The notes under the pieces: generated by a model
The model's database searches: none
Told to the model about the DNA's origin: nothing
Seen by the model: only the letters and a program-made list of their open reading frames with translations
Source of the DNA: Bacteroidetes bacterium GWF2_38_335
Lineage (GTDB): Bacteria > Bacteroidota > Bacteroidia > Bacteroidales > GWF2-38-335
Reading direction: 5' to 3'
Length of the DNA: 64,000 nucleotides
Assembly: GCA_001769535.1 (NCBI GenBank)
Contig: MEOH01000023.1
Location: 16,672 to 80,671, forward strand
Shown: piece by piece, positions 1 through 64,000 of the stretch
Numbering within the stretch: position 1 is the stretch's first letter
Layout of the letters: the number at the start of each line of letters is the position of its first letter
Translations under genes and position numbers: made by a program

Positions 1-585
1 GCAGAGCAGGAAGAAAAACTCAGAATCGAAACTGAAGCCAGAGAAAAGGCAGAGCAGGAAGAAAAACAAAATTCACTAATAGAAAAAGAAAAAACCGAGC
101 AGGATTTCAAATTAAAATTAATTGCTGAAGCAAAAAGAAAAAGAGAAGAAAAGGAAAGAAAAAAAGAGCAGGAAAAAGCCAATCTTTCAGAGACTGCAGC
201 ATTAATTAATCAACAAAAGGAAACTGCTTCTGAACCTGTTGGAAAACCATTAACAAACGAAGTAAAATCATTTGACCAATGGCTTAATCAGTTTGTCTCC
301 GCGGGTTTGCAGCCAACCACAAAATCAAAGCACGACGACCTGATTGAAAACTTTATTAAGTCTGAACCCCGCATAAAACCCAAAAAAGAAATTATCGAAA
401 TAAAAGATATTTCGACCAAAAGTGTAGTCGATTCGGATGAGTTTATTACCGAGACCCTGGCCAAAATTTATATAAAACAAGGTCTTTTTAACAAGGCAAT
501 AAATGTATTTGAAAAATTAAGTTTGAAATATCCGGAAAAAAGTATTTACTTTGCGGCTCAAATTGAAAAATTAAAAAACAGTTGA
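1..585 (+). CDS. C-terminal part of a TPR/coiled-coil protein (5' end outside the window)
   Basis: The reading frame is open from base 1 to the stop at 583-585, so this is the 3' end of a longer gene and not a gene starting at the TTG at 307. The first 65 or so residues are almost entirely Glu, Lys, Arg and Gln, with AEQEEK repeated near the start, and predict a charged coiled coil. A linker containing FDQWLNQF follows. The last 50 residues (ETLAKIYIKQGLFNKAINVF...YPEKSIYFAAQI) form a TPR-like helical hairpin. A TPR protein ending this way next to secG is a familiar arrangement in Bacteroidota. Molecular function is unknown. The stop lies 20 bases before secG, so the two are probably co-transcribed. 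Confidence 0.8.
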   Translation, partial: AEQEEKLRIETEAREKAEQEEKQNSLIEKEKTEQDFKLKLIAEAKRKREEKERKKEQEKANLSETAALINQQKETASEPVGKPLTNEVKSFDQWLNQFVSAGLQPTTKSKHDDLIENFIKSEPRIKPKKEIIEIKDISTKSVVDSDEFITETLAKIYIKQGLFNKAINVFEKLSLKYPEKSIYFAAQIEKLKNS

Positions 586-604
586 ATATTAAAAAATTAA
601 AAAA

Positions 605-940
605 ATGCTAACTCTTATTTCCATACTGATTTTCATCGTTGCAATACTGCTGATACTAATTGTTCTGGTACAAAACTCAAAAGGCGGCGGATTATCTGCC
701 AATTTCACATCAGTGGGACAGAATATGGGCGTTAGAAAAACAGCTGACTTCCTTGAAAAAACCACCTGGACACTTGCAGGTATTCTTTTAGTACTTTCAA
801 TTGCAGCAAGTGCTGCAGTTAAAAATGAAGGTCCGGAAAAGACTGTTGCCGATAAAGCTTTCGAACAAGCTGATCCAGGACAGGTAAACGCAAATCAGGT
901 ACAGTCCGAACAACCTGCCGAAGAAGCACCCGCTCAGTAA
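605..940 (+). CDS. secG: Preprotein translocase subunit SecG
   Basis: A 111-residue protein with two hydrophobic segments (about residues 2-23 and 56-72). Between them is the SecG signature: LVQNSKGGGLSANF followed by a Gly/Phe-rich stretch, then FLEKTTW before the second membrane span. SecG is the small accessory subunit of the SecYEG channel and assists SecA-driven export across the inner membrane. The C-terminal 30 residues are an acidic, Gln- and Ala-rich tail, as is common in Bacteroidota SecG. It is the last gene before a strong hairpin terminator. Confidence 0.93.
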   Translation: MLTLISILIFIVAILLILIVLVQNSKGGGLSANFTSVGQNMGVRKTADFLEKTTWTLAGILLVLSIAASAAVKNEGPEKTVADKAFEQADPGQVNANQVQSEQPAEEAPAQ

Positions 941-960
941 TAACCTGACAAAAAATATTA

Positions 961-999
961 AAAAATGTCAGTATGTCAGACATACTGACATTTTTTTTT
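961..999 (+). terminator. Intrinsic terminator after secG
   Basis: A perfect inverted repeat of about 17 bp per arm (core TGTCAGTATGTC / GACATACTGACA, single-base centre at 978) runs straight into nine Ts. It lies 20 bases after the secG stop. The arms are flanked by A on the left and T on the right, so it could also act on the other strand. The same TGACA core could be read as an operator box, because it sits 23 bases before the TGCCA box of the next element. Confidence 0.85.
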
Positions 1000-1008
1000 G
1001 AAAATAAC

Positions 1009-1050
1009 TGCCAAATAGTTATTTTTTTTATTTGGCACAAATTTCGAAAG
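1009..1050 (+). promoter_or_regulatory. Inverted repeat upstream of groES, candidate heat-shock operator
   Basis: TGCCAAATA (1009-1017) and TATTTGGCA (1029-1037) form a perfect 9-bp inverted repeat, with arm centres 20 bp apart. It is followed by CAAATTTCGAAA. The same combination recurs, slightly altered, upstream of groEL (1418-1469). It is not the CIRCE/HrcA operator, whose arms are TTAGCACTC/GAGTGCTAA. A protein-binding role is inferred from the duplication and position. Confidence 0.5.
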
Positions 1051-1097
1051 AGAGCATGCGTAATAAATGAATGTTTAACCTTAAAAAATGAAATAAA

Positions 1098-1376
1098 ATG
1101 GCTAAAGTTAGCATCAAACCATTAGGAACAAGAGTTGTGATTGAACCCCATGAAGCAGAAACCAAAACTGCCAGCGGTATCATCATCCCTGATTCAGCGC
1201 AGGAAAAACAGCAAAAAGGAAAAGTCATTGCTGCAGGAAAAGGAAAAAAAGACGAAGAAATGGAAGTCAAAGTTGGCGACGTTGTTCTTTACGGAAAGTA
1301 TTCCGGAACAGAAATCAGCATTGATGGTAAAGAATATCTGATTATGAATCAGTCTGATATTTTAGCAGTGATCTAA
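1098..1376 (+). CDS. groES: Co-chaperonin GroES
   Basis: A 92-residue protein of typical GroES length. It begins [12 protein letters not shown] and carries the mobile-loop region ([26 protein letters not shown]) and the [14 protein letters not shown] strand. GroES forms the seven-subunit lid that closes the GroEL chamber in the cytoplasm. The ATG at 1098 is chosen because the product matches the family N-terminus. groEL starts 171 bases downstream. That gap is larger than usual and holds its own inverted repeat, so groEL may have a separate promoter or control point. Confidence 0.97.
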
Positions 1377-1417
1377 CCTGTTTGCCCATAATGTCCGATT
1401 TCTTCGTTATTCTTGAC

Positions 1418-1470
1418 TTGCCAAACAGTCATTTACTATTGTAAACTCCTGTTTGTCAAATCTGCGAAAC
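1418..1470 (+). promoter_or_regulatory. Second inverted repeat, between groES and groEL
   Basis: TTGCCAAACAG (1418-1428) and CTGTTTGTCAA (1449-1459) are complementary except for one position. Arm centres are 31 bp apart, one helical turn more than in the groES copy. The right arm runs into CAAATCTGCGAAA, resembling CAAATTTCGAAA after the groES repeat. The repeat of the whole module before both chaperonin genes argues for a shared regulator. No clean TAnnTTTG box was found between it and the groEL start. Confidence 0.45.
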
Positions 1471-1529
1471 CTTGAACTCGAACATTCTGAATCAAACAGT
1501 ACTTCATAATAAACAAAAAATTAAACTAA

Positions 1530-3179
<1,650 letters not shown>

Positions 3180-3199
3180 TCATTTCATGATATAAACAA

Positions 3200-3231
3200 A
3201 AAAGCATCCGCCGGTTGGCGGATGCTTTTTT
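3200..3231 (+). terminator. Bidirectional terminator between groEL and the convergent gene
   Basis: GCATCCGCC (3204-3212) pairs with GGCGGATGC (3217-3225) around a GGTT loop, with A-run to the left and T-run to the right. It terminates groEL from the left and probably the T9SS gene ending at 3250 from the right. Confidence 0.9.
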
Positions 3232-3249
3232 ATTTAATTAAAATTGTTT

Positions 3250-5328
3250 TTACTTACTCACCACAACCTTTTTTGTAATCACTTTGTTGCTGGAAGTAAT
3301 CTTCATAAGATAAGTACCTTCAGCAAAACCAGATAAATCAATTGTATTGTTGCTACCTGAAATTGTTTTGGTCATAATAACAGCACCAATAATATTTCTG
3401 ATTTCAATTCTTGAATTTTCGGCGTTAGTAATATGTATAATTCCGTTGGTTGGATTTGGAAATATTCTAATTGAATTTTTAGTTAATTCCGGTGAGCTAA
3501 CAGTAACATCAATATCGATTGATGAAGCAGAACACGATCCGTTTGAAACAACTACATAGTAAAGATCTGAAACTAAAGGTATGTATGAATCCCCTGTTGC
3601 TCCTTCAATAATTCCTTCGGAATTGTACCATTGGTTTCCTGAAGCAGCACTGGAATATAAAGTACCATCAGAAAAAGTAACAACAGGAACTTCCGGAGTT
3701 TCAGTTACGGTGACATAAATCTGAGAAGGTTCGCCAGTACCATTGCTGTTAACAGGTGTTACAATAATGTACCCTGATTCAGCACCTGGTTCCACTGTAA
3801 CAATGATGCTTGTTCCATCACTGGTTCCGGCAAAACCCGCAGGCAATTCCCATGAATAGTAATCAGTATTGAACACATATGAAATTTCAAACACATTTCC
3901 TTCAGTATTACTGCATAGTTCTGTTGGTCCTGAAACTGGTCCTGCAGGATATGGAGGATATGTATTATTTTTCTTGGCAATAAATGAATTTTTTATTTCA
4001 GCTTTAATTTCAATATTTTCGATGGAATATCCTACAAAAAAGACATCTCCAAGTTCGCTTGTGTATATGCTTCCTGTATTTCTTCCTGCCATGTCGCCGC
4101 AATTTCCGGCCCAAACCGGCACACCAAGACTGTCCAATTTGCAAATAAGTATATCATCATAACCAAAAACATCTGATATAATTCCATTTCCGATCAGTGT
4201 ATCTTCGCCTAAAACTGCAGTGTCATTAAACGCAATCATGACATAAATGTTCTTATCGTTATCAGCTGAAATGCCGTACCCGAAACCACTCAACTCATCG
4301 TCATCGATATAACTTTTCAACCATAAACAATGGCCTTCCTGATTAAGTTTTAAAACAAACGGAGCAGCTGCATTGGCACCTAAACCAGCCAATGGATGTG
4401 TGATTGAACATGTATCAACTGAAAATGACTCCAGATAAACTCCGGTAAGATAAATGCCACTATTGTCGGCATAAAAATCTACAATATCAACAAAGTTTGC
4501 GAAATCATTCTGATATGTTGCCCACTGACAAACCTGTTCATTATTGAACCTTACAATTACTGGACCATAACAGCTTGGTGTTACCACGCCATTTCCATAA
4601 TCATAATTCCCTGTAGTATGAAACAACACGGTATATCCTTCATCATCTGCCTCAATATCAACAAGTCCGCCAACCATAGCTTCCCAGTCTTCATCTCCTA
4701 TAATTTTTATTCCCATGGCATTACCGGCAGTGTCCATTTCGATTAAGTAACTGATAAGCCGCATTACTCCGCCTGTTCTTGATATTGTGTCCATCTGAAT
4801 ATCATTTTCAAATGTTCCTCCAATAAAGATATTTCCTGCATTATTGAAAGTAATTTTTTTCAAATTAGTAGATTCAGTACTGCTGGATATTTCATTTGTC
4901 CATATCAGGTCACCCTCCGGACTAAATTTCAATAACACTGCATTACCGGTATAGGTTGTTTCGTCAAAAACCAGACTTCCCCAAAAAGAAATACCGCAAT
5001 ACAGATTTCCATCAGCATCAACATCCAAAGATCCATAACTAAAAGTTTCGGGTGACATTTTTTTTGACCAAAGAAAATTTCCGGAATATCCTATTTTAAT
5101 AATGTAAACCGACTGTGTTCCAATTGATAATAGCGTGTCAGTGCCGGTAATCAGAGTATCCTGAAAACATCCCAGAATAAACATGTTTTGTTGCTGATCA
5201 ATGGCTATTTTATTAGCATAGTTTTCGCTATTTGAACTTAGTGAAGCTGACCAATCCCAACTCATTTCCTGAGTAAATGAATTACAATAAAGGACTGCCA
5301 TCATAAAAAAAAGTAAAATTTTTCTCAT
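3250..5328 (-). CDS. Secreted beta-propeller (SBBP-repeat) protein with PKD/Ig-like modules and T9SS sorting domain
   Basis: A 692-residue protein. It has a signal peptide (about residues 1-19, ending NSFTQ) and then roughly 430 residues of propeller-type repeats such as NKIAIDQQQNMFILGCF and LDVDADGNLYCGISF, in the style of SBBP repeats. A PKD/Ig-like module follows (GPTELCSNTEGNVFEISYV, about 470-555), then a second Ig-like module (QWYNSEGIIEGATGDSYIP). The C-terminal T9SS type A domain begins IRIFPNPTNGIIHI and ends ITKKVVVSK. Export is by Sec, then T9SS, to the surface or medium. Ligand and function are unknown. The downstream terminator is shared with groEL, and another terminator (5387-5424) separates it from the upstream gene. 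Confidence 0.85.
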   Translation of the reverse strand: MRKILLFFMMAVLYCNSFTQEMSWDWSASLSSNSENYANKIAIDQQQNMFILGCFQDTLITGTDTLLSIGTQSVYIIKIGYSGNFLWSKKMSPETFSYGSLDVDADGNLYCGISFWGSLVFDETTYTGNAVLLKFSPEGDLIWTNEISSSTESTNLKKITFNNAGNIFIGGTFENDIQMDTISRTGGVMRLISYLIEMDTAGNAMGIKIIGDEDWEAMVGGLVDIEADDEGYTVLFHTTGNYDYGNGVVTPSCYGPVIVRFNNEQVCQWATYQNDFANFVDIVDFYADNSGIYLTGVYLESFSVDTCSITHPLAGLGANAAAPFVLKLNQEGHCLWLKSYIDDDELSGFGYGISADNDKNIYVMIAFNDTAVLGEDTLIGNGIISDVFGYDDILICKLDSLGVPVWAGNCGDMAGRNTGSIYTSELGDVFFVGYSIENIEIKAEIKNSFIAKKNNTYPPYPAGPVSGPTELCSNTEGNVFEISYVFNTDYYSWELPAGFAGTSDGTSIIVTVEPGAESGYIIVTPVNSNGTGEPSQIYVTVTETPEVPVVTFSDGTLYSSAASGNQWYNSEGIIEGATGDSYIPLVSDLYYVVVSNGSCSASSIDIDVTVSSPELTKNSIRIFPNPTNGIIHITNAENSRIEIRNIIGAVIMTKTISGSNNTIDLSGFAEGTYLMKITSSNKVITKKVVVSK

Positions 5329-5386
5329 TTTGTGTGTTTTTAATGATTACTTTATTATTCTCATACAAACATACACAATGAATTTA

Positions 5387-5424
5387 ATAAAAAAAAGCAT
5401 CAACCGGTTTGGTGATGCTTTTTA
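5387..5424 (-). terminator. Intrinsic terminator for the FG-GAP gene
   Basis: GCATCA (5397-5402) pairs with TGATGC (5413-5418), extended inward by CC/GG with one bulged A. An A-run at 5387-5396 becomes the T-run on the minus strand. It lies just after the stop of the gene ending at 5441. Confidence 0.75.
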
Positions 5425-5440
5425 ACAACATAAATATTTC

Positions 5441-7633
5441 CTATTTATTTACAATCACTTTTTTAGTAATCACCCCATTTACAGAGGTAATTTTCAAAAT
5501 ATATGTTCCTTCTGCATAGGCCGAAAGATCAATCGCTGAATTATTATCAGAAATTTCTTCGATGAATAGTAATTCACCAATCAGACTTCTTACCTCTACA
5601 TTTGTATTTTCGGCATTCAGCAAGTGTACCACTCCGTTTGACGGATTCGGATAGATTTGTATTTCTTCCATTGCAGTTACCTGCTCCACTCCGATCGGCT
5701 CATCATAAACTTCAAAATCGTCAAAGGCAACGCCGTCGCCATCATTGACCGACCCATCTGATCCGAAAAATATCCTAAAAGAAACATTGGGCTCTCCGGC
5801 AAGTCCGGTTAAATGGCTTACCTGTCCATAGCCATCAACAAATCCGGCCCAACCGGATGATGGAACAAAACTCATCAGCCCGTCAATTACTTCGGTATTG
5901 AACCATGCCGGGTCACCGAATGCTCCAAGAACATTCCAGCTAACATTATCAGTACTGTAAAGGACAGTTGCCCCGTCATAGTCTTCTTCAGTTACAAACC
6001 AGAGATTAAAACGTATTGCGGGGTTTAACATATCTGAAAAATCGAAGCACGGACTTTCAACGTAGGATTGCTCATTGTCTTCATAAGTCCCTGTCAGATT
6101 TGTTTTCCATGCATTGATTCCGGATGCTGCAACATTTATCATACCACTGCCGGGTGTACCCAACTCCCATGTGTTTGGGAATCCACCTGAAAACCACCCT
6201 CCTGCTCCATCCTCGAAATCTTCAAGATATGGGAAACTGCTTATGATTGGTTTGTTCACAATAATAAAATCAAACAGGGTATCATTTTCATGGTAAGTAT
6301 CTGTTACCAGATTGGTCCATGCTTTAAAGTTATAATCTCCAATTGTTGAAAGATCTCCTGTGCCAGTGAAAGACATGACAGCAGATTCGCCCGGACTTAA
6401 AGTTCCGACAAAAGCTTCGGTTGTTGGTGTTCCTCCGTTAATCTGATACGAAACGGTAAACCCAGATTGCGGGTCAGTGCCAAAGTTGGTGACTTCAACT
6501 GAAATATTTTCACTGTCAGTTAAGCCGCATCCTGAACTTGGTGATTGCAGACTCCATACACCAAGATCATTGGGAACTGAAATATTTTCGAAATACGAAA
6601 GCTGTCCATAGTATTCACCCACAAGCATATCCAGATCGCCGTCGTTGTCAAGGTCGGCCATATCGGGAAATACCATTCCCAAAAGTGGTTCAATCCCAAA
6701 TGGACTTTCAATGGGTTCTTCAAAGGCTGGGGCTGAGGCAGTCCCGGTATTTCTAAAAAACATGACGTCGGGAGAATAGCTTCCCACAAACATGTCCAAA
6801 TCACCATCGCCTTCGATGTCGGCAAAACATGGAGAAGCAAACCCATAGGTGTTTACGAGTCCAAAAGGGTTTTCAACCGGCAAATCAAAACTGGGGGATG
6901 AAATTGAACCAATGTTTTCAAAATATTGAAATACACCATAATATGCACCAACCATCAGGTCGAAATCGCCATCACCATCCAAATCTGCTAACTCTGGTAA
7001 TGAATTTTCTGTTATGCCTGTTATACCAAATGGATTTGAAACCCCTGCAGCAAAATTGGGTACTACCTGTGTTCCGATATTTTCAAAGTATAAAAAAATG
7101 TTATCGGTAGATCCAATGAAACAATCAAAATCCCCATCGTTATCCATATCGGCAAAATCGACTGCTGTGATATATCCTGCGACAGAATCAAGCCCAAAAG
7201 GGTTTTGCAGGGGTGCATCAAATGCAGGCGAACCGGGGGTTCCTATGTTCATGAACAGTTTTAATCCACCATAATATTCGCCCACAAACAGATCCAAATC
7301 TGAGTCGTTGTCTATATCAACGAATTCAGGAAAACTGTAATCGCTGGTTGGAGCAATACCAAAGGGGTTAACCTGTGCCGGCGCGAAATTCTGTGCATCG
7401 GCTTTGTTGGATATCAAAGTCATAACAAGGATTGCCGCCCCTGCCATGGCTGTTTTAAGAGCTTTTGACGGGACATATCCGTCAAGTTGAGTGTACAGTC
7501 GTTTTAATCTTTTAACCAAAGAAAAACGCTTTCTGCCAGAAAGCTTTTGAAATCGGCCTTCAGACATCATTTTGTTTAACCTGCCGGAAAATTTCAGGAA
7601 TTGTTCCAGCTTTTTGGATTTGTTTTTAATCAT
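5441..7633 (-). CDS. FG-GAP/VCBS-repeat surface protein with long basic N-terminal extension and T9SS sorting domain
   Basis: A 730-residue protein. The N-terminus has about 60 basic residues (KNKSKKLEQFLKFSGRLNKM...SLVKRLKRLYTQLDGYV) before the hydrophobic export segment and a likely cleavage after NKADAQ. Five FG-GAP/VCBS-type repeats of about 55 residues follow, each with a calcium-loop motif such as DIDNDSDLDLFVGEYYG, DLDGDGDFDLMVGAYYG or DLDNDGDLDMLVGEYYG. Next come a CARDB-like module (GVWSLQSPSSGCGL...), a jellyroll-type adhesion module (YLEDFEDGAGGWF...), and the T9SS domain beginning IQIYPNPSNGVVHL. The upstream TIGR03032-like gene ends 5 bases before its start, so the two probably form an operon. 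Role unknown; likely adhesive or calcium-binding. Confidence 0.85.
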   Translation of the reverse strand: MIKNKSKKLEQFLKFSGRLNKMMSEGRFQKLSGRKRFSLVKRLKRLYTQLDGYVPSKALKTAMAGAAILVMTLISNKADAQNFAPAQVNPFGIAPTSDYSFPEFVDIDNDSDLDLFVGEYYGGLKLFMNIGTPGSPAFDAPLQNPFGLDSVAGYITAVDFADMDNDGDFDCFIGSTDNIFLYFENIGTQVVPNFAAGVSNPFGITGITENSLPELADLDGDGDFDLMVGAYYGVFQYFENIGSISSPSFDLPVENPFGLVNTYGFASPCFADIEGDGDLDMFVGSYSPDVMFFRNTGTASAPAFEEPIESPFGIEPLLGMVFPDMADLDNDGDLDMLVGEYYGQLSYFENISVPNDLGVWSLQSPSSGCGLTDSENISVEVTNFGTDPQSGFTVSYQINGGTPTTEAFVGTLSPGESAVMSFTGTGDLSTIGDYNFKAWTNLVTDTYHENDTLFDFIIVNKPIISSFPYLEDFEDGAGGWFSGGFPNTWELGTPGSGMINVAASGINAWKTNLTGTYEDNEQSYVESPCFDFSDMLNPAIRFNLWFVTEEDYDGATVLYSTDNVSWNVLGAFGDPAWFNTEVIDGLMSFVPSSGWAGFVDGYGQVSHLTGLAGEPNVSFRIFFGSDGSVNDGDGVAFDDFEVYDEPIGVEQVTAMEEIQIYPNPSNGVVHLLNAENTNVEVRSLIGELLFIEEISDNNSAIDLSAYAEGTYILKITSVNGVITKKVIVNK

Positions 7634-7638
7634 AGTTC

Positions 7639-8709
7639 TTATTTAACAGGTTTATCAATTTTTGCCCAGTAATCGGCTCCCGGAATGGATAATCCCATCC
7701 TGAAAACCGGATCAATGGTATTTAAAATGCCCGGACGATTCATTCCGGGTAAAATCATAATATCGTAAATCTCATCTACCGATGACTTGTAATATAAACT
7801 GGCAACTGTGCTTTTGGTCGGGATGTGGATTACAATTATCCCTGCATCTGAGGATAATTCGGCAATAGGCAGCTGTTTAAAGGTAGAGGAATTCTGCCGG
7901 AGTTTTGACATCCCCACAAACATATAATCTTTGTAAACAGCCATTCCGCGTACAAAACCATTAAGCTTTTTTATCAATTCATATTTTCCTGAATTTTCAT
8001 CATAACAAACAATCTCGCCGGTTGCTGAAAAAAGCAGATACAATTTGTCCAGGTAAAACTGAGGGGAATGAGGCATGGGGAGATTTTCAAGAATGATCTC
8101 GTTTTTTTCCACATCAATAAGTAATCCGCCTTGTGTAATATTCTCACGCCAGCTTTGAAAACTATTTTTATGCCCAAGGGTTGTCACATACTTAGGTTTG
8201 CCATCTTTCAAAGCCATTCCGTTAAGATGGCAACGGTCTTCAGAAACCAGTTCGGTGATAAATGATGGTTTCCATTTGGGAACAAAGCTGAAATTTTCAT
8301 CGATCAGGCACAGGCATGAAAAGGATGTGTTAACAGCCCACAATCCCTCATTTCCCCACTCAAGGTCATGGATATCAACCTGTCCCGAATGATAAGTAGC
8401 CCGGGGGACGAAAAAATGGTCGTACACACCGGAGTTTTTCGGATAGTGCTTTCCCAATTCAGGATGGTCGGCCAAAACAATCACCTCTTCTCTGGTCGCC
8501 AGGGCCATTTTATTACCCCTCAATGTCATTCCCATGGCTTTGTCAAATGTGCGGGGCAGTTGAACCAGTTCCTCCTTATTTTTTGCTGAAATAAAAATAA
8601 CTTTTCCTGCCTGATAGGTGCTCAGGGCTATTGAGCAATTAAGTTCAGTCAGCAGTTCGGGTAAATTACTGCTGTGCTTGCAGGCGAAAGGGGGAGTACT
8701 GTTTTCCAT
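7639..8709 (-). CDS. TIGR03032/DUF4915-family conserved protein
   Basis: A 356-residue protein without a signal peptide, so probably cytoplasmic. I recognise the TIGR03032 pattern: an N-terminal LLTELNCSIALSTYQAGKVI, then VPRATYHSGQVDIHDLEWG, LWAVNTSFSCL, CHLNGMAL, and a C-terminal DEIYDIMILPGMNRPGIL. The family appears to fold as a beta-propeller and has no assigned biochemical function that I know of. Members often sit beside TPR, sulfotransferase or large secreted proteins. Here it precedes the FG-GAP protein by 5 bases, implying coupled expression. Confidence 0.8.
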   Translation of the reverse strand: MENSTPPFACKHSSNLPELLTELNCSIALSTYQAGKVIFISAKNKEELVQLPRTFDKAMGMTLRGNKMALATREEVIVLADHPELGKHYPKNSGVYDHFFVPRATYHSGQVDIHDLEWGNEGLWAVNTSFSCLCLIDENFSFVPKWKPSFITELVSEDRCHLNGMALKDGKPKYVTTLGHKNSFQSWRENITQGGLLIDVEKNEIILENLPMPHSPQFYLDKLYLLFSATGEIVCYDENSGKYELIKKLNGFVRGMAVYKDYMFVGMSKLRQNSSTFKQLPIAELSSDAGIIVIHIPTKSTVASLYYKSSVDEIYDIMILPGMNRPGILNTIDPVFRMGLSIPGADYWAKIDKPVK

Positions 8710-8752
8710 TTATTTCTTCTATTATTTCGATTGGACAAACATATGCATGTCC

Positions 8753-11700
8753 TTATAATTTCGAAGCCACTATAACGGGTAATTTATATTTATTAGTATT
8801 TCCCTTTAAGTCAAATACCTCAAAATATAAAATATATGCGCCAATTCGGGCCTTTTCGTCAAACCTGTCAATGCCGTCCCATGTATAAGTTCCCTCGGTT
8901 CCAAGCAAATCTCCTTTAACAAGTTCGATAACAAGTCTGCCCTTTGCGTCAAAAATTTTTACATTGGCCACATATCCGGCTTGTCCGAATTTGTATGAGA
9001 TGGTCAGGATGTCCTCATACCCATCGTTATCTGGTGAAAAAACTTCGGGAGATACATTGACCAGTTCATTTCCGATTACCTGATCATTGTAAACAGAATT
9101 TTTATAGGCAGGGGTACCGAATCCCACCGTTTGGGCTGCCGAATGCCAATTCATCTCACTGTTTGTTTCAACATCAAAATCAATGCGTTCGATGGAAACA
9201 CCGTCGACACTCGAAAGAAGTTCATAGTGCATATCGGCATTGTAAATAAAATCATCCAGCACCTCACCTGTTTTATCCATGAGCACTACCTCGCCCGACT
9301 CATTGCTGTAAGATGGCATGGAGACTGCTTCAACAAATAGTTTCGGGGCAGGGGTGTAATATTGTGTCTGTACGTTTACAATGTCTTCGGTGATTACCAT
9401 ATATGAACCCGGAGCCATTAAAAAACTTTCAGAAGAAACTTCCTTAACCGATTCAATAATTCCGGTTTCATCTCGGGTGGCAAGCCTCAGGTCTTTTAGA
9501 TCAAATGTATTAGAAGATCGATTATAAATTTCAATATAATCTGAGCCATCACCAAGGGGATCAAATAATACTTCATTAATTACAATATCAAAAGGAGCAG
9601 GATCCACAGGGACAGCAAAGCCAAATGACTCAGATGTAATTAATTGATTACCTGAACAATCAGTAATAGTATCCAATATATCCAAATAATCTTGCTCATA
9701 ACTAATATAATCAATAAAATAAACAAGCACAGATAAATATTCAGGTTCAACAGGAATAACATCAATTACAAAATCTGATCCTCTGACAAAATAGTAATCA
9801 GGATTAATACTTGCCGGATCAATTCTTTCATTAAAAAACACCTCAACAATCGAAGTTGAATAATAACCCACATGGCTAATTTCGGGTGGTGTAACATCCG
9901 GATTATCTGCATCTACTGAATTGACGACACCGGGAGTACCGCCGGTAGTACTTACCGATGGTTTCCAGTTATCTTCACCGGTACAGGGATTATCAGGGTC
10001 AATCATTTCGAGCGACCAGCCGCCATCTGCCTTAAATGAGCCTGCAAACCAGTCATCAGAATATGTAATCCGGTGAATGCTGCGATCCGTTTCATCGACC
10101 AAAGCCAAGGTCATTCCTGAGTTTGTAAGTTCAGACATTCCTGAAATGCCCCTGGTTTTTCCAAAGGATGAAAATGCAGCCGTATCATCAACATCACATA
10201 AAATGATGTGTTCTCCCGGTAAAATCCTCATATCGGGTATCATATCCGAATAATCATTGGCCATAAAAGTCCAGTTTACCATACTGATATCATAAACCGA
10301 ATTATTTGTAATTTCAACATACTCGGCCCCGGGCAGTCCGACAACCGGATCAGGATCGGCCATTATTTCACAAATCAGCAAATCATGCGTTGCCGGTATA
10401 TAAAACTGGAATTCTATATCAACATGGGTCAATGGATTTAAACAGTCATCGCTGATTCCGCCGACCGATAATGTATAGGTGCTGCCAGAGGTAAAAACCG
10501 AATCAAAAAACATGTTATATACTTTATTTTCTGAATCATACATATTAATCAGGTATGGATTTCCAAACCCGTCACTCACAAGGTAACTGCTCAACGTGGT
10601 AGCTTCGGCAACCGAAACGGGTTCTGAGAAATATACCCTCAGTTGAATACTATTTACAACTACCAGATCAATAATAAAAGGAACCGTATTATCGGTATTG
10701 GATGCAAAAACAGAATTTTGTATCCCGGGAGTCCCGCCTGCCGTGTTAACAGAAGCTGTCCAGTTGCCAATTCCCGAACATGTATTTTCAGGATCAATCC
10801 TTTCAATGGTATATCCCCCGTCATCTTTCGTTCCATCCCCATACCAGCTTAAAGTATAAGCGACCTGATCAATAAACTGACCCAGATTGTCTTCAATTTT
10901 AATTGTTGTTCCGGCATTTGTGAGCGCCGGAAAGCTTTCCACAGTTAAAACAGTTCCGAAATCAGACAATAGTGATTCTGCATCGGGGTGACAAAGAATG
11001 ATGTAGCCGTTGGCCGGAATGGCAGCAGTATTAAGTGTTTTTATCGTAGAACCAACAGTAAGCATCCAACCGGCAAGGTTAATTTCAATTGGGGTAGTGT
11101 TGTGCAGTTCGATAAACTCAAACTCAGGCAATCCTATAACAGGTGAAGGATCGGCCATGATTTCGTTGATAACGATGTCATACGGACTGATGATAAAATA
11201 CATGAAATCCTCGTCAACAGGATTTATGATATTGGAGTTTAAATCGGTAATATTTTGTATGGTCATTGTATTCATCAGTCCGAGAGTGAAACTTGTTGAA
11301 AAGGTAAGATGGACAATAGAATTATCAGTAATATCAAGGGTTGCGGAGACCGGATTGCCAATGCTGTTATTAACAAAATAGTTGGTAGTTGTTTCGGCAG
11401 TTGTCTGCTCAACAGTTTCAGAAAAATGCACATCCAGCTGGGTATCAGAGATCACAGAAAGGTAGCTGAGTTCAGGTTTCACGGTGTCTTCAATTTCCGG
11501 TCCGATGTAAAGGTTGTCGAAATAAACCAGCCGTGCTGCACCGGGGTTTGTAATATTTGTAACGATGCCGAAAAACTGCGAGGTGGTGTGGCTGTTGTCA
11601 ATAACAGTGCTACCCCGTTGGGTTGTAGCTTCAACGTCAAACTCATCTTCAATAAAAACAGCCCATTCGCCCACGGCAGATCTTTTAACTTTTATTGATC

Positions 11701-12205
11701 GGCCAATGGAAGAAGTACCATCAACATCTGTGGGATAACCGGTAACAATCAGGGGAGTAGAGACAGTGCCTGACTGGCGGTAAAGCACAAACTGGTCGCT
11801 GGTGGCACCGTCGAATTTCAGGTAATATCCGTTAAAATTCTGTGACCCGTGTAATAAATCGGCAGTGGTGCTGTTATCGGTCATTAGTATAATCTTAAAA
11901 TCGTTGGTGCTTGAAACCGCCCAATTGTAACCATCGGCAATTGAAAAGCGCCATTCGCCATAAGAATTTGTACTTGAGGTAAGCAAAACGGCATCACCGG
12001 CCATTGGGAACGACCTCAGCACCTGACCATCGTTTGATGAAGCCAGTGAACCATCGCCTGAAACAGGCGGATTAACAATTTCAAAAAAAGACACATCACC
12101 CGACCAAACAGGGTTTGCGGTGAAATTACCATCATCAAATGACTCTGTGATCTGCGCAAACAGTACAAATGGCAGAAATATAAATACGGATAATAAAAAC
12201 CTCAT
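8753..12205 (-). CDS. Large secreted protein with three lamin-tail domains and Ig-like modules
   Basis: An 1150-residue protein with a signal peptide ending near LFAQ (residue 17). Residues 20-240 resemble a concanavalin-like lectin domain. Ig-like (Big/SwmA-type) modules alternate with three lamin-tail domains that begin near residue 342 (DIVINEIMADPSPVIGLPEF), 607 (LLICEIMADPDPVVGLPGAE) and 872 (DIVINEVLFDPLGDGSDYIE). The last 100 residues (SPEVFSPDNDGYEDIL... TYTWDGIDRF...IGAYILYFEVFD) form a FlgD-like/gliding-associated C-terminal module, not the classical NPxxG T9SS domain. Extracellular lamin-tail proteins of this kind often accompany surface nucleases or hydrolases. Function here is unknown. 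It is divergent from asd (79 bases apart). Confidence 0.82.
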   Translation of the reverse strand: MRFLLSVFIFLPFVLFAQITESFDDGNFTANPVWSGDVSFFEIVNPPVSGDGSLASSNDGQVLRSFPMAGDAVLLTSSTNSYGEWRFSIADGYNWAVSSTNDFKIILMTDNSTTADLLHGSQNFNGYYLKFDGATSDQFVLYRQSGTVSTPLIVTGYPTDVDGTSSIGRSIKVKRSAVGEWAVFIEDEFDVEATTQRGSTVIDNSHTTSQFFGIVTNITNPGAARLVYFDNLYIGPEIEDTVKPELSYLSVISDTQLDVHFSETVEQTTAETTTNYFVNNSIGNPVSATLDITDNSIVHLTFSTSFTLGLMNTMTIQNITDLNSNIINPVDEDFMYFIISPYDIVINEIMADPSPVIGLPEFEFIELHNTTPIEINLAGWMLTVGSTIKTLNTAAIPANGYIILCHPDAESLLSDFGTVLTVESFPALTNAGTTIKIEDNLGQFIDQVAYTLSWYGDGTKDDGGYTIERIDPENTCSGIGNWTASVNTAGGTPGIQNSVFASNTDNTVPFIIDLVVVNSIQLRVYFSEPVSVAEATTLSSYLVSDGFGNPYLINMYDSENKVYNMFFDSVFTSGSTYTLSVGGISDDCLNPLTHVDIEFQFYIPATHDLLICEIMADPDPVVGLPGAEYVEITNNSVYDISMVNWTFMANDYSDMIPDMRILPGEHIILCDVDDTAAFSSFGKTRGISGMSELTNSGMTLALVDETDRSIHRITYSDDWFAGSFKADGGWSLEMIDPDNPCTGEDNWKPSVSTTGGTPGVVNSVDADNPDVTPPEISHVGYYSTSIVEVFFNERIDPASINPDYYFVRGSDFVIDVIPVEPEYLSVLVYFIDYISYEQDYLDILDTITDCSGNQLITSESFGFAVPVDPAPFDIVINEVLFDPLGDGSDYIEIYNRSSNTFDLKDLRLATRDETGIIESVKEVSSESFLMAPGSYMVITEDIVNVQTQYYTPAPKLFVEAVSMPSYSNESGEVVLMDKTGEVLDDFIYNADMHYELLSSVDGVSIERIDFDVETNSEMNWHSAAQTVGFGTPAYKNSVYNDQVIGNELVNVSPEVFSPDNDGYEDILTISYKFGQAGYVANVKIFDAKGRLVIELVKGDLLGTEGTYTWDGIDRFDEKARIGAYILYFEVFDLKGNTNKYKLPVIVASKL

Positions 12206-12284
12206 AAATAGATTTTATTTCTTTAAAAAATCATTTGAAAGATACTAATTTTGCAGCAAATAATGATCATTTAAAACAAAAAAT

Positions 12285-13271
12285 ATGAAAGTTGCGGTTG
12301 TAGGTGCCACTGGACTTGTTGGGACATTAATGCTTAAAGTCTTAGAAGAAAGGAATTTTCCGGTTACAGAACTGATTCCGGTTGCTTCAGAAAAATCTGT
12401 TGGCAAAACGGTTGTTTTCAAGGGAGCAGAATACAAAATAACAGGCATGGCCGAAGCGGTAGCCATGAAACCACAACTGGCCATTTTTTCGGCAGGAGGC
12501 GGCACATCCCTTGAATGGGCACCAAAATTTGCCGAAGCAGGCACAACAGTTGTTGACAATTCATCGGCGTGGCGAATGGATCCGGACAAAAAACTGATTA
12601 TTCCGGAAATAAACGCATCAGTTCTGACAAAAAACGACAAAGTCATTGCCAATCCAAACTGCTCAACCATTCAGATGCTTGTGGTACTGGCTCCCCTGCA
12701 TAAAAAATATCAAATTAAAAGAGTGGTTGTTTCAACCTATCAAAGTGTTACAGGAACCGGAGTAAAAGCTGTAAATCAAATGGAAAATGAGCGGAATAAC
12801 ATTGAAGGAGAAAAAGCATATCCATACAGAATAGATAAAAACTGCATTCCGCAATGCGATGTGTTTACCGACAACGGTTATACCAAAGAAGAATTAAAAC
12901 TGACCAACGAAACAAAAAAAATACTTGATCCTGCGATAGATGTAACAGCCACAGCCGTAAGGGTTCCGGTAACCGGAGGCCACAGTGAGGCAGTGAACAT
13001 TGAGTTTGAAAAGGATTTCGAAATATCCGAAATAAGACAATTGCTTTCTAACGCGCCGGGAGTCAACCTGCAGGATTATATTCAGGAAAATATATATCCC
13101 ATGCCCTTGTTTGCCAATGGAAAAGACGATGTTTTTGTGGGCAGGATCAGAAAGGATTTTTCAAGGGAGAAATGTTTGAATCTTTGGATTGTGGCTGATA
13201 ATTTGAGAAAAGGTGCGGCCACCAATGCGGTGCAGATTGGGGAATATCTGATAAAAAATGGTTTGGTGTAA
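12285..13271 (+). CDS. asd: Aspartate-semialdehyde dehydrogenase
   Basis: A 328-residue enzyme of normal length. It converts aspartyl-4-phosphate to aspartate semialdehyde with NADPH, the branch point toward lysine/diaminopimelate, threonine and methionine. Visible motifs are the Rossmann start VAVVGATGLVG, VDNSSAWRMD, the catalytic cysteine in NPNCSTIQM (Cys about 126), and the substrate-binding region VRVPVTGGHSEAVNIEF. Upstream, TAATTTTG at 12246-12253 fits a TAnnTTTG -7 box about 30 bases before the ATG, though no good -33 box is seen. Confidence 0.95.
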   Translation: MKVAVVGATGLVGTLMLKVLEERNFPVTELIPVASEKSVGKTVVFKGAEYKITGMAEAVAMKPQLAIFSAGGGTSLEWAPKFAEAGTTVVDNSSAWRMDPDKKLIIPEINASVLTKNDKVIANPNCSTIQMLVVLAPLHKKYQIKRVVVSTYQSVTGTGVKAVNQMENERNNIEGEKAYPYRIDKNCIPQCDVFTDNGYTKEELKLTNETKKILDPAIDVTATAVRVPVTGGHSEAVNIEFEKDFEISEIRQLLSNAPGVNLQDYIQENIYPMPLFANGKDDVFVGRIRKDFSREKCLNLWIVADNLRKGAATNAVQIGEYLIKNGLV

Positions 13272-13322
13272 CTTTTGATTTTTTTTTTCGTATAACGGCA
13301 TATAACATAAAAATGCTTAGCT

Positions 13323-14507
13323 ATGAAACTACTTTTACTCGCTCTGTTCATTCCGGCATTCATGAATGCACAGATTTTCCTTCAGGGAGAATATCTTGAA
13401 GTCGGTGTTCACACATATGGATCATTTGGAAGTGATTCCGGTGCTGTTGTTCCCGCTGGATTTCATCCCACAAGCATGCAATTGGGCTTTGTGATGGATT
13501 ATGGAATGGATGGATGGGATGTTGGAGAGCCATTTTATATGGGTGACTTTTTCGTACCCGGTTTCCCCGAAGAAGGTTGGGGAATTGAGTTTGATACCGA
13601 CACCGGATCAGTGAATTTCAACAATTTCGGACTGGCAAACACTCTTTATCCCGGCTATGGAGACAATCCTGTTCCAATGACAAGTATAATTGATGACAGT
13701 TCAGGTGATACACTGAGCTGCACCTGGAACGGAGTTGTCATTCTTGGAGAAACTAAACTTAACATTGTTCAGCGTGTCTATTTCAGAACACACGACTTGT
13801 ATTTCAATGTGGATATATCCTTAACAAATACAGGGATGGATACTATTTTCGGACTTGAATATTTCAGAAATATAGACCCAGACAATGAAATAGACTGGAC
13901 CGGTGACTATACCACAAGCAATTATGTGATGTATCAGCCCGGCTTTGACGGAAACGAAGACAAAGCCATGGTTTGTGCAAGGGGATTGATCTATGATATT
14001 CCTTGTTATCTTGCAGCAATAGACTCCAACGCTCGCGTATCCGTTGAGGGATTTTCAAACCGCGACCCGGATGATATTCTTGATTCACCAATTATGCCAA
14101 GCCAAACAGAACCTTCAATTATGGATGAGGCCATTGCTTTGGCTTTTGAATGTGGCAACTTGAATCCCGGCGGATCCTATAACATGTCCTATAAATATGC
14201 TATGGACGACGAGGCAGTTCTGGGAGGGCAAAATGGCATCAGCAGCAATAATTTGAGCGGACTGAATGTTTACCCGAACCCCATGGATGAAAATTCGACC
14301 ATCAACTTTATTCTGAAAGAAAATTCGACAGTTAAAATCGAAATTTATAACACCTACGGGCAACTTGTTTCAGAAGTAACAGACCAGAATTATCCCTCGG
14401 GCAGATATGAGATTCCTTTAAACACCAACGAATTGCCAAAAGGAATGTACACGGTCAGAATTGAAAATAACGGAAAAATCACCAGCAGAAGATTGATTAA
14501 GCTATAA
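13323..14507 (+). CDS. Secreted protein of unknown function with T9SS sorting domain
   Basis: A 394-residue protein. It has a short signal peptide (MKLLLLALFIPAFMNAQ), a roughly 290-residue beta-rich body I do not recognise (contains GWDVGEPFYMGDFFVPGFPEEGW and YFRNIDPDNEIDW), and a C-terminal T9SS type A domain (LNVYPNPMDENSTINFIL to ITSRRLIKL). It lies 51 bases after asd but is functionally unrelated. A terminator follows it directly. Confidence 0.8.
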   Translation: MKLLLLALFIPAFMNAQIFLQGEYLEVGVHTYGSFGSDSGAVVPAGFHPTSMQLGFVMDYGMDGWDVGEPFYMGDFFVPGFPEEGWGIEFDTDTGSVNFNNFGLANTLYPGYGDNPVPMTSIIDDSSGDTLSCTWNGVVILGETKLNIVQRVYFRTHDLYFNVDISLTNTGMDTIFGLEYFRNIDPDNEIDWTGDYTTSNYVMYQPGFDGNEDKAMVCARGLIYDIPCYLAAIDSNARVSVEGFSNRDPDDILDSPIMPSQTEPSIMDEAIALAFECGNLNPGGSYNMSYKYAMDDEAVLGGQNGISSNNLSGLNVYPNPMDENSTINFILKENSTVKIEIYNTYGQLVSEVTDQNYPSGRYEIPLNTNELPKGMYTVRIENNGKITSRRLIKL

Positions 14508-14527
14508 CATCGAAAGAAAAAATTAAG

Positions 14528-14563
14528 GCCACAAATCACCATTTCAAATTGATTTGTGGCTTT
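14528..14563 (+). terminator. Intrinsic terminator between convergent genes
   Basis: GCCACAAATCA (14528-14538) is perfectly complementary to TGATTTGTGGC (14550-14560), with an 11-base loop and a following TTT. It separates the T9SS protein from the convergent SGNH-like gene that ends at 14565, and is probably used by both strands. Confidence 0.8.
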
Positions 14564-14564
14564 A

Positions 14565-15629
14565 TTATTTTATCAGGATTGAGTCATGTTCAACAAACTG
14601 ATTCGGGTAAAACTTTTTTAGTGCTTCAGCAACATTCCGGGCAACGGTTTTCCTGCCTTTTTGGTCGTAATGTTCGGTTGTCCATGTTTGGTCATAGAAC
14701 GATGAGTCGCCGACTGCATAAAGGTTATCCACGACAACTACACCCATTGAAGTATACCGGTCGGTTAAAAGTTTCCGGTTATATTCCATAAAATAAACCA
14801 GTGTATCGCCAATCAATTCTTTGGCTTTTTCATGGTTTTCGGCAAGCAGATTAAAAACAAGATTCCAGTTTCTTTCTTTTGCCAGGTGAACAATTTCATC
14901 AAAATCATCGATTCGGGGATTATTATCGGGATCAATCTGGAAAGCATAGGTTTTAACATAGATTGAAGCCATTTTATTTTTGGAGATATCCCTTGTTCCA
15001 TCTTTGTTGTATGATCCCATTTCCCAAACATCGGCCTCCCAATCTGCAACATTGTCGTAAGAAAAATCAAAGGGAAGATCAAACTTGTCATTTCTCATTT
15101 TTCTTCTTACCTGGGCATTGCGCTCATTTTTATTCTTTACATCGTATGCTTTGAAAGATAAACAGAATCGGTTAATCAAAGGATACCGGGGCTGCAGCAA
15201 AACCATACTTTTATTAATTGCTGTTTCAAGCCTCGAATAAATCCACTCGGCATTAAACGACCTCATATTCAAGGTAACAACAACTGTTTTGATTTTTGAA
15301 TCTTCCGGAATATTTCTCAGTAATGTAAGGTAATTTCCGGCATGCCATGCACCTTTGCTGATGGCGCCTGTTTTTATTCCGGGAAAGTATGCTCCCATCA
15401 TTTCTGAAATGCTGCGAACATCTGTATCGCTCCATGAATAGGCTGTGTTGGATGATTCACCAAGGTAAATAACCTCGCAACTATCCTGCACTGCCCTCAC
15501 CTTGTTTATAACCGAAGAATGTTTCTGGATATCGGCTTCAAGGAAATAAGCTTCATAAATGAAATTTGAAATCACCAGAAAAATGGCAATTGCAAGAAAA
15601 CGAACGCTTATTTTAATAAAAACTTTCAT
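14565..15629 (-). CDS. SGNH-hydrolase-like membrane-anchored partner of an MBOAT acyltransferase
   Basis: A 354-residue protein with one N-terminal membrane segment (residues 8-25) and a periplasmic body. It resembles the SGNH/GDSL-like partners of MBOAT proteins. VIYLGESSNTAYSW gives a GxSS-type block I nucleophile, and WTTEHYDQKGR near residue 325 supplies a plausible catalytic His. A second Asp/Asn block (VVTLNMRSFN) lies between them. It starts 5 bases after the stop of the MBOAT gene, so the two are co-expressed. Likely role: transfer of an acyl (often acetyl) group to an extracellular polysaccharide. The substrate is not evident. Confidence 0.65.
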   Translation of the reverse strand: MKVFIKISVRFLAIAIFLVISNFIYEAYFLEADIQKHSSVINKVRAVQDSCEVIYLGESSNTAYSWSDTDVRSISEMMGAYFPGIKTGAISKGAWHAGNYLTLLRNIPEDSKIKTVVVTLNMRSFNAEWIYSRLETAINKSMVLLQPRYPLINRFCLSFKAYDVKNKNERNAQVRRKMRNDKFDLPFDFSYDNVADWEADVWEMGSYNKDGTRDISKNKMASIYVKTYAFQIDPDNNPRIDDFDEIVHLAKERNWNLVFNLLAENHEKAKELIGDTLVYFMEYNRKLLTDRYTSMGVVVVDNLYAVGDSSFYDQTWTTEHYDQKGRKTVARNVAEALKKFYPNQFVEHDSILIK

Positions 15630-15634
15630 CTATA

Positions 15635-17044
15635 TCAGAACTGAAAATAAATAAACGGGAAATTTTCGACTCCCGAAAAAACAATAATTACAAATATCAG
15701 GAAAAAATAAATCAGCCATCTGAAAATCAAATGTTTATTTCCTATCCACTTATCGAATCGTGAATTGTAAAGCAGAATATCGCTCACAATAAAAATGATC
15801 AGGAAAATCCAGACAAATGGTTCAACATAAAAATAATCCCTTTTCCCAATATTTTCTGCCAACGCACTAAACATGTTTTTGACAACAATCATATCGTTTG
15901 ATCTGAAGAAAACCCATATCACAGTTACCAAAATAAATATGAAAATGGCAACCGGGATTTTTTTCAGAGGAAACCTGCCGGTAAAAGAATATACCGGTTT
16001 TGGATTAAGAATCTTTTCAATAATATACAATAAACCGAAAAGTGCGCCCCAGATGATAAAACTCCAGTTAGCCCCATGCCAGAACCCGCTGATCGTAAAA
16101 ACCACCATGATATTAAAAAACAAACGGGAAACCTTTACCCTGCTGCCACCAAGCGGAATAAACAGGTAGTCTCTGAACCAGGTGGAAAGTGAAATATGCC
16201 AGCGTTGCCAAAATTCAGCGATTCCTGTTGCCAGATAGGGTGTTTTAAAATTATCCATGAGTGTGTACCCGAGTATTTTCGCACTGCCGACTGCAATGAG
16301 AGAATATCCGTAAAAATCAGCATAAATCTGGAAAGAGTAAAAAAACATTCCCGTCAGCAAACTTGAGGAACCAAATTTTTCGGGAGCATCATACAATTCG
16401 TCCACATAACCGCAAAGATTGTCGGCTACCACCATTTTAATGAAAAGTCCATAAAGAATCAATCTCATTCCATTGGAAAAATTGTCGTAGGTAAAAAAGT
16501 GTTTTACCCTGAATTGAGGCCCAAGACGGTCGAACCTTTCAATTGGTCCGGCAACAAGCTGAGGAAAAAACGACACATACAGCGCAAATATTCCCGCATG
16601 TTTTTCAGGTTTAATGCTACCTTTATAAACATCAATACTGTAACTCAGTGTCTGAAAAGTATAGAATGAAATTCCGACCGGCAAAAGAAAGTTAAATGTT
16701 GCAGACTCTTTGAAAATATCAAAGTTTTCAAGCATAACTGTATAAGACTGGCTGAAAAAATTAAAATATTTAAAAAAGAATAATATTCCAAGATTTGAGA
16801 CCAGACTGATTATCAGATAAGGCATTCGCTTTTTTCGGGAGTCCAGTCTGCCCATTTTCAAACCACACAAGTAATCAATTAGTGTGGAGGCAATAATGAT
16901 TATAAGATACTCAGCTTTCCAGCAAGCGTAGAAATAATAACTGGCACCCAAAAGCATAATCCATCGGTACCTGAAAGGCAGGATAAAATATAGCAGAATA
17001 ACTGCAGGAAGAAAAACAACGTATTCAAAGGAATTGAACAACAT
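15635..17044 (-). CDS. MBOAT-family O-acyltransferase (DltB/AlgI-like)
   Basis: I place the start at 17044, where the product begins MLFNSFEYVVFLPAVILLYF, the normal MBOAT N-terminus; a longer frame reaches 17092. About 469 residues with roughly ten membrane spans. Landmarks are LPVGISFYTFQTLSYSIDVY, FFPQLVAGPIERFDRLG, WHISLSTWFRDYLFIPLGG and the catalytic-His region GFWHGANWSFIIWG. AlgI-type members pass acyl groups from the cytoplasm to a periplasmic acceptor. With the adjacent SGNH-like gene it forms a two-gene polysaccharide O-acylation unit. It is divergent from the CREST-type gene, with an 87-base gap. Confidence 0.9.
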   Translation of the reverse strand: MLFNSFEYVVFLPAVILLYFILPFRYRWIMLLGASYYFYACWKAEYLIIIIASTLIDYLCGLKMGRLDSRKKRMPYLIISLVSNLGILFFFKYFNFFSQSYTVMLENFDIFKESATFNFLLPVGISFYTFQTLSYSIDVYKGSIKPEKHAGIFALYVSFFPQLVAGPIERFDRLGPQFRVKHFFTYDNFSNGMRLILYGLFIKMVVADNLCGYVDELYDAPEKFGSSSLLTGMFFYSFQIYADFYGYSLIAVGSAKILGYTLMDNFKTPYLATGIAEFWQRWHISLSTWFRDYLFIPLGGSRVKVSRLFFNIMVVFTISGFWHGANWSFIIWGALFGLLYIIEKILNPKPVYSFTGRFPLKKIPVAIFIFILVTVIWVFFRSNDMIVVKNMFSALAENIGKRDYFYVEPFVWIFLIIFIVSDILLYNSRFDKWIGNKHLIFRWLIYFFLIFVIIVFSGVENFPFIYFQF

Positions 17045-17131
17045 GCTGCTAAAATTTGTTCTTGCAAAGAAAATAATTTTAAATTTAAACATTGCAAAAA
17101 CTTATTTTTTTGCAGCATATATTTGTGAATT

Positions 17132-17830
17132 ATGAAAATCGATACAGAAATGGATAGAATGCATGACCACGGACCCGTTTATCACGAGACCGATTTATCA
17201 AACTTCGTAGCTGAGCCATGGAATGCATTGTCATCACTCATAATTGCACTGCCGGCTGTGTACTTTCTAATAAAATACAGAGGACAATATAAGATTCATG
17301 CTTTTATCATTTATTTTTGCGCTCCTCTACTTATAATGAACGGATTAGGCAGTACACTTTTTCATGCTTTCAGGGCCCATGTGTTTTTCCTAATTATGGA
17401 TGTACTTCCGGTTGTTATCCTTACCCTTGGAATCAGTATATTTTTTCTTTTTAAATTGCTTAAAAAGTGGTATTATGTGACCGGACTGGTTATTATTCTT
17501 GTTGGTTTAAGGATGCTTATTTTCAATATTGCAAGTGGTTCTGATGCCATAAATTTATCATATTTGTACACAGGCATGTTAATTTTTATTCCGGGCTTAT
17601 TGTTTGTCATTAAAACCAAATATTCTTGTATCAAATCACTTCTTTTATCCACATTGTTTTTCGCTGTAGCACTGTTTTTCAGGTTTTACGATCAGTTTCC
17701 CGATCAGTTAATGCCCATGGGAACGCATTGGCTATGGCATATTTTTACCGGAATCGGAGCATTTTTCCTTGGCAGGTATTTAATTAACCTGAAACTGCAA
17801 AACAATTATACCAACGCCCTTGCATATTGA
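17132..17830 (+). CDS. Ceramidase-like (CREST superfamily) integral membrane hydrolase
   Basis: A 232-residue protein with about seven predicted membrane spans. The residues that mark the CREST superfamily (alkaline ceramidases, PAQR receptors, Per1) are present in order: AEPWNALSSL near residue 27 (Glu and Ser), GSTLFHAF near 71 with IMDVLPVV near 90 (His and Asp), and GTHWLWHIFTGIGAF near 200 (the HxxxH pair). Enzymes of this fold are zinc-dependent amide hydrolases acting on lipids. A ceramide-type substrate is plausible because many Bacteroidota make sphingolipids, but this is inference. TATATTTG at 17118-17125 is a good -7 box only six bases before the ATG, suggesting a very short leader. 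Confidence 0.72.
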   Translation: MKIDTEMDRMHDHGPVYHETDLSNFVAEPWNALSSLIIALPAVYFLIKYRGQYKIHAFIIYFCAPLLIMNGLGSTLFHAFRAHVFFLIMDVLPVVILTLGISIFFLFKLLKKWYYVTGLVIILVGLRMLIFNIASGSDAINLSYLYTGMLIFIPGLLFVIKTKYSCIKSLLLSTLFFAVALFFRFYDQFPDQLMPMGTHWLWHIFTGIGAFFLGRYLINLKLQNNYTNALAY

Positions 17831-17945
17831 TCAACCATAGTTTAATTTTGTAATTAAGACCTTTTGATCTTTATTTATGAATAGTCAGATAATCAATACG
17901 CATTATTTGACCTGTTTTCAAGTAAATGCACTTAAAGAAAAAAAA

Positions 17946-19556
17946 ATGAAAAATTACTTCTTGCTTTTTCTTGTAGCTCTTAGTTTTTCAGCTATTCAGG
18001 CCCAGCCACCCGGTTTTGAATGGATAAAAAAATACGGAACCCCTTTACAGGATGCTGTTCATGCAATTTCCGAAGATTCTGAAGGCAATATTTATCTGGC
18101 TGCTGGATTTTCAGACACAATAACACTTGAAAGCGAAACACTTATAAGTAATGGAGGGACTGATGCCCTTCTGATAAAATGCAATTCGAACGGGGATATT
18201 TTATGGTTTACCTCCATCGGAGGAACTGCTGATGATATGGGAACAGAAGTAACCATCGATCCTGAGGGAAATGTTATTTTTTCAGGTGTATTTCATAGTC
18301 ACGAAGTTTTTATCGGTGACACAATTTTGTATTCCTGCGGATGTTGGGAATTCAGTTTTACCTCAAAATACTCCTCAACCGGAGAACTTCAATGGGTTCA
18401 CAGTGTGCTGGGCGAAGGTGCTGTTATTACTAATGGTCAGGCTGTTAATTCAGAAGGAGACATTTATGTAACAGGCGTTTTTTATATGCAATCCTATTTT
18501 GGCAGTGATACTGTTGTAACAGCCGGGTCTGCTGATATTTTCCTTGCTATGTATTCTCAATCAGGAATACTTCAATGGGTAAAAACATTTGGGTATTCGG
18601 GTTATGATTATGGTGCAGATATTACACTCGACAATAATGAAATGCCTGTTTTAACAGGGTATTTTGAGAAAAAGGTCACTTTCGGAAATGACACACTTGC
18701 TTCAAGCGGTTATTATGACACTTACATTGTAAAAACCGATGCTGATGGAAATCCTTTATGGGCCAAAAAAGCCGGGGGTGAAAATGAAGATCAGGGCATA
18801 GGCATTTGCGTTGATGCCCAAAACAAAATTTATATTACCGGTTTTTATAGTGGAACAACATGGTTTGAGGATTATAGTTTTGAGTCCGTTGGAAATTACG
18901 ATTCCTATTTAGCCCGTTACGATGAAAACGGATACTTTGAAAATGCAGTTGTTTTTGGCGGGACAGATCATGAGATGGGGACAAAAGTTTCTGTTGACCA
19001 AACCGGAAACATTTATGCATGTGGACAATTCTCAGGATCAGTTACTTTTGCTGATACGCTATTGACATCAACAAATTACCTTGATTCCTATCTTATCAAA
19101 CTCGACTCTGACTGGAACCGGGTTTGGATAAAGCAGGCAGGCGGATTGAACCAGCAAAAAATTACAGATATAGCGGTTACCGGAAATGATTCATTATACA
19201 TTTGCATCACCTTTTCAGACAGTGTTTTTATTGATGGGGATACAATTCCGGGATATGGAGGCGGCTGGGATGATTTTATGGTTGGAAGGATCCTTCCTGA
19301 TTCTTTACTTACCCAAACAATGCTTTTTACAAATGAAGATTTTCTTATCTACCCAAACCCTGTAACCGACAGATTGCAGTTAGTAACAAACAGTGAGTCA
19401 TTCGTCAGGATTATAGAAACCAGCGGCAGAACAATATACACCAGAAGGTTTGAAAGTACTCATACCATCGATTGCTCCGGTTTTGAAAAGGGAATTTATT
19501 TTGTTGAAGTAACAACCCGGAAAAGTAAAAAAATCAGCAAAATTGTGAAGTATTGA
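17946..19556 (+). CDS. Secreted SBBP beta-propeller protein with T9SS sorting domain
   Basis: The start at 17946 is chosen because it yields a signal peptide (MKNYFLLFLVALSFSAIQAQ); an in-frame ATG at 17877 would add 23 unlikely residues. The mature protein is nearly all propeller repeats (GNIYLAAGFSDTITL, GNVIFSGVFHSHEVF, GDIYVTGVFYMQSYF, NKIYITGFYSGTTWF and others), then a T9SS type A domain beginning FLIYPNPVTDRLQL and ending SKISKIVKY-like. It is a paralogue in design of the gene at 3250-5328. Function unknown; surface or secreted. Confidence 0.85.
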   Translation: MKNYFLLFLVALSFSAIQAQPPGFEWIKKYGTPLQDAVHAISEDSEGNIYLAAGFSDTITLESETLISNGGTDALLIKCNSNGDILWFTSIGGTADDMGTEVTIDPEGNVIFSGVFHSHEVFIGDTILYSCGCWEFSFTSKYSSTGELQWVHSVLGEGAVITNGQAVNSEGDIYVTGVFYMQSYFGSDTVVTAGSADIFLAMYSQSGILQWVKTFGYSGYDYGADITLDNNEMPVLTGYFEKKVTFGNDTLASSGYYDTYIVKTDADGNPLWAKKAGGENEDQGIGICVDAQNKIYITGFYSGTTWFEDYSFESVGNYDSYLARYDENGYFENAVVFGGTDHEMGTKVSVDQTGNIYACGQFSGSVTFADTLLTSTNYLDSYLIKLDSDWNRVWIKQAGGLNQQKITDIAVTGNDSLYICITFSDSVFIDGDTIPGYGGGWDDFMVGRILPDSLLTQTMLFTNEDFLIYPNPVTDRLQLVTNSESFVRIIETSGRTIYTRRFESTHTIDCSGFEKGIYFVEVTTRKSKKISKIVKY

Positions 19557-19566
19557 TATTTCGGGG

Positions 19567-20517
19567 TTATTTGCTTAGTAATTCATGACATGCGGCTGTA
19601 ATATTTGCAGCCCTTAACCCATATTTATCAAGCAGTTCATCTGGTTTTCCCGATTCACCAAAGCAATCTTGCATACCAATCATTTTCACCTTAACGGGAT
19701 AATTTTCAGCAACCACTTCGGCCACTGCACTTCCCAGTCCGCCAATAACCTGATGCTCCTCAACAGTAACAATTTTACCAGTTTCCTTTGCTGCCCTGAT
19801 GATGGTTTCCTTATCAATGGGTTTGATTGTATGAATATTTATTACCCGTGCTTTTACTCCCGATTTTTCAAGTTCAGCAGACGACTGTAATGCTTCCCAC
19901 ACCATATGTCCGGTTGCAATAATACTGATATCATTTCCCTCATTGAGAATCTGAGCTTTTCCTACAATAAACTGCTGATCGGGAAAAGTGAAATCAGGAA
20001 CCGGTTCCCTTCCGAAGCGTATGTAGCATGGACCTTTCACCTGATCTATGGATGCAAGAACAGCCAGTCTAGTTTGAGTTGCATCGCAGGGTAAAAGAAC
20101 AGTCATATTTGGCAAGGCGCGCATAATGGCAAGATCTTCGAGCGCCTGGTGGGTTGCGCCATCCGGACCAACAGAAATTCCGCCATGAGCACCGCCGATT
20201 TTCACGGGCAGGTTATTATAGCAAATTGAAACCCTGATTTGATCAGTAGTGCGCAATGCAGCAAAAACGCCATAAGTTGAAAAGAATGGGATTTTACCTT
20301 CAAGAGCCATTCCGGCCGCCACCCCGGCAATATTTTGCTCGGCAATTCCAAACGAAAAAAACCTTTCGGGAAATGCTTTAGCAAACAAATCCATTCCTAC
20401 CGAAGCAGTGATATCGGCTCCAATGCAAAGAATGCCGGAGTATTTTTCTCCTGCTTCCTTCAGTCCTTCGCCAAAACCGGCTTTGGTTGGTTTATATTGC
20501 CTTATGGTGTAATTCAT
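19567..20517 (-). CDS. Transketolase, C-terminal subunit
   Basis: A 316-residue protein containing the pyrimidine-binding and C-terminal domains of transketolase. Visible features are FSFGIAEQNIAGVAAGMAL (with the Glu that activates thiamine pyrophosphate), GGAHGGISVGPDGATHQALEDLAIMRALPNM, and the C-terminal domain with VEEHQVIGGLGSAVAEV. It pairs with the N-terminal subunit encoded 7 bases upstream to form one active enzyme of the non-oxidative pentose phosphate pathway. A split transketolase is common in Bacteroidota, archaea and Firmicutes. Confidence 0.92.
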   Translation of the reverse strand: MNYTIRQYKPTKAGFGEGLKEAGEKYSGILCIGADITASVGMDLFAKAFPERFFSFGIAEQNIAGVAAGMALEGKIPFFSTYGVFAALRTTDQIRVSICYNNLPVKIGGAHGGISVGPDGATHQALEDLAIMRALPNMTVLLPCDATQTRLAVLASIDQVKGPCYIRFGREPVPDFTFPDQQFIVGKAQILNEGNDISIIATGHMVWEALQSSAELEKSGVKARVINIHTIKPIDKETIIRAAKETGKIVTVEEHQVIGGLGSAVAEVVAENYPVKVKMIGMQDCFGESGKPDELLDKYGLRAANITAACHELLSK

Positions 20518-20524
20518 CTTTGAA

Positions 20525-21355
20525 TCAACTGTTTTTTATTTCTTCAATAAACCTGGCAGCTTCTTCTGTATTGGGTGCTTTTCCGTGCCATCTGTAATCG
20601 CCTTCAATACTTTTAACCCCTTTACCCATTTTGGTTTCCGCAATAATTACGACTGGTTTTTCAGAAACAGATTTTGCTTTTTCAAAAGCATCTGCAAGTT
20701 GCAGGATATCATTTCCATTGCAGGCAATCACATGCCATCCGAAAGATTTCCATTTATCAGCCAGCGGTTCAATATCCATCACAGATGAAGTATTTCCGTC
20801 AATTTGAAGATGGTTTCGATCGACAACAGAAATGAGGTTATCAAGTTTATAATGTGCCGCGCTCATAGCTGCTTCCCAGATTGATCCTTCCTGCAATTCA
20901 CCATCACCATGGATTGAAAATACGGAATGTTTTTTCTTATCGATCTTTGCAGTCAGAGCCATTCCAACCGCCACCGACAAGCCCTGTCCCAGTGAACCTG
21001 AAGACACCTCTATGCCGGGCAATCCATGTTCCTTGCCGGGATGGCCCTGCAAGCGCGAACCAAGCTTGCGCAAAGTAAGCAACTCATCCTTTGGAAAATA
21101 TCCGGCATTGGCAAGGGTTGCATAAAGAACCGGAGCCACATGTCCGATGGACAAAACCACTCTGTCACGTCCATCCCACAATGGATTTTCGGGTTTATGA
21201 TTTAGGATTTTAAAATAAAGCACTGTAAAAACATCAGCCAATCCGAGCGATCCTCCGGCATGTCCTGAGCCTGCACTTTCCAAACTCCTGACTATATCAG
21301 TCCGGATGGTTCTGGCAACTTCCCGAAGCTCATTATGTTCTGCGGGTTTCAGCAT
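20525..21355 (-). CDS. Transketolase, N-terminal subunit
   Basis: A 276-residue protein holding the thiamine-diphosphate pyrophosphate-binding domain. It shows SAGSGHAGGSLGLADVFTVLYF, LGSRLQGHPGKEHGLPGIEVSSGSLG (split here by normal spacing), and the cofactor motif GDGELQEGSIWEAAMSAAHY ... LISVVDRNHLQIDG. It is translated just before the C-terminal subunit, 7 bases apart, and 5 bases after the SPOR-like gene. The arrangement implies an operon. Confidence 0.92.
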   Translation of the reverse strand: MLKPAEHNELREVARTIRTDIVRSLESAGSGHAGGSLGLADVFTVLYFKILNHKPENPLWDGRDRVVLSIGHVAPVLYATLANAGYFPKDELLTLRKLGSRLQGHPGKEHGLPGIEVSSGSLGQGLSVAVGMALTAKIDKKKHSVFSIHGDGELQEGSIWEAAMSAAHYKLDNLISVVDRNHLQIDGNTSSVMDIEPLADKWKSFGWHVIACNGNDILQLADAFEKAKSVSEKPVVIIAETKMGKGVKSIEGDYRWHGKAPNTEEAARFIEEIKNS

Positions 21356-21360
21356 AGCAA

Positions 21361-21804
21361 TTACAGTTTTGGAAATTCTATTCTGTCAGTAATAATATAA
21401 GAACCGGGAAATTCTTCAATAAGATCTTCATAAAGTTTCAGTGCATCAGATTTATTGCGGAAATCGCCCACATGAACTTTAAAGTTTGGTTCAAAATATT
21501 CAATATATGCACCATGTGAAGGATGTAAAGCTTTAAATCTTCCTCTTTCTGAATTGGCTTTTGTTTCGTTTCCTGCTCCGGAACCCGAGTAAATCACAAT
21601 ACGGTAACCCTCAGGCATCAGGTCCTTATTCACTTCAGCATGTTTACGAATAAGATTTTTTGCAGAATAATCCTGGTTTATAGTCACTTTCCCGTATCCC
21701 GGACCGGATTTTTCCAATCGGTTAAAAATGTCATTTTTATCATCTTCCTGTGAAAAAGCGCTAAAAGTTAAAAAAGCTAATATAATGCAAAATACAGTTT
21801 TCAT
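21361..21804 (-). CDS. Secreted SPOR-domain protein
   Basis: A 147-residue protein with a signal peptide (MKTVFCIILAFLTFSAFSQ). The C-terminal 80 residues (GYRIVIYSGSGAGN...YIEYFEPNFKVHVGDFRNKSDALKLYEDLIEEFPGSYIITDRI) have the SPOR pattern. SPOR domains bind denuded peptidoglycan strands, so a periplasmic cell-wall role is likely. It sits 5 bases ahead of the transketolase N-subunit. Confidence 0.75.
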   Translation of the reverse strand: MKTVFCIILAFLTFSAFSQEDDKNDIFNRLEKSGPGYGKVTINQDYSAKNLIRKHAEVNKDLMPEGYRIVIYSGSGAGNETKANSERGRFKALHPSHGAYIEYFEPNFKVHVGDFRNKSDALKLYEDLIEEFPGSYIITDRIEFPKL

Positions 21805-21825
21805 GTAATCGGTTTTTCTGCAAAA

Positions 21826-22659
21826 TTAATAATTATTTGAATTAAAAGTAATAACCGGTATCGGAGAATGATTAACCATTTGTTGAGCGTAAGGTCCCAT
21901 CAGAAAATTTTTCGCATTTTTTGGTTGTTCACTCATTATGCTGATCATTTCGGCATTAACGCTGATGGCATATTCAATGGTCATATCCGTAATGTTGCTT
22001 CCAAAAAGTGATGTTTGAACAACTTTAAGACCTTTTTTCTCAATAAAATCCCTAACCTGATCAGAGTATTGTTCGGTTTTCTCAATAACCTTTTTTCTTT
22101 CGGTTTCACACACTGCAGCAATATGTATTTCAGCATTGAAAGCAGCTGCAATTTCGGTTGTTTTCGGCACTTTTTGTCTGGTTTCCCTGGTGATATCGAC
22201 CGGCAAAATAATACGTTTTACATCTTTTCTAAGGAATCCGTTTCGATAAGTAAGAACAGGACAAGGTGAATTGTTGACTACTTTGAAGGCGTTGCTTCCC
22301 ATCCAGAGTTCTTCAAACCCAGAAACCCCGTGTGTACCCATAATAAGCATGTAAGAATTATCGAATCCAGCCTGTTCGGTAATTTCCTTAAAAACTTTTC
22401 CATCGCGAATGATATAATCCACACCGGAAGTAATTTTATCTGAGTATTTATTCAGGAATGCATTGAAATAAGCATCAACATCGCGTTTTGTTTTATCATC
22501 AAATCCCAAAATATTATCGGGGGGCAAAAATTTCCCGCCTTTCAGCACATGAATTAATCTGAGTTTAGCACCCAGTTTATTTGCAAAAACAATAGCATGC
22601 TCAAAGGCATTAATTGAATCATTTGAAAAATCAACAGGAACAATAATCTTCTTCATCAA
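21826..22659 (-). CDS. Universal stress protein, tandem UspA domains
   Basis: A 277-residue cytoplasmic protein with two UspA domains (about residues 1-142 and 148-277). The first ends with the ATP-binding pattern G-x2-G-x9-G-S in GTHGVSGFEELWMGSNAF. The second (MSEQPKNAKNFLMGPYAQQMV) has lost most of that motif. Usp proteins are induced in starvation and stress. Its start overlaps the last four bases of the LEA-2 lipoprotein gene, so the two are translationally coupled. Confidence 0.88.
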   Translation of the reverse strand: MMKKIIVPVDFSNDSINAFEHAIVFANKLGAKLRLIHVLKGGKFLPPDNILGFDDKTKRDVDAYFNAFLNKYSDKITSGVDYIIRDGKVFKEITEQAGFDNSYMLIMGTHGVSGFEELWMGSNAFKVVNNSPCPVLTYRNGFLRKDVKRIILPVDITRETRQKVPKTTEIAAAFNAEIHIAAVCETERKKVIEKTEQYSDQVRDFIEKKGLKVVQTSLFGSNITDMTIEYAISVNAEMISIMSEQPKNAKNFLMGPYAQQMVNHSPIPVITFNSNNY

Positions 22660-23117
22660 TCACGGTTTTTGAAAAGTTTAACTGGATTGTTTTCATCAAT
22701 TTTAATCTTTTTGCTGACAAAAAATGCTTTTGCCTTTATGTGGCCGGATACTTTAATATTGGCCTTATTTTTAAACATGGAGCCAGCGAGTGAAACGCCT
22801 CCCATGAGCACGTTGTCGAGTTTTGCTTCAATTAAAAAACTGTGTGTTTCGTTTGAATTTCTTGGGATAACCACTTTTTTAATTTTAGTAACCTTTCCCA
22901 TATTGACCTTGTTTACAGCAACTTCAAGATCAACATCTTTAATTTTAATTTTAAAATTATTTTTATTTTCAACAGGCATCATCAATTCAACCTTGACAGA
23001 TTCCTTTGAGATATCCACAATTTTAACCCCTTCAATTTTACCCACATTTACTTCTTTAAGAGTAATGCAACCTGTAAAAAGGGACATCAAAAATACTGCT
23101 GCAATTAATAATTTCAT
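22656..23117 (-). CDS. LEA-type-2 (WHy) lipoprotein
   Basis: A 153-residue protein with a lipoprotein signal (LLIAAVFLMSLFTGC, lipobox FTGC). It has a single LEA-2/WHy-like beta-sandwich (VKVELMMPVENKNNFKIKIKDVDLEVAVNKVNMGKV). Such domains occur in desiccation and cell-envelope proteins. Probably a periplasmic or outer-membrane lipoprotein. It overlaps the following usp gene by four bases (ATGA). Confidence 0.7.
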   Translation of the reverse strand: MKLLIAAVFLMSLFTGCITLKEVNVGKIEGVKIVDISKESVKVELMMPVENKNNFKIKIKDVDLEVAVNKVNMGKVTKIKKVVIPRNSNETHSFLIEAKLDNVLMGGVSLAGSMFKNKANIKVSGHIKAKAFFVSKKIKIDENNPVKLFKNRD

Positions 23118-23230
23118 TTTTTAGTTTATTTATCTTAAAAACAAACGGAATAACAATAAAATAATTGTTAAAAGTATAAAAACCACGGGGATTCTCCAAA
23201 GCAAAAGTTGTGAATAAAGAGTTAATCTTT

Positions 23231-23965
23231 TTAACGACGCAGTTCAAAGTTCTTACCCAGGTAAACTTTTCTAACCTGTTCATCACCTGCAAGTTCTTCG
23301 GCTGTTCCTGCCTTCAGAATTTCACCTTCGAAGAGCAGGTAGGCACGATCGGTAATTGAAAGGGTTTCATGTACATTATGGTCGGTAATAAGAACCCCGA
23401 TATTTTTCTTTTTCAAAGTGGAAACAATTTCCTGAATATCTTCAACAGCAATGGGGTCAACGCCTGCAAAAGGTTCATCGAGTAATATAAACAATGGGTC
23501 GATGGCCAGAGCCCGGGCAATTTCTGTTCTTCTTCTTTCGCCTCCGGACAGCTGAATACCCTTGCTTTTGCGAATGTGCTGAAGGCCAAACTCGCCCAGA
23601 AGTTTCTCCAATCGTTCCTTCCTTTCCTCTTTTGTAAATTTAGACATTTCAAGAATGGCCATAATGTTGTCTTCGACGCTTAGTTTCCTGAAAACCGAAG
23701 CTTCCTGGGCAAGGTACCCGATTCCTTTTTGGGCACGTTTATAAACGGGGAGATTTGTAATATCCTGATCGTTAAGAAAAATCTTGCCGGCATTGGGTTT
23801 AACAAGTCCCACAATCATGTAAAAGGAGGTGGTTTTTCCGGCGCCATTCGGACCAAGCAGACCAACGATTTCGCCTTGTTTCACTTCAATAGAAGCACCT
23901 TTTACAACAGTGCGTCTGCCGTATTTTTTCACAAGTCCCTCGGTATATAGTCTGCTCACACTCAT
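23231..23965 (-). CDS. lptB: LPS export ABC transporter ATP-binding protein LptB
   Basis: A 244-residue ABC ATPase of LptB type. Walker A is [17 protein letters not shown], the LptB-type Q-loop is [21 protein letters not shown], the signature is [15 protein letters not shown], Walker B is [17 protein letters not shown] and the H-loop is [12 protein letters not shown]. LptB2 with LptFG powers lipopolysaccharide extraction from the inner membrane. On the minus strand, TATCTTTG (complement of 23980-23987) is a good -7 box 15 bases before the start codon. Confidence 0.93.
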
Positions 23966-24125
23966 AAAAAATATTTGTGCAAAGATAGATTTTTGTTTGT
24001 AAAATTAATAATTTCTCTGATTATCGTTTTTTTAATTCACCCGGGGTTATTACATAACAACCGAATGCCATTGTTAATTTCGGGTTTGGGAGATGAGTTT
24101 TTGTTGTTCTCCCTTTTCTGAATTT

Positions 24126-24184
24126 TCGACTTTATGGACTTTCGACTTTACGGACTTTAAAGACTTTCGACTTTACGACTTTAT
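24126..24184. repeat. Degenerate GACTTT(A/C)CGG-type tract
   Basis: This stretch is built from variations of CGACTTTA/GGACTTTCGACTTTACGG, 7 to 10 bases per unit, without a coding frame. Similar tracts lie at 24376-24420 and 24506-24617, and in reverse orientation after sucB (35794-35898). Together they fill most of the 23966-24622 gap between lptB and kdsB, which has no gene. Confidence 0.7.
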
Positions 24185-24285
24185 AATCTAACCTTCTGTT
24201 AAATTTTATCATTTATTTCCGCCGGAAAAAGATTTTTCGTTCCAAGGTGTTCATATCCGGCGGTTTGATTGCATCATTTTATAAA

Positions 24286-24375
24286 CCCCGGCTTGAAAGC
24301 CGGGGCTGAATTGAGTTGGCCTTTCAGGCCGTTTGCTTAAAAGTATTTAGGTGTTTAATCAAAATAACCAGCTTC
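24286..24375. repeat. REP-like palindromic repeat, copy 1
   Basis: This 90-bp segment contains the palindrome CCCCGGCTTGAAAGCCGGGG (24286-24305), then a GGCCT/AGGCC hairpin (24318-24330), then a conserved AT-rich tail ending in CCAGCTTC. A nearly identical copy in reverse orientation lies at 35899-35986; the two differ at only a handful of positions. It is followed on the same side by the GACTT-rich tract, as in copy 2. It is non-coding, and hairpin-rich units like this are typical of interspersed REP elements. Confidence 0.8.
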
Positions 24376-24484
24376 AGACTTCCGGCTTCTGACTTTAGAC
24401 TTTAGACTTCCGACTTTTCAATCTTACCTTCTGAATAAATTCATGCTTCTTTTCTGATGAATTTGTCTTTGCTGTTTTTATGGC

Positions 24485-24501
24485 GACGCAAGCATTGCGT
24501 C
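24485..24501. repeat. Short palindrome in the lptB-kdsB gap
   Basis: GACGCAA (24485-24491) and TTGCGTC (24495-24501) pair around GCA. It lies between two GACTT-rich tracts and is probably another REP-type hairpin. An additional weak inverted pair, CCGCCGG near 24215 and CCGGCGG near 24257, lies on the other side. Confidence 0.55.
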
Positions 24502-24505
24502 ACTG

Positions 24506-24617
24506 AACTTCCGGCTTCCGACTCCCAACTTTACGAACTATCGACTTAACAGACTTTACGGACTTTACGGACTTTTTGGACTTTACGAACTTTACAAACT
24601 TTACGAACTTTCGACTC
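24506..24617. repeat. Degenerate ACTTTACGGACTTT tract next to kdsB
   Basis: About eleven imperfect units of the form GACTTTACG/GAACTTTACA run up to a C7 tract that ends six bases before the kdsB stop codon. Unit length drifts between 7 and 11 bases, so it is not a simple microsatellite. No reading frame is maintained. Confidence 0.7.
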
Positions 24618-24622
24618 CCCCC

Positions 24623-25372
24623 CTACATCAATCCCAACTCAATAACCTTTTTAAGGTCCTTTGGGGTGTCGATGGAAACGCTTTCGAATTCGGTAAATTC
24701 GACTTTAATTTTATATCCGTTTTCAATCCAGCGCAACTGTTCAAGCGACTCGGCTTTTTCAAGTGCGGTTTGTTCAAGATTAGTTATTTCCTTAAGAATG
24801 TCGGCACGGTATCCGTAAATACCAATATGCTTGTAAAACAAGTGTTTTTTTACCCAATCCTTTTGTCGTGATTTTACAATGAAAGGTATTGGGGAACGAC
24901 TGAAATAAATAACTTCATTTTTATTGTTCAGCACCATTTTGGCTTCCTTTTCGCTGAAAATATCATCGTATTTATTTATAGGTTTTGCCAGTGTGGCAAT
25001 CTGGGTTGTTTTTTTCTTAAAACATGAAATTACTTTTTGAAGCTGTTCGGGCTGAATAAATGGTTCATCGCCCTGAATATTAATCACAGCGTCAAATTTC
25101 ATTTTAAAAATATCTTCAGCTTTTTCAAGAGCTTCGGCGCAACGGTCGGTACCACTCTGGTGCTTTTTGGAGGTCATCACCGCTTTTCCTCCAAATTTAT
25201 GGACAGCTTTCATGATTTTCTCATCATCTGTGGCAACAATGACATATTTGAGTGCCTTCGAGGATTGCTCGTACACACGCCTTACCATGCTTTTTCCTCC
25301 GATATCGGCAAGGGGTTTACCCGGAAATCTTGTTGATCCGTATCTTGCAGGTATAATTCCCAAAAATTCCAT
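24623..25372 (-). CDS. kdsB: 3-deoxy-manno-octulosonate cytidylyltransferase (CMP-Kdo synthetase)
   Basis: A 249-residue enzyme of expected size. It activates Kdo with CTP for the inner core of lipopolysaccharide, in the cytoplasm. Signatures are IPARYGSTRFPGKPLADIGG (nucleotide-binding loop), VIVATDDEKI, INIQGDEPFIQPEQL (metal-binding Asp) and the C-terminal DTPKDLKKV. Its LPS role matches that of lptB upstream, but the repeat region separates them and the upstream sulfatase-maturase gene is 88 bases away. Confidence 0.95.
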   Translation of the reverse strand: MEFLGIIPARYGSTRFPGKPLADIGGKSMVRRVYEQSSKALKYVIVATDDEKIMKAVHKFGGKAVMTSKKHQSGTDRCAEALEKAEDIFKMKFDAVINIQGDEPFIQPEQLQKVISCFKKKTTQIATLAKPINKYDDIFSEKEAKMVLNNKNEVIYFSRSPIPFIVKSRQKDWVKKHLFYKHIGIYGYRADILKEITNLEQTALEKAESLEQLRWIENGYKIKVEFTEFESVSIDTPKDLKKVIELGLM

Positions 25373-25460
25373 GTGGTTAAATTTTGATAAAAATAGAAAA
25401 AAAAGTAATACTGTTTTAACAACGTTAATAAAGTTTTGCTTTGAAGAGAAATGAGATCAA

Positions 25461-26645
25461 CTAAAAATTGTCGGATGCATCATAAGAATCATGATCAAAC
25501 TTAATGCCTGCTGAAGAAGCATACTTTTTTCTCCAGTCAAGTGCAAGTTTTTCAAATACAGGGTCGGCAACTTTCATGAATCTTAAAAATGAATGGCAAT
25601 ATCTTGGATTTTTATTATCAAGGGGATCATTCATACGATCTTTGATGCATCCCCCAAAACAATTTTTACTATATGCGCACTTTGTACATTTTTCCGGTAA
25701 ATGCGATTTCTGTTTACCGAAGTTTAAGTGACGGGATGAGTGAAATATATCTTCAAGTCTGTCATTCATGATATTTCCCAATTTTCTATCAGGCTCAACA
25801 AAAAAATCGCATGAATAAACATCCCCATTGTGCTCAACGACCAGATACACCCCGCAATTCTTTCCCATAGTGCAATCGGGCGGTGACAAATTAAGGTACG
25901 TATAAAAAATCGATTCAAAGTATTTTATGTGAACGGTGGGTACGCCATCCTTAAAATCAGACAGCCATTTTTCAAAAATACCGATCAGAAAATCACCGTA
26001 ATCTTTATCAGAAAGTGAAAAATCCGCTGCTTTTCCGGAATCGTGTCTATCACGTTCAACCACTGGAATAAACTGCAACCAATCAACTCCCAGGGATTTA
26101 TAAAAATCATAAATTTCATCGGGAAACAAAGCAGAATAATCCGTAAGGCAGCACATGGCATTTACCGGAACCTGATTTTTCATCAGATAAGCCAGTCCGC
26201 GCATCACTTCATTAAATGATCCCCTGCCATTTTTAAATTTTCTATACTTGTTATGAATGTGTTCGGGGCCATCAATAGATAATCCGACCAAAAAATCACC
26301 GGTTTTTAAAAATTTTGCCCAGTCATCATCTATTAGCAATCCATTGGTTTGAAAACTGTATGCGATATTTTTATGCGGGGCAATTTTTTTATGAGTTTTG
26401 AGTGCATTCTCATAAAATTCCCTTCCGGCCAATGCGGGTTCACCGCCCTGAAAAGTCAGAGAAAAATTTTTAACTGGCATGTTTGCAATCTGGTTGTACA
26501 TTTCCTCCACAATAGCAGTCTGCATAATATGTTTCCCAGCCGGAAAAAGTTCAGATTTATGAAGATAAAAGCAATAAGAGCAATCAAGGTTGCAATCAGG
26601 ACCGACAGGTTTTACAAGCAGGGTGAAATTTTCAGGCAGGTTCAT
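25461..26645 (-). CDS. Anaerobic sulfatase-maturating enzyme (radical SAM, SPASM)
   Basis: A 394-residue enzyme. The radical SAM motif CxxxCxxC is CNLDCSYCF near residues 18-26, followed by FQGGEPALAG. The C-terminal SPASM region has cysteines in CTMGKNCGVYLVVEHNGDVYSC and CTKCAYSKNCFGGC for two auxiliary 4Fe-4S clusters. anSMEs oxidise the active-site Cys (or Ser) of sulfatases to formylglycine without oxygen. Its start overlaps the end of a sulfatase gene by four bases (26642-26645), so enzyme and substrate are co-translated. Confidence 0.93.
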   Translation of the reverse strand: MNLPENFTLLVKPVGPDCNLDCSYCFYLHKSELFPAGKHIMQTAIVEEMYNQIANMPVKNFSLTFQGGEPALAGREFYENALKTHKKIAPHKNIAYSFQTNGLLIDDDWAKFLKTGDFLVGLSIDGPEHIHNKYRKFKNGRGSFNEVMRGLAYLMKNQVPVNAMCCLTDYSALFPDEIYDFYKSLGVDWLQFIPVVERDRHDSGKAADFSLSDKDYGDFLIGIFEKWLSDFKDGVPTVHIKYFESIFYTYLNLSPPDCTMGKNCGVYLVVEHNGDVYSCDFFVEPDRKLGNIMNDRLEDIFHSSRHLNFGKQKSHLPEKCTKCAYSKNCFGGCIKDRMNDPLDNKNPRYCHSFLRFMKVADPVFEKLALDWRKKYASSAGIKFDHDSYDASDNF

Positions 26646-28312
26646 TTTTTAACGGGGGGCCATTTAAAATTGAACATTTCCAGTTTGTTAACCATCTCGG
26701 GTATCTTTTTTTGGGCCTCCTTTTTGAGAATATTAAATTCATCTGATACCATAAACTCCTGAAAATCCAACGAATAAGGATGTATGAAAGAACCAAGATA
26801 TATTGCAAGTCTGGATTTCATTTCAATCAGTACTTTTGAATATGCAGTGTCAGAAGCCAGATTATGAAGTTCAAAAGGATCATTAACAATATCATACAAC
26901 TGATCCTGATCCCAATATGCCGGGTATGCCTTCATGGCAACATATGTTTGTGCTGCCCACCAGACATTCATTTGATTTGGGGCTTCACTGATTTTGCCTG
27001 TTTTCATTTTTTCAATTTCATTTTCAGGCATTTTAAATGCAATATATTTATACTTGCCGTATTTCAATGCTCTTGTTATTCCCATTTCAAAATACAGATC
27101 TTTTCGGTCAGGTTTTTTATTTTTTGCAAAACTGATTCCATCCACCTTCCTATCTTTAAGTTCAATTCCACATTCTTCAATTACTGTGGGAAAAATATCA
27201 ATTGTCTGGATAGCCTGCCCTGAATGGGTTCCTTTGCTTTTATTGTTTTGCCATTTAATAATCATGGGAACATGGGTGCCCGATTCATAGCAGCCGGCTT
27301 TTCCAGGTTCATTATTATTATCTGAAACGATGATAATAATTGTATTGTCGTAAGCTCCTTTTTCTTTGAGTTTTTTAACTACAGCTCCTACCTGGTCGTC
27401 GAGCCATATTGCTCCAAGTTTTCCTTCGTCCCATTCGCTCACCTTATTTTTAAACCTGTTCAATACTGATTGCCGGTCGGGGTGATATTTCATTACTTCA
27501 TTAATTCGGCCTTCCGGAGTATAAACCGGATTTTTTTTAAGTGACATTAATGCTGATGGGCCATGAGTCAGTGGCGTTCCAAGAAAGGCAAAAAAAGGTT
27601 TGTTATCCGGTGATTCATCAATAAAGTTGCACAGTCCAAGTGTCATCCACTCGGTATGATGGCACTGCAATTCCTTCAATGGATTATTTTCATTGTTTTC
27701 AGCAATAACATTTTCAACTATATCGGCTCCGGATATTTTCTTTATATATTCGGCAAGAATTTCCTGATGTCTGATCAAAAAGCTTTCAGCACTATCGGGA
27801 ATCAAATTCAAATCAAAGTCAGGCAATATTTTACTTAAATCATTCGGATGTGTCAGATGCCATTTCCCCACAAAGCCTGTGTGATAACCGTTTTCGCGCA
27901 TGGTTTCAAACAAAGTATTGTCATTTTCAGTCAGGTAGGTATTCCAGTTTATCCTATACGGCTGGTCAACGGGGTTTTCCCTTAGAAATCTTTCATGCGT
28001 GCACCGGCCTGCGAAATTTCCGGTAAACAATGAATATCTTGAAGGAGTACAAACTGCAGAAGAAACATAAACGCTATCATAAACCACACCATCAGCGGCC
28101 AGGGCATCAATGTTTGGAGTGAGGTTGTTTCCTGAGTACGCACCCAGCTTATTAAACCCCACATCATCAAGCAGGATTATTATGACATTGGGACTTGGAA
28201 AACTGAATTTTGCAGGGGTTAAGGATTCATGATTGGAACTGTTGGATGAGCAATTTGAAATAGCCAGTAATGATGAACCTGCCAGAAAAGTAAAATTATA
28301 TTTTATAACCAT
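26642..28312 (-). CDS. Sulfatase (type I, Cys-type formylglycine site)
   Basis: A 556-residue sulfatase. The N-terminus suggests export, possibly as a lipoprotein (LLAISNC, an imperfect lipobox). Sulfatase landmarks are VIIILLDDVGFNKLGAYSGN (metal ligands Asp-Asp), the formylglycine motif SAVCTPSRYSLFTG (C-T-P-S-R), TGFVGKWHLTH, and IVSDNNNEPGKAG with the third metal ligand set. It acts on a sulfate ester in the periplasm or at the surface; the substrate cannot be read from the sequence. It is followed without a gap by the maturase. The paralogue at 29026-30702 shares the whole design. Confidence 0.93.
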   Translation of the reverse strand: MVIKYNFTFLAGSSLLAISNCSSNSSNHESLTPAKFSFPSPNVIIILLDDVGFNKLGAYSGNNLTPNIDALAADGVVYDSVYVSSAVCTPSRYSLFTGNFAGRCTHERFLRENPVDQPYRINWNTYLTENDNTLFETMRENGYHTGFVGKWHLTHPNDLSKILPDFDLNLIPDSAESFLIRHQEILAEYIKKISGADIVENVIAENNENNPLKELQCHHTEWMTLGLCNFIDESPDNKPFFAFLGTPLTHGPSALMSLKKNPVYTPEGRINEVMKYHPDRQSVLNRFKNKVSEWDEGKLGAIWLDDQVGAVVKKLKEKGAYDNTIIIIVSDNNNEPGKAGCYESGTHVPMIIKWQNNKSKGTHSGQAIQTIDIFPTVIEECGIELKDRKVDGISFAKNKKPDRKDLYFEMGITRALKYGKYKYIAFKMPENEIEKMKTGKISEAPNQMNVWWAAQTYVAMKAYPAYWDQDQLYDIVNDPFELHNLASDTAYSKVLIEMKSRLAIYLGSFIHPYSLDFQEFMVSDEFNILKKEAQKKIPEMVNKLEMFNFKWPPVKK

Positions 28313-28416
28313 ATACCCGACCTTTAAACAATTTCAGGTATAAAAAAAGTGTATTTTTCTGAATAAAAAAATAGTTTAGATATAATTACAGTATAATACC
28401 TACTCGTTTTAACAGA

Positions 28417-28869
28417 TTAAAGGCTGTGGATAACGGTTCCTTGGGGCAATTTTGGTTTTACCTGCTGAATGGAATCCATTTGCTGGATCATTTTTTCAAG
28501 CATTTCCTGCTTGTGTTTGATAAACTCATCGCCCTGATAAAATTCCTCAAAAAAATCTTTGAAAAAATCATCCTGTTTGAAAAACTCATCTGATAAGATT
28601 CCTCCATTCATTATATCATCAAATGATTTTCCGGGAAATCCCTTAAACATTTCGTCTCTTTTAAAAAGCAAACTGTCGATCATTTTCTGGTCAGCGATAT
28701 TACCGCTTGAACTCCAGCTCCAGGTATAAACCGAATCATACCTGACCACATTACCATTTTCGTCAAGTTCTCGGTTAACTTTTATATCAACCTTTGGTTC
28801 ATTTGTTTGCGCAACCATAACAAGGGCAGCAAAAAACACCATCGCAAATAATAAAACCGATCTTTTCAT
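28417..28869 (-). CDS. Small secreted protein of unknown function between two sulfatases
   Basis: A 150-residue protein with a signal peptide (MKRSVLLFAMVFFAALVMVAQ). The body is acidic, with Phe-rich helices (FFKQDDFFKDFFEEFYQGDEF) and a Gln/Met-rich helix near the end. I do not recognise a family. It lies between the two sulfatase genes with gaps of 104 and 156 bases and may belong to the same regulon. Confidence 0.65.
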   Translation of the reverse strand: MKRSVLLFAMVFFAALVMVAQTNEPKVDIKVNRELDENGNVVRYDSVYTWSWSSSGNIADQKMIDSLLFKRDEMFKGFPGKSFDDIMNGGILSDEFFKQDDFFKDFFEEFYQGDEFIKHKQEMLEKMIQQMDSIQQVKPKLPQGTVIHSL

Positions 28870-29025
28870 AAGTTCATTAGTTTAGATATGTTTTATGTCA
28901 CAAATTTAATTTATGAATTTCCTTTAGTCAAGCATCAAAAAACATACCAATCAAATATATTAACTTACAATTTGTAAATCAATTATTTATGTAGTGTTAA
29001 AAATACTTAATAATTGGAAACAATC

Positions 29026-30702
29026 CTATCTCAGCATTAAATGCCTTTGGTTAAAAATTCTGATGTTTTCAGGTCCTATTGCCCTGGAAATTTCTTTTTT
29101 TGAATTATCTACAGCCCTTTTATATTCATTTGATTCCATAAAATTATCATTCTGAACAGAAAATTCATTTCTAAAGGTTTTCAGATAACAATCAATCCTG
29201 TTTTTCATTTCCAATAAAACCTTTTTATATTCTTTTTTTCCTGCCAGATTTACCAGTTCAAAAGGGTCCTTTTCCAAATCATATAATTGATCCTGATCCC
29301 AATACCCGGGGTAGCACGCAGCTGAAAACCATGCCTGCTTTATCCAGTCGGCACCCATATGATTCGGAGCAAGTTTGTTCAATCCATCTTTTATTCCTTG
29401 TTTAATAAAATCCGGGTATCTGAAAGCAATATATTTGTATTTTCCATATCTCAGGGCTCTTGTATAACCAGCTTCAAAATATAATCCATCCCTTTTCGAT
29501 TCAGGTTCCAGAAAACTTTTGCCATCAATATTTCCTTCAGCATAATAAAATAAACACATTTGAAGAATTGTGGGGAAAATGTCCACATTTTCTATCAAAC
29601 GGTTATCTTTCATGCCGGAATTTTGATTTTGCGGCCATTTGATCAACATTGGTACTTTGATGCCCGACTCGTAGCAGCTTCCTTTTCCGGGTTCGTTATT
29701 ATTATCCGAAACAAATATTATCATTGACTGGTCATAGCAACCCTTTCTCTTCAATGCATTTATAATATCCCCAATCTGATTATCAAGCAAAACAACTGCA
29801 AGTTTATTTTCATCTTTCCAATTTGCTTTAAACAACATTTGGTTTTTGACCTTGTCTTTTGGAAGCGAATATTTCATTACATCTTCCACTTTGCCTTCAG
29901 GGGTATAAACCGGATCGTTTTCAAAACCTTCAATTATTCCCGGACCATGAGTCAAATTGGTTGCTAAATAAAGAAAAAAAGGTTTATCATCTTTAGCATT
30001 CTCGATAAATGAGCATGCACCATAGGTTGTCCATTCGGTATGATGTGTTTTAAGCCATTTGGCAAGATTTTCTTCACAATTGCCAATATGAACATTATCA
30101 ACAAAATCGGCACCGGTTTTTCTTTTGATCAGGCTAACCAGACTGTCCTGATGAATTCTCAGGTACTTGTCGGCATCGGCTGGAATTAAAGATGAATCTA
30201 AGGCAGGTAAGCAGGCATCCAATTCACTTTTTGAAGCCAAATGATACTTACCCACAAACCCGGTTTGATAACCATTTTCCGACAACGCCTCAAAAATAGT
30301 GTAATCACTTTTAGAAAGAAATGAGTTCCAGTTAATTAAATAGGGATCATTATCAGGGGAATTTTCAACAAATGTAATATCAGTACATCTTCCCGGAAAT
30401 TTACCTGTCAAAAGTGAGTATCTGGATGGTGTGCAAATGGCTGAGGATGTATATGCATTATTATAAATCACTCCATCAGCAGCAAGCTGGTCGATGTTGG
30501 GAGTAAGTTTATTTCCTGAAGAATAGCCAACTTTATCAAACCCAACATCATCAACCAGGATCAAAACAATATTCGGCATTGCATCATTAATAATTGGATC
30601 CAATGATTTCTTTTCAGTAACATCAGATTCATTACGACAGGCAGGCAAACAGGCAGTCGCGAGTATTGAATATCCAAAAACGGAAATTTTTCTAAAATAC
30701 AT
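29026..30702 (-). CDS. Sulfatase (type I), paralogue of the 26642 gene
   Basis: A 558-residue sulfatase, probably a lipoprotein (ILATACLPAC). Key motifs are IVLILVDDVGFDKVGYSSGN, the formylglycine site SAICTPSRYSLLTGKFPGR, TGFVGKYHLAS and FVSDNNNEPGKGSCYESG. Residues such as LTHGP, YYEAGYTRALRYGKYKYIAF-type strings and the C-terminal YPGYWDQDQLYDLEKDPFEL recur almost unchanged in the neighbouring sulfatase, showing a tandem duplication with divergence. The maturase encoded downstream would activate both. TATATTTG on the minus strand (complement of 30721-30728) is the likely -7 box. Confidence 0.93.
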   Translation of the reverse strand: MYFRKISVFGYSILATACLPACRNESDVTEKKSLDPIINDAMPNIVLILVDDVGFDKVGYSSGNKLTPNIDQLAADGVIYNNAYTSSAICTPSRYSLLTGKFPGRCTDITFVENSPDNDPYLINWNSFLSKSDYTIFEALSENGYQTGFVGKYHLASKSELDACLPALDSSLIPADADKYLRIHQDSLVSLIKRKTGADFVDNVHIGNCEENLAKWLKTHHTEWTTYGACSFIENAKDDKPFFLYLATNLTHGPGIIEGFENDPVYTPEGKVEDVMKYSLPKDKVKNQMLFKANWKDENKLAVVLLDNQIGDIINALKRKGCYDQSMIIFVSDNNNEPGKGSCYESGIKVPMLIKWPQNQNSGMKDNRLIENVDIFPTILQMCLFYYAEGNIDGKSFLEPESKRDGLYFEAGYTRALRYGKYKYIAFRYPDFIKQGIKDGLNKLAPNHMGADWIKQAWFSAACYPGYWDQDQLYDLEKDPFELVNLAGKKEYKKVLLEMKNRIDCYLKTFRNEFSVQNDNFMESNEYKRAVDNSKKEISRAIGPENIRIFNQRHLMLR

Positions 30703-30720
30703 TTGTACTGAATTTCAGGA

Positions 30721-30728
30721 CAAATATA
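30721..30728 (-). promoter_or_regulatory. -7 promoter box of the second sulfatase
   Basis: The minus strand reads TATATTTG, a perfect TAnnTTTG box of the Bacteroidota primary sigma factor, 18 bases before the start codon at 30702. The -33 region lacks a clear TTTG, which may mean activator dependence. Confidence 0.6.
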
Positions 30729-30749
30729 AGACAATTTGAATATCTGTTT

Positions 30750-31679
30750 TTAAAATCGACTTGTCCGGATATGACAATATGGTTTTTTTCCCTTCTTTTC
30801 GTAATACTTTCGATGATAATCCTCTGCAGGCCAAAATTTATCAGCAGGTAACAGTCCGGTAGCAACATCATAACCCTTTTTCTCCAATTGAGATATTAAC
30901 TTTTCTGTTATTTCTTTCTGTTGCTCATTCTGATAAAAAACAACCGACAGATATTGTTCGCCAATATCCGGACCTTGTCCGTTTTCCTGTGTGGGATCAT
31001 GTATTTCAAAAAATAGTTTTGCCAGTTCTTCATAGGAAACTTCATCGGGCATGAACTTAATTTCAACTGCTTCGATGTGACCGGTACTTCCGGAACATAC
31101 TTCCTCGTAGGTTGGATTTTTTTTATGTCCTCCCGTATACCCGGGCATGGTCGAAACAACTCCTTTTAAATTTAAAAAATAATACTCAACACCCCAGAAA
31201 CACCCGCCGGCAAAAACAGCTGTTTCGGTTTTTTCTGAATCAGGAATAAATTTCATGGAAATTGAATTTACACAATGCCTGGTATCCTTCGGAGTAAAAC
31301 CCTCGCCTTCAAAAACGTGTCCCAGATGACCATTACATGCAGCACACACAATTTCTGTCCGGCGACCATCCGCATCCTGAATCCTTTTTACCGCACCTTC
31401 TATTTCATCATCAAAGGCAGGCCATCCACAACCTGAGTGAAATTTATCAGAGGAATTGTACAAAGGAGCATCACAATTTTTACACACATAGGTACCCTTT
31501 TCAAAATTGTCGGTATAGACACCTGCAAACGCAGGTTCTGTTCCTTTTCCGATTATTACCCTTTTTTCGGCTTCTGTAAGTTTATTCTTTTCCATAACAA
31601 CAGTATTTATTTCATTGTCTGCCTGCTGACATTGTGTCAGTAGCACAAAAGACAACATGATCAGGACAAATATTTTCAT
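30750..31679 (-). CDS. msrBA: Fused methionine sulfoxide reductase B-A lipoprotein
   Basis: A 309-residue protein. The N-terminal lipoprotein signal (MLSFVLLTQC) predicts envelope localisation. MsrB comes first (about residues 35-145), with zinc cysteines in YVCKNCDAPLYNSSDKF and VCAACNGHLGHVF and the catalytic Cys in RHCVNSISM. MsrA follows (about 153-305), with the catalytic GGCFWGVEYYF and later HDPTQENGQGPDIGEQYLS. The fusion repairs both R- and S-methionine sulfoxide. The order B then A is the reverse of many fusions but is known in Bacteroidota. It is divergent from sucA. Confidence 0.92.
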   Translation of the reverse strand: MKIFVLIMLSFVLLTQCQQADNEINTVVMEKNKLTEAEKRVIIGKGTEPAFAGVYTDNFEKGTYVCKNCDAPLYNSSDKFHSGCGWPAFDDEIEGAVKRIQDADGRRTEIVCAACNGHLGHVFEGEGFTPKDTRHCVNSISMKFIPDSEKTETAVFAGGCFWGVEYYFLNLKGVVSTMPGYTGGHKKNPTYEEVCSGSTGHIEAVEIKFMPDEVSYEELAKLFFEIHDPTQENGQGPDIGEQYLSVVFYQNEQQKEITEKLISQLEKKGYDVATGLLPADKFWPAEDYHRKYYEKKGKKPYCHIRTSRF

Positions 31680-31746
31680 TTTTTCTTTTTAAGGTAAACA
31701 AATTGATGAATTGTTTGTTCATTGTTATATATCATTTCAGATTAAT

Positions 31747-31778
31747 TTTGGTATTTAAATACTTAAATTTTATATTTG
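31747..31778 (+). promoter_or_regulatory. Promoter of sucA
   Basis: TTTG at 31747-31750 and TATATTTG at 31771-31778 are separated by 20 bases, an exact match to the Bacteroidota -33/-7 consensus. It lies inside the longer possible reading frame and therefore favours the downstream start at 31799. Confidence 0.75.
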
Positions 31779-31798
31779 TAATAAAAAGAAAAGAATCA

Positions 31799-34597
31799 AT
31801 GGAGAATCTGTCGTTTCTGGGAAATATTGACAATGAAAGAATTGATGAAATGTACAATCAGTTTTTGGCTGATCCACAATCGGTTGATGAAAGCTGGAGA
31901 AATTTTTTCAGGGGTTTTGAGTTTGCCAGGTCAAATTTTGAAACTGAGCCGTCGGGGTTGATTGACAAAGAATTCAAAGTCAAAAACCTTATTGATTCTT
32001 ATCGCAAGCGTGGTCACCTGTTTACAGAAACAAATCCGGTAAGGGTACGCCGAAAATACACTCCAACTCTGGATATTGAAAACTTTGGATTGCAAAAATC
32101 TGACCTTGCTACCGTGTTTCAGGCCGGCAAAGACATTGGAATTGGTCCGGCTAAACTTTCCGATATTATTGATTTTCTAAAAACCACTTACTGCAAGTCC
32201 ATCGGTATTGAGTATATGTTTATAAGGACACCCGAAGTAACCGACTGGATCAGAAACCGGCTGGAGTCTTGCAGGAATAAAACTGATTTCAGCGCAAGTG
32301 AAAAAATTCATTTTCTTGATCACCTGAAAATGGCTGTGGGGTTCGAAAAATTTATTCATAAAAAATTCACCGGGCAAAAAAGGTTTTCGCTTGAAGGAGG
32401 CGAAGCTTTGATTCCGGCTCTCGACATGGTCATAGAAAAAGGATCTGAACTCGGTGTTGATGAATTTGTTATTGGTATGGCTCACCGCGGAAGGTTAAAT
32501 GTGATCACAAACATCCTTAAAAAGCCATATGAAAATATTTTTAAGGAATACACCGGAAAAAATTATGATGAAAGCAATATCCTTGGTGATGTTAAATACC
32601 ACCTTGGCTACAACAATACCATAAAAACCGACAATGGCAAACTGGTTAAACTGAATCTGGTTCCAAATCCCTCACACCTCGAAACTGTTGGTCCGGTTGT
32701 ACAGGGCATCTCCAAAGCAAAAATTCTCAGAAAACATTCCGGTGATTACAATAAACTGATTCCGGTAATAATTCACGGCGACGCAGCTGTGGCATCACAG
32801 GGGGTTGTTTATGAAGTTGTTCAGATGTCGCAGCTTCCGGGATACAAAACAGGTGGCACGGTGCATCTTGTCATAAACAATCAGGTCGGGTTTACCACAA
32901 ACTATCTCGAAGGGCGTTCAAGCACCTACTGTACAGATATAGCCAAAGTGATAAAAGCTCCCATTTTTCATGTAAACGGTGATGATGTGGAAGCGCTTGT
33001 CCACACTGTGAAAATTGCCATTGAATACAGGCAGCAGTTTCATACCGATGTATTCATTGATATACTATGTTACAGAAAATATGGCCACAACGAAGGTGAC
33101 GAGCCAAGATTTACACAGCCGTTGCTTTACAAGGAAATAGAAAAACACCCCAACCCTTTTGAAATCTATGCAGGAAAATTAATTTCAGAAAAGGCAATCA
33201 CTCCCGAAAAAGTACGGGCAATGCAGCAGGAATTTGATGATTTGCTTGAAAGCAACCTTGGAGAATCCAAAAAATCAGATACTGTTCACATTGAGCATTT
33301 CCTCGAAGAAGACTGGGGTGATTTTAAACAGCCGGGAGCACTGGATTTTAAAAGCTCACCTGAAACAGGTGTTGACATGAATATTCTGTTAAAACTTGCT
33401 TCAGCCCTCACTACGCTTCCTGACAACAAAATATTTTTTAAAAAGGTAGTTAAACTTGTTGATGACCGAAGGCAAATGATTGCTGAAGGAAAGATCGATT
33501 GGGCATTGGGCGAACTGCTTGCCTATGGCTCACTGGTCAATGAAGGAATTCCGGTAAGGGTGAGTGGTCAGGACTCGGAACGTGGCACCTTTTCGCACCG
33601 CCATGCTGCTCATGTAATCGACAATACCGACGAAAAATATTACCCTCTTAAAAACATCAATCCCGATCAGGCCCCATTTGATATTTATAACTCTCCGCTT
33701 TCAGAATACGGAGTGTTGGGGTTTGAGTATGGCTATGCACTTGGAAGACCAGAAGGGTTAGCAATCTGGGAAGCCCAGTTTGGCGATTTTCACAATGTGG
33801 CCCAGGTAATAATTGATCAGTACATCAGTTCGGCAGGTGAAAAATGGGGATTGATGAATGGGCTTACTTTGCTCCTTCCCCACGGTTTTGAAGGTCAGGG
33901 TCCCGAACATTCAAGTGCGCGTATGGAACGGTTTCTGGAATTATGCGCCAATAATAATATGCAGATTGTCAATTGCACAACCCCGGCCAACTTTTTCCAT
34001 GTACTTCGCCGTCAGTTAAAAAGGAATTTTGAAAGGCCATTGATTGTGTTTACCCCAAAAAGTCTGCTGCGTCATCCCGAATGCATTTCGGATCTTAAGG
34101 AAATCGCAACTGGACATTTTTCTGAGGTTATTGATGACCTGGTTGAAAATCCTGATTCCATTATGCAGGTAGTTTTTTGTACAGGAAAAATTTATTACGA
34201 CCTGATAAAAGAAAAAAGAGAACTCAAAGCTGATACTTTTGCTGTTGTCAGAATTGAGCAGTTATACCCTACTCCACTCAATCAGATCAAGGACATAACT
34301 CAAAAATATAAAAATGCCACAAGGTTTGTATGGGTGCAGGAAGAACCTGGAAATATGGGTGCCTGGCCGTTTATTGCACGATTGCCCATTGAAAACCAGC
34401 TTGAGTTGGTATCGCGGCCTCCAAGTGGCAGTCCGGCAACCGGATTGGCAGAAATTCATCAGTTACAGCATAAGAAAATCCTGTCAAAGGTTTTCAGAAA
34501 ATGCACCTGTGACAGGTCACAACAATTTTGCGGATTACAGTGCACCATTGACCATGAAAAGGAACTTCGCAGGAAACGAAATTCTCAGAAACAATAA
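31799..34597 (+). CDS. sucA: 2-oxoglutarate dehydrogenase E1 component
   Basis: I start it at 31799, giving MENLSFLGNIDNERIDEMYNQFLADP, the usual E1 opening. A frame extension to 31703 adds a hydrophobic stretch that overlaps the promoter. The product is 932 residues. Features are the E2-binding N-terminus, DEFVIGMAHRGRLNVITNIL, a GDAAVASQGVVYEV thiamine-diphosphate region, YRKYGHNEGDEPRFTQP, and the transketolase-like half with SGQDSERGTFSHRHA and LLPHGFEGQGPEHSSARMERFL. It decarboxylates 2-oxoglutarate in the TCA cycle. The E2 gene follows 42 bases later. Confidence 0.96.
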   Translation: MENLSFLGNIDNERIDEMYNQFLADPQSVDESWRNFFRGFEFARSNFETEPSGLIDKEFKVKNLIDSYRKRGHLFTETNPVRVRRKYTPTLDIENFGLQKSDLATVFQAGKDIGIGPAKLSDIIDFLKTTYCKSIGIEYMFIRTPEVTDWIRNRLESCRNKTDFSASEKIHFLDHLKMAVGFEKFIHKKFTGQKRFSLEGGEALIPALDMVIEKGSELGVDEFVIGMAHRGRLNVITNILKKPYENIFKEYTGKNYDESNILGDVKYHLGYNNTIKTDNGKLVKLNLVPNPSHLETVGPVVQGISKAKILRKHSGDYNKLIPVIIHGDAAVASQGVVYEVVQMSQLPGYKTGGTVHLVINNQVGFTTNYLEGRSSTYCTDIAKVIKAPIFHVNGDDVEALVHTVKIAIEYRQQFHTDVFIDILCYRKYGHNEGDEPRFTQPLLYKEIEKHPNPFEIYAGKLISEKAITPEKVRAMQQEFDDLLESNLGESKKSDTVHIEHFLEEDWGDFKQPGALDFKSSPETGVDMNILLKLASALTTLPDNKIFFKKVVKLVDDRRQMIAEGKIDWALGELLAYGSLVNEGIPVRVSGQDSERGTFSHRHAAHVIDNTDEKYYPLKNINPDQAPFDIYNSPLSEYGVLGFEYGYALGRPEGLAIWEAQFGDFHNVAQVIIDQYISSAGEKWGLMNGLTLLLPHGFEGQGPEHSSARMERFLELCANNNMQIVNCTTPANFFHVLRRQLKRNFERPLIVFTPKSLLRHPECISDLKEIATGHFSEVIDDLVENPDSIMQVVFCTGKIYYDLIKEKRELKADTFAVVRIEQLYPTPLNQIKDITQKYKNATRFVWVQEEPGNMGAWPFIARLPIENQLELVSRPPSGSPATGLAEIHQLQHKKILSKVFRKCTCDRSQQFCGLQCTIDHEKELRRKRNSQKQ

Positions 34598-34639
34598 ATT
34601 TTTACGATCTTATTACTAAAATAAAAACGCATTAGATAA

Positions 34640-35788
34640 ATGATCATCGAAATAAAAATACCCAGTCCGGGCGAATCAATCTCCGAAGTTCTCATCACCA
34701 GATGGTTTGTAAAAACCGGCGATGTGGTTTACAGAGGACAGGAGCTTGCCGAAATCGAATCAGACAAAGCTACATTGACACTTGTGGCCGATGAAGGCGG
34801 AAAAATCGAGTTGTTTTTTGAGGAAGGGCAAACAGTTAAAGTGGGCGCTGTTGCCTGCAGAATCGATACTTCATTTAAAACTGATGAAAAAACTGCTCAG
34901 ACAGAAATTTCTGTTCCGGGAAACAAGATTGCATCCAATACCAATGATTATTCAGCGCTTAAAGCCACCCCCCTTGCCAAAAAAATGATGGAAAAGGCCA
35001 ATATTGAAGCCGGAGCAATAAAGTCGGATCATAAAATTACCAGCAGGGATGTTATGGCCGCCATGGAAAACAAACCCGTTGTCAAAGAAAAGAGGGATGA
35101 GAATGCTGTGCGGACTAAAATGACACCGCTCAGGAAAAAACTATCGGAACGGCTTGTGGCAGTGAAAAATCAAACAGCCATGCTCACCACCTTCAATGAA
35201 GTGGACATGAGCAATGTAATGGCAGTTAGAAAAAAAATGCAGGCTGATTTTCAGGCAAAACATGGAATAAAACTCGGATTAATGTCATTTTTCACCAAAG
35301 CAGCCACCATTGCCTTGAAGGAAGTTCCCAGTGTCAATGCCATGATTGAAGGGGAAGATATTCTGTATTTTAATTACAGCGATATTGGAATTGCTGTTCA
35401 GACTGAAAAAGGTTTGATGGTTCCGGTTCTTCGTGACACCGAAAAAATGTCCCTGGCAGATATTGAAATCAAAATTGCAGAGCTCGCAAAAAAAGCCCGG
35501 GAAAAGAAAATTTCCATTGATGAACTTACCGGAGGGACATTTACCATATCAAACGGAGGAGTTTTCGGATCAATGTTATCTACTCCGATCCTGAATCCGC
35601 CTCAATCAGGAATTTTAGGAATGCACAATATCGTTGACCGGCCTGTTGCCGTAAACGGAAAGGTAGAGATCAGACCAATAATGTATCTTGCCCTTTCCTA
35701 TGATCACCGGATTATTGACGGACGCGATTCAGTGGGCTTCCTTAAAAAAATAAAGGAGTTGATTGAGGAACCGGAGCGGCTGGTTTGA
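34640..35788 (+). CDS. sucB: Dihydrolipoyllysine-residue succinyltransferase (E2 of 2-oxoglutarate dehydrogenase)
   Basis: A 382-residue protein. It has a lipoyl domain with the modified lysine in [10 protein letters not shown] (Lys 43), a peripheral-subunit-binding segment ([20 protein letters not shown]...[11 protein letters not shown]), and the catalytic domain with [19 protein letters not shown] and the active-site His in [15 protein letters not shown]. The lipoyl motif, catalytic signature and position after sucA identify it as the E2 subunit that transfers succinyl groups to CoA. The E3 gene is not in the window. REP-like repeats follow the stop. Confidence 0.95.
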
Positions 35789-35793
35789 AAGAT

Positions 35794-35898
35794 GAAAGTC
35801 TTTAAAGTTCGTAAAGTCCTTCAAGTCGAGAGTCTGTCAAGTCGAAAGTCCTTTAAGTCGAAAGTTTAAGAAGTCAGAAGCCGGAAGTCAGAAGTTGG
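35794..35898. repeat. Degenerate AAGTC/AAAGTC tract after sucB
   Basis: This tract is the reverse complement in kind of the GACTTTACGG tracts at 24.1-24.6 kb: units such as AAGTCTTTAAAGTTCGTAAAGTCC and AAGTCGAAAGT drift in length from 7 to 11 bases. It abuts palindromic repeat copy 2, as the equivalent tract does copy 1. There is no coding potential. Confidence 0.7.
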
Positions 35899-35986
35899 AA
35901 GCTGGTTATTTTGATTAAACACCTAAATACTTTTAAGCATAAGGCCTGAAAGGCCAGCTCAATTCAGCCCCGGCTTTCAAGCCGGG
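35899..35986. repeat. REP-like palindromic repeat, copy 2 (inverted relative to copy 1)
   Basis: Read on the minus strand, this matches copy 1 (24286-24375) over about 88 bases with only a few substitutions. It includes the CCGGCTTGAAAGCCGGGG palindrome, the GGCCT/AGGCC hairpin and the AT-rich tail. It lies between the sucB stop and the stop of the convergent nuclease gene, where its hairpins may also help terminate transcription. Confidence 0.8.
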
Positions 35987-36019
35987 AAATTATAATAAAA
36001 CAAAAAAAGTTTACGCGAG

Positions 36020-37057
36020 TTACAACTCCTTAGCAATAAAAATATAAACCGGGAAATGGTCGCTGTACCCACCCTGATAAGTGCTGCCAACATAGGTTCT
36101 TAAAGGATAACCGGCATACTGACCTGAACTTTGCATCAGGAATTTTTTATTGAAAACAACCGCTTTATGGAAGCTGTATCCTTTATCAGATTTATTAACC
36201 AGTCCGGGCGATAAAACCAACTGATCAAAAAGATTCCAATTATCACGGTAAGCCAATGAGCCAACACCCTGTTTAAACAATGATTCCATGGGGTTAAACA
36301 AAGTACCATCGGTCATTTCTTCTTTGGATTTCACCGCTTTCAGGTGCAGTTTAACACTCTCGTTGATGGGATCATCATTGAGGTCGCCCATGATGATAAT
36401 CTTGGCATTTTTATTTATTTTCATTATTGAATCTGAAATACTGCGCGTGAGGTCGGCAGCTGCATTGCGGAGCGGACGACTGCGTTTTTCACCACCGCGT
36501 CTCGATGGCCAGTGGTTGACAATAACATGAAGCGTATCCCCGTCAAAAATACCAGAAACCAAAAGCTGGTCGCGGGTTTTAAAATCGGGCTTATCTGCCA
36601 CTTTCAGTCTGTACGATTTAGAACTCAGTACTTTAAAATATTTTGGTTGGTAAATCAGGGCAACGTCGACACCGCGGACATCCGGACTGTCATAATGAAC
36701 TATCTGGTATTTTCTGCCTTTCAGTTTTTCGGTTTTAACAAGATCCTCAAGCACTGATTTGTTTTCAATTTCCGACATACCTAAAATAGCAATACCATCA
36801 GGTGTAATTTCAGTTCCTAACTGAGAAATAACATCCGACATACGATTAAGTTTTTCTTTATATCTTTTTCCTGTCCACTTGTTTTTCCCTTCAGGAAGAA
36901 ATTCTTCATCATTATTTTCCTGATTTACTGTATCATATAAATTTTCAACGTTATAAAACCCAATACATCCGACTGTTACCTTTTTTTCATTCTGAGATTT
37001 TACCTGAAAAGCAACAATAACAAGGGTCGCAAGAATCATCCAAAAATATCTGTTCAT
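36020..37057 (-). CDS. Exported endonuclease/exonuclease/phosphatase-family protein
   Basis: The start at 37057 gives a signal peptide (MNRYFWMILATLVIVAFQVKSQ); the frame extends to 37081 without one. About 345 residues. EEP-family residues are in order: GFYNVENLYD (Asn), GMSEIENKSVLEDL (catalytic Glu), VNHWPSRRGGEKRSRPLRNAA (His and Arg), MGDLNDDP (Asp, Asn) and SDHFPVYIF (Asp-His). The family includes DNases and phosphodiesterases. Export and the adjacent TonB receptor and endonuclease I genes suggest breakdown of extracellular nucleic acids or phosphoesters. Confidence 0.85.
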   Translation of the reverse strand: MNRYFWMILATLVIVAFQVKSQNEKKVTVGCIGFYNVENLYDTVNQENNDEEFLPEGKNKWTGKRYKEKLNRMSDVISQLGTEITPDGIAILGMSEIENKSVLEDLVKTEKLKGRKYQIVHYDSPDVRGVDVALIYQPKYFKVLSSKSYRLKVADKPDFKTRDQLLVSGIFDGDTLHVIVNHWPSRRGGEKRSRPLRNAAADLTRSISDSIMKINKNAKIIIMGDLNDDPINESVKLHLKAVKSKEEMTDGTLFNPMESLFKQGVGSLAYRDNWNLFDQLVLSPGLVNKSDKGYSFHKAVVFNKKFLMQSSGQYAGYPLRTYVGSTYQGGYSDHFPVYIFIAKEL

Positions 37058-37183
37058 GGTCTTATTTTTTTCTTGCAGCAAATCTACGTAATAAAGCGGA
37101 TACTAACACAAAGATAAAATCGGGTTTTTGTTAATTTTTTATTAATATTTTTCAACCTTTTTAAAAGTGACTTTTTTTTGAAG

Positions 37184-37191
37184 TATCTTTG
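37184..37191 (+). promoter_or_regulatory. -7 promoter box of the TonB-receptor operon
   Basis: TATCTTTG fits TAnnTTTG and lies 40 bases before the ATG at 37232. The expected -33 position reads CTTTTT, close to but not exactly TTTG. Confidence 0.55.
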
Positions 37192-37231
37192 TTCTCTTTT
37201 TTAAATATTGAAAAAAATTTAAAAACTTAAT

Positions 37232-39781
37232 ATGATAAAACACTTAAAAAACTTACTACTCACTACGGTTGTTTTTACGTACATCGGGGTAAGTGCTCAA
37301 ACGGACTTACCTGACCAGCCGAAGTCGAATGATTCGATACCTGTTATCGAGCTTCAGACTAACTCGGGCGATGACGAAAACGAATCAGATAAACAGGAAG
37401 CAGCAGGATTGCTGAAAGCTTCATCTGATGTTTTTGTCAATGCCGCTTCCTTTACTTTTTCCCCTGCACGATTCCGCATCCGTGGTTATGAATCAGAGTA
37501 CATTTCTTTGAATGTCAACGGAATGCCGGTGAATGATCTGGAAACAGGGAATGCTTTTTGGTCGGCATGGGGCGGACTAAATGATGCTACAAAAAATGAT
37601 GTGGTCAACGACGGAATCTCTGCCTCCGATTTTTCTTTTGGTGGCATTGGAGGTTCTACAAATATCATCATCAGAGCGTCTACCTACCGCGTTGGCTCAA
37701 AACTTACTCTATCCTCTTCAAACCGCTCGTACAGGAACAGGTTGATGTACACCCATTCCACCGGCTTGATGGATAACAACTGGGCTTTCACATTTTCAGG
37801 TTCAAGAAGATGGGCCGAAAACGGATATGTTGACGGCACTTTTTATGATGCTTGGGCATACTTTTTCTCAGGCGAGAAAAAACTGAACAACAAACACAGT
37901 CTGGGTTTCACAGTTTTCGGCGCTCCTTCAAAAAGAGGAAAGCAAACTGCCGGCACTCAGGAAATGTTTGATCTCACAGGCAACAATTATTACAACCCTC
38001 TTTGGGGTTATCAGGACGGAAAAGTCAGAAATTCAGCCGTAAGCAATTTCAATCAGCCCATGATGCTTGCCTCGCATTATTTTACAATCAATGAAAAATC
38101 CAATCTTAATACATCTCTGGGTTATTCATTCGGCAGAGGTGGCGCAACCGCAATTACATGGAATGACGCCGGCGACCCTCGTCCGGATTATTACCGCTAC
38201 CTCCCAAGCTACTGGAGTGAAGCTTCAAATGCTGATGAAACAGCTAATTACAATTATTATACAGCACTCTGGACTGCCGAAGAATCGCCACAGCTCAACT
38301 GGGATGCCATGTACAATGCCAACTACAAGAATCTTTACACTGTTGAAAATGCAAATGGTGAAGGTTCCGATTTTACCGGCATGAGATCAATTTACATGGT
38401 CGAAGACAGAAGAAACGACATTACCAGATATATCCTCAGCTCAGTTTATAATTCTCAACTCAAAGAAAGAATTGCCCTCACTGCAGGATTCAATGGCACA
38501 ATTTACAAAAGCCATCAGTTTAAAGTGGTCGATGACCTGCTTGGCGGCGACTTCTGGCTCGATATTGATAAGTTTGCTGACCAGGATCCCACCCAGCCTG
38601 ATGTTCAGGACAATGACATCAACACCCCAAACCACGTTGTTGAAGAAGGTGACATTTTTGGATACGATTTCGTTGCAAACGTAAATACCTTTAAAGGATT
38701 CGGACAAACTGTCTTTAACCTTAAAAAAATTGATGCCTTTGTGGGAGTTGAACTTTCCGAAACACAATTCTGGTACACCGGAAATATGGCCAATGGCAAA
38801 TTTCCCGACAATTCTTTTGGCGATGGCGAAAAATACAGCTTCTTTAATTATGCTGCAAAAGGCGGACTTACCTACAAGGTTACCGGAAGGCATTTTATCA
38901 AAGGAAATGGAGCATACCTTACCCGCGCACCTTTTTTCAGGGATGTTTATGTTTCTCCAAGAACCAGAAACCACGTGATTGAAGGAATAACCAGCGAAAC
39001 TGTTTACTCGGGCGATATCAACTATATTTACCGTGATCCTTTTATTAACTTTAGACTCACTTATTATTACACCGAGTTTCAAAACAAAGTAATGAACAAG
39101 AGTTTCTACCACGATGATTATGCCACTTTCGTAAATTATATGATGACAGATGTGGATCTTTTGCACAACGGCGCAGAATTCGGTGTTGAAGCAAAAGCCA
39201 GTCAAACAATTACCATCATAGCAGCCGGATCTAAAGGTGATTACTATTATAACTCACGTCCCAATGTTACCATTGCCCGTGATAATAACTTTGAAACACT
39301 TGCCGAAGACCGTGTAGTTTATCTTAAAGGCTATAAAGTAGGAGGAATTCCACAAACCGCTGGAACAATCGGAGTGAAATACAATTCACCTAAATACTGG
39401 TTTGCCGGAATCAATGTGAATTACTTTGATGATATTTATATCGAACCAAACCCTGAAAGGCGCACTGCTGAAGCATTGGAAGGCATATATCCATCAGATC
39501 CCCAATGGGACCTGATTCTTGAACAGGAAAAACTTCCAGCTTATCCTACACTTGATTTTTACGGATACAAATCTTGGAAATTTAAAACCTATTACCTCGG
39601 ACTTTATGTTGCTGTTGGAAATATCCTCAACAGAACAGACATTAAGACAGGCGGTTATGAGCAATTGAGGTTTAACACCGGCTATGCCCACCTGCATGTT
39701 GACAATGTTGAAAAATTCCCGAGTAAATATTTTTATATGTTTGGCCGTACTTATTTCGTGAACCTGGCCTTTAGCTTTTAA
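37232..39781 (+). CDS. TonB-dependent outer-membrane receptor
   Basis: An 849-residue protein with signal peptide (ending GVSAQ). There is no carboxypeptidase-like N-domain; a plug domain starts around residue 65 (SSDVFVNAASFTFSPARFRIRGYESEYISLNVNGMPVND...GGIGGSTNIII), then a 22-strand-type beta-barrel, ending in the aromatic strand FGRTYFVNLAFSF. It imports a bulky ligand across the outer membrane using TonB. It is followed 33 bases later by the DUF5689 lipoprotein, which would be its surface partner, and it lies in a nuclease-rich locus, so a nucleic-acid or phosphate-containing ligand is plausible. Confidence 0.92.
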   Translation: MIKHLKNLLLTTVVFTYIGVSAQTDLPDQPKSNDSIPVIELQTNSGDDENESDKQEAAGLLKASSDVFVNAASFTFSPARFRIRGYESEYISLNVNGMPVNDLETGNAFWSAWGGLNDATKNDVVNDGISASDFSFGGIGGSTNIIIRASTYRVGSKLTLSSSNRSYRNRLMYTHSTGLMDNNWAFTFSGSRRWAENGYVDGTFYDAWAYFFSGEKKLNNKHSLGFTVFGAPSKRGKQTAGTQEMFDLTGNNYYNPLWGYQDGKVRNSAVSNFNQPMMLASHYFTINEKSNLNTSLGYSFGRGGATAITWNDAGDPRPDYYRYLPSYWSEASNADETANYNYYTALWTAEESPQLNWDAMYNANYKNLYTVENANGEGSDFTGMRSIYMVEDRRNDITRYILSSVYNSQLKERIALTAGFNGTIYKSHQFKVVDDLLGGDFWLDIDKFADQDPTQPDVQDNDINTPNHVVEEGDIFGYDFVANVNTFKGFGQTVFNLKKIDAFVGVELSETQFWYTGNMANGKFPDNSFGDGEKYSFFNYAAKGGLTYKVTGRHFIKGNGAYLTRAPFFRDVYVSPRTRNHVIEGITSETVYSGDINYIYRDPFINFRLTYYYTEFQNKVMNKSFYHDDYATFVNYMMTDVDLLHNGAEFGVEAKASQTITIIAAGSKGDYYYNSRPNVTIARDNNFETLAEDRVVYLKGYKVGGIPQTAGTIGVKYNSPKYWFAGINVNYFDDIYIEPNPERRTAEALEGIYPSDPQWDLILEQEKLPAYPTLDFYGYKSWKFKTYYLGLYVAVGNILNRTDIKTGGYEQLRFNTGYAHLHVDNVEKFPSKYFYMFGRTYFVNLAFSF

Positions 39782-39814
39782 TTAATTATGAATAAAGATT
39801 TTAAAATTATATAT

Positions 39815-41077
39815 ATGAAAACAGCAAGTAAATATTTTTTGATTTTCGGTTTGTTCGCCCTCATTTTCGGATCATGTGTGAAGCAGGAATTCGACGAGCC
39901 CGAAAAAACCAACGTTCCCGTGGGTACTGTTCTTACAATCGGCGACCTTCGTCAGATGGTTATTGACAGCATTCAGAATGTTGTCGGTGCCACAAACTAT
40001 AGATTTACCTCAGATTACACCGTTTATGCTACAGTTACCATGGACGAAAACCGTGCAGGAAATCTTTATAAAAGCGCTTATATTCAGGACTCTACAGGCG
40101 CTATCAACCTCCAGTTCCTTAATTCAGGTTCACTTTATGAAGGCGATTCAATCAGATTGAACCTGAAAGGAAAATTATTGCTGGAGTATAATGGTGCTTA
40201 CCAGATTGACTCCATTGATATTGAAAAAGATATCGTAAAAATCGCAACCAATAAAAGTGTAACCCCAAAAACTGTAACCATTGCCGACCTTATGACCGGC
40301 GCCTACGAAGCCCAATTAATTAAGCTTGAGGATGTTCAGTTTATTCTCGGAGACCTTGGTAAAACCTACGCTGATTTCGAATCAAATACCAACCGCACAA
40401 TTGAAGATTGTGATGAAAACCAGGTTTTGGTAAGAACCAGCGGATGGGCTACTTTCTACTCTGAAACACTGCCATCTGGCAAAGGTTCTGTAATTGCTGT
40501 TGCAAGTGTTTACGGATCTGATATTCAACTTTACATCCGTTCAACCGACGAAGTGTCAATGGATAGCGCAAGATGTGGCGGCGGATCGGGTATTGTTTAT
40601 CTGAACAAAGATTACACTGACGCCAATGTATTTTCAGGCGGATGGATTCAGAAACAGGTTGTTGGAACAATTAGCTGGAGTATTTATGGATCAACAAATC
40701 CGGCTGCCAGTATTTCAAATTATACCGGTGGTTCAAATCAGGCTTGTGAAAACTGGTTAATTTCCCCGGTGATCAATCTGGCATCAGCAACCACTCCGAT
40801 TTTATCATTCAGAAACTGCTCTGGTTACACAGGAGATGATTTAACAGTATGGGTTTCTACAAATTACGACGGAACAAGCGCTCCTTCATCAGCAACATGG
40901 ACACAACTTTCATTTACACTGGCTGTTGCTGATCCTTACTGGTCATGGACCGATTCAGGACCCGTAAATCTTACTCCTTACAAAAATGCAACCACCTATA
41001 TTGCATTCAAATATACCGGTACTTCCTCAAATGGAAAAACATGGGAAATTGATGATATTATAGTTCAGGAACAATAA
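39815..41077 (+). CDS. DUF5689 (OB-fold-like) surface lipoprotein with choice-of-anchor J domain
   Basis: The start at 39815 yields a lipoprotein signal (FLIFGLFALIFGSC); an ATG at 39788 adds nine residues. The mature protein has a DUF5689-like half (about residues 25-255: GTVLTIGDLRQMVID...YAT-VTMDENRAGNLYKSAYIQD), resembling OB-fold modules found with secreted nucleases. A choice-of-anchor J jellyroll follows (about 265-420: GGWIQKQVVGTISWSIYG ... WEIDDIIVQ). The same jellyroll occurs twice in the next gene. Probably outer-membrane-anchored and paired with the TonB receptor. Confidence 0.82.
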   Translation: MKTASKYFLIFGLFALIFGSCVKQEFDEPEKTNVPVGTVLTIGDLRQMVIDSIQNVVGATNYRFTSDYTVYATVTMDENRAGNLYKSAYIQDSTGAINLQFLNSGSLYEGDSIRLNLKGKLLLEYNGAYQIDSIDIEKDIVKIATNKSVTPKTVTIADLMTGAYEAQLIKLEDVQFILGDLGKTYADFESNTNRTIEDCDENQVLVRTSGWATFYSETLPSGKGSVIAVASVYGSDIQLYIRSTDEVSMDSARCGGGSGIVYLNKDYTDANVFSGGWIQKQVVGTISWSIYGSTNPAASISNYTGGSNQACENWLISPVINLASATTPILSFRNCSGYTGDDLTVWVSTNYDGTSAPSSATWTQLSFTLAVADPYWSWTDSGPVNLTPYKNATTYIAFKYTGTSSNGKTWEIDDIIVQEQ

Positions 41078-41090
41078 AAATTAATTAATA

Positions 41091-41151
41091 CTCTTTAGCA
41101 CTAAGGCAATAAAACAACAGAAAAGTTTTTATTTGCCTTAGTGCCTGAGAG
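41091..41151 (+). repeat. Imperfect inverted repeat between two operon genes
   Basis: The arms CTCTTTAGCACTAAGGCAA (41091-41109) and TTGCCTTAGTGCCTGAGAG (41133-41151) pair over 19 positions with three mismatches and a 23-base loop. No T-run follows, so it is a poor terminator; it may be a REP-type hairpin or an mRNA-stability element that sets the ratio between the lipoprotein and the next gene. Confidence 0.6.
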
Positions 41152-41189
41152 TAAAACAAACAAGTATAAACTATTAAAAACTCACGCTT

Positions 41190-42485
41190 ATGAAAAAATT
41201 CTACACAATTATTTTATTAGTATCAATGGCATTCGTTGTAAATGCCCAATACCTGTCAAAAGATTTTGATGACAGTAACATTACATCAGGAGGTTGGACT
41301 ACCCAGAATGTAGTTGGCGCTATTAACTGGACAATTTATACCGGAGGATCAACACCTTGTGCCTCTATTAAAAACTATGTTGATCCGGATAACTTTCTTT
41401 GTGAAACCTGGCTGATATCTCCAGCAGTTAACCTAAGTTCAACCACACAGCCAACTCTTACATTCAAAAACGCATGTAATTACACCGGTGATGTTCTCAC
41501 CGCTTATGTTTCAACTAACTACACCGGATCAGGAGCTCCTTCGGCTGCAACCTGGACTCAATTGACATTTTCTTTATCAGGTGGCGGATTTGCATGGACT
41601 AACTCTGGTGATGTTGATTTGTCAGCATATAAAACAACCGGAGTTTATATTGCCTTTAAATATACAGGATCAGCTACAGACGGTAAAACATGGGAAGTTG
41701 ATGACATTCTCATTGCCGAATATGCACCTTTTGTTCCTGTAATTGCCACATTGCCACAAACAAAAGATTTTAATGACAATGATATTAACTCGGGAGGTTG
41801 GACAATAGAATCTGTTACAGGATCCGCCAATTGGTTTGTAGCTACTTTAGGAGCAGATTTTGTTGCAAAAATCACCAATTATTCAGGTTCCTATTCTGCA
41901 GCAGAATGCTGGTACATCTCTCCGGGTATTAAAATTGTTGGCACACCTGAAGTAATCCTTACTTTCAGAAACGCTTTTAAATATACCGGTGATCCCCTGC
42001 TTGTTCTGGTTTCAAATAACTATACCGGCGAAGGTGCTCCTTCTGCTGCAACTTGGACAGATCTTACTTCACAAGCTACATGGTCAGCAGGTGAATGGGC
42101 TTTCGTAGCTTCCGGAGATGTAACTCTTCCAACTTATACTAACGATACAGTTTATGTTGCATTCAAATATACCGGTTCAGCTACCGATGGAAGTACCTGG
42201 GAACTAGACGACATCTCCCTTACTGCTTCCTCTTCTGTTGGTGAAAACGACAAAGTTAAATTTGAAATGTACCCCAATCCGGTTACAGACAAACTCAGCA
42301 TCAAATCTGAAGTGAATTTTGAATCTGTTCAGCTTTACAATGTTACAGGTGAAATTGTTCTTGAAAAATACTGCAACTCAAGATCACAGGTTCTGGATCT
42401 TTCAAAATTTGATAAAGGTGTTTATATAATTAAGGTTAATTATTTAAATCAAGCCGGAATTACCAGCAAGATTGTTATTGAATAA
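41190..42485 (+). CDS. Secreted protein with two choice-of-anchor J domains and T9SS sorting domain
   Basis: A 431-residue protein. It has a signal peptide (ending VNAQ), two tandem anchor-J jellyrolls (about residues 22-178 and 188-345, each starting DFxDxxIxSGGWT and ending WExDDIxxx), and a T9SS type A domain (FEMYPNPVTDKLSI...ITSKIVIE). The jellyrolls are clearly homologous to the one at the end of the upstream lipoprotein. Likely an extracellular carbohydrate- or ligand-binding protein. Position in the locus suggests it serves the same substrate. A terminator follows. Confidence 0.85.
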   Translation: MKKFYTIILLVSMAFVVNAQYLSKDFDDSNITSGGWTTQNVVGAINWTIYTGGSTPCASIKNYVDPDNFLCETWLISPAVNLSSTTQPTLTFKNACNYTGDVLTAYVSTNYTGSGAPSAATWTQLTFSLSGGGFAWTNSGDVDLSAYKTTGVYIAFKYTGSATDGKTWEVDDILIAEYAPFVPVIATLPQTKDFNDNDINSGGWTIESVTGSANWFVATLGADFVAKITNYSGSYSAAECWYISPGIKIVGTPEVILTFRNAFKYTGDPLLVLVSNNYTGEGAPSAATWTDLTSQATWSAGEWAFVASGDVTLPTYTNDTVYVAFKYTGSATDGSTWELDDISLTASSSVGENDKVKFEMYPNPVTDKLSIKSEVNFESVQLYNVTGEIVLEKYCNSRSQVLDLSKFDKGVYIIKVNYLNQAGITSKIVIE

Positions 42486-42504
42486 TTCTGTCAAAAAAAC
42501 AAAC

Positions 42505-42540
42505 CGAGGGGCTGACATTTGTTAGCCCTTCGCTATTTTT
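42505..42540 (+). terminator. Intrinsic terminator after the anchor-J gene
   Basis: CGAGGGGCT (42505-42513) pairs with AGCCCTTCG (42524-42532), with one G-T wobble, and is followed by CTATTTTT. It lies 20 bases after the stop and just before the endonuclease I gene. Confidence 0.75.
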
Positions 42541-42547
42541 ACACAAT

Positions 42548-44407
42548 ATGAAAATAATATTTTTTATAGTTTCTTTTTGTTTCTGCATCGGAATTTATGC
42601 GCAAAATACAGGTATGTACAACGGAACGGAAAATCTCCAGGGAGAAGCCTTAAAAACCGCCTTGCACAACCTGATCAAGGACCATGTTCCCTATTCCTAT
42701 GATATGGTAAAGACCATCCTGGCCGAAGCGGATGCCGATCCTGCTGTCAGCGGCAATGTGATTTGCGTTTATTCGGGATTTTCAAGGGGGGCAGATACCT
42801 ATGGTACCGCTGGTGATGACATCCAGCGCGAACACGTTTGGGCCAAATCACATGGCGATTTTGGCACCGAACCGCCCGAAGGCAGCGACGCCCACAATCT
42901 CAAACCCGAAGATGCTTCGGTAAATGCCAGCAAAAGCAACCTCGACTTTGACAATGGTGGCGTTCAGCATACCGAAGCCACTGATTGCTATTACGACAGT
43001 GATTCCTGGGAACCCCGCGACGAGGTAAAAGGCGATGTGGCCCGTATAATCTTTTATATGGCTACCCGGTACGAAGGCGAATCTGGCGAACTGAATCTGG
43101 AAATGGCCGATTACGTTGACACCTACCCATATGCTTTGCATGGCAAAAAATCTACCCTACTGCAATGGAACAACGATGATCCCGTTGACGAATTTGAAAT
43201 GAACCGCAACAATGTCATTGAAAGCTATCAGAAAAACAGAAACCCTTTTATTGATAACCCGAATTTTGCTAACCTGATCTGGAGTTCCTATGCACTTCCT
43301 GCTATCATTTTTGGTAATTTTTCCACTTCTCCCGAATTTCCTACTCATTCCGATAATGTTATCATTTCGGTTGATGTTTCAACAGTTGTTGGAGTTTTAA
43401 ACCCGGTTACACTTTATTGGGGAACTTCTTTGGGAAATTTGACAAATGCAGTGACCATGACCGGCTCAGGAGGCACTTTTACCGGAACAATCCCTGTTCA
43501 ACCCGAAAACACAACAGTATACTACAAGGTAACTGCTTCAAACGGCTCAGACACTGAAACCTCCATCATGTACAAATATCTGGTTCCCGAAAGTTTCGAA
43601 GGAACAATTACCACCATTCAGGAAATACAGGGTGAAACAACCTCTTCACCATTTGTTGACCAGACTGTTTCAACAACCGGAGTGGTAACCGGAGTTTTTG
43701 CTGAAGGATATTTTATTCAGGACGGCACAGGCCCCTGGAGCGGACTGTACATTTTTGATTCAAATTACACTCCGAATATCGGCGACAGCATTGTGGTTAC
43801 CGGTACAATAACTGAATATTACAGTCTGACCGAACTCAAATGGCTTACTGCCTCATACCTTTGCGGGATAAACAAAACCGTTCCGGCTCCCATTTACATC
43901 ACCACAGGTGGTTCGGCAGAAATGTACGAATCGGTTGTGGTCGGCGTAACCAATGCCACCTGCGAAGATGCAGATGCGGGTTACGGCATGTGGACAGTCA
44001 ACGATGGTTCAGGAACCATATACATCCATAACACCGAAAGGTTTTCCTATAACCCCACAGTGGGATTGGAATATACTGTAACCGGACCGTTAAACTACAC
44101 CTACAGCGAGTACAAAATTGAACTCAGGAATTCGGATGATGTGCAGTTGGGTAGTTCGGTCAGTGAATTGGCCAATGCTTCAAAATTAAATATTTATCCA
44201 AATCCGGCCAGCGACCAGATATTCATTGAATTAAAAGAAAAACCTGACCGGATTGATGTCTATAATTCGACCGGAATGCTTGTAAAATCAATTAAAACCA
44301 ATGATTTCAAAACCGGACTAAATCTTACCGGATTTGATTCTGGTTTATATTTTTTGAGAATATTTGCAGGTAATAATATTTTTACCGGAAAATTTTTGAG
44401 GGAGTAA
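42548..44407 (+). CDS. Secreted endonuclease I-family nuclease with T9SS sorting domain
   Basis: A 619-residue protein with signal peptide (ending GIYAQ). Residues 25-250 are an EndA/endonuclease I (PF04231-like) domain. The catalytic His lies in QREHVWAKSHGDFG, and further metal-site residues in SDAHNLKPEDASVNASKSNLDFD. A central Ig-like module follows (PLYWGTSLGNLTNA-type strings), then an OB-like DUF5689-related module (GETTSSPFVDQTVSTTGVVTGVF...YFIQDGTGPWSGLYIF). The T9SS domain begins LNIYPNPASDQIFIEL. Such enzymes cut DNA and RNA without specificity in the medium. With the EEP protein and TonB receptor it suggests nucleic-acid use as a nutrient. Confidence 0.9.
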   Translation: MKIIFFIVSFCFCIGIYAQNTGMYNGTENLQGEALKTALHNLIKDHVPYSYDMVKTILAEADADPAVSGNVICVYSGFSRGADTYGTAGDDIQREHVWAKSHGDFGTEPPEGSDAHNLKPEDASVNASKSNLDFDNGGVQHTEATDCYYDSDSWEPRDEVKGDVARIIFYMATRYEGESGELNLEMADYVDTYPYALHGKKSTLLQWNNDDPVDEFEMNRNNVIESYQKNRNPFIDNPNFANLIWSSYALPAIIFGNFSTSPEFPTHSDNVIISVDVSTVVGVLNPVTLYWGTSLGNLTNAVTMTGSGGTFTGTIPVQPENTTVYYKVTASNGSDTETSIMYKYLVPESFEGTITTIQEIQGETTSSPFVDQTVSTTGVVTGVFAEGYFIQDGTGPWSGLYIFDSNYTPNIGDSIVVTGTITEYYSLTELKWLTASYLCGINKTVPAPIYITTGGSAEMYESVVVGVTNATCEDADAGYGMWTVNDGSGTIYIHNTERFSYNPTVGLEYTVTGPLNYTYSEYKIELRNSDDVQLGSSVSELANASKLNIYPNPASDQIFIELKEKPDRIDVYNSTGMLVKSIKTNDFKTGLNLTGFDSGLYFLRIFAGNNIFTGKFLRE

Positions 44408-44424
44408 AAAATACTTTATATTTG
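44395..44424 (+). promoter_or_regulatory. Promoter of tRNA-Ala
   Basis: TTTG (44395-44398) and TATATTTG (44417-44424) are 18 bases apart, close to the Bacteroidota consensus. The tRNA begins 12 bases after the -7 box. The -33 element lies in the last codons of the endonuclease gene. Confidence 0.65.
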
Positions 44425-44436
44425 CACCCTCATGTC

Positions 44437-44510
44437 GGGGCATTAGCTCATCTGGCTAGAGCGCGACACTGGCAGTGTCGAGGTGAGCGGTTCAAGTCCG
44501 CTATGCTCCA
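44437..44510 (+). tRNA. tRNA-Ala (anticodon GGC)
   Basis: 74 bases folding into a full cloverleaf: acceptor GGGGCAT/ATGCTCC (7 bp, with the G3-T70 pair that identifies alanine tRNA), D-arm GCTC/GAGC, anticodon stem CGACA/TGTCG with loop CTGGCAG (anticodon GGC, reading GCC/GCU), T-arm AGCGG/CCGCT with loop TTCAAGT, and discriminator A at 44510. CCA is not encoded. A terminator follows directly. Confidence 0.97.
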
Positions 44511-44522
44511 CAAGTTTTAAAG

Positions 44523-44553
44523 CCTTCTATTTAAACAATAGGAGGTTTTTTTT
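44523..44553 (+). terminator. Intrinsic terminator of tRNA-Ala
   Basis: CCTTCTATT (44523-44531) pairs with AATAGGAGG (44537-44545), with one wobble and a five-base loop, followed by eight Ts. Confidence 0.85.
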
Positions 44554-44751
44554 ATGTCTTTTTATCTACGTTTTGAGGTTAATTAGTTCCTATAAGTTCT
44601 TGTAGATGGCGAGGATGACCGGGAAATGTTACACTTTTACCCCTGTTTAATATGGAGAAAAGGTGAATGAAAGGTGAAGGTAAGCTTAATTGGAAAACTG
44701 AACGGTATCAAGTCTTAAAATTACTATATTGGTTTGAAGGTTAATACTAAA

Positions 44752-44964
44752 ATGCTATACAGTAAAAATTTATTTTACGAAGATAATTATACATTCAATA
44801 TGAACCGGCCTCATGGAAAACTGAACGGCTATATCCCTATGGAAGCCCTGAACAATGAAAAAACTGACCACACACAGTTTTCTGATAAAATTCAGCTTGC
44901 CATTGCTGCCAGAAGGGAAGAAAACAGAAATTTAAATTGCGAGGAGTGCGAGCCGGAGGAATAA
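44752..44964 (+). CDS. Possible small protein of unknown function
   Basis: A 70-residue frame from an ATG at 44752 (YSKNLFYEDNYTFNMNRPHGKLNGYIPMEAL... NCEECEPEE). It has no export signal, no family I recognise, and no clear promoter. The acidic Cys-containing end is unusual. The rest of the 44554-45255 gap shows no other gene. Confidence 0.3.
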   Translation: MLYSKNLFYEDNYTFNMNRPHGKLNGYIPMEALNNEKTDHTQFSDKIQLAIAARREENRNLNCEECEPEE

Positions 44965-45255
44965 TAGTTGGGATTTATTGAAAAACCAACCCAGATAATT
45001 AAAGATCAATATCCCTTGCTGCCATTTGGCTATTTCTTTTTGTAAACGTTTTCATTTATCTTATATATTACAACAAAAACATATAGATCAATAAGTTATG
45101 GTTCACTTCCCAATATTGGGATTGGTAGTTTAAGAATTGTTTCGGAATGTGCAGAAGATGAAATTACCAAAGACCTTTATCAAATTATTAAAGTACGCGT
45201 ATTATAATAATAGTGAGTATTCATCCCCTTATACCAACCCATTTTGGTACTTCGT

Positions 45256-45462
45256 CTACTTTTCTCCACATTCTTCCCTTTTCCTGGAAAACTCCTCGGG
45301 ATCCATATCTTTGGGAATGATTTTATCACAACCTGCCGGAGGAGGTCCGTCTTTTATACAATCACAAAAAGTTGGGGGTTCTTCTTTTTTTTCTTCTGAA
45401 CCGCAGGAGGTAAACACAACCACTGCGCCAACAATACTTAACAATAGTAGTTTTTTCATCAT
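45256..45462 (-). CDS. Small lipoprotein
   Basis: A 68-residue protein with a clear lipoprotein signal (MKKLLLLSIVGAVVVFTSC). The mature part is short, charged and has four further cysteines (FCDCIKDGPPPAGC...EECGEK), perhaps forming disulfides. No family recognised. It is 75 bases upstream (in the direction of the minus strand, downstream) of the beta-helix gene and might be co-transcribed with it. Confidence 0.6.
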   Translation of the reverse strand: MMKKLLLLSIVGAVVVFTSCGSEEKKEEPPTFCDCIKDGPPPAGCDKIIPKDMDPEEFSRKREECGEK

Positions 45463-45537
45463 TCTAATTATTTAATAAATGTTCAATTATATTTATATAA
45501 TCTAAAAATAAAATAATCCCTTTAATATACAGAAAAC

Positions 45538-48500
45538 CTATTGTTGTTTGCTTTTAACGAGTTTTTGCAAAGACACGATAGAATCTGTTTTAATCATTAT
45601 ATAATAAACCCCTTCAGGATAATCTGATAAATCAAAAGTAGCACTCGTTTTGATCAATCGGTCCGGGGTTAGCAATTCTCCAATTGAATTGTAAATGCAT
45701 ACTGATGAGTTTGTTTCTGCTCCTGATATTGTAAATGTACTATTCGTTGGGTTTGGAAATATTGTTATTCTCCGGGTAATATCTGTCCCGTTTATATTTA
45801 CGGTTGAAATACTAACGCATGAACTTGTATCTGAGCATGAGTTTTGGGTAATGACCACCGCATAATTCCCATTTTCTGTTGCAGTAAAGGAATGGAAAAT
45901 TTCTCCGAGAATGGGTTGGTAGTAATTATCACAATCTATCCATTGATATGTTGCCAGAACTTCATTTGCCATAATAGTATTTTCAAACAGACTGGTTGTT
46001 ATGTCAATTTCCGGATTAACCGTTAAATTGGTAGTAACTGTGCTATCGCATCCGTTGGCTGCAATCAAAACATCTGTATAAGTTCCGGTTGACGAGTATG
46101 TGTTGCTTCCAACTGTGATTGATTGACCGGCACAAAGGGTAAGGGTTTGGGAGCTTGAAATGGCAGGATTAACGGTCAGGTTGGTTGTTACTGTGCTGTC
46201 GCATCCGTTGACTGCTGTCAAAACATCGGTATATGTTCCGGTGGTTGAATAGGTATTGCTTCCAACTGTGATTGATTCACCGGAGCAAAGAGTCAGGGTT
46301 TGGGAGTTTGCTATGGCCGGATTGATAGTCAGGTTGGTTGTTACTGTGCTGTCACATCCGCTGGCTGCCGTCAAAACATCGGTATATGTTCCGGTGGCTG
46401 AATATGTATTGCTTCCAACTGTGATTGATTGACCGGCACAAAGAGTTAGGGTTTGGGAACTTGTAATGGTCGGGGCGACAGTCAGGTTGGTTGTTACTGT
46501 GCTGTCGCATCCATTGACTGCTGTCAAAACATCGGTATAAGTTCCTGTGGCGGAATAAGTATTGCTTCCTACTGTGATTGATTGACCGGCGCATAGGGTC
46601 AGGGTTTGGGAGTTTGCTATGGCCGGATTGATAGTCAGGTTGGTTGTTACTGTGCTGTCACATCCGCTGGCTGCAGTCAAAACATCGGTATATGTTCCGG
46701 TGGTTGAATAAGTATTGCTTCCAACTGTAATTGATTCACCGGAACAAAGGGTAAGGGTTTGGGTGCTTGTAATAGCCGGATTAACGGTCAGGTTGGTTGT
46801 TACTGTGCTGTCACATCCGCTGGCTGCCGTCAAAACATCGGTATATGTTCCGGTGGTTGAATAAGTATTGCTTCCAATAGTGATTGATTGACCGGAGCAT
46901 AAGGTCAGGGTTTGGGTGCTTGTAATGGCAGGATTAACGGTCAGGTTGGTTGTTACTGTGCTGTCACATCCGTTGACTGCAGTCAAAACATCGGTATATG
47001 TTCCGGTGGCTGAATAAGTATTGCTTCCAACTGTGATTGATTCACCGGAACAAAGGGTAAGGGTTTGGGTGCTTGTGACAGGAGGATTTATTGACAGGTT
47101 CAAGGTTACAACACTATCACAGCTTCCATCAATGTAAGTTTGGGTATAAACGCCAGGGGTTTTAAGGTAAATAGAATTAAAAAGCACACTGTCACCATAA
47201 CATAAAGTTTGCGAGTACGAATGTGTTATAGTGCATTCAATCCATTCGGTAGAACCTATATCCCTTCTTCCCGAAATTGGCCCATTTTGTGCATTTGACA
47301 AATCTGAAATATTGCCTAAATCAATAGCTACGCTACCGGTATTTGGCCTCATGGTTTTTGTAAACCCTCCATTGTTTCCCAACGAACCTAAATTTAATCC
47401 GGCAATTGTAACTCCCAGCTGATCAGAAGCTACACTGCCAATTACTGTGGAATTGCTAAAAATATTGTTCCCTTGGGATGTAATACTACTGGCAGAAGAA
47501 AAACTGTACAAATTGACCCCACTGTTATTGGCCACAATACTACTTTTAACTTCAAGATAAGATGAAGCTGCCAATTTTCCCTGTGAAAAGATACCACTCC
47601 CATTTCCATTATTGGTATTGTTGACAATGGTAGAATTTTTCACTTTGACATTACTGTTAAAACTAAAGCCCGATCCAAAACCCCATGCAGTTGAAAAAAT
47701 TCCGCCACATGTTGTAGAAGAACCTCCATTATTAGCAACAGTTGAATAATTAACTTCTAAGATACTTGAGGAATTTGCATTATCTGCAAAAACTTCCGAG
47801 TAAACCCCTCCATTGGAATTATTGAAAAAAGTACATCTGTTGCAATACATTTTCGACTCGGTGTTAACTGAAACCCCTAATGAAATATGGGCTGAAATTC
47901 CCAATCCTGTATTATTGGAAATTTCAGAATTATCAATATAAATATCAAATCTGTTCAAGCCACCAAAAGAAACAATGCTTTTCTTGATACCTCCTGTTGC
48001 AGAATTGTACTCAACTTTAGTGCTGTCCATGTTAAAATATCTGCCCTTACAGTATAAAGCCCCACCATCGTATGTTGATGAATTGCCCGATATAACTGAG
48101 CGCAAAAAAGAAAAAACTGAAGACCCGCCGCCGCCCAAATACATTGCGCCACCTGTGGTACCAGTGGTATTATTATAAAAATCTGTTTTATAAGCAGTGA
48201 TACTTTGAGCGTTTAAACAATATAAAGCCCCACCGTCAGATGTTGCCGAGTTATTCTCAAAGACCGTATTTGTCAGGGTTATATCCCCATATTCAAAATA
48301 GGCAGCACCACCTTTGGCTGTTGCAACATTATCCCTGAAAAAAGAATTAGACACCGTTATGGCTGGACTTGAGTAACAATATATGGCTCCCCCGTTTGAT
48401 GCCCTGCCGTTTATAAGAACCAAACTATCCAAAACCAAACTTGATCCTTGAAAATTAAAGATACGATACAAATTTTGTCCACTAATGCATAAAGTATCAG

Positions 48501-48747
48501 AGCTATTATACAAACCGATAATAACAATATCATTAGTTATAATAATTTCAGAAGCCAGTTTTATTGTATCACTACCCCCAGAAATCAATGCTGGTAAAAA
48601 CCTGATGGTATCAGATGATGCAGCACTTAAAACGGCATTACGAAGTGAACCGGCGCCGGTATTGTTTTTATTTGTAACAACAATAACATTTGCATTTGCC
48701 CAAATACTTAAAAGCATTATAGCAGTTAAAATCAATCCTTTTTTCAT
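45538..48747 (-). CDS. Repetitive beta-helix adhesin-like protein with T9SS sorting domain
   Basis: A 1069-residue protein with a signal peptide (ending WANA). Residues 20-490 are a right-handed parallel beta-helix of the Pmp/choice-of-anchor-Q kind: GAGSLRNAVLSAASSDTIRF at the start, then repeated GGAxYxxxGxxTxxNTxFxxNSATSDGGALY-type turns. A degenerate unit (SYSQTLCYGDSVLF) leads into seven near-identical 51-residue repeats (QTLTLCAGQSITVGSNTYS ... NGCDSTVTTNLTVNP). The end is a T9SS type A domain (ITIFPNPTNSTFTI to SLQKLVKSKQQ). Likely a long surface stalk with an adhesive or pectate-lyase-like head; no enzymatic residues are evident. Confidence 0.88.
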   Translation of the reverse strand: MKKGLILTAIMLLSIWANANVIVVTNKNNTGAGSLRNAVLSAASSDTIRFLPALISGGSDTIKLASEIIITNDIVIIGLYNSSDTLCISGQNLYRIFNFQGSSLVLDSLVLINGRASNGGAIYCYSSPAITVSNSFFRDNVATAKGGAAYFEYGDITLTNTVFENNSATSDGGALYCLNAQSITAYKTDFYNNTTGTTGGAMYLGGGGSSVFSFLRSVISGNSSTYDGGALYCKGRYFNMDSTKVEYNSATGGIKKSIVSFGGLNRFDIYIDNSEISNNTGLGISAHISLGVSVNTESKMYCNRCTFFNNSNGGVYSEVFADNANSSSILEVNYSTVANNGGSSTTCGGIFSTAWGFGSGFSFNSNVKVKNSTIVNNTNNGNGSGIFSQGKLAASSYLEVKSSIVANNSGVNLYSFSSASSITSQGNNIFSNSTVIGSVASDQLGVTIAGLNLGSLGNNGGFTKTMRPNTGSVAIDLGNISDLSNAQNGPISGRRDIGSTEWIECTITHSYSQTLCYGDSVLFNSIYLKTPGVYTQTYIDGSCDSVVTLNLSINPPVTSTQTLTLCSGESITVGSNTYSATGTYTDVLTAVNGCDSTVTTNLTVNPAITSTQTLTLCSGQSITIGSNTYSTTGTYTDVLTAASGCDSTVTTNLTVNPAITSTQTLTLCSGESITVGSNTYSTTGTYTDVLTAASGCDSTVTTNLTINPAIANSQTLTLCAGQSITVGSNTYSATGTYTDVLTAVNGCDSTVTTNLTVAPTITSSQTLTLCAGQSITVGSNTYSATGTYTDVLTAASGCDSTVTTNLTINPAIANSQTLTLCSGESITVGSNTYSTTGTYTDVLTAVNGCDSTVTTNLTVNPAISSSQTLTLCAGQSITVGSNTYSSTGTYTDVLIAANGCDSTVTTNLTVNPEIDITTSLFENTIMANEVLATYQWIDCDNYYQPILGEIFHSFTATENGNYAVVITQNSCSDTSSCVSISTVNINGTDITRRITIFPNPTNSTFTISGAETNSSVCIYNSIGELLTPDRLIKTSATFDLSDYPEGVYYIMIKTDSIVSLQKLVKSKQQ
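46015..47085 (-). repeat. Seven tandem 153-bp repeats inside the adhesin gene
   Basis: The repeat period is exactly 153 bp (51 codons), seen for example from the CTGTGCTGTC boxes at 46191 and 46344. Units differ mainly at SGE/AGQ, SATG/STTG/SSTG and AVN/AAS choices, which combine in different orders, as expected from recombination among units. Each encodes two Cys. An eighth, diverged unit precedes them on the protein. Confidence 0.92.
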
Positions 48748-48802
48748 ATTAATTGTGATAATTATTTTTCAATCCTATTCATTACAAACAGAATACATTT
48801 GT

Positions 48803-49375
48803 TTAGTGATTGTTCCCTTGCAGATAAAAAGTGGCTTTGGTATATAAATCATCAAAATTCCCAACAGAAAGTTTGTTACTACATATTAAGGGCTTTCCAC
48901 CCTTAAGATTTTCTTTAAGAAAGGCTTTTTTCGCACCTGATTGTGCTTTGATAATAACTTCGATGTCTTTAAAGAAAAAAGCAATTTCAATCTTCCCGTT
49001 TTTGTTGTTTTTTTCGATGTGATCAATGTTGCTCCATTCAACTATGGTTTTTTTGATCATTTGCTGGTTAATAAACAATCCGTTTTGAGACAAGGCAAGG
49101 GATGGATTTTTCCTGTCAACCATCATTAAAACCAACAGGAATGAAACGGGACCGGCAATTCCGATATATATTCCCCACCAATATAAAGTAACCGGCCAGC
49201 CAGATTGATAGGTCTGTCCTTTTAAGTTGGTTACGGTACGGGAGTATTCATCCCAGAATATATTGCCAATCAAATGACATGCCCATGCAATTACTGTTAT
49301 TACGATAATTGAGATAAATACCTTTTTCAATTGTTGTTTGTCGGGCCAGATTTCAATTTCAAATTTTGGTGTCAT
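48803..49375 (-). CDS. Membrane protein with C-terminal PH-like domain (STM3941-like)
   Basis: A 190-residue protein with two membrane spans (about residues 19-39 and 66-85) and a cytoplasmic C-terminal half (LSQNGLFINQQMIKKTIVEWSNIDHIEKNN...IEVIIK) that resembles bacterial PH-like proteins of the STM3941 family. Function unknown. Its upstream region carries the conserved element at 49455-49512, 80 to 137 bases before the start. Confidence 0.6.
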   Translation of the reverse strand: MTPKFEIEIWPDKQQLKKVFISIIVITVIAWACHLIGNIFWDEYSRTVTNLKGQTYQSGWPVTLYWWGIYIGIAGPVSFLLVLMMVDRKNPSLALSQNGLFINQQMIKKTIVEWSNIDHIEKNNKNGKIEIAFFFKDIEVIIKAQSGAKKAFLKENLKGGKPLICSNKLSVGNFDDLYTKATFYLQGNNH

Positions 49376-49454
49376 GAGCTTTTAATTTAAATTATTTCTA
49401 ACACAGTGTTTTTTTAACTATTGATAACCATAAATCAGTATGCTCAATATTATG

Positions 49455-49512
49455 GGTGCAAAGTTTAAATATTGCCCATTAAAATCATAACCATTGGGAA
49501 CATTTTTGAAAC
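49455..49512 (-). promoter_or_regulatory. Conserved promoter-type element, copy A
   Basis: The plus strand reads GGTGCAAAGT (49455-49464), then 25 bases, then ACCATTGGGAACATTTT (49490-49506) followed by TGAAAC. On the minus strand this is a conserved upstream site, then TTTGC as a -7-like box, upstream of the gene starting at 49375. GCAAA begins exactly 32 bases before ACC, as in copies B and C. Candidate LytTR-type activator site. Confidence 0.6.
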
Positions 49513-49554
49513 GATAATAAGCAAAGTCGTCAGATTCGGGAAACAATTCAGGTT

Positions 49555-49941
49555 TTAAGGGTGTGCAAAATCTGCCGCTTGGATTCCGGTAATCGTAAAA
49601 TGATTATCTTCAACCAGTTTCACTTCCAGTTCAAAGGTTTCATCATTGGCACACCATAAGTGATAAATTAACCTGTTTTCCAGACACCCGCATTCAATAA
49701 ATTTAAACCCATGATGCAATGTTTCTTTTATTTTCAGAAGCTGGTTTTCTGCTTCTATTGAAATATGAACAGATTTGTCGTTATAGACATAATTGATCAA
49801 GGTCGTTTCAACTTCTTTTTGCTTTATTTGCTTGCACAAATCGCATTCTTTCCTTAATTCCTGTGCTCTTGAGCAACCAAAAGTAACCACCATCAAAAAG
49901 CCAAAGAACATCCTGAAGATTTTATTATGGGGTGTAATCAT
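49555..49941 (-). CDS. Small envelope protein of unknown function, possible lipoprotein
   Basis: A 128-residue protein with an N-terminal export segment (MFFGFLMVVTFGCS, lipobox TFGC, although 'FGC' is only a fair match). Two Cys pairs are visible (ECDLCKQIKQ and ECGCLENRL). No family is recognised. The gap to the next gene upstream is 120 bases. Confidence 0.5.
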   Translation of the reverse strand: MITPHNKIFRMFFGFLMVVTFGCSRAQELRKECDLCKQIKQKEVETTLINYVYNDKSVHISIEAENQLLKIKETLHHGFKFIECGCLENRLIYHLWCANDETFELEVKLVEDNHFTITGIQAADFAHP

Positions 49942-50061
49942 GTCATGTTGTTTTAATATTCTTGATTTAGCAAATTGCCATCAGCATCAATCTTTATACT
50001 TGAAGCGATCAACTTGATTTACTTATATAATTCTGAATTGTTCATTGAAGGTACACAAGCA

Positions 50062-50442
50062 TCAAATTCCCTTTTTTGCTTCATCAATTGCGATTGGCCA
50101 CTCATCACGATCAGTTTTCTTTACGTTGAGCATAAGTTTATATTCATTGTTTTGTTTATCGCTTATCACAAGCCTTTTCGAGAATCCAAACCGTTTGAAT
50201 CTGTGATTGGCATCTGTAAGCGGAATGTCAAAAATGTTTTCTTCTTCCTGTTTATCGTAGCCCATGGCCTTTTCCATTTTATCCCTGATAATATTTCCGA
50301 CCGCACCATGGTTAAATTTTACACGGGCCTGAGTTCCTGAGAACAAAATCCTTTTGTTTGTCAAAACCAAGAAGCCCTCGATCATGTTGGTGGCTGATTT
50401 AAAGTATTGGGCCTTTGCTTCCTTTATTACTTTTTCTTCCAT
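50062..50442 (-). CDS. GRAM/PH-like small cytoplasmic protein
   Basis: A 126-residue protein without export signal. The pattern NMIEGFLVLTNKRILFSG near residue 20 and FSKRLVISDKQNNEYKLML near 90 fits a bacterial GRAM/PH-like fold, which in other proteins binds lipids or peptides. Function unknown. The conserved element B lies 100 to 157 bases upstream of the start. Confidence 0.55.
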   Translation of the reverse strand: MEEKVIKEAKAQYFKSATNMIEGFLVLTNKRILFSGTQARVKFNHGAVGNIIRDKMEKAMGYDKQEEENIFDIPLTDANHRFKRFGFSKRLVISDKQNNEYKLMLNVKKTDRDEWPIAIDEAKKGI

Positions 50443-50541
50443 TGTACTGTTTTATTATTGTTTTACGTAAACAGCAAACTCCGTTTGCCAAAATTCAATT
50501 TTGTTTCTTCTGATCCAATTTTTCTATTTTCATTTGTTATA

Positions 50542-50599
50542 GGTGCAAAGTATGAATAATTATCACTTAAACCAAAACCATTGGGAACATTTTTGAAAC
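50542..50599 (-). promoter_or_regulatory. Conserved promoter-type element, copy B
   Basis: Plus-strand GGTGCAAAGT (50542-50551), 25 bases, then ACCATTGGGAACATTTT (50577-50593) followed by TGAAAC. It is identical to copy A in both boxes and in spacing, while the bases between them differ. It lies upstream of the minus-strand gene starting at 50442. Confidence 0.65.
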
Positions 50600-50727
50600 A
50601 TTAAAGAGCGTATCGTGTGGGGTGTTAGCGTCTGATTTACACTTCCATTCAATCAATCCGGTTATAAATTGCACCTCAAGAAATCATTACAAAACTAATG
50701 CTGTGAGTACAAACCATGAAATACCAT

Positions 50728-51234
50728 CTATTGCAAATTTATTCTTCCTTGAATTCGCAAAATATAACTTGTATCATCATAAAAAGCATCCATCCTTCTC
50801 TGTTGGGTTGACTTGAATATAGGGTGCTGTTTATTTGAAATATATGCAAGCTTCTTTTTAAAATTATCAGCAATTTCAGTATCTTCAAATGATTCAATAG
50901 TTGATTTTAATTGAGGTATGGCATCTTCAACCCAAGCATTTCCCTGTGCATCTCTATCTTTTAATTCAACAAAAATGACAGTTGAATTATAGGTTAACAT
51001 TCCATCACATCTTTGTTTCATCTTGCCATCTGATCTAAATATATCAATACAATTATCAATGGCCGTGAAAGTAACTTGTTTTTGACTTTCATTTTCCACA
51101 ACTGCAATCCAATTTGCTCCATTCAATTCGTCAATGTAAGCAGGATTCTTTGCAGGAGCCGGGTCATCACAAAGTCCAAATGTCCTTTTGCTTGAATTTG
51201 TCTGACATTTCGATTTACAAAAGTTAATAATCAT
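50728..51234 (-). CDS. PD-(D/E)XK-like nuclease, partner of the upstream ATPase
   Basis: A 168-residue protein that I cannot assign to a named family. Its core reads QRCDGMLTYNSTVIFVELKD near residue 75: an Asp, then a short strand, then Glu-Leu-Lys, matching the PD-(D/E)XK nuclease active site (D-x(n)-ExK). A Gln in DAIPQLKSTI follows, as the motif often has, and then the strand KKLAYISNKQHP. Basic residues (QQRRMDAF) lie near the end. The start overlaps the ATPase stop by four bases (51231-51234), so the two are translationally coupled. Likely a DNA or RNA nuclease controlled by the ATPase. The function is inferred. Confidence 0.6.
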   Translation of the reverse strand: MIINFCKSKCQTNSSKRTFGLCDDPAPAKNPAYIDELNGANWIAVVENESQKQVTFTAIDNCIDIFRSDGKMKQRCDGMLTYNSTVIFVELKDRDAQGNAWVEDAIPQLKSTIESFEDTEIADNFKKKLAYISNKQHPIFKSTQQRRMDAFYDDTSYILRIQGRINLQ

Positions 51235-52490
51235 ATACCCTGTTGTATTTCTAATAGTTGAGCAAATAATTCGTTTGAATCTTCTAAATTAAAATTCAAC
51301 TGGTTTTCATCAGAAGGCAGGCCTTTGTAATCAGGTAGTTTTTTGATTGATCCATCTCTTTCATTTAATTCAAATATTATCAAATCATCTGCCTTTACTG
51401 CTGAAGCTATAGGAACAATTTCATTTGTTTGTAAATACTCAGGATCACTTAATTTATACTTGTTTTTTCTTAATAATTTATAAATGTTGTCAGCTTTAAC
51501 AGACAATGTCAAATAATTTATTAAATATGGGCTATGGGTTGTCATGATCAATTTATTGCCCTCATTCATATTGTTAAATTCCAAAAGACTAAAAAGCATT
51601 TGCTTTTGTGATGTGGGAAAAAGATTTTGCTCCGGTTCTTCAACAATATTAATAAAAGCTGATTTATTAAATTTGTGAGATAAAACTGATAAAGCAACTC
51701 TTCTTTGCTCTTCGGTCAATGATTCGTTGTCCCAAATTTCCTCAACACCTTTTCTAAAACGCTCAAGTTCTTCGGTACTCATTGATTCTTGTGATACCTG
51801 TGATTGTTTTTTTACTGAATTAGCAAGGAACCAAGAAACTAAATACAATGGAACCAATGACTGAAAACCACTTGATGCCTCGGTCAAACGCAATTTATAG
51901 TTATTTCCTTTAATGTTAACAATGTCATTTAATTTGTCATATTCAATATCCACATCATTTATTGGCAAACGCATTGCTCCTTTTATTTCATTTTTTGCCT
52001 TATCAAATTCAGATAAAAATTCTTTTAATGAATCTGAAGATAATTTTAATTCTTTCGGACTTTTAACATTTGCAATGAAATTCCTTTCAGCGGGAACGTA
52101 CATTATTTGCGGCAGGTAATAATTATGTTTTTTATTTTCAATAATTTCAAGCAAACCAGTCCTGTATTTAATAGTATAAGCTTCGCCTTCATAGTCAAAT
52201 TCTGTATTATCAAATAAACCTTCAAAGCCATCAAAATAGTTCTCCAGTCTGTGATAATTCAAAAACTGGTTTTTCAACCTGTTTTTTTTCTCAAACCACT
52301 TTTTCTGATAGTCACCTCTTACCAACGCCTTTTCAATCCAAGTGAAAGTCGAAATCAACTTAGCAACCGTACTTTTACCAGAACCTTGGTTGCCGATAAA
52401 AATCGTGACTTTATTTATTTCAAGCCATCCATCATTCTCCAAACAACCCTCTTTTATTGGCCCAAAGTTTTTTATTCTAATTCTACTCAT
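51231..52490 (-). CDS. AAA/ABC-type ATPase (AAA_15/AAA_21-like) of a two-gene module
   Basis: A 419-residue SMC/ABC-like ATPase. The start is MSRIRIKNFGPIKEG, typical of OLD/AbiL/RloA-type ATPases. Walker A is IGNQGSGKSTVAKLIS (residues ~32-47), the signature-like loop is LTEASSGFQSLVPLYL (~200), Walker B is FINIVEEPEQNLFPTSQ (~280) and the H-loop is TTHSPYLINYL (~315). No TOPRIM domain follows it, unlike OLD nucleases. The downstream gene encodes a PD-(D/E)XK-like protein. ATPases of this type sense phage or foreign DNA in several defence systems (PARIS, Septu, Abi). Confidence 0.85.
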   Translation of the reverse strand: MSRIRIKNFGPIKEGCLENDGWLEINKVTIFIGNQGSGKSTVAKLISTFTWIEKALVRGDYQKKWFEKKNRLKNQFLNYHRLENYFDGFEGLFDNTEFDYEGEAYTIKYRTGLLEIIENKKHNYYLPQIMYVPAERNFIANVKSPKELKLSSDSLKEFLSEFDKAKNEIKGAMRLPINDVDIEYDKLNDIVNIKGNNYKLRLTEASSGFQSLVPLYLVSWFLANSVKKQSQVSQESMSTEELERFRKGVEEIWDNESLTEEQRRVALSVLSHKFNKSAFINIVEEPEQNLFPTSQKQMLFSLLEFNNMNEGNKLIMTTHSPYLINYLTLSVKADNIYKLLRKNKYKLSDPEYLQTNEIVPIASAVKADDLIIFELNERDGSIKKLPDYKGLPSDENQLNFNLEDSNELFAQLLEIQQGI

Positions 52491-52792
52491 ATTATTAGTT
52501 TTCTAATTATAATAATTATTATCAATTATTTATTTTCATACACCACCAAAACCTGCCACATTTTTAGATATTTACAATTTCTTTTTACTTCGATTATTTC
52601 CATACAATACTACTAAAAAAAAACAAACCAACCAAAAAGCAATCTATTCATAAAATATACTCCCAATAAAAATTCAAGAGCTTTTGTAATCCTTCACCTC
52701 TGTTAATATTCCCAAAAACCCTAAATTGTACCCGCTCCACTTTTGAATAATACTAAATTGTTTTTAGAAAGTAATAAGTATTCAAAGGCCTC
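52491..52792. other. AT-rich intergenic region, no gene seen
   Basis: About 300 bases, very AT-rich, between the ATPase gene and the convergent-side esterase stop. No RNA structure or good promoter was found. The segment probably contains the ATPase promoter and the end of the esterase transcript. Confidence 0.5.
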
Positions 52793-53887
52793 CTATTTAT
52801 CAAACCCCTTTTTCCATTCAATCAAATCCTTGTTGTTCGGGTAAATCTCTAATCCTTTATCTATTACTTCTTCAGAAAACTGTAGTGATTTTTCATTAAA
52901 AAGGTGATTGTAATCATTCTCATAAGCTGAGGCAATGCTAAAGAAAAAGGATAAACCCGGCAGCAGTTCATAGCTGTATTTTTCGGATAGCTTATTATAT
53001 TCGCCAAAAAACTTTTCCCAGGGTACTTTTTCGCTGTTTGTTTTTGAATTAATGATTTCAAAACAATTATGAATGCATCTCTCGTAATCCGAAAATATAT
53101 CAACCAAGCTCAAAATAACAGTCTGAGAGGGCGTAGTGGTATGAGATGCATTTAATTTGAAATATTTCCATTGCAGGTTTTTTGGAACAGGTTTGGTTTT
53201 TAAATAATCAGCCAAACTGTCGCATGCACTTTCATGCATGTCTCCATGGCTTTCTAATCCCGATGAAAAATAAATAAAATGGTTCTTTTGGATTTTTGAC
53301 AAAGTATCCAAATAGCTTCTAAATTGTTGCTTTTGATACTTGTCGTTAAAATCAAAATTGGAGGCACTGCTTGCAATTACACCATTAAAAAAATCAGGTC
53401 GCCTCGAAATGGCATAAAGTGAGAAAATGGCAGTCCGGGAGTGGCCGATCAACAGGTTAAACCCTGAAACCCGATATTCCTTTTTTAACTCAAGGTACAG
53501 TTCCCTGGTAATAAAGTCAATAAGTTTATCGGCTTTTCCATTTAAAGTATCAGGGACAGTCCATTTTGTCCTTTTTTGAGGATCAAAAGAGATACCAATA
53601 ACAATGGCATTGGGAATGGTTCCAAATGTTGTTAAGTAATCAATGGTATGAAGGTTATAATGATAATTTACAGTATTTTGTTTGTCAAGCAGATAAAAAA
53701 CAGGGTAGGAAACCATTTGGGAACATGAGTATTCAATGGGTAATAATATCTCAACAGATACTGAATCATTTAAAAATTTCGAAAAGCAGGTTTTTCTGAC
53801 CGGCTCATCCAAGGATTCATATAATTGTGATTTCGCATCAAAAAAAACAAGCAAAAAGAACACTGAAAGCAAAAAGTATTTCATCAT
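52793..53887 (-). CDS. Exported alpha/beta-hydrolase (IroE/esterase-D-like)
   Basis: A 364-residue protein with signal peptide (ending FDAKSQ). Residues 25-275 match putative-esterase (Fes/IroE/YbbA-type) hydrolases: FYLLDKQNTVNYHYNLHTID, NAIVIGISFD, the nucleophile elbow LIGHSRTAIFSLYA (Gly-His-Ser), and the catalytic His in LNASHTTTPSQ. A C-terminal 90-residue helical extension follows. Siderophore or antibiotic ester is a typical substrate; none can be named here. Element C lies 51 to 102 bases upstream of the start. Confidence 0.8.
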   Translation of the reverse strand: MMKYFLLSVFFLLVFFDAKSQLYESLDEPVRKTCFSKFLNDSVSVEILLPIEYSCSQMVSYPVFYLLDKQNTVNYHYNLHTIDYLTTFGTIPNAIVIGISFDPQKRTKWTVPDTLNGKADKLIDFITRELYLELKKEYRVSGFNLLIGHSRTAIFSLYAISRRPDFFNGVIASSASNFDFNDKYQKQQFRSYLDTLSKIQKNHFIYFSSGLESHGDMHESACDSLADYLKTKPVPKNLQWKYFKLNASHTTTPSQTVILSLVDIFSDYERCIHNCFEIINSKTNSEKVPWEKFFGEYNKLSEKYSYELLPGLSFFFSIASAYENDYNHLFNEKSLQFSEEVIDKGLEIYPNNKDLIEWKKGFDK

Positions 53888-53937
53888 AACGGATCAATTT
53901 TGAGCATTACCGATCGTTCTGGCAAATTAACCGCAAA

Positions 53938-53989
53938 ATAGCAAAAATTGCTGTTATAAATTGTTGTTTTTTACCGTTTGGAACATTTT
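53938..53989 (-). promoter_or_regulatory. Conserved promoter-type element, copy C
   Basis: The plus strand has GCAAA at 53941-53945 and ACCGTTTGGAACATTTT at 53973-53989. The distance from GCAAA to ACC is 32 bases, the same as in copies A and B. ACCGTTTGG matches the published LytTR half-site form [TA][AC][CA]GTTN[AG][TG] exactly. It is upstream of the esterase gene and 70 bases from the LytS-type kinase start on the other strand. Confidence 0.6.
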
Positions 53990-54028
53990 ATTTCCAAAAA
54001 CCGGTTAAGGTCACATTTGCAAAATACC

Positions 54029-54053
54029 AATGTTCCATATTTTGTATATTTGC
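54029..54053 (+). promoter_or_regulatory. Promoter region of the LytS/LytTR operon
   Basis: TATATTTG at 54045-54052 (followed by C) is a strong -7 box. AATGTTCC at 54029-54036 is the reverse complement of the GGAACATT core of the nearby element C. The -7 box is only seven bases from the chosen ATG at 54060, so the mRNA would be almost leaderless. Confidence 0.55.
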
Positions 54054-54059
54054 ATAGCA

Positions 54060-56063
54060 ATGGTAAAAAAAGGTATCCTGATATTATTAATATTGATAAT
54101 TTCAAATCAATGTGTCCCGCAGGACAGTGTTGATTCATTAAAACGTATAATCAATTCAAATGTTCATGACACAACACGTGCTGTGGCGTTATATGACATC
54201 TTGAATTTCCTGCCATTGGGTGAATGTGAACATTATAACGACCTTCTGATTTCATTTTCAGAAAAAATTTTGACCGGACAAAAAGTAAAATCACCAATAA
54301 ATAAACGTTTCAGGCCATTTTTAGCGGAAGGATATTACAATAAGGGGGTTTTTCTATCAAACAGGAATTGTAATGACAGTGCATTGTTGTTTTATGCAAA
54401 GGGATTGCGCGAATATAGGATACTTAAGGACAGTCAAATGATTGCTTACAATTTGATGAACATGGCCATTATCCATACTTCAAAGGGAGATTTTACAAAG
54501 GCAACAGATCTATTGTATTCATCTTTGCGTATTCATGAAAAGGACAACAATATGGAAGGGATCGGCGATACCTATATGCATATTGCAAGGGTGTATCATA
54601 TCCAGGAAGAGTACGAAGAAGCAATCAAATTCACAAAAACAGCATTGACGGCATATAAAAAGGCGGACTACAAAAACGGGATGATAGAAGCACTCTATAA
54701 GCTGGGATTTATTGAACTGGATTTATTGCATTTTACAAAAGCAAAGAATAATTTCCTAAAATGTATTGATCTGGCAAAAAAAATCGGGATCAAAGACAAA
54801 ACAAAGATTGACCAGATGCTGTACGCGTGTAATGGCTACCTGTTCTATCATGATAATAAGCCGGACAGTGCCATTTATTATTTCAAGAAAAGCATTGATC
54901 TGGCAGGTTCAACAAAAGAAACATATACTTTAGGAACCAGATACCTTGACCTTGCCAGGGCATATTTCAAAAAAAAGCAGCATACCGAAGCATCCTTTTA
55001 TGGAAACAAATCGCTTGAAATAGCTGTGGAAACAAAAAATATTGATTTACAATTTGACGTATCATTCTTCTTGTCACTGGTTTATAAAGATTCCCGCAAC
55101 TTTGAAAAAGCTTTTGAAATGCAGGAAATCCACTTGATCCTGTATGACAGCATCCAGAAAGAAGAGCAAAAAAAGGCAGTCCTGAAACAACAATTAAAAT
55201 ATGAATTTGAAAAAAAGGAACTACTGGAAAAGGCAAGGCATGAGGATGAAATAAAAACAATTATTAGTGATAAGGAAAAGAGCAATATGAAAAAAAACAG
55301 CCGGTTTATCATCCTGGTCATTGTTGTTCTTGGTATTGCAATTATTGCTTTTTTTATGTTCAGAAACCAGAAACAAAAAAATATCATTGAAATTCAGAAT
55401 TCAAACATTTTAAGGCAGAAGTTGTTGCTTGCACAGATGAACCCCCACTTTATTTTCAATTCGATAAACAGCATTCAAAGCTGTATACTGCAAAAAAGAG
55501 AGCTTGATGCCTATTCGTACCTTGCCAAATTCGCCAAGCTAATCCGTATGGTGCTCAACAATTCAGAAAAAGACTATATTCCCATATACGAAGAAGTCGA
55601 ATTAATCACATTGTATATCGAAATTGAACAACTTCGTTTTGATAATTCATTTGATTTTGAAATAATTGTTAATGAAGAGGTAGATGACCAGAATATCAAC
55701 TTGCCTCCTATGATTGTTCAACCTTATGTGGAAAATGCAATTTGGCACGGTATAATGAACCTTGATAATAAACGTAAAGGAAAATTGGCATTGACTTTTT
55801 CCAGAAAAGATAAGTTACTTAAAATAGAGGTACGGGATAACGGGGTTGGCCGTATAGCATCCGAGGCATATAAAAATGACAGGGAACATAGGCCAATGGC
55901 CATGAAACTGACAAGAAAAAGATTGGAACTATTGAATGATCTGTATAGAAACAATGGAATTGACGTTGTGGTCCATGACCTGTATGATTCGGACAATATC
56001 GGTTGCGGCACCATTGCAGAGATTTACCTTCCGATTAATTTTCATGGTAAAGATTATGAGTAA
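54060..56063 (+). CDS. TPR-containing sensor histidine kinase, LytS/YehU type
   Basis: The start at 54060 (MVKKGILILLILIISNQC) gives a signal or anchor sequence; a frame extending to 54030 would include the promoter. 667 residues. The periplasmic N-half is a series of about six TPR units (ALYDILNFLPLGE ... GIGDTYMHIARVYHIQEEYEEAIKF). A coiled coil and one membrane span (FIILVIVVLGIAIIAFFMF, about residue 420) follow. The cytoplasmic end is a His_kinase/HATPase pair: phospho-His in QMNPHFIFNSINSIQSC (His 463), N-box YVENAIWHGIM, G-box VRDNGVGRIAS. It signals to the LytTR regulator encoded next. Confidence 0.92.
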   Translation: MVKKGILILLILIISNQCVPQDSVDSLKRIINSNVHDTTRAVALYDILNFLPLGECEHYNDLLISFSEKILTGQKVKSPINKRFRPFLAEGYYNKGVFLSNRNCNDSALLFYAKGLREYRILKDSQMIAYNLMNMAIIHTSKGDFTKATDLLYSSLRIHEKDNNMEGIGDTYMHIARVYHIQEEYEEAIKFTKTALTAYKKADYKNGMIEALYKLGFIELDLLHFTKAKNNFLKCIDLAKKIGIKDKTKIDQMLYACNGYLFYHDNKPDSAIYYFKKSIDLAGSTKETYTLGTRYLDLARAYFKKKQHTEASFYGNKSLEIAVETKNIDLQFDVSFFLSLVYKDSRNFEKAFEMQEIHLILYDSIQKEEQKKAVLKQQLKYEFEKKELLEKARHEDEIKTIISDKEKSNMKKNSRFIILVIVVLGIAIIAFFMFRNQKQKNIIEIQNSNILRQKLLLAQMNPHFIFNSINSIQSCILQKRELDAYSYLAKFAKLIRMVLNNSEKDYIPIYEEVELITLYIEIEQLRFDNSFDFEIIVNEEVDDQNINLPPMIVQPYVENAIWHGIMNLDNKRKGKLALTFSRKDKLLKIEVRDNGVGRIASEAYKNDREHRPMAMKLTRKRLELLNDLYRNNGIDVVVHDLYDSDNIGCGTIAEIYLPINFHGKDYE

Positions 56064-56814
56064 AATTAAAGCCATCATAATTGATGATGAAAAAAACAGC
56101 AGGATTGTCCTTAGAAACCTCCTTGAAAGCGAGTTTGGCGAAATAGAAATAGTTTCTGAAGCATCAAGTGCAGATGAAGCATATAACAAAATAAATACCC
56201 ATACTCCTGATTTGATTTTTTTGGATATTCAAATGCCTAAAGCAAACGGTTTTTCATTATTAAAAAGATTTGAAACAATTGGTTTTGAAATCATTTTTGT
56301 GACAAGTTTTGATAATTATGCAATAAACGCTATTAAATTCAGCGCATTGGATTACCTGTTAAAACCAGTGGAAATTCCTGATTTAAGAGCTGCTGTGCAA
56401 AAAGCAATTGTTACCATTGTTAAAAAAGAAAACAGCCAGCCACAAATAATTAACCTAATAAACAGCATCAGCAACGAAAACTCAGATAAAAAGATAGCGG
56501 TGCATACAGGAAATAAAGTGAAACTAATCAGTATTCCACAGATTATGTATATCGAAGGGGACAGGCGCTATTGCCATTTAAACTTAATTTCGGGCGAAAA
56601 ATATGCCTTGGCAAAATACCTTAAGGACTTTGAAGATTTCTTTGAAAACACCTCGTCTTTCATCAGAATAAGCAAAGGGTTTATTATCAATGCCGCCCAC
56701 ATTAAAGAGTACAGTAAAGGTGACCCTTTTATTATTAAAATGGCCAATGATATTACCTTTGAGGTTGCCAGAAGGCGTAAAAAGGAAATATTGGAGAAAA
56801 TTAAAAAATTCTGA
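56056..56814 (+). CDS. LytTR-family response regulator
   Basis: The start at 56056 (MSKIKAIIIDDEKNSRIVL) overlaps the kinase stop by 8 bases; an ATG at 56044 would also fit. 252 residues. The receiver domain (1-120) has the acid pair DDE and the phospho-acceptor Asp in LIFLDIQMPKANGF (Asp 57), and a Lys in LLKPVEIPDL. The C-terminal LytTR DNA-binding domain (150-252) is typical: IPQIMYIEGDRRYCHLNLISGEKY and FIRISKGFIINAAHIKEY. LytTR proteins bind imperfect direct repeats upstream of their targets. The kinase/regulator pair acts as one unit. Confidence 0.95.
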   Translation: MSKIKAIIIDDEKNSRIVLRNLLESEFGEIEIVSEASSADEAYNKINTHTPDLIFLDIQMPKANGFSLLKRFETIGFEIIFVTSFDNYAINAIKFSALDYLLKPVEIPDLRAAVQKAIVTIVKKENSQPQIINLINSISNENSDKKIAVHTGNKVKLISIPQIMYIEGDRRYCHLNLISGEKYALAKYLKDFEDFFENTSSFIRISKGFIINAAHIKEYSKGDPFIIKMANDITFEVARRRKKEILEKIKKF

Positions 56815-56916
56815 TTTACAGTCACTTGAAAATACAATTATCAATTGGGTGTTATTTTTGATTTTCATTCCAATCTTAAACTATTCAAGCACTACATCAG
56901 TGAATCATTATAAAAA

Positions 56917-57183
56917 TCAAACCAGTTTCACATCAATGCTTTCTTTGGTATAAGGCCTTCTCCTCGCTTTAATTGTTACAATATCATCGGGAATGGACTT
57001 GTCAAAACTGATATCAATACCATTCAATATGGGCGAAACGTTTGTTATGGAATTGATATCTTTGATGCCATACATTGCCGAAAGTATTTTTTTATAGGTG
57101 GTTACGCTCATTATTAAATTTGCTTTTTCTCCATCCATCATTTCAAGAATGCTGAAAAAGTCATTAAACTGTATTTGTGTCAT
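56917..57183 (-). CDS. Small protein of unknown function
   Basis: An 88-residue protein (MTQIQFNDFFSILEMMDGEK... VSPILNGIDISFDKSIPDDI). Not recognised. TACATTTG on the minus strand (complement of 57207-57214) is a -7-type box 24 bases before the start, supporting it as a real gene. Its mid-part reads as alternating short strands. Confidence 0.5.
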   Translation of the reverse strand: MTQIQFNDFFSILEMMDGEKANLIMSVTTYKKILSAMYGIKDINSITNVSPILNGIDISFDKSIPDDIVTIKARRRPYTKESIDVKLV

Positions 57184-57493
57184 TGGTCAGGTCTTTATTT
57201 CCATTGCAAATGTAAGGCAACCCAACCAAATATGGAAATGCTTTTATTAAAACAGGCAAAAATACCTGTGATAATATAATCTGCAACAGAAATAAATAAA
57301 ACAGTATAATGAGCGTGTTTTGTTAATGGAAAGATTTTCCTCAAAAACAAACAAATTGAAAATCGAAATGTAGCAACTGTTAATAAAATCAGGTCGGGAT
57401 GTACTTATTTTTCTCCTGATTGAGAAAACTGTTTGAGAAGATGATAATTTTGAAATAAATTGCAAAAGTATTTTAATATTTAAATTTTTAACC
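57184..57493. other. Intergenic region, mostly unassigned
   Basis: About 310 bases between the small gene and the DUF1697 gene. It holds the probable promoter of the minus-strand gene (57207-57214) and a weak ACAGG/CCTGT hairpin near 57255. No other feature was found. Confidence 0.4.
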
Positions 57494-58048
57494 ATGATCT
57501 ACGTCGCCCTTTTAAGAGGAATAAATGTTGGTGGTAAAAATATAATGGAAATGAAAAAGCTTAAAACCACCTTTGAATCGCTCGGGTTTACTAATGTTGT
57601 AACATATATCAATTCGGGCAATATTATTTTTGAAGATGTGTCGAGAGAAGAAAGCGTGATTGTGAGGGAATTGGAAAAAGCTATTGAAAAAGACTTCCAA
57701 CTGGAAATTAAAGTTTTAATACGAAGCTCAGAGAATATTGCAACAATTTGCCGTGAATTGCCAGGCACCTGGTTGAAAAATGAAACTATGAGAACTGATG
57801 TCATGTTTTTATGGGAGGAATTTGACCGGCCTGAAGTTTTAGACCTGTTGAAAATCAATCAGGTTGATCAGGTGAAATATGCTGCCGGTGCAATATTGTG
57901 GAATGTTGAAAATAAGGATTACAACAAAAGTGGAATGATAAAACTTGTGGGTACGAAGCTTTATAAAAACATGACCATTAGAAATGTCAATACAGTTCGT
58001 AAGCTTAATGAAATAATTACCTCCATTAATGAGCACAACAATGGATAA
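57494..58048 (+). CDS. DUF1697-domain protein
   Basis: A 184-residue cytoplasmic protein, the usual length for DUF1697. It opens YVALLRGINVGGKNIMEMKKLK and continues with FTNVVTYINSGNIIFE, both hallmarks of this family. Biochemical function is not known. Such single-copy accessory genes often move with cassettes or islands. Confidence 0.85.
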   Translation: MIYVALLRGINVGGKNIMEMKKLKTTFESLGFTNVVTYINSGNIIFEDVSREESVIVRELEKAIEKDFQLEIKVLIRSSENIATICRELPGTWLKNETMRTDVMFLWEEFDRPEVLDLLKINQVDQVKYAAGAILWNVENKDYNKSGMIKLVGTKLYKNMTIRNVNTVRKLNEIITSINEHNNG

Positions 58049-58184
58049 AAAATCCAACATGGGGTCCAGAAACAATGAAAGTGCTATTTTCAAAATTAAT
58101 ATTCCTGGCAGGCTGCTCATTTTACAGAACTAACTTAACCGAAAATACTCAATAAGCAATGACTCTTTTTTAAACTATATAACT

Positions 58185-58583
58185 ATGCAACAAATTAAAC
58201 TTTTTGAAGCAATATTATATGTCAGCGACCTGAAAGCAAGCTGTGAATTTTATCAAAAGATATTCCGTAAAGCCCCTGACCTGAATGTTCCCGGCATGAC
58301 AGAATTTATTATATCCGATAATTCCAAAATCGGGCTGATGCCAAACAATGGCATTGCAAAAATACTATCGGGAAATACCCCCCACCCTGATAGCGGGAAC
58401 GGGATTCCACGATGCGAACTGTATTTGGTTGTAGAGGATGTAATGTTAGAATTTGAAAATGCGATAAAAAACGGTGCAAAACTGGTAAGCCCGGTTGTTG
58501 ACAGGGATTGGGGGGACAAAGTATGCTACTTCTCAGACCCGGACGGGCACATCATTGCATTTGCAGAAAGAATTTCACAGTAG
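58185..58583 (+). CDS. VOC-superfamily (glyoxalase/bleomycin-resistance-type) protein
   Basis: A 132-residue protein of the vicinal-oxygen-chelate fold: two beta-alpha-beta-beta-beta units (LFEAILYVSDLKASCEFYQKIF near the start, DWGDKVCYFSDPDGHIIAFAE near the end). Members are metal enzymes or drug-binding proteins; the substrate is not evident. It starts 136 bases after the DUF1697 gene. Confidence 0.8.
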   Translation: MQQIKLFEAILYVSDLKASCEFYQKIFRKAPDLNVPGMTEFIISDNSKIGLMPNNGIAKILSGNTPHPDSGNGIPRCELYLVVEDVMLEFENAIKNGAKLVSPVVDRDWGDKVCYFSDPDGHIIAFAERISQ

Positions 58584-58949
58584 TGATAATGCACCTTGGT
58601 ACTCCTGATTTTCAAAGATGAAAATTAGAATATAGTGACATTTCATGCTTTTCGAAGCAAAATGCTTTACATTTATTGATGCATTTTATCCTTTAATCAA
58701 TTTCGCCTTACTTTCCTACTTTAAATTATATCTTTTTCGAAAAAAAAGTTTAATATTGTTTAGTGGATAATTATTTAGAAACAAAAGAAGACAATGACGA
58801 TATTGTATTTATAAATTCCTTGATTAATTTATAAATGTTATTTAACTATATAAAATCAATCCCTGTTATTCGTAAGGAATTAAAGCCATTGCCTATTTAA
58901 AAACATTTTTTCAATGAGCAATTGAAAGAAAATTATAGGAGATTTTGAA
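58584..58949. other. Intergenic region upstream of the hybrid kinase
   Basis: 366 bases, AT-rich, without a recognisable gene or RNA. It should hold the promoter of the hybrid kinase, but I saw no clean -33/-7 pair. Confidence 0.4.
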
Positions 58950-61900
58950 ATGATTTTGGTTCAAAATTTACATTTTTTTTGCCTTTTGACCTATGCTTTT
59001 ATGGCAATTTATATATTATTGAAAGATCCAAAAGCTTTACTAAACCAAACTTGTGCGCTATTGATCTTTTCCTTTTCAGTATGGAATTTTATTGACGTAT
59101 TTTCAGTCTATGAAAATTTTTCCAGGGATACTGTTATCCTCTTTCAGAATGTTACATCAATAGGGTGGATAAGTTTTCCAGGTTTTCTTCTTTGTTTTTC
59201 ACTTGTGTTTTCTAAAAATGAGAAGATATTAATGAAAAAATGGTTCCTGGTTACAGTTGTTGCTTTGCCTTTATTATTTATTTTTCAGCAATTCAGCAAC
59301 AGCCTTACCGACAGTCCAGTATTGGGGATGTATGGCTGGGAATTTGCATGGTCAGAAACAGTCTGGACCTATTTTTATTATATTTATTATGTGTCTTTTT
59401 CACTTATTTCAGCCCTTTTAATTTATTTGTATAAGGTAAAGACAAAGTATACAATTGAGAAAAACCAGGCCAAAATATTGGTGCTGACTTTATTGTTTTG
59501 TTTAATCGGTGGTACAATTACTGATGTATTGCTTCCATTATACCATGTGAAAGGGGTACCTCAATTGGGCAATATAATTTTACTTGTTTTTGCAGGGGGA
59601 ATGATCTACTCGATTTTGAAATATAAATTTTTATTGGTCACGCCAGCAATCGCGGCTGAAAATATCATTTCAAATATGGAGGAAATGTTGATCCTGACAG
59701 ATAAAGACGGAATTATCCTGAATGTCAATAATTCTGTACACAACACATTAGGGTTTGAAAAAAAGGACTTAGAGGGAAAATCAATCGAAATACTATTTTG
59801 CCAGGACGATTTTAAAGCTTTCCTTTTAAAAAAGATATCTCAGGACGAGGCGATAAAAAACCATGAAACAATAATTCTCAATAAAGATTCAAAAAAAGTA
59901 CCAATATCAGTATCATGTTCATTATTAAAAGATAAGGAACATGAAAAAAGGGGGATTGTTTTTGTAGCTAGGGACATATCAGAAAGGAAAAATGCAGAGA
60001 GAGTTTTTTTTGAAAGCCAACAGGTATTCAAGATGCTTGTTGAAAACTCCCCGGACATTATTGCACGTTATGATATTAATTGTCAACGTACTTATGTCAA
60101 TCCAGAATACCTGAAAACTGCCCAAATGGCACAACAGGAATTGATTTCTTCATCACCGCAACAATGTTCCCCATTACCTGCTGAAAGCGCCATAATCCTT
60201 CAGGATCTTTTGAAAAGGGTTATCAGTACCGGTATAGCGGAAGCTGTTGACCTCAAATGGAGGAAGTCAGACCAGCAGGATTATTGGTATAATGTATATG
60301 CATTTCCGGAGTTTGGGCAAGATGGCAATGTTGTTAGTGTAATGACTAATTCCCGTGATATAACTAAGAGCCGGAATTCTGAAGCTGAGATTGCGCGTGT
60401 TAACCGGGCACTTAGGATGTTAAGCGATTTTAATCAGGCACTGATACATATTTCAAATGAAACTGATTTATTAAAAGCCACTTGCAGGATTGCTGTTGAT
60501 GTTGGTGGTTACCGTATGGCATGGGTCGGATATATTGAACATGATGAAGCCCGGACTTTACGTCCTGTAACCCATGCAGGATACGATTCAAAATATATTG
60601 AAAATGCAAGGATTAGTTGGGGCGATAATGAGCGTGGGCGAGGCCCCGGAGGAACTTCTATAAGAACAGGCCAACCATGTATTGTGCGAAATATTCAAAA
60701 TGATCCCACTTTTAAACCATGGAAAGAAGACGCCATTAAGCATGGTTATAATTCAATTATTGCATTACCATTAATTATTGAAGGCCAATCATTAGGAGCA
60801 ATAGGAATTTATTCCACAGAAGCCGCAATATTCGATATAAAAGAAGTTGAGATTTTAAAAGAACTGACAGCAAACTTGTCATTTGGTATTTTTTCCCTGC
60901 GTACCTTAGCTCATAAAAATCAAGTTGAAAAAGCCCTGAGTGAAAGTGAAAAGAAATATCGTGATTTGTTTGAGAATGCCGGTGATGCAATTTTAATAGC
61001 CGATGTTGAAACAGGTATTATTGTTGATGCAAATAATGAAGCGGAAGTACTTTTAGGCAGGAAGAGGAATGAAATTATCGGCATAAACAGATCAGAAATT
61101 CATCCTTCTGATAAGTTTGAATTATATAATGAACAGTTTAGAAACCATATTAAAGCCGGTTTAGTTAAAGATATGGAATCAGAGATTGTGATGAAAGACG
61201 GAAAGCTTATTCCGGTTAGTATAAGTGCAGTTGTGATTAATCTTAAGGGAAGAAAGGTTATTCAGGGCTTTTTCAGGGATATTTCTGAACGCAAGCAGGC
61301 CGAGAGCGAAATTATTAAGGCAAAGGAAAAAGCTGAAGAAAGTGACCGTTTAAAATCAGCGTTCCTCGCTAATATGAGTCATGAAATACGCACACCGATG
61401 AACGGTATTCTTGGTTTTGCCGGACTTTTGGCAAACCCAAATCTGTCTGGCGAAAAGCAGCAAGAGTATATTCGGATCATAGAATATAGCGGAAGGCGGA
61501 TGCTTAATATTATTAATGATATTGTTTCTATCTCTAAAATTGAATCCGGACAAATGGAAATTTCCATTTCAAAGACAGATGTAAATGAACAGATAGAATT
61601 TCTATATAAATTCTTCAAACCCGAAACAGATAAAAAAAAGATATTGCTTTTCTATGATAAGTCACTTTTAGCAAAAGGACTATATTTAAACACTGATAAG
61701 GAAAAACTATATTCAATCCTGGCAAACCTTATTAATAATGCCATTAAGTTTACAAATTCAGGATCTATTGAATTTGGCTATATAATTAAAGATGATTGTA
61801 TTGAATTTTTTGTAAAAGATACTGGTGTAGGTATTCATTCTGAACTTCATGAATCAATTTTTGAAAGATTCAGACAAGGCAGCGAAGCCCTTACAAGAAA

Positions 61901-62456
61901 TTATGAAGGATCGGGCCTGGGGTTGACTATTTCTAAAGCTTATGTTGAAATGTTGGGAGGAAAAATATGGTTAAAAAGCGAAACAGATAAAGGATCTGAA
62001 TTTTATTTTACACTGCCTTTCAATGTTGATTCGAATGAAATGATTGGTACAAAAGCAAATTCTCCTGCTTTTAAAGAGCAATCAGAAAATATTAAAATCA
62101 ATATTTTAATTGCTGAAGATGATGAAACTAACGTGCTGCTTATTCAAATACTTATTAAGCAATACTGCAAAAAGGTGTTTTTGGCGAAGACAGGTGTCGA
62201 AGCTGTAAATATTTGCCTGAACAATCCTGAAATTGATTTAGTGCTGATGGATATAAAAATGCCAGGGATGGACGGTATTGAAGCCATTAAAAAAATAAGG
62301 GAGTTCAACAAAAACATCATAATCATTGCTCAAACAGCTTATGCTTTATCGGGTGACAGAGAAAAAACCATTAAAGCAGGAAGTAACGATTATATTTCAA
62401 AACCCTTTAATGAAGAAAAACTCCATTTATTGATAGAAAGGTATTTTGGAAGGTGA
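58950..62456 (+). CDS. Large hybrid sensor histidine kinase (7TM-PAS-PAS-GAF-PAS-HisKA-HATPase-REC)
   Basis: A 1168-residue membrane protein. Residues 1-225 have seven hydrophobic spans, as in the HisKA_7TM sensor type. Then come a PAS domain (~235-350, ENIISNMEEMLILTDKDGII), a second PAS (~355-475, FKMLVENSPDIIARYDINCQ), a GAF domain (~490-650), a third PAS (~665-790, YRDLFENAGDAILIADVETG), HisKA (MSHEIRTPMNGILGFAGLL, His 811), HATPase (LINNAIKFTNSGSI, VKDTGVGIHSELHE, GSGLGLTISKAY) and a C-terminal receiver (LVLMDIKMPGMDG, phospho-Asp 1101). The receiver is fused, so a downstream histidine phosphotransferase or regulator is expected; none lies next to it. It probably integrates redox or small-molecule cues. 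Confidence 0.92.
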   Translation: MILVQNLHFFCLLTYAFMAIYILLKDPKALLNQTCALLIFSFSVWNFIDVFSVYENFSRDTVILFQNVTSIGWISFPGFLLCFSLVFSKNEKILMKKWFLVTVVALPLLFIFQQFSNSLTDSPVLGMYGWEFAWSETVWTYFYYIYYVSFSLISALLIYLYKVKTKYTIEKNQAKILVLTLLFCLIGGTITDVLLPLYHVKGVPQLGNIILLVFAGGMIYSILKYKFLLVTPAIAAENIISNMEEMLILTDKDGIILNVNNSVHNTLGFEKKDLEGKSIEILFCQDDFKAFLLKKISQDEAIKNHETIILNKDSKKVPISVSCSLLKDKEHEKRGIVFVARDISERKNAERVFFESQQVFKMLVENSPDIIARYDINCQRTYVNPEYLKTAQMAQQELISSSPQQCSPLPAESAIILQDLLKRVISTGIAEAVDLKWRKSDQQDYWYNVYAFPEFGQDGNVVSVMTNSRDITKSRNSEAEIARVNRALRMLSDFNQALIHISNETDLLKATCRIAVDVGGYRMAWVGYIEHDEARTLRPVTHAGYDSKYIENARISWGDNERGRGPGGTSIRTGQPCIVRNIQNDPTFKPWKEDAIKHGYNSIIALPLIIEGQSLGAIGIYSTEAAIFDIKEVEILKELTANLSFGIFSLRTLAHKNQVEKALSESEKKYRDLFENAGDAILIADVETGIIVDANNEAEVLLGRKRNEIIGINRSEIHPSDKFELYNEQFRNHIKAGLVKDMESEIVMKDGKLIPVSISAVVINLKGRKVIQGFFRDISERKQAESEIIKAKEKAEESDRLKSAFLANMSHEIRTPMNGILGFAGLLANPNLSGEKQQEYIRIIEYSGRRMLNIINDIVSISKIESGQMEISISKTDVNEQIEFLYKFFKPETDKKKILLFYDKSLLAKGLYLNTDKEKLYSILANLINNAIKFTNSGSIEFGYIIKDDCIEFFVKDTGVGIHSELHESIFERFRQGSEALTRNYEGSGLGLTISKAYVEMLGGKIWLKSETDKGSEFYFTLPFNVDSNEMIGTKANSPAFKEQSENIKINILIAEDDETNVLLIQILIKQYCKKVFLAKTGVEAVNICLNNPEIDLVLMDIKMPGMDGIEAIKKIREFNKNIIIIAQTAYALSGDREKTIKAGSNDYISKPFNEEKLHLLIERYFGR

Positions 62457-62526
62457 TGTGTGAAAATGGTTCAGAATTGAAAACAGAAGCAATTACCGGG
62501 TAACCCGCTGACCATAGTATGTGTGG

Positions 62527-62552
62527 TTGCCATAGGTTAAAACCTATGGCAA
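62527..62552. repeat. Near-perfect palindrome downstream of the hybrid kinase
   Basis: TTGCCATAGGTT (62527-62538) and AACCTATGGCAA (62541-62552) are exact complements around AA. No T-run follows, so a REP-type interspersed element is more likely than a simple terminator. It is 71 bases after the kinase stop and 94 bases before the convergent MazG-like gene. Confidence 0.7.
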
Positions 62553-62645
62553 TGGTTTGTTCAAGCCTTTTTCGCATTCCTTCAAACCAAATTGGAAGAG
62601 TATCAACTTAGCAGCCATCCCAATCAAACAAAAAGTATTTAAACT

Positions 62646-62969
62646 TTATATCCATTCCCTTTTCTTATTTATTTCCTCTTTCTCTCGAAAGGCCTCTTCT
62701 ATGTCAATGTCAAATCGATTAGCAATAGAACATAAATAGATTAATATATCTGCAATTTCTTCTTTTACTGAACTTACATCAGCATTAACATCTGTTTTAA
62801 GTTTCATTGTCTTACGGATGGCTTTAAAAAGTTCTCCCATTTCCTCCCCTAACAGCAAACATTTTGTGATAGCATTCTGGTCAATAAATCCCCTTTGTAT
62901 TTCAAGCATATTCACATATTCCTGATACTCTTTTAATGTCGGTTTTTCCTTAAGTTGTAAATTGTTCAT
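62646..62969 (-). CDS. MazG-like nucleotide pyrophosphohydrolase
   Basis: A 107-residue protein containing the all-alpha NTP-pyrophosphohydrolase signature ExxE-x(n)-ExxD: LLGEEMGELFKAIRKTMK ... SVKEEIADILIYLCSIANRF. Such small enzymes clear non-canonical or excess nucleoside triphosphates. It is an isolated accessory gene here, with the palindromic element at 63027-63154 just upstream. Confidence 0.85.
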   Translation of the reverse strand: MNNLQLKEKPTLKEYQEYVNMLEIQRGFIDQNAITKCLLLGEEMGELFKAIRKTMKLKTDVNADVSSVKEEIADILIYLCSIANRFDIDIEEAFREKEEINKKREWI

Positions 62970-63026
62970 CTATTTTGTGTTTCATATTGATATCCTACTG
63001 CTTACTTGTATTTTTGCATAGTTGGT

Positions 63027-63154
63027 AACGTTTCCACGCTAAATTTCGTTTGGGAGCAAAGAACCCATTCTTTGTCGCCCGATAAAAAGCAACCTAAGTT
63101 ACTAAAAAACATTGATACCAGCATATCAGCCCGGTCGAAATTTAGTGCGTGTTA
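63027..63154. repeat. Long imperfect palindromic element, attC-like in outline
   Basis: TAAATTTCG (63041-63049) pairs with CGAAATTTA (63136-63144), CACGC (63036-63040) with GCGTG (63147-63151), and TAAC (63027-63030) with GTTA (63151-63154). Length is about 128 bases. A further GCCCGG/CCGGGC pair frames the right end (63129-63163). The architecture resembles integron attC sites, but neither end fits the GTTRRRY/RYYYAAC core and the arms are asymmetric. No integrase is in the window. Confidence 0.4.
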
Positions 63155-63172
63155 TGGCCGGGCATTTACTGT

Positions 63173-63847
63173 TTATCTTTTCTTCATTTCACAAAAAACT
63201 GAAGAATTATCAACTTCAAAAATTTTGACTTCCACATTGAAGCTCGCTGCCAATTCAATGAAGTCATTTTTAGTAAATGTAACTGCTTTAAAGCCGTCTT
63301 TACAAACTATTATCCCTTCTTTAGTTAAATTATTGTCAATTTCACCTATCAAACCCTCATCAGCTTGTACCTTAAACCATTTCAATCTTTCATTCCAAAA
63401 AAGCTCTGAGTAACTTGATACTAAAACTATACCATTTTTTCTCGTAACCCGTAACGCTTCTGAAATCAGTTGAACGGGATCAATTTTAAATGCTGAAATT
63501 CCATTTTGAATACATATTGTAACATCAAAAAAATTATTCGGAAATTTTAAGTCAGACGCATCCATTACAAAATAATCAACAGGCCTGCTGCAATTATTTT
63601 GTTCTTTTGCCAACCTGATGTTTTCTTCTGAAATATCTATTCCAACAACCTGTTTGGCCTTTTCTATTAATCTTGTTGATACCCGGCCATATCCACAGCC
63701 CAAATCCAATACAATATCATTTTCTCCAATTCTTTTGAGTACAAAACCCGTTTCTTCTTCAAGAAATTGTTTTACACGATCTGGTGCTACCTCATAGCAA
63801 CGCATCAGCTTGTTAGAGTTTAGTTTCTCAGAATAATAATTTTCCAT
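63173..63847 (-). CDS. Class I SAM-dependent methyltransferase
   Basis: I take the start at 63847 (MENYYSEKLNSNKLMRCYEV); a frame up to 63901 would add 18 residues. 224 residues. Motif I is DIVLDLGCGYGRVSTRLI, followed by VVGIDISEENIRLAKE (acidic end of beta-2), the post-II strand FFDVTICIQNGIS and RVTRKNGIVLVSSY. The substrate is unknown. Like the neighbouring MazG, DUF1697 and VOC genes it is a typical accessory-type gene. Confidence 0.88.
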   Translation of the reverse strand: MENYYSEKLNSNKLMRCYEVAPDRVKQFLEEETGFVLKRIGENDIVLDLGCGYGRVSTRLIEKAKQVVGIDISEENIRLAKEQNNCSRPVDYFVMDASDLKFPNNFFDVTICIQNGISAFKIDPVQLISEALRVTRKNGIVLVSSYSELFWNERLKWFKVQADEGLIGEIDNNLTKEGIIVCKDGFKAVTFTKNDFIELAASFNVEVKIFEVDNSSVFCEMKKR

Positions 63848-63916
63848 TATAAAATCTTTCTTTTGAGTTGTCCAGAGACCAAATTTTACCTTTACGCTCA
63901 AATTCCCTGAATATTC

Positions 63917-64000
63917 TTATTTTAGTCCCAATTTTCTATTTTCTTTTAATAACCCTATTGATTCTTTTAATCTGTTTACAATTGTTTCTTCTCTTTTGGC
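63917..64000 (-). CDS. C-terminal end of a YdeI-like protein (gene continues beyond the window)
   Basis: On the minus strand the last 27 codons before a TAA at 63917-63919 read AKREETIVNRLKESIGLL followed by KENRKLGLK. This helix-rich Lys/Arg end resembles the C-terminus of YdeI/OmpD-associated (DUF1905-type) proteins. The frame is open at the window edge. The family call rests on a short tail and is tentative. Confidence 0.4.
   Translation of the reverse strand, partial: AKREETIVNRLKESIGLLKENRKLGLK

Follow-up and report, generated by a model that had tools for sequence, protein, structure and literature searches.

The window, a 64,000-nucleotide stretch of contig MEOH01000023.1 from Bacteroidetes bacterium GWF2_38_335, carries on its minus strand two overlapping genes, which we call A and B. 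Gene A (51231..52490) encodes an OLD/PtuA-like ABC ATPase of 419 residues and gene B (50728..51234) a predicted PD-(D/E)XK nuclease of 168 residues; both were identified as open reading frames, by the PADLOC models PDC-M29A and PDC-M29B, respectively, and through structural models, gene A being recognized by Pfam as well. The stop codon of A and the start codon of B share four nucleotides (ATGA, 51231..51234), as stated in an initial annotation of this DNA, and the two genes are predicted to be translationally coupled through this overlap. The order A-B on one strand was found in all of the 34 other loci that carry both genes (loci holding relatives of the window pair are designated below by L-numbers such as L002 or L003). 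The overlap was again of 4 nt in 22 of them and of a different type in 8, while a broken frame precluded a judgement in 4. Several of these loci hardly differ from each other, and they do not represent 34 independent events; the A-B arrangement is nevertheless more than chance.

Gene A displays the ATPase motifs listed in the initial annotation, all on the minus strand. The Walker A motif (GNQGSGKS, residues 33-40; 52371..52394) is invariant in eight aligned sequences, that of the window included. Sequence alignment also indicated an ABC signature-like SSG (residues 206-208, within ASSGFQS; 51867..51875), a Walker B motif with EEPEQN (residues 278-289; 51624..51659) and the histidine of the H-loop (residue 319, within THSPYL; 51534..51536). 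In an alignment of 32 A sequences of at least 340 residues, counting that of the window, none departed from GKS in Walker A, from EEPE or from HSP; the six most distant sequences read EEPEL, and letters of Walker A and of the signature vary. Pfam recognized AAA_15 (4.1e-14) and AAA_21 (2e-9) in gene A. With its 419 residues and no TOPRIM match in the Pfam search, gene A does not have the ATPase-TOPRIM fusion of Gabija and OLD. PrrC and RloC are single proteins in which an ATPase is fused to an anticodon nuclease, a nuclease domain of another type; the Pfam search revealed no further domain in gene A, and the present system comprises two genes.

A structural model was obtained for A (pLDDT 78.5, pTM 0.82). 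With Foldseek (best E-value 4e-8), Septu or retron complexes, chiefly through their PtuA chains, filled rows 1-37, ahead of an SMC head in row 38. VIA-align placed PtuA of retron Ec78 at the top (Z 16.8, rmsd 3.9, 273 aligned), followed by Rad50 (15.9) and then by SMC heads. The Pfam matches and the model thus agree with the initial annotation and support the conclusion that A is an OLD/Septu-like ABC ATPase without TOPRIM.

Gene B carries CDGMLTYNSTVIFVELK, as read from its sequence, which corresponds to the D-x(n)-ExK arrangement initially proposed, with the spacing D-x12-ExK-x15-Q. Alignments delimited this catalytic-type motif (C76-D77 ... E90-L-K92 ... Q108; 50911..51009, minus strand) and a D60-N-C62 element (51049..51057, minus strand), which is conserved together with C10 and C76. 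In 16 aligned B proteins, there is no variation at C10, D60, C62, C76, E90 and K92 and almost none at L91 and Q108. D77 is a Glu in L004, L005, L022, L032 and L034 and hence not invariant, and the B protein of L026, outside this alignment, has a Gly at the position of D60. Six very distant B-like partners, in which C-D, E, K, Q and three more positions are invariant, were found to be homologous to the B set by profile comparison (hhalign 99.1%, E 6.6e-19).

No match was found for gene B in Pfam at E <= 1 or in NCBIfam at E <= 10, and neither Pfam nor PADLOC gave a match to TOPRIM, HNH, PtuB, DUF4435 or AriB at E <= 1. Because Pfam, PADLOC and NCBIfam provided no such match, we rejected B as a TOPRIM, HNH or DUF4435 partner, in keeping with what had been claimed initially. 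The model of B is modest (pLDDT 67, pTM 0.66); in it, the ExK strand is followed by a helix bearing Q108 and then by a strand and a helix. Foldseek returned nothing under an E-value of 0.001, its top rows being clamp loaders, which were not significant. In a second structure comparison, rows 1-20 consisted of Cdn1, Card1, Can2, FokI, XisH, VC1899, McrBC (McrC), CdiA-CT, AF1548, SduA and EndoMS, at Z-scores of 5.4-6.9, a range (below 8) for which the tool warns that a match may correspond to a common arrangement. We take these entries to share the PD-(D/E)XK fold. Acetyl-CoA carboxylase came next, in rows 21 and 22, and the GTPases Rab and Rag further down, below row 40. As regards the nuclease fold foreseen in the initial annotation, the best rows are of this type, but Z does not exceed 6.9 and Foldseek gave no significant match; the model resembles PD-(D/E)XK nucleases only weakly. 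B looks like a PD-(D/E)XK nuclease, an assignment that is carried by the motif and not by the model alone.

The pair had been presented as a possible undescribed defence module. When compared with PADLOC-DB, gene A matched PDC-M29A (PDLC04562; E 5.6e-190) over residues 1-417 of 419, and gene B matched PDC-M29B (PDLC04563; E 3.1e-65, with a second model at 2e-31) over residues 1-167 of 168. PDC-M29 is a candidate of PADLOC-DB 2.0.0 (models PDLC04562-PDLC04564), and the window pair has its A model, its B model and their adjacency with A first; we found no difference between the two, the order and adjacency being the same and the matches near full length. The exact A-B pair is therefore an already catalogued defence candidate, which is the outcome that the initial annotation itself had named as contradicting its proposal. 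PADLOC 'PDC' entries are described as mostly unvalidated candidates obtained through guilt-by-embedding (PMC12988326) and as unpublished candidate systems (PMC11811056). Neither the name PDC-M29 nor a functional test of this family was found in open-licence PubMed Central papers, preprints excluded. Thus, the defence part of the initial proposal stands, whereas 'undescribed' does not, because the pair matches PDC-M29 and because WonAB (PMC12137116) already characterizes the kind. We find the defence and nuclease reading plausible, the pair being probably an anti-phage defence of a known kind.

Within the phylum to which the window belongs, 29 of 395 genomes (the source genome counted among the 395) gave PDC-M29B matches, as against none of 14 control genomes. 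At all 18 of the strongest B places in the 395 Bacteroidota genomes (at least 154 bits; at most four candidates per genome scored in full), a strong PDC-M29A was directly adjacent, upstream, indicating that the two genes are conserved together. Among 21 strong A places (> 440 bits), 20 had an adjacent B match, which was weak in two cases. The lone A without B (G284:C8; L107, 3171-8572) adjoins a methyltransferase gene (PADLOC MTase_II, 2.4e-66). Visual inspection of the surroundings of this orphan suggested a gene of restriction-enzyme size and another ABC ATPase, whose 207-residue CD...ELK...Q partner received no name from PADLOC at 1e-10. A scan of 84,980 species genomes with short exact peptides disclosed eight close relatives, all of which bear names of Bacteroidota. 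At an E-value of 1e-5, one B relative was found in plasmid records, in Persicobacter, and none in a phage collection; none was confirmed in a scan of IMG/VR viral contigs. On the basis of these two viral searches, a phage-borne pair was rejected.

A characterized parallel is WonAB of Vibrio, which likewise consists of an OLD-type ABC ATPase and a small PD-(D/E)xK nuclease encoded by a two-gene operon (PMC12137116). As in systems of this kind, A has the ABC motifs (Walker A and B, signature, H-loop) without a fused TOPRIM, and its partner B has the D/E...ExK catalytic-type motif. WonAB acts by abortive infection, with arrest of translation, and requires both its ATPase and its nuclease residues; WonB is toxic only with WonA, and the nuclease is predicted to bind C-terminal extensions of the ATPase (PMC12137116). 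WonAB is described there as prophage-borne, whereas B had no match in the phage collection. PD-T4-4 and operons of an OLD-ABC ATPase with a REase are named as similar to WonAB (PMC12137116), and a survey presents OLD-ABC ATPases paired with HNH, PD-(D/E)XK or PIN nucleases as backup effectors (PMC12839542).

PD-T4-4 also combines an ATPase with a nuclease, and the partners of its relatives have an invariant D...ELK...Q core. However, the A protein of the window reached only 6.3e-11 with PD-T4-4_A, and B had no match to PD-T4-4_B at E <= 1. Profile comparison of B with the partners of PD-T4-4_A-like ATPases (PADLOC PDC-M47B, PD-T4-4_B) gave 80.7% and an E-value of 1.3e-5; the comparison with PDC-M56B was marginal (35%). 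The resemblance of A to the ATPase of Septu and retron PtuAB is one of fold only: its model is nearest to PtuA, but its sequence is far below the PtuA level (best PtuA model 8.1e-12; 34 bits for a cut-off of 500 with NCBIfam). The Septu partner is an HNH protein (PMC13096335), whereas B had no HNH or PtuB match; Septu PtuAB cuts tRNA-Tyr and needs both activities (PMC13096335). PARIS (AriA-AriB) shares the ATPase family (AriA model, 2.6e-17 for A) and the two-gene logic of a sensor and a nuclease, but AriB is a TOPRIM protein and B was not matched by AriB.

We consider it probable that the window pair is a two-gene anti-phage system of the 'OLD-type ABC ATPase + PD-(D/E)XK nuclease' kind, in which an ATPase sensor is predicted to control a nuclease that aborts phage infection. 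Support for the defence reading includes the PDC-M29A and PDC-M29B matches, the adjacency, order and overlap of the genes, the conserved motifs, the likeness of the A model to PtuA and, more weakly, of the B model to nucleases, and the parallels with WonAB and Septu, as well as the predominance of silent substitutions, the hsd placement of some relatives and the link between the histories of B and of the C-terminal extension of A, these last three described below. On the other side weigh the modest model of B, the Glu at position 77 in several relatives, the gene counts and the few independent embedding events reported below, and the lack of a defence gene among eight scanned neighbours of the window pair. 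In the predicted succession of complex formation, sensing, nuclease activity and abortive outcome, A would pair up as ABC heads do, and the small nuclease B would be held via the C-terminal extension of A. The core of A would sense a phage-caused signal, which the ATP cycle would read so as to switch B on; B would then cut cellular nucleic acid and the infection would be aborted. As for the substrate, our slight preference for tRNA over DNA stems solely from the mode of action of related ATPase-nuclease systems.

Alternatively, B might act directly by cutting or nicking phage DNA under the guidance of a DNA-sensing ATPase, the host surviving, in a restriction-like, Gabija-like manner. PD-(D/E)XK enzymes are mostly DNases, and the model of A also resembles the DNA-binding Rad50 and SMC heads. 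Yet, searches of A and B with Pfam, PADLOC and NCBIfam revealed no domain for target recognition, and the targets of the nearest systems that have been characterised are tRNA or translation (PMC13096335, PMC12137116). We deem a direct action on phage DNA unlikely.

The comparison of gene B between the window and L002 indicated a dS of 0.84 for a dN of 0.12. Most of the other comparisons also favoured silent change, some being saturated, and the closest pair compared (L011/L012) was near even, with 0.053 to 0.040. A number of copies are interrupted: in L009 (3253-6378), an insert of about 2.4 kb with three minus-strand ORFs splits B, A being intact; L005 has an in-frame TAG in B and L021 a TAG in A; and L033 is decayed. 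In L002 (5701-6501), B is intact and A is reduced to about its last 100 residues, in two frames. Since most of A is gone there, B appears not to be lethal alone. This argues against a toxin-antitoxin-like addiction module or a general stress module that would not be directed primarily against phages, as do the embedding in restriction operons and the fact that WonB likewise needed WonA for its toxicity (PMC12137116). Although the small size and overlap of the pair and its several broken copies would fit such a module, we find it very improbable.

As regards the genomic surroundings of the relatives, Type I restriction genes were present in 6 of 28 loci examined, four of the 28 being weak or distant members: L003, L040, L046, L050, L051 and L055. 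In all of these except L055 (5 of 28 loci), hsdS and hsdR enclose the pair, which is on the same strand as the hsd operon, with gaps that are mostly small. In each of the five, PADLOC identifies both the specificity and the restriction subunit; in L055 it identifies the latter, an ORF being predicted there on the opposite strand between B and hsdR, and the contig comes to an end upstream. The HsdR sequences are 78-95% identical among L040, L050, L051 and L055, and that of L003 is 84% identical to that of L046. Independent embedding events are therefore few, as the embedded loci represent about two restriction-operon types. Other genes accompany the pair: a 146-residue gene preceding A in L003 and L046 matches the first part of DarG (8e-71 and 1.3e-66, respectively), QatA, QatB and QatC are found between hsdS and A in L040, and SoFic/PDC-S04-like and PDC-S05 genes between B and hsdR in L051. 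In L040 (5911-19998), one long same-strand run reads hsdM-hsdS-QatABC-like-...-A-B-...-hsdR, in which a Type I restriction operon encloses several defence modules. The 477- and 1053-residue genes of L042, which have the size of restriction genes, were rejected as such, having no PADLOC match at 1e-20.

Counted by locus, hsd genes occurred in 6 of 28 test loci (423 kb in sum) and in 2 of 29 control regions (245 kb), a contrast that is weak because the control is shorter, its places were hand-picked (many being contig starts) and the search was made with six query proteins. Counted by gene, the enrichment was not clear: among the 25 most frequent families listed, the commonest MTase_I model was found in 5 of 137 neighbours and 3 of 133 controls, and the most frequent Specificity_I model in 4 neighbours and 2 controls. 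These figures refer to 137 of 147 non-redundant neighbours (176 picked, outside L056 and L057) and to 133 of 180 control proteins. Control counts being similar, we rejected a defence-island enrichment by gene count; the real signal is the position inside hsd operons.

This position would suit a restriction guardian, in which the ATPase senses the inhibition of the Type I enzyme by a phage, as in PrrC and PARIS, and then sets the nuclease free; this would be a more restricted version of the explanation that we favour. PrrC resides within a Type IC locus and responds when the latter is inhibited, and both PrrC and PARIS are called restriction guardians (PMC12707154). Placement in an hsd operon is common to PrrC and to some relatives of the window pair, but the window copy itself is outside any hsd operon; elsewhere in its genome, on contig C11, Type I subunits were matched at places no more than 7 kb apart. 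In 22 of 28 loci, moreover, no Type I gene was found in the stretch examined, some stretches being short. Embedded genes can also act without their host operon. This is the case of TgvAB, a two-gene system of Vibrio inside a Type I operon, which protects without HsdR restriction, though less strongly than the whole cluster against several phages (PMC11411939). Overall, a guardian function seems doubtful to us.

Returning to the broader reading of a sensor ATPase controlling an abortive nuclease, we found one feature of the family that is new to us: the trees of the ATPase core and of the C-terminal extension of A conflict with each other, that of the extension being nearer to the tree of B. 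The middle of the window's A protein (residues 191-290) resembles those of L015 and L024, with 66-88% identity, whereas its C-terminus (371-419) resembles that of L003 (73%), and B is 76% identical to B of L003; the middle of the A protein of L003 is only 40-44% identical to that of the window. For 18 pairs, picked from those in which both genes could be read, the distances for B were correlated with those for residues 331-419 of A, i.e. the extension (51234..51500, minus strand; r 0.70), and not with those for residues 141-290 (r -0.11), and the difference between the two correlations was above 0 in 300 of 300 column bootstraps. Without L003-L005, r amounted to 0.30 for residues 141-290, 0.41-0.42 for residues 1-140 and 0.69 for the extension. 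The contrast between core and extension is thus partly driven by L003, L004 and L005, whose cores are very divergent.

In tree tests, the core tree and the tree of extension plus B reject each other (AU 5e-5 and 4e-59), and AU rejects every exchange of trees among the parts of A and B. Compared with its own tree, the extension lost 34 log units on the B tree, 86 on the core tree and 111 on that of the N-terminal part; the B tree was rejected for the extension (AU p 0.001, SH 0.09) much less strongly than the core or N-terminal tree. For the N-terminal part of A, the tree of the core was the best fit after its own. As the extension and B are neighbours on the DNA, linkage alone could hold them together. 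The conflicting trees lead us to a reading in terms of recombination, and suggest that a front module and a back module have been exchanged. With less confidence, we predict that the extension of A is the docking place of B, as predicted for WonAB.

If module exchange is confirmed, swaps of core and back module would separate the phage-sensing part from the nuclease-binding part, a question that concerns ABC-ATPase sensors with nuclease partners in general. What was a catalogue entry thereby becomes open to experiment as a system of two modules, for which catalytic residues are named, a docking segment is predicted and the genomic context points in part to restriction operons. More speculatively, PDC-M29 might be a modular restriction-linked alarm, in which an exchangeable sensor core for different phage signals is recombined with a C-terminal dock and nuclease. 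It might ride between hsdS and hsdR as exchangeable cargo, along with Qat, DarG-like and SoFic genes, and the conserved cysteines C10, C62 and C76 of B may point to a variant of the nuclease fold that is under metal or redox control. We hold this composite picture to be quite unlikely.

In the window itself, eight neighbours of the pair were scanned with PADLOC, a TPR histidine kinase and the ORFs at 54030-56063 and 55936-56814 not being among them; none gave a convincing match, the best being a response-regulator domain (0.0015), which weakens the initial description of the surroundings as rich in accessory genes. A scan for promoters and terminators yielded nothing above chance. Just downstream of B, a 73-nt direct repeat with 79% identity is present at 49450-49522 and 50537-50609. 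A cassette array, which this repeat suggested, was rejected, the 21-nt core having only two occurrences in the genome at up to 2 mismatches; by eye, the repeat reads as remnants of a duplicated gene end. Beside the pair (52793-62456), Pfam indicated an esterase, a TPR histidine kinase, a DUF1697 protein and a large PAS/GAF hybrid histidine kinase. On the other side, the gene at 42548-44407 encodes an endonuclease I (PF04231) that is predicted to be secreted and carries a type IX secretion sorting tail.
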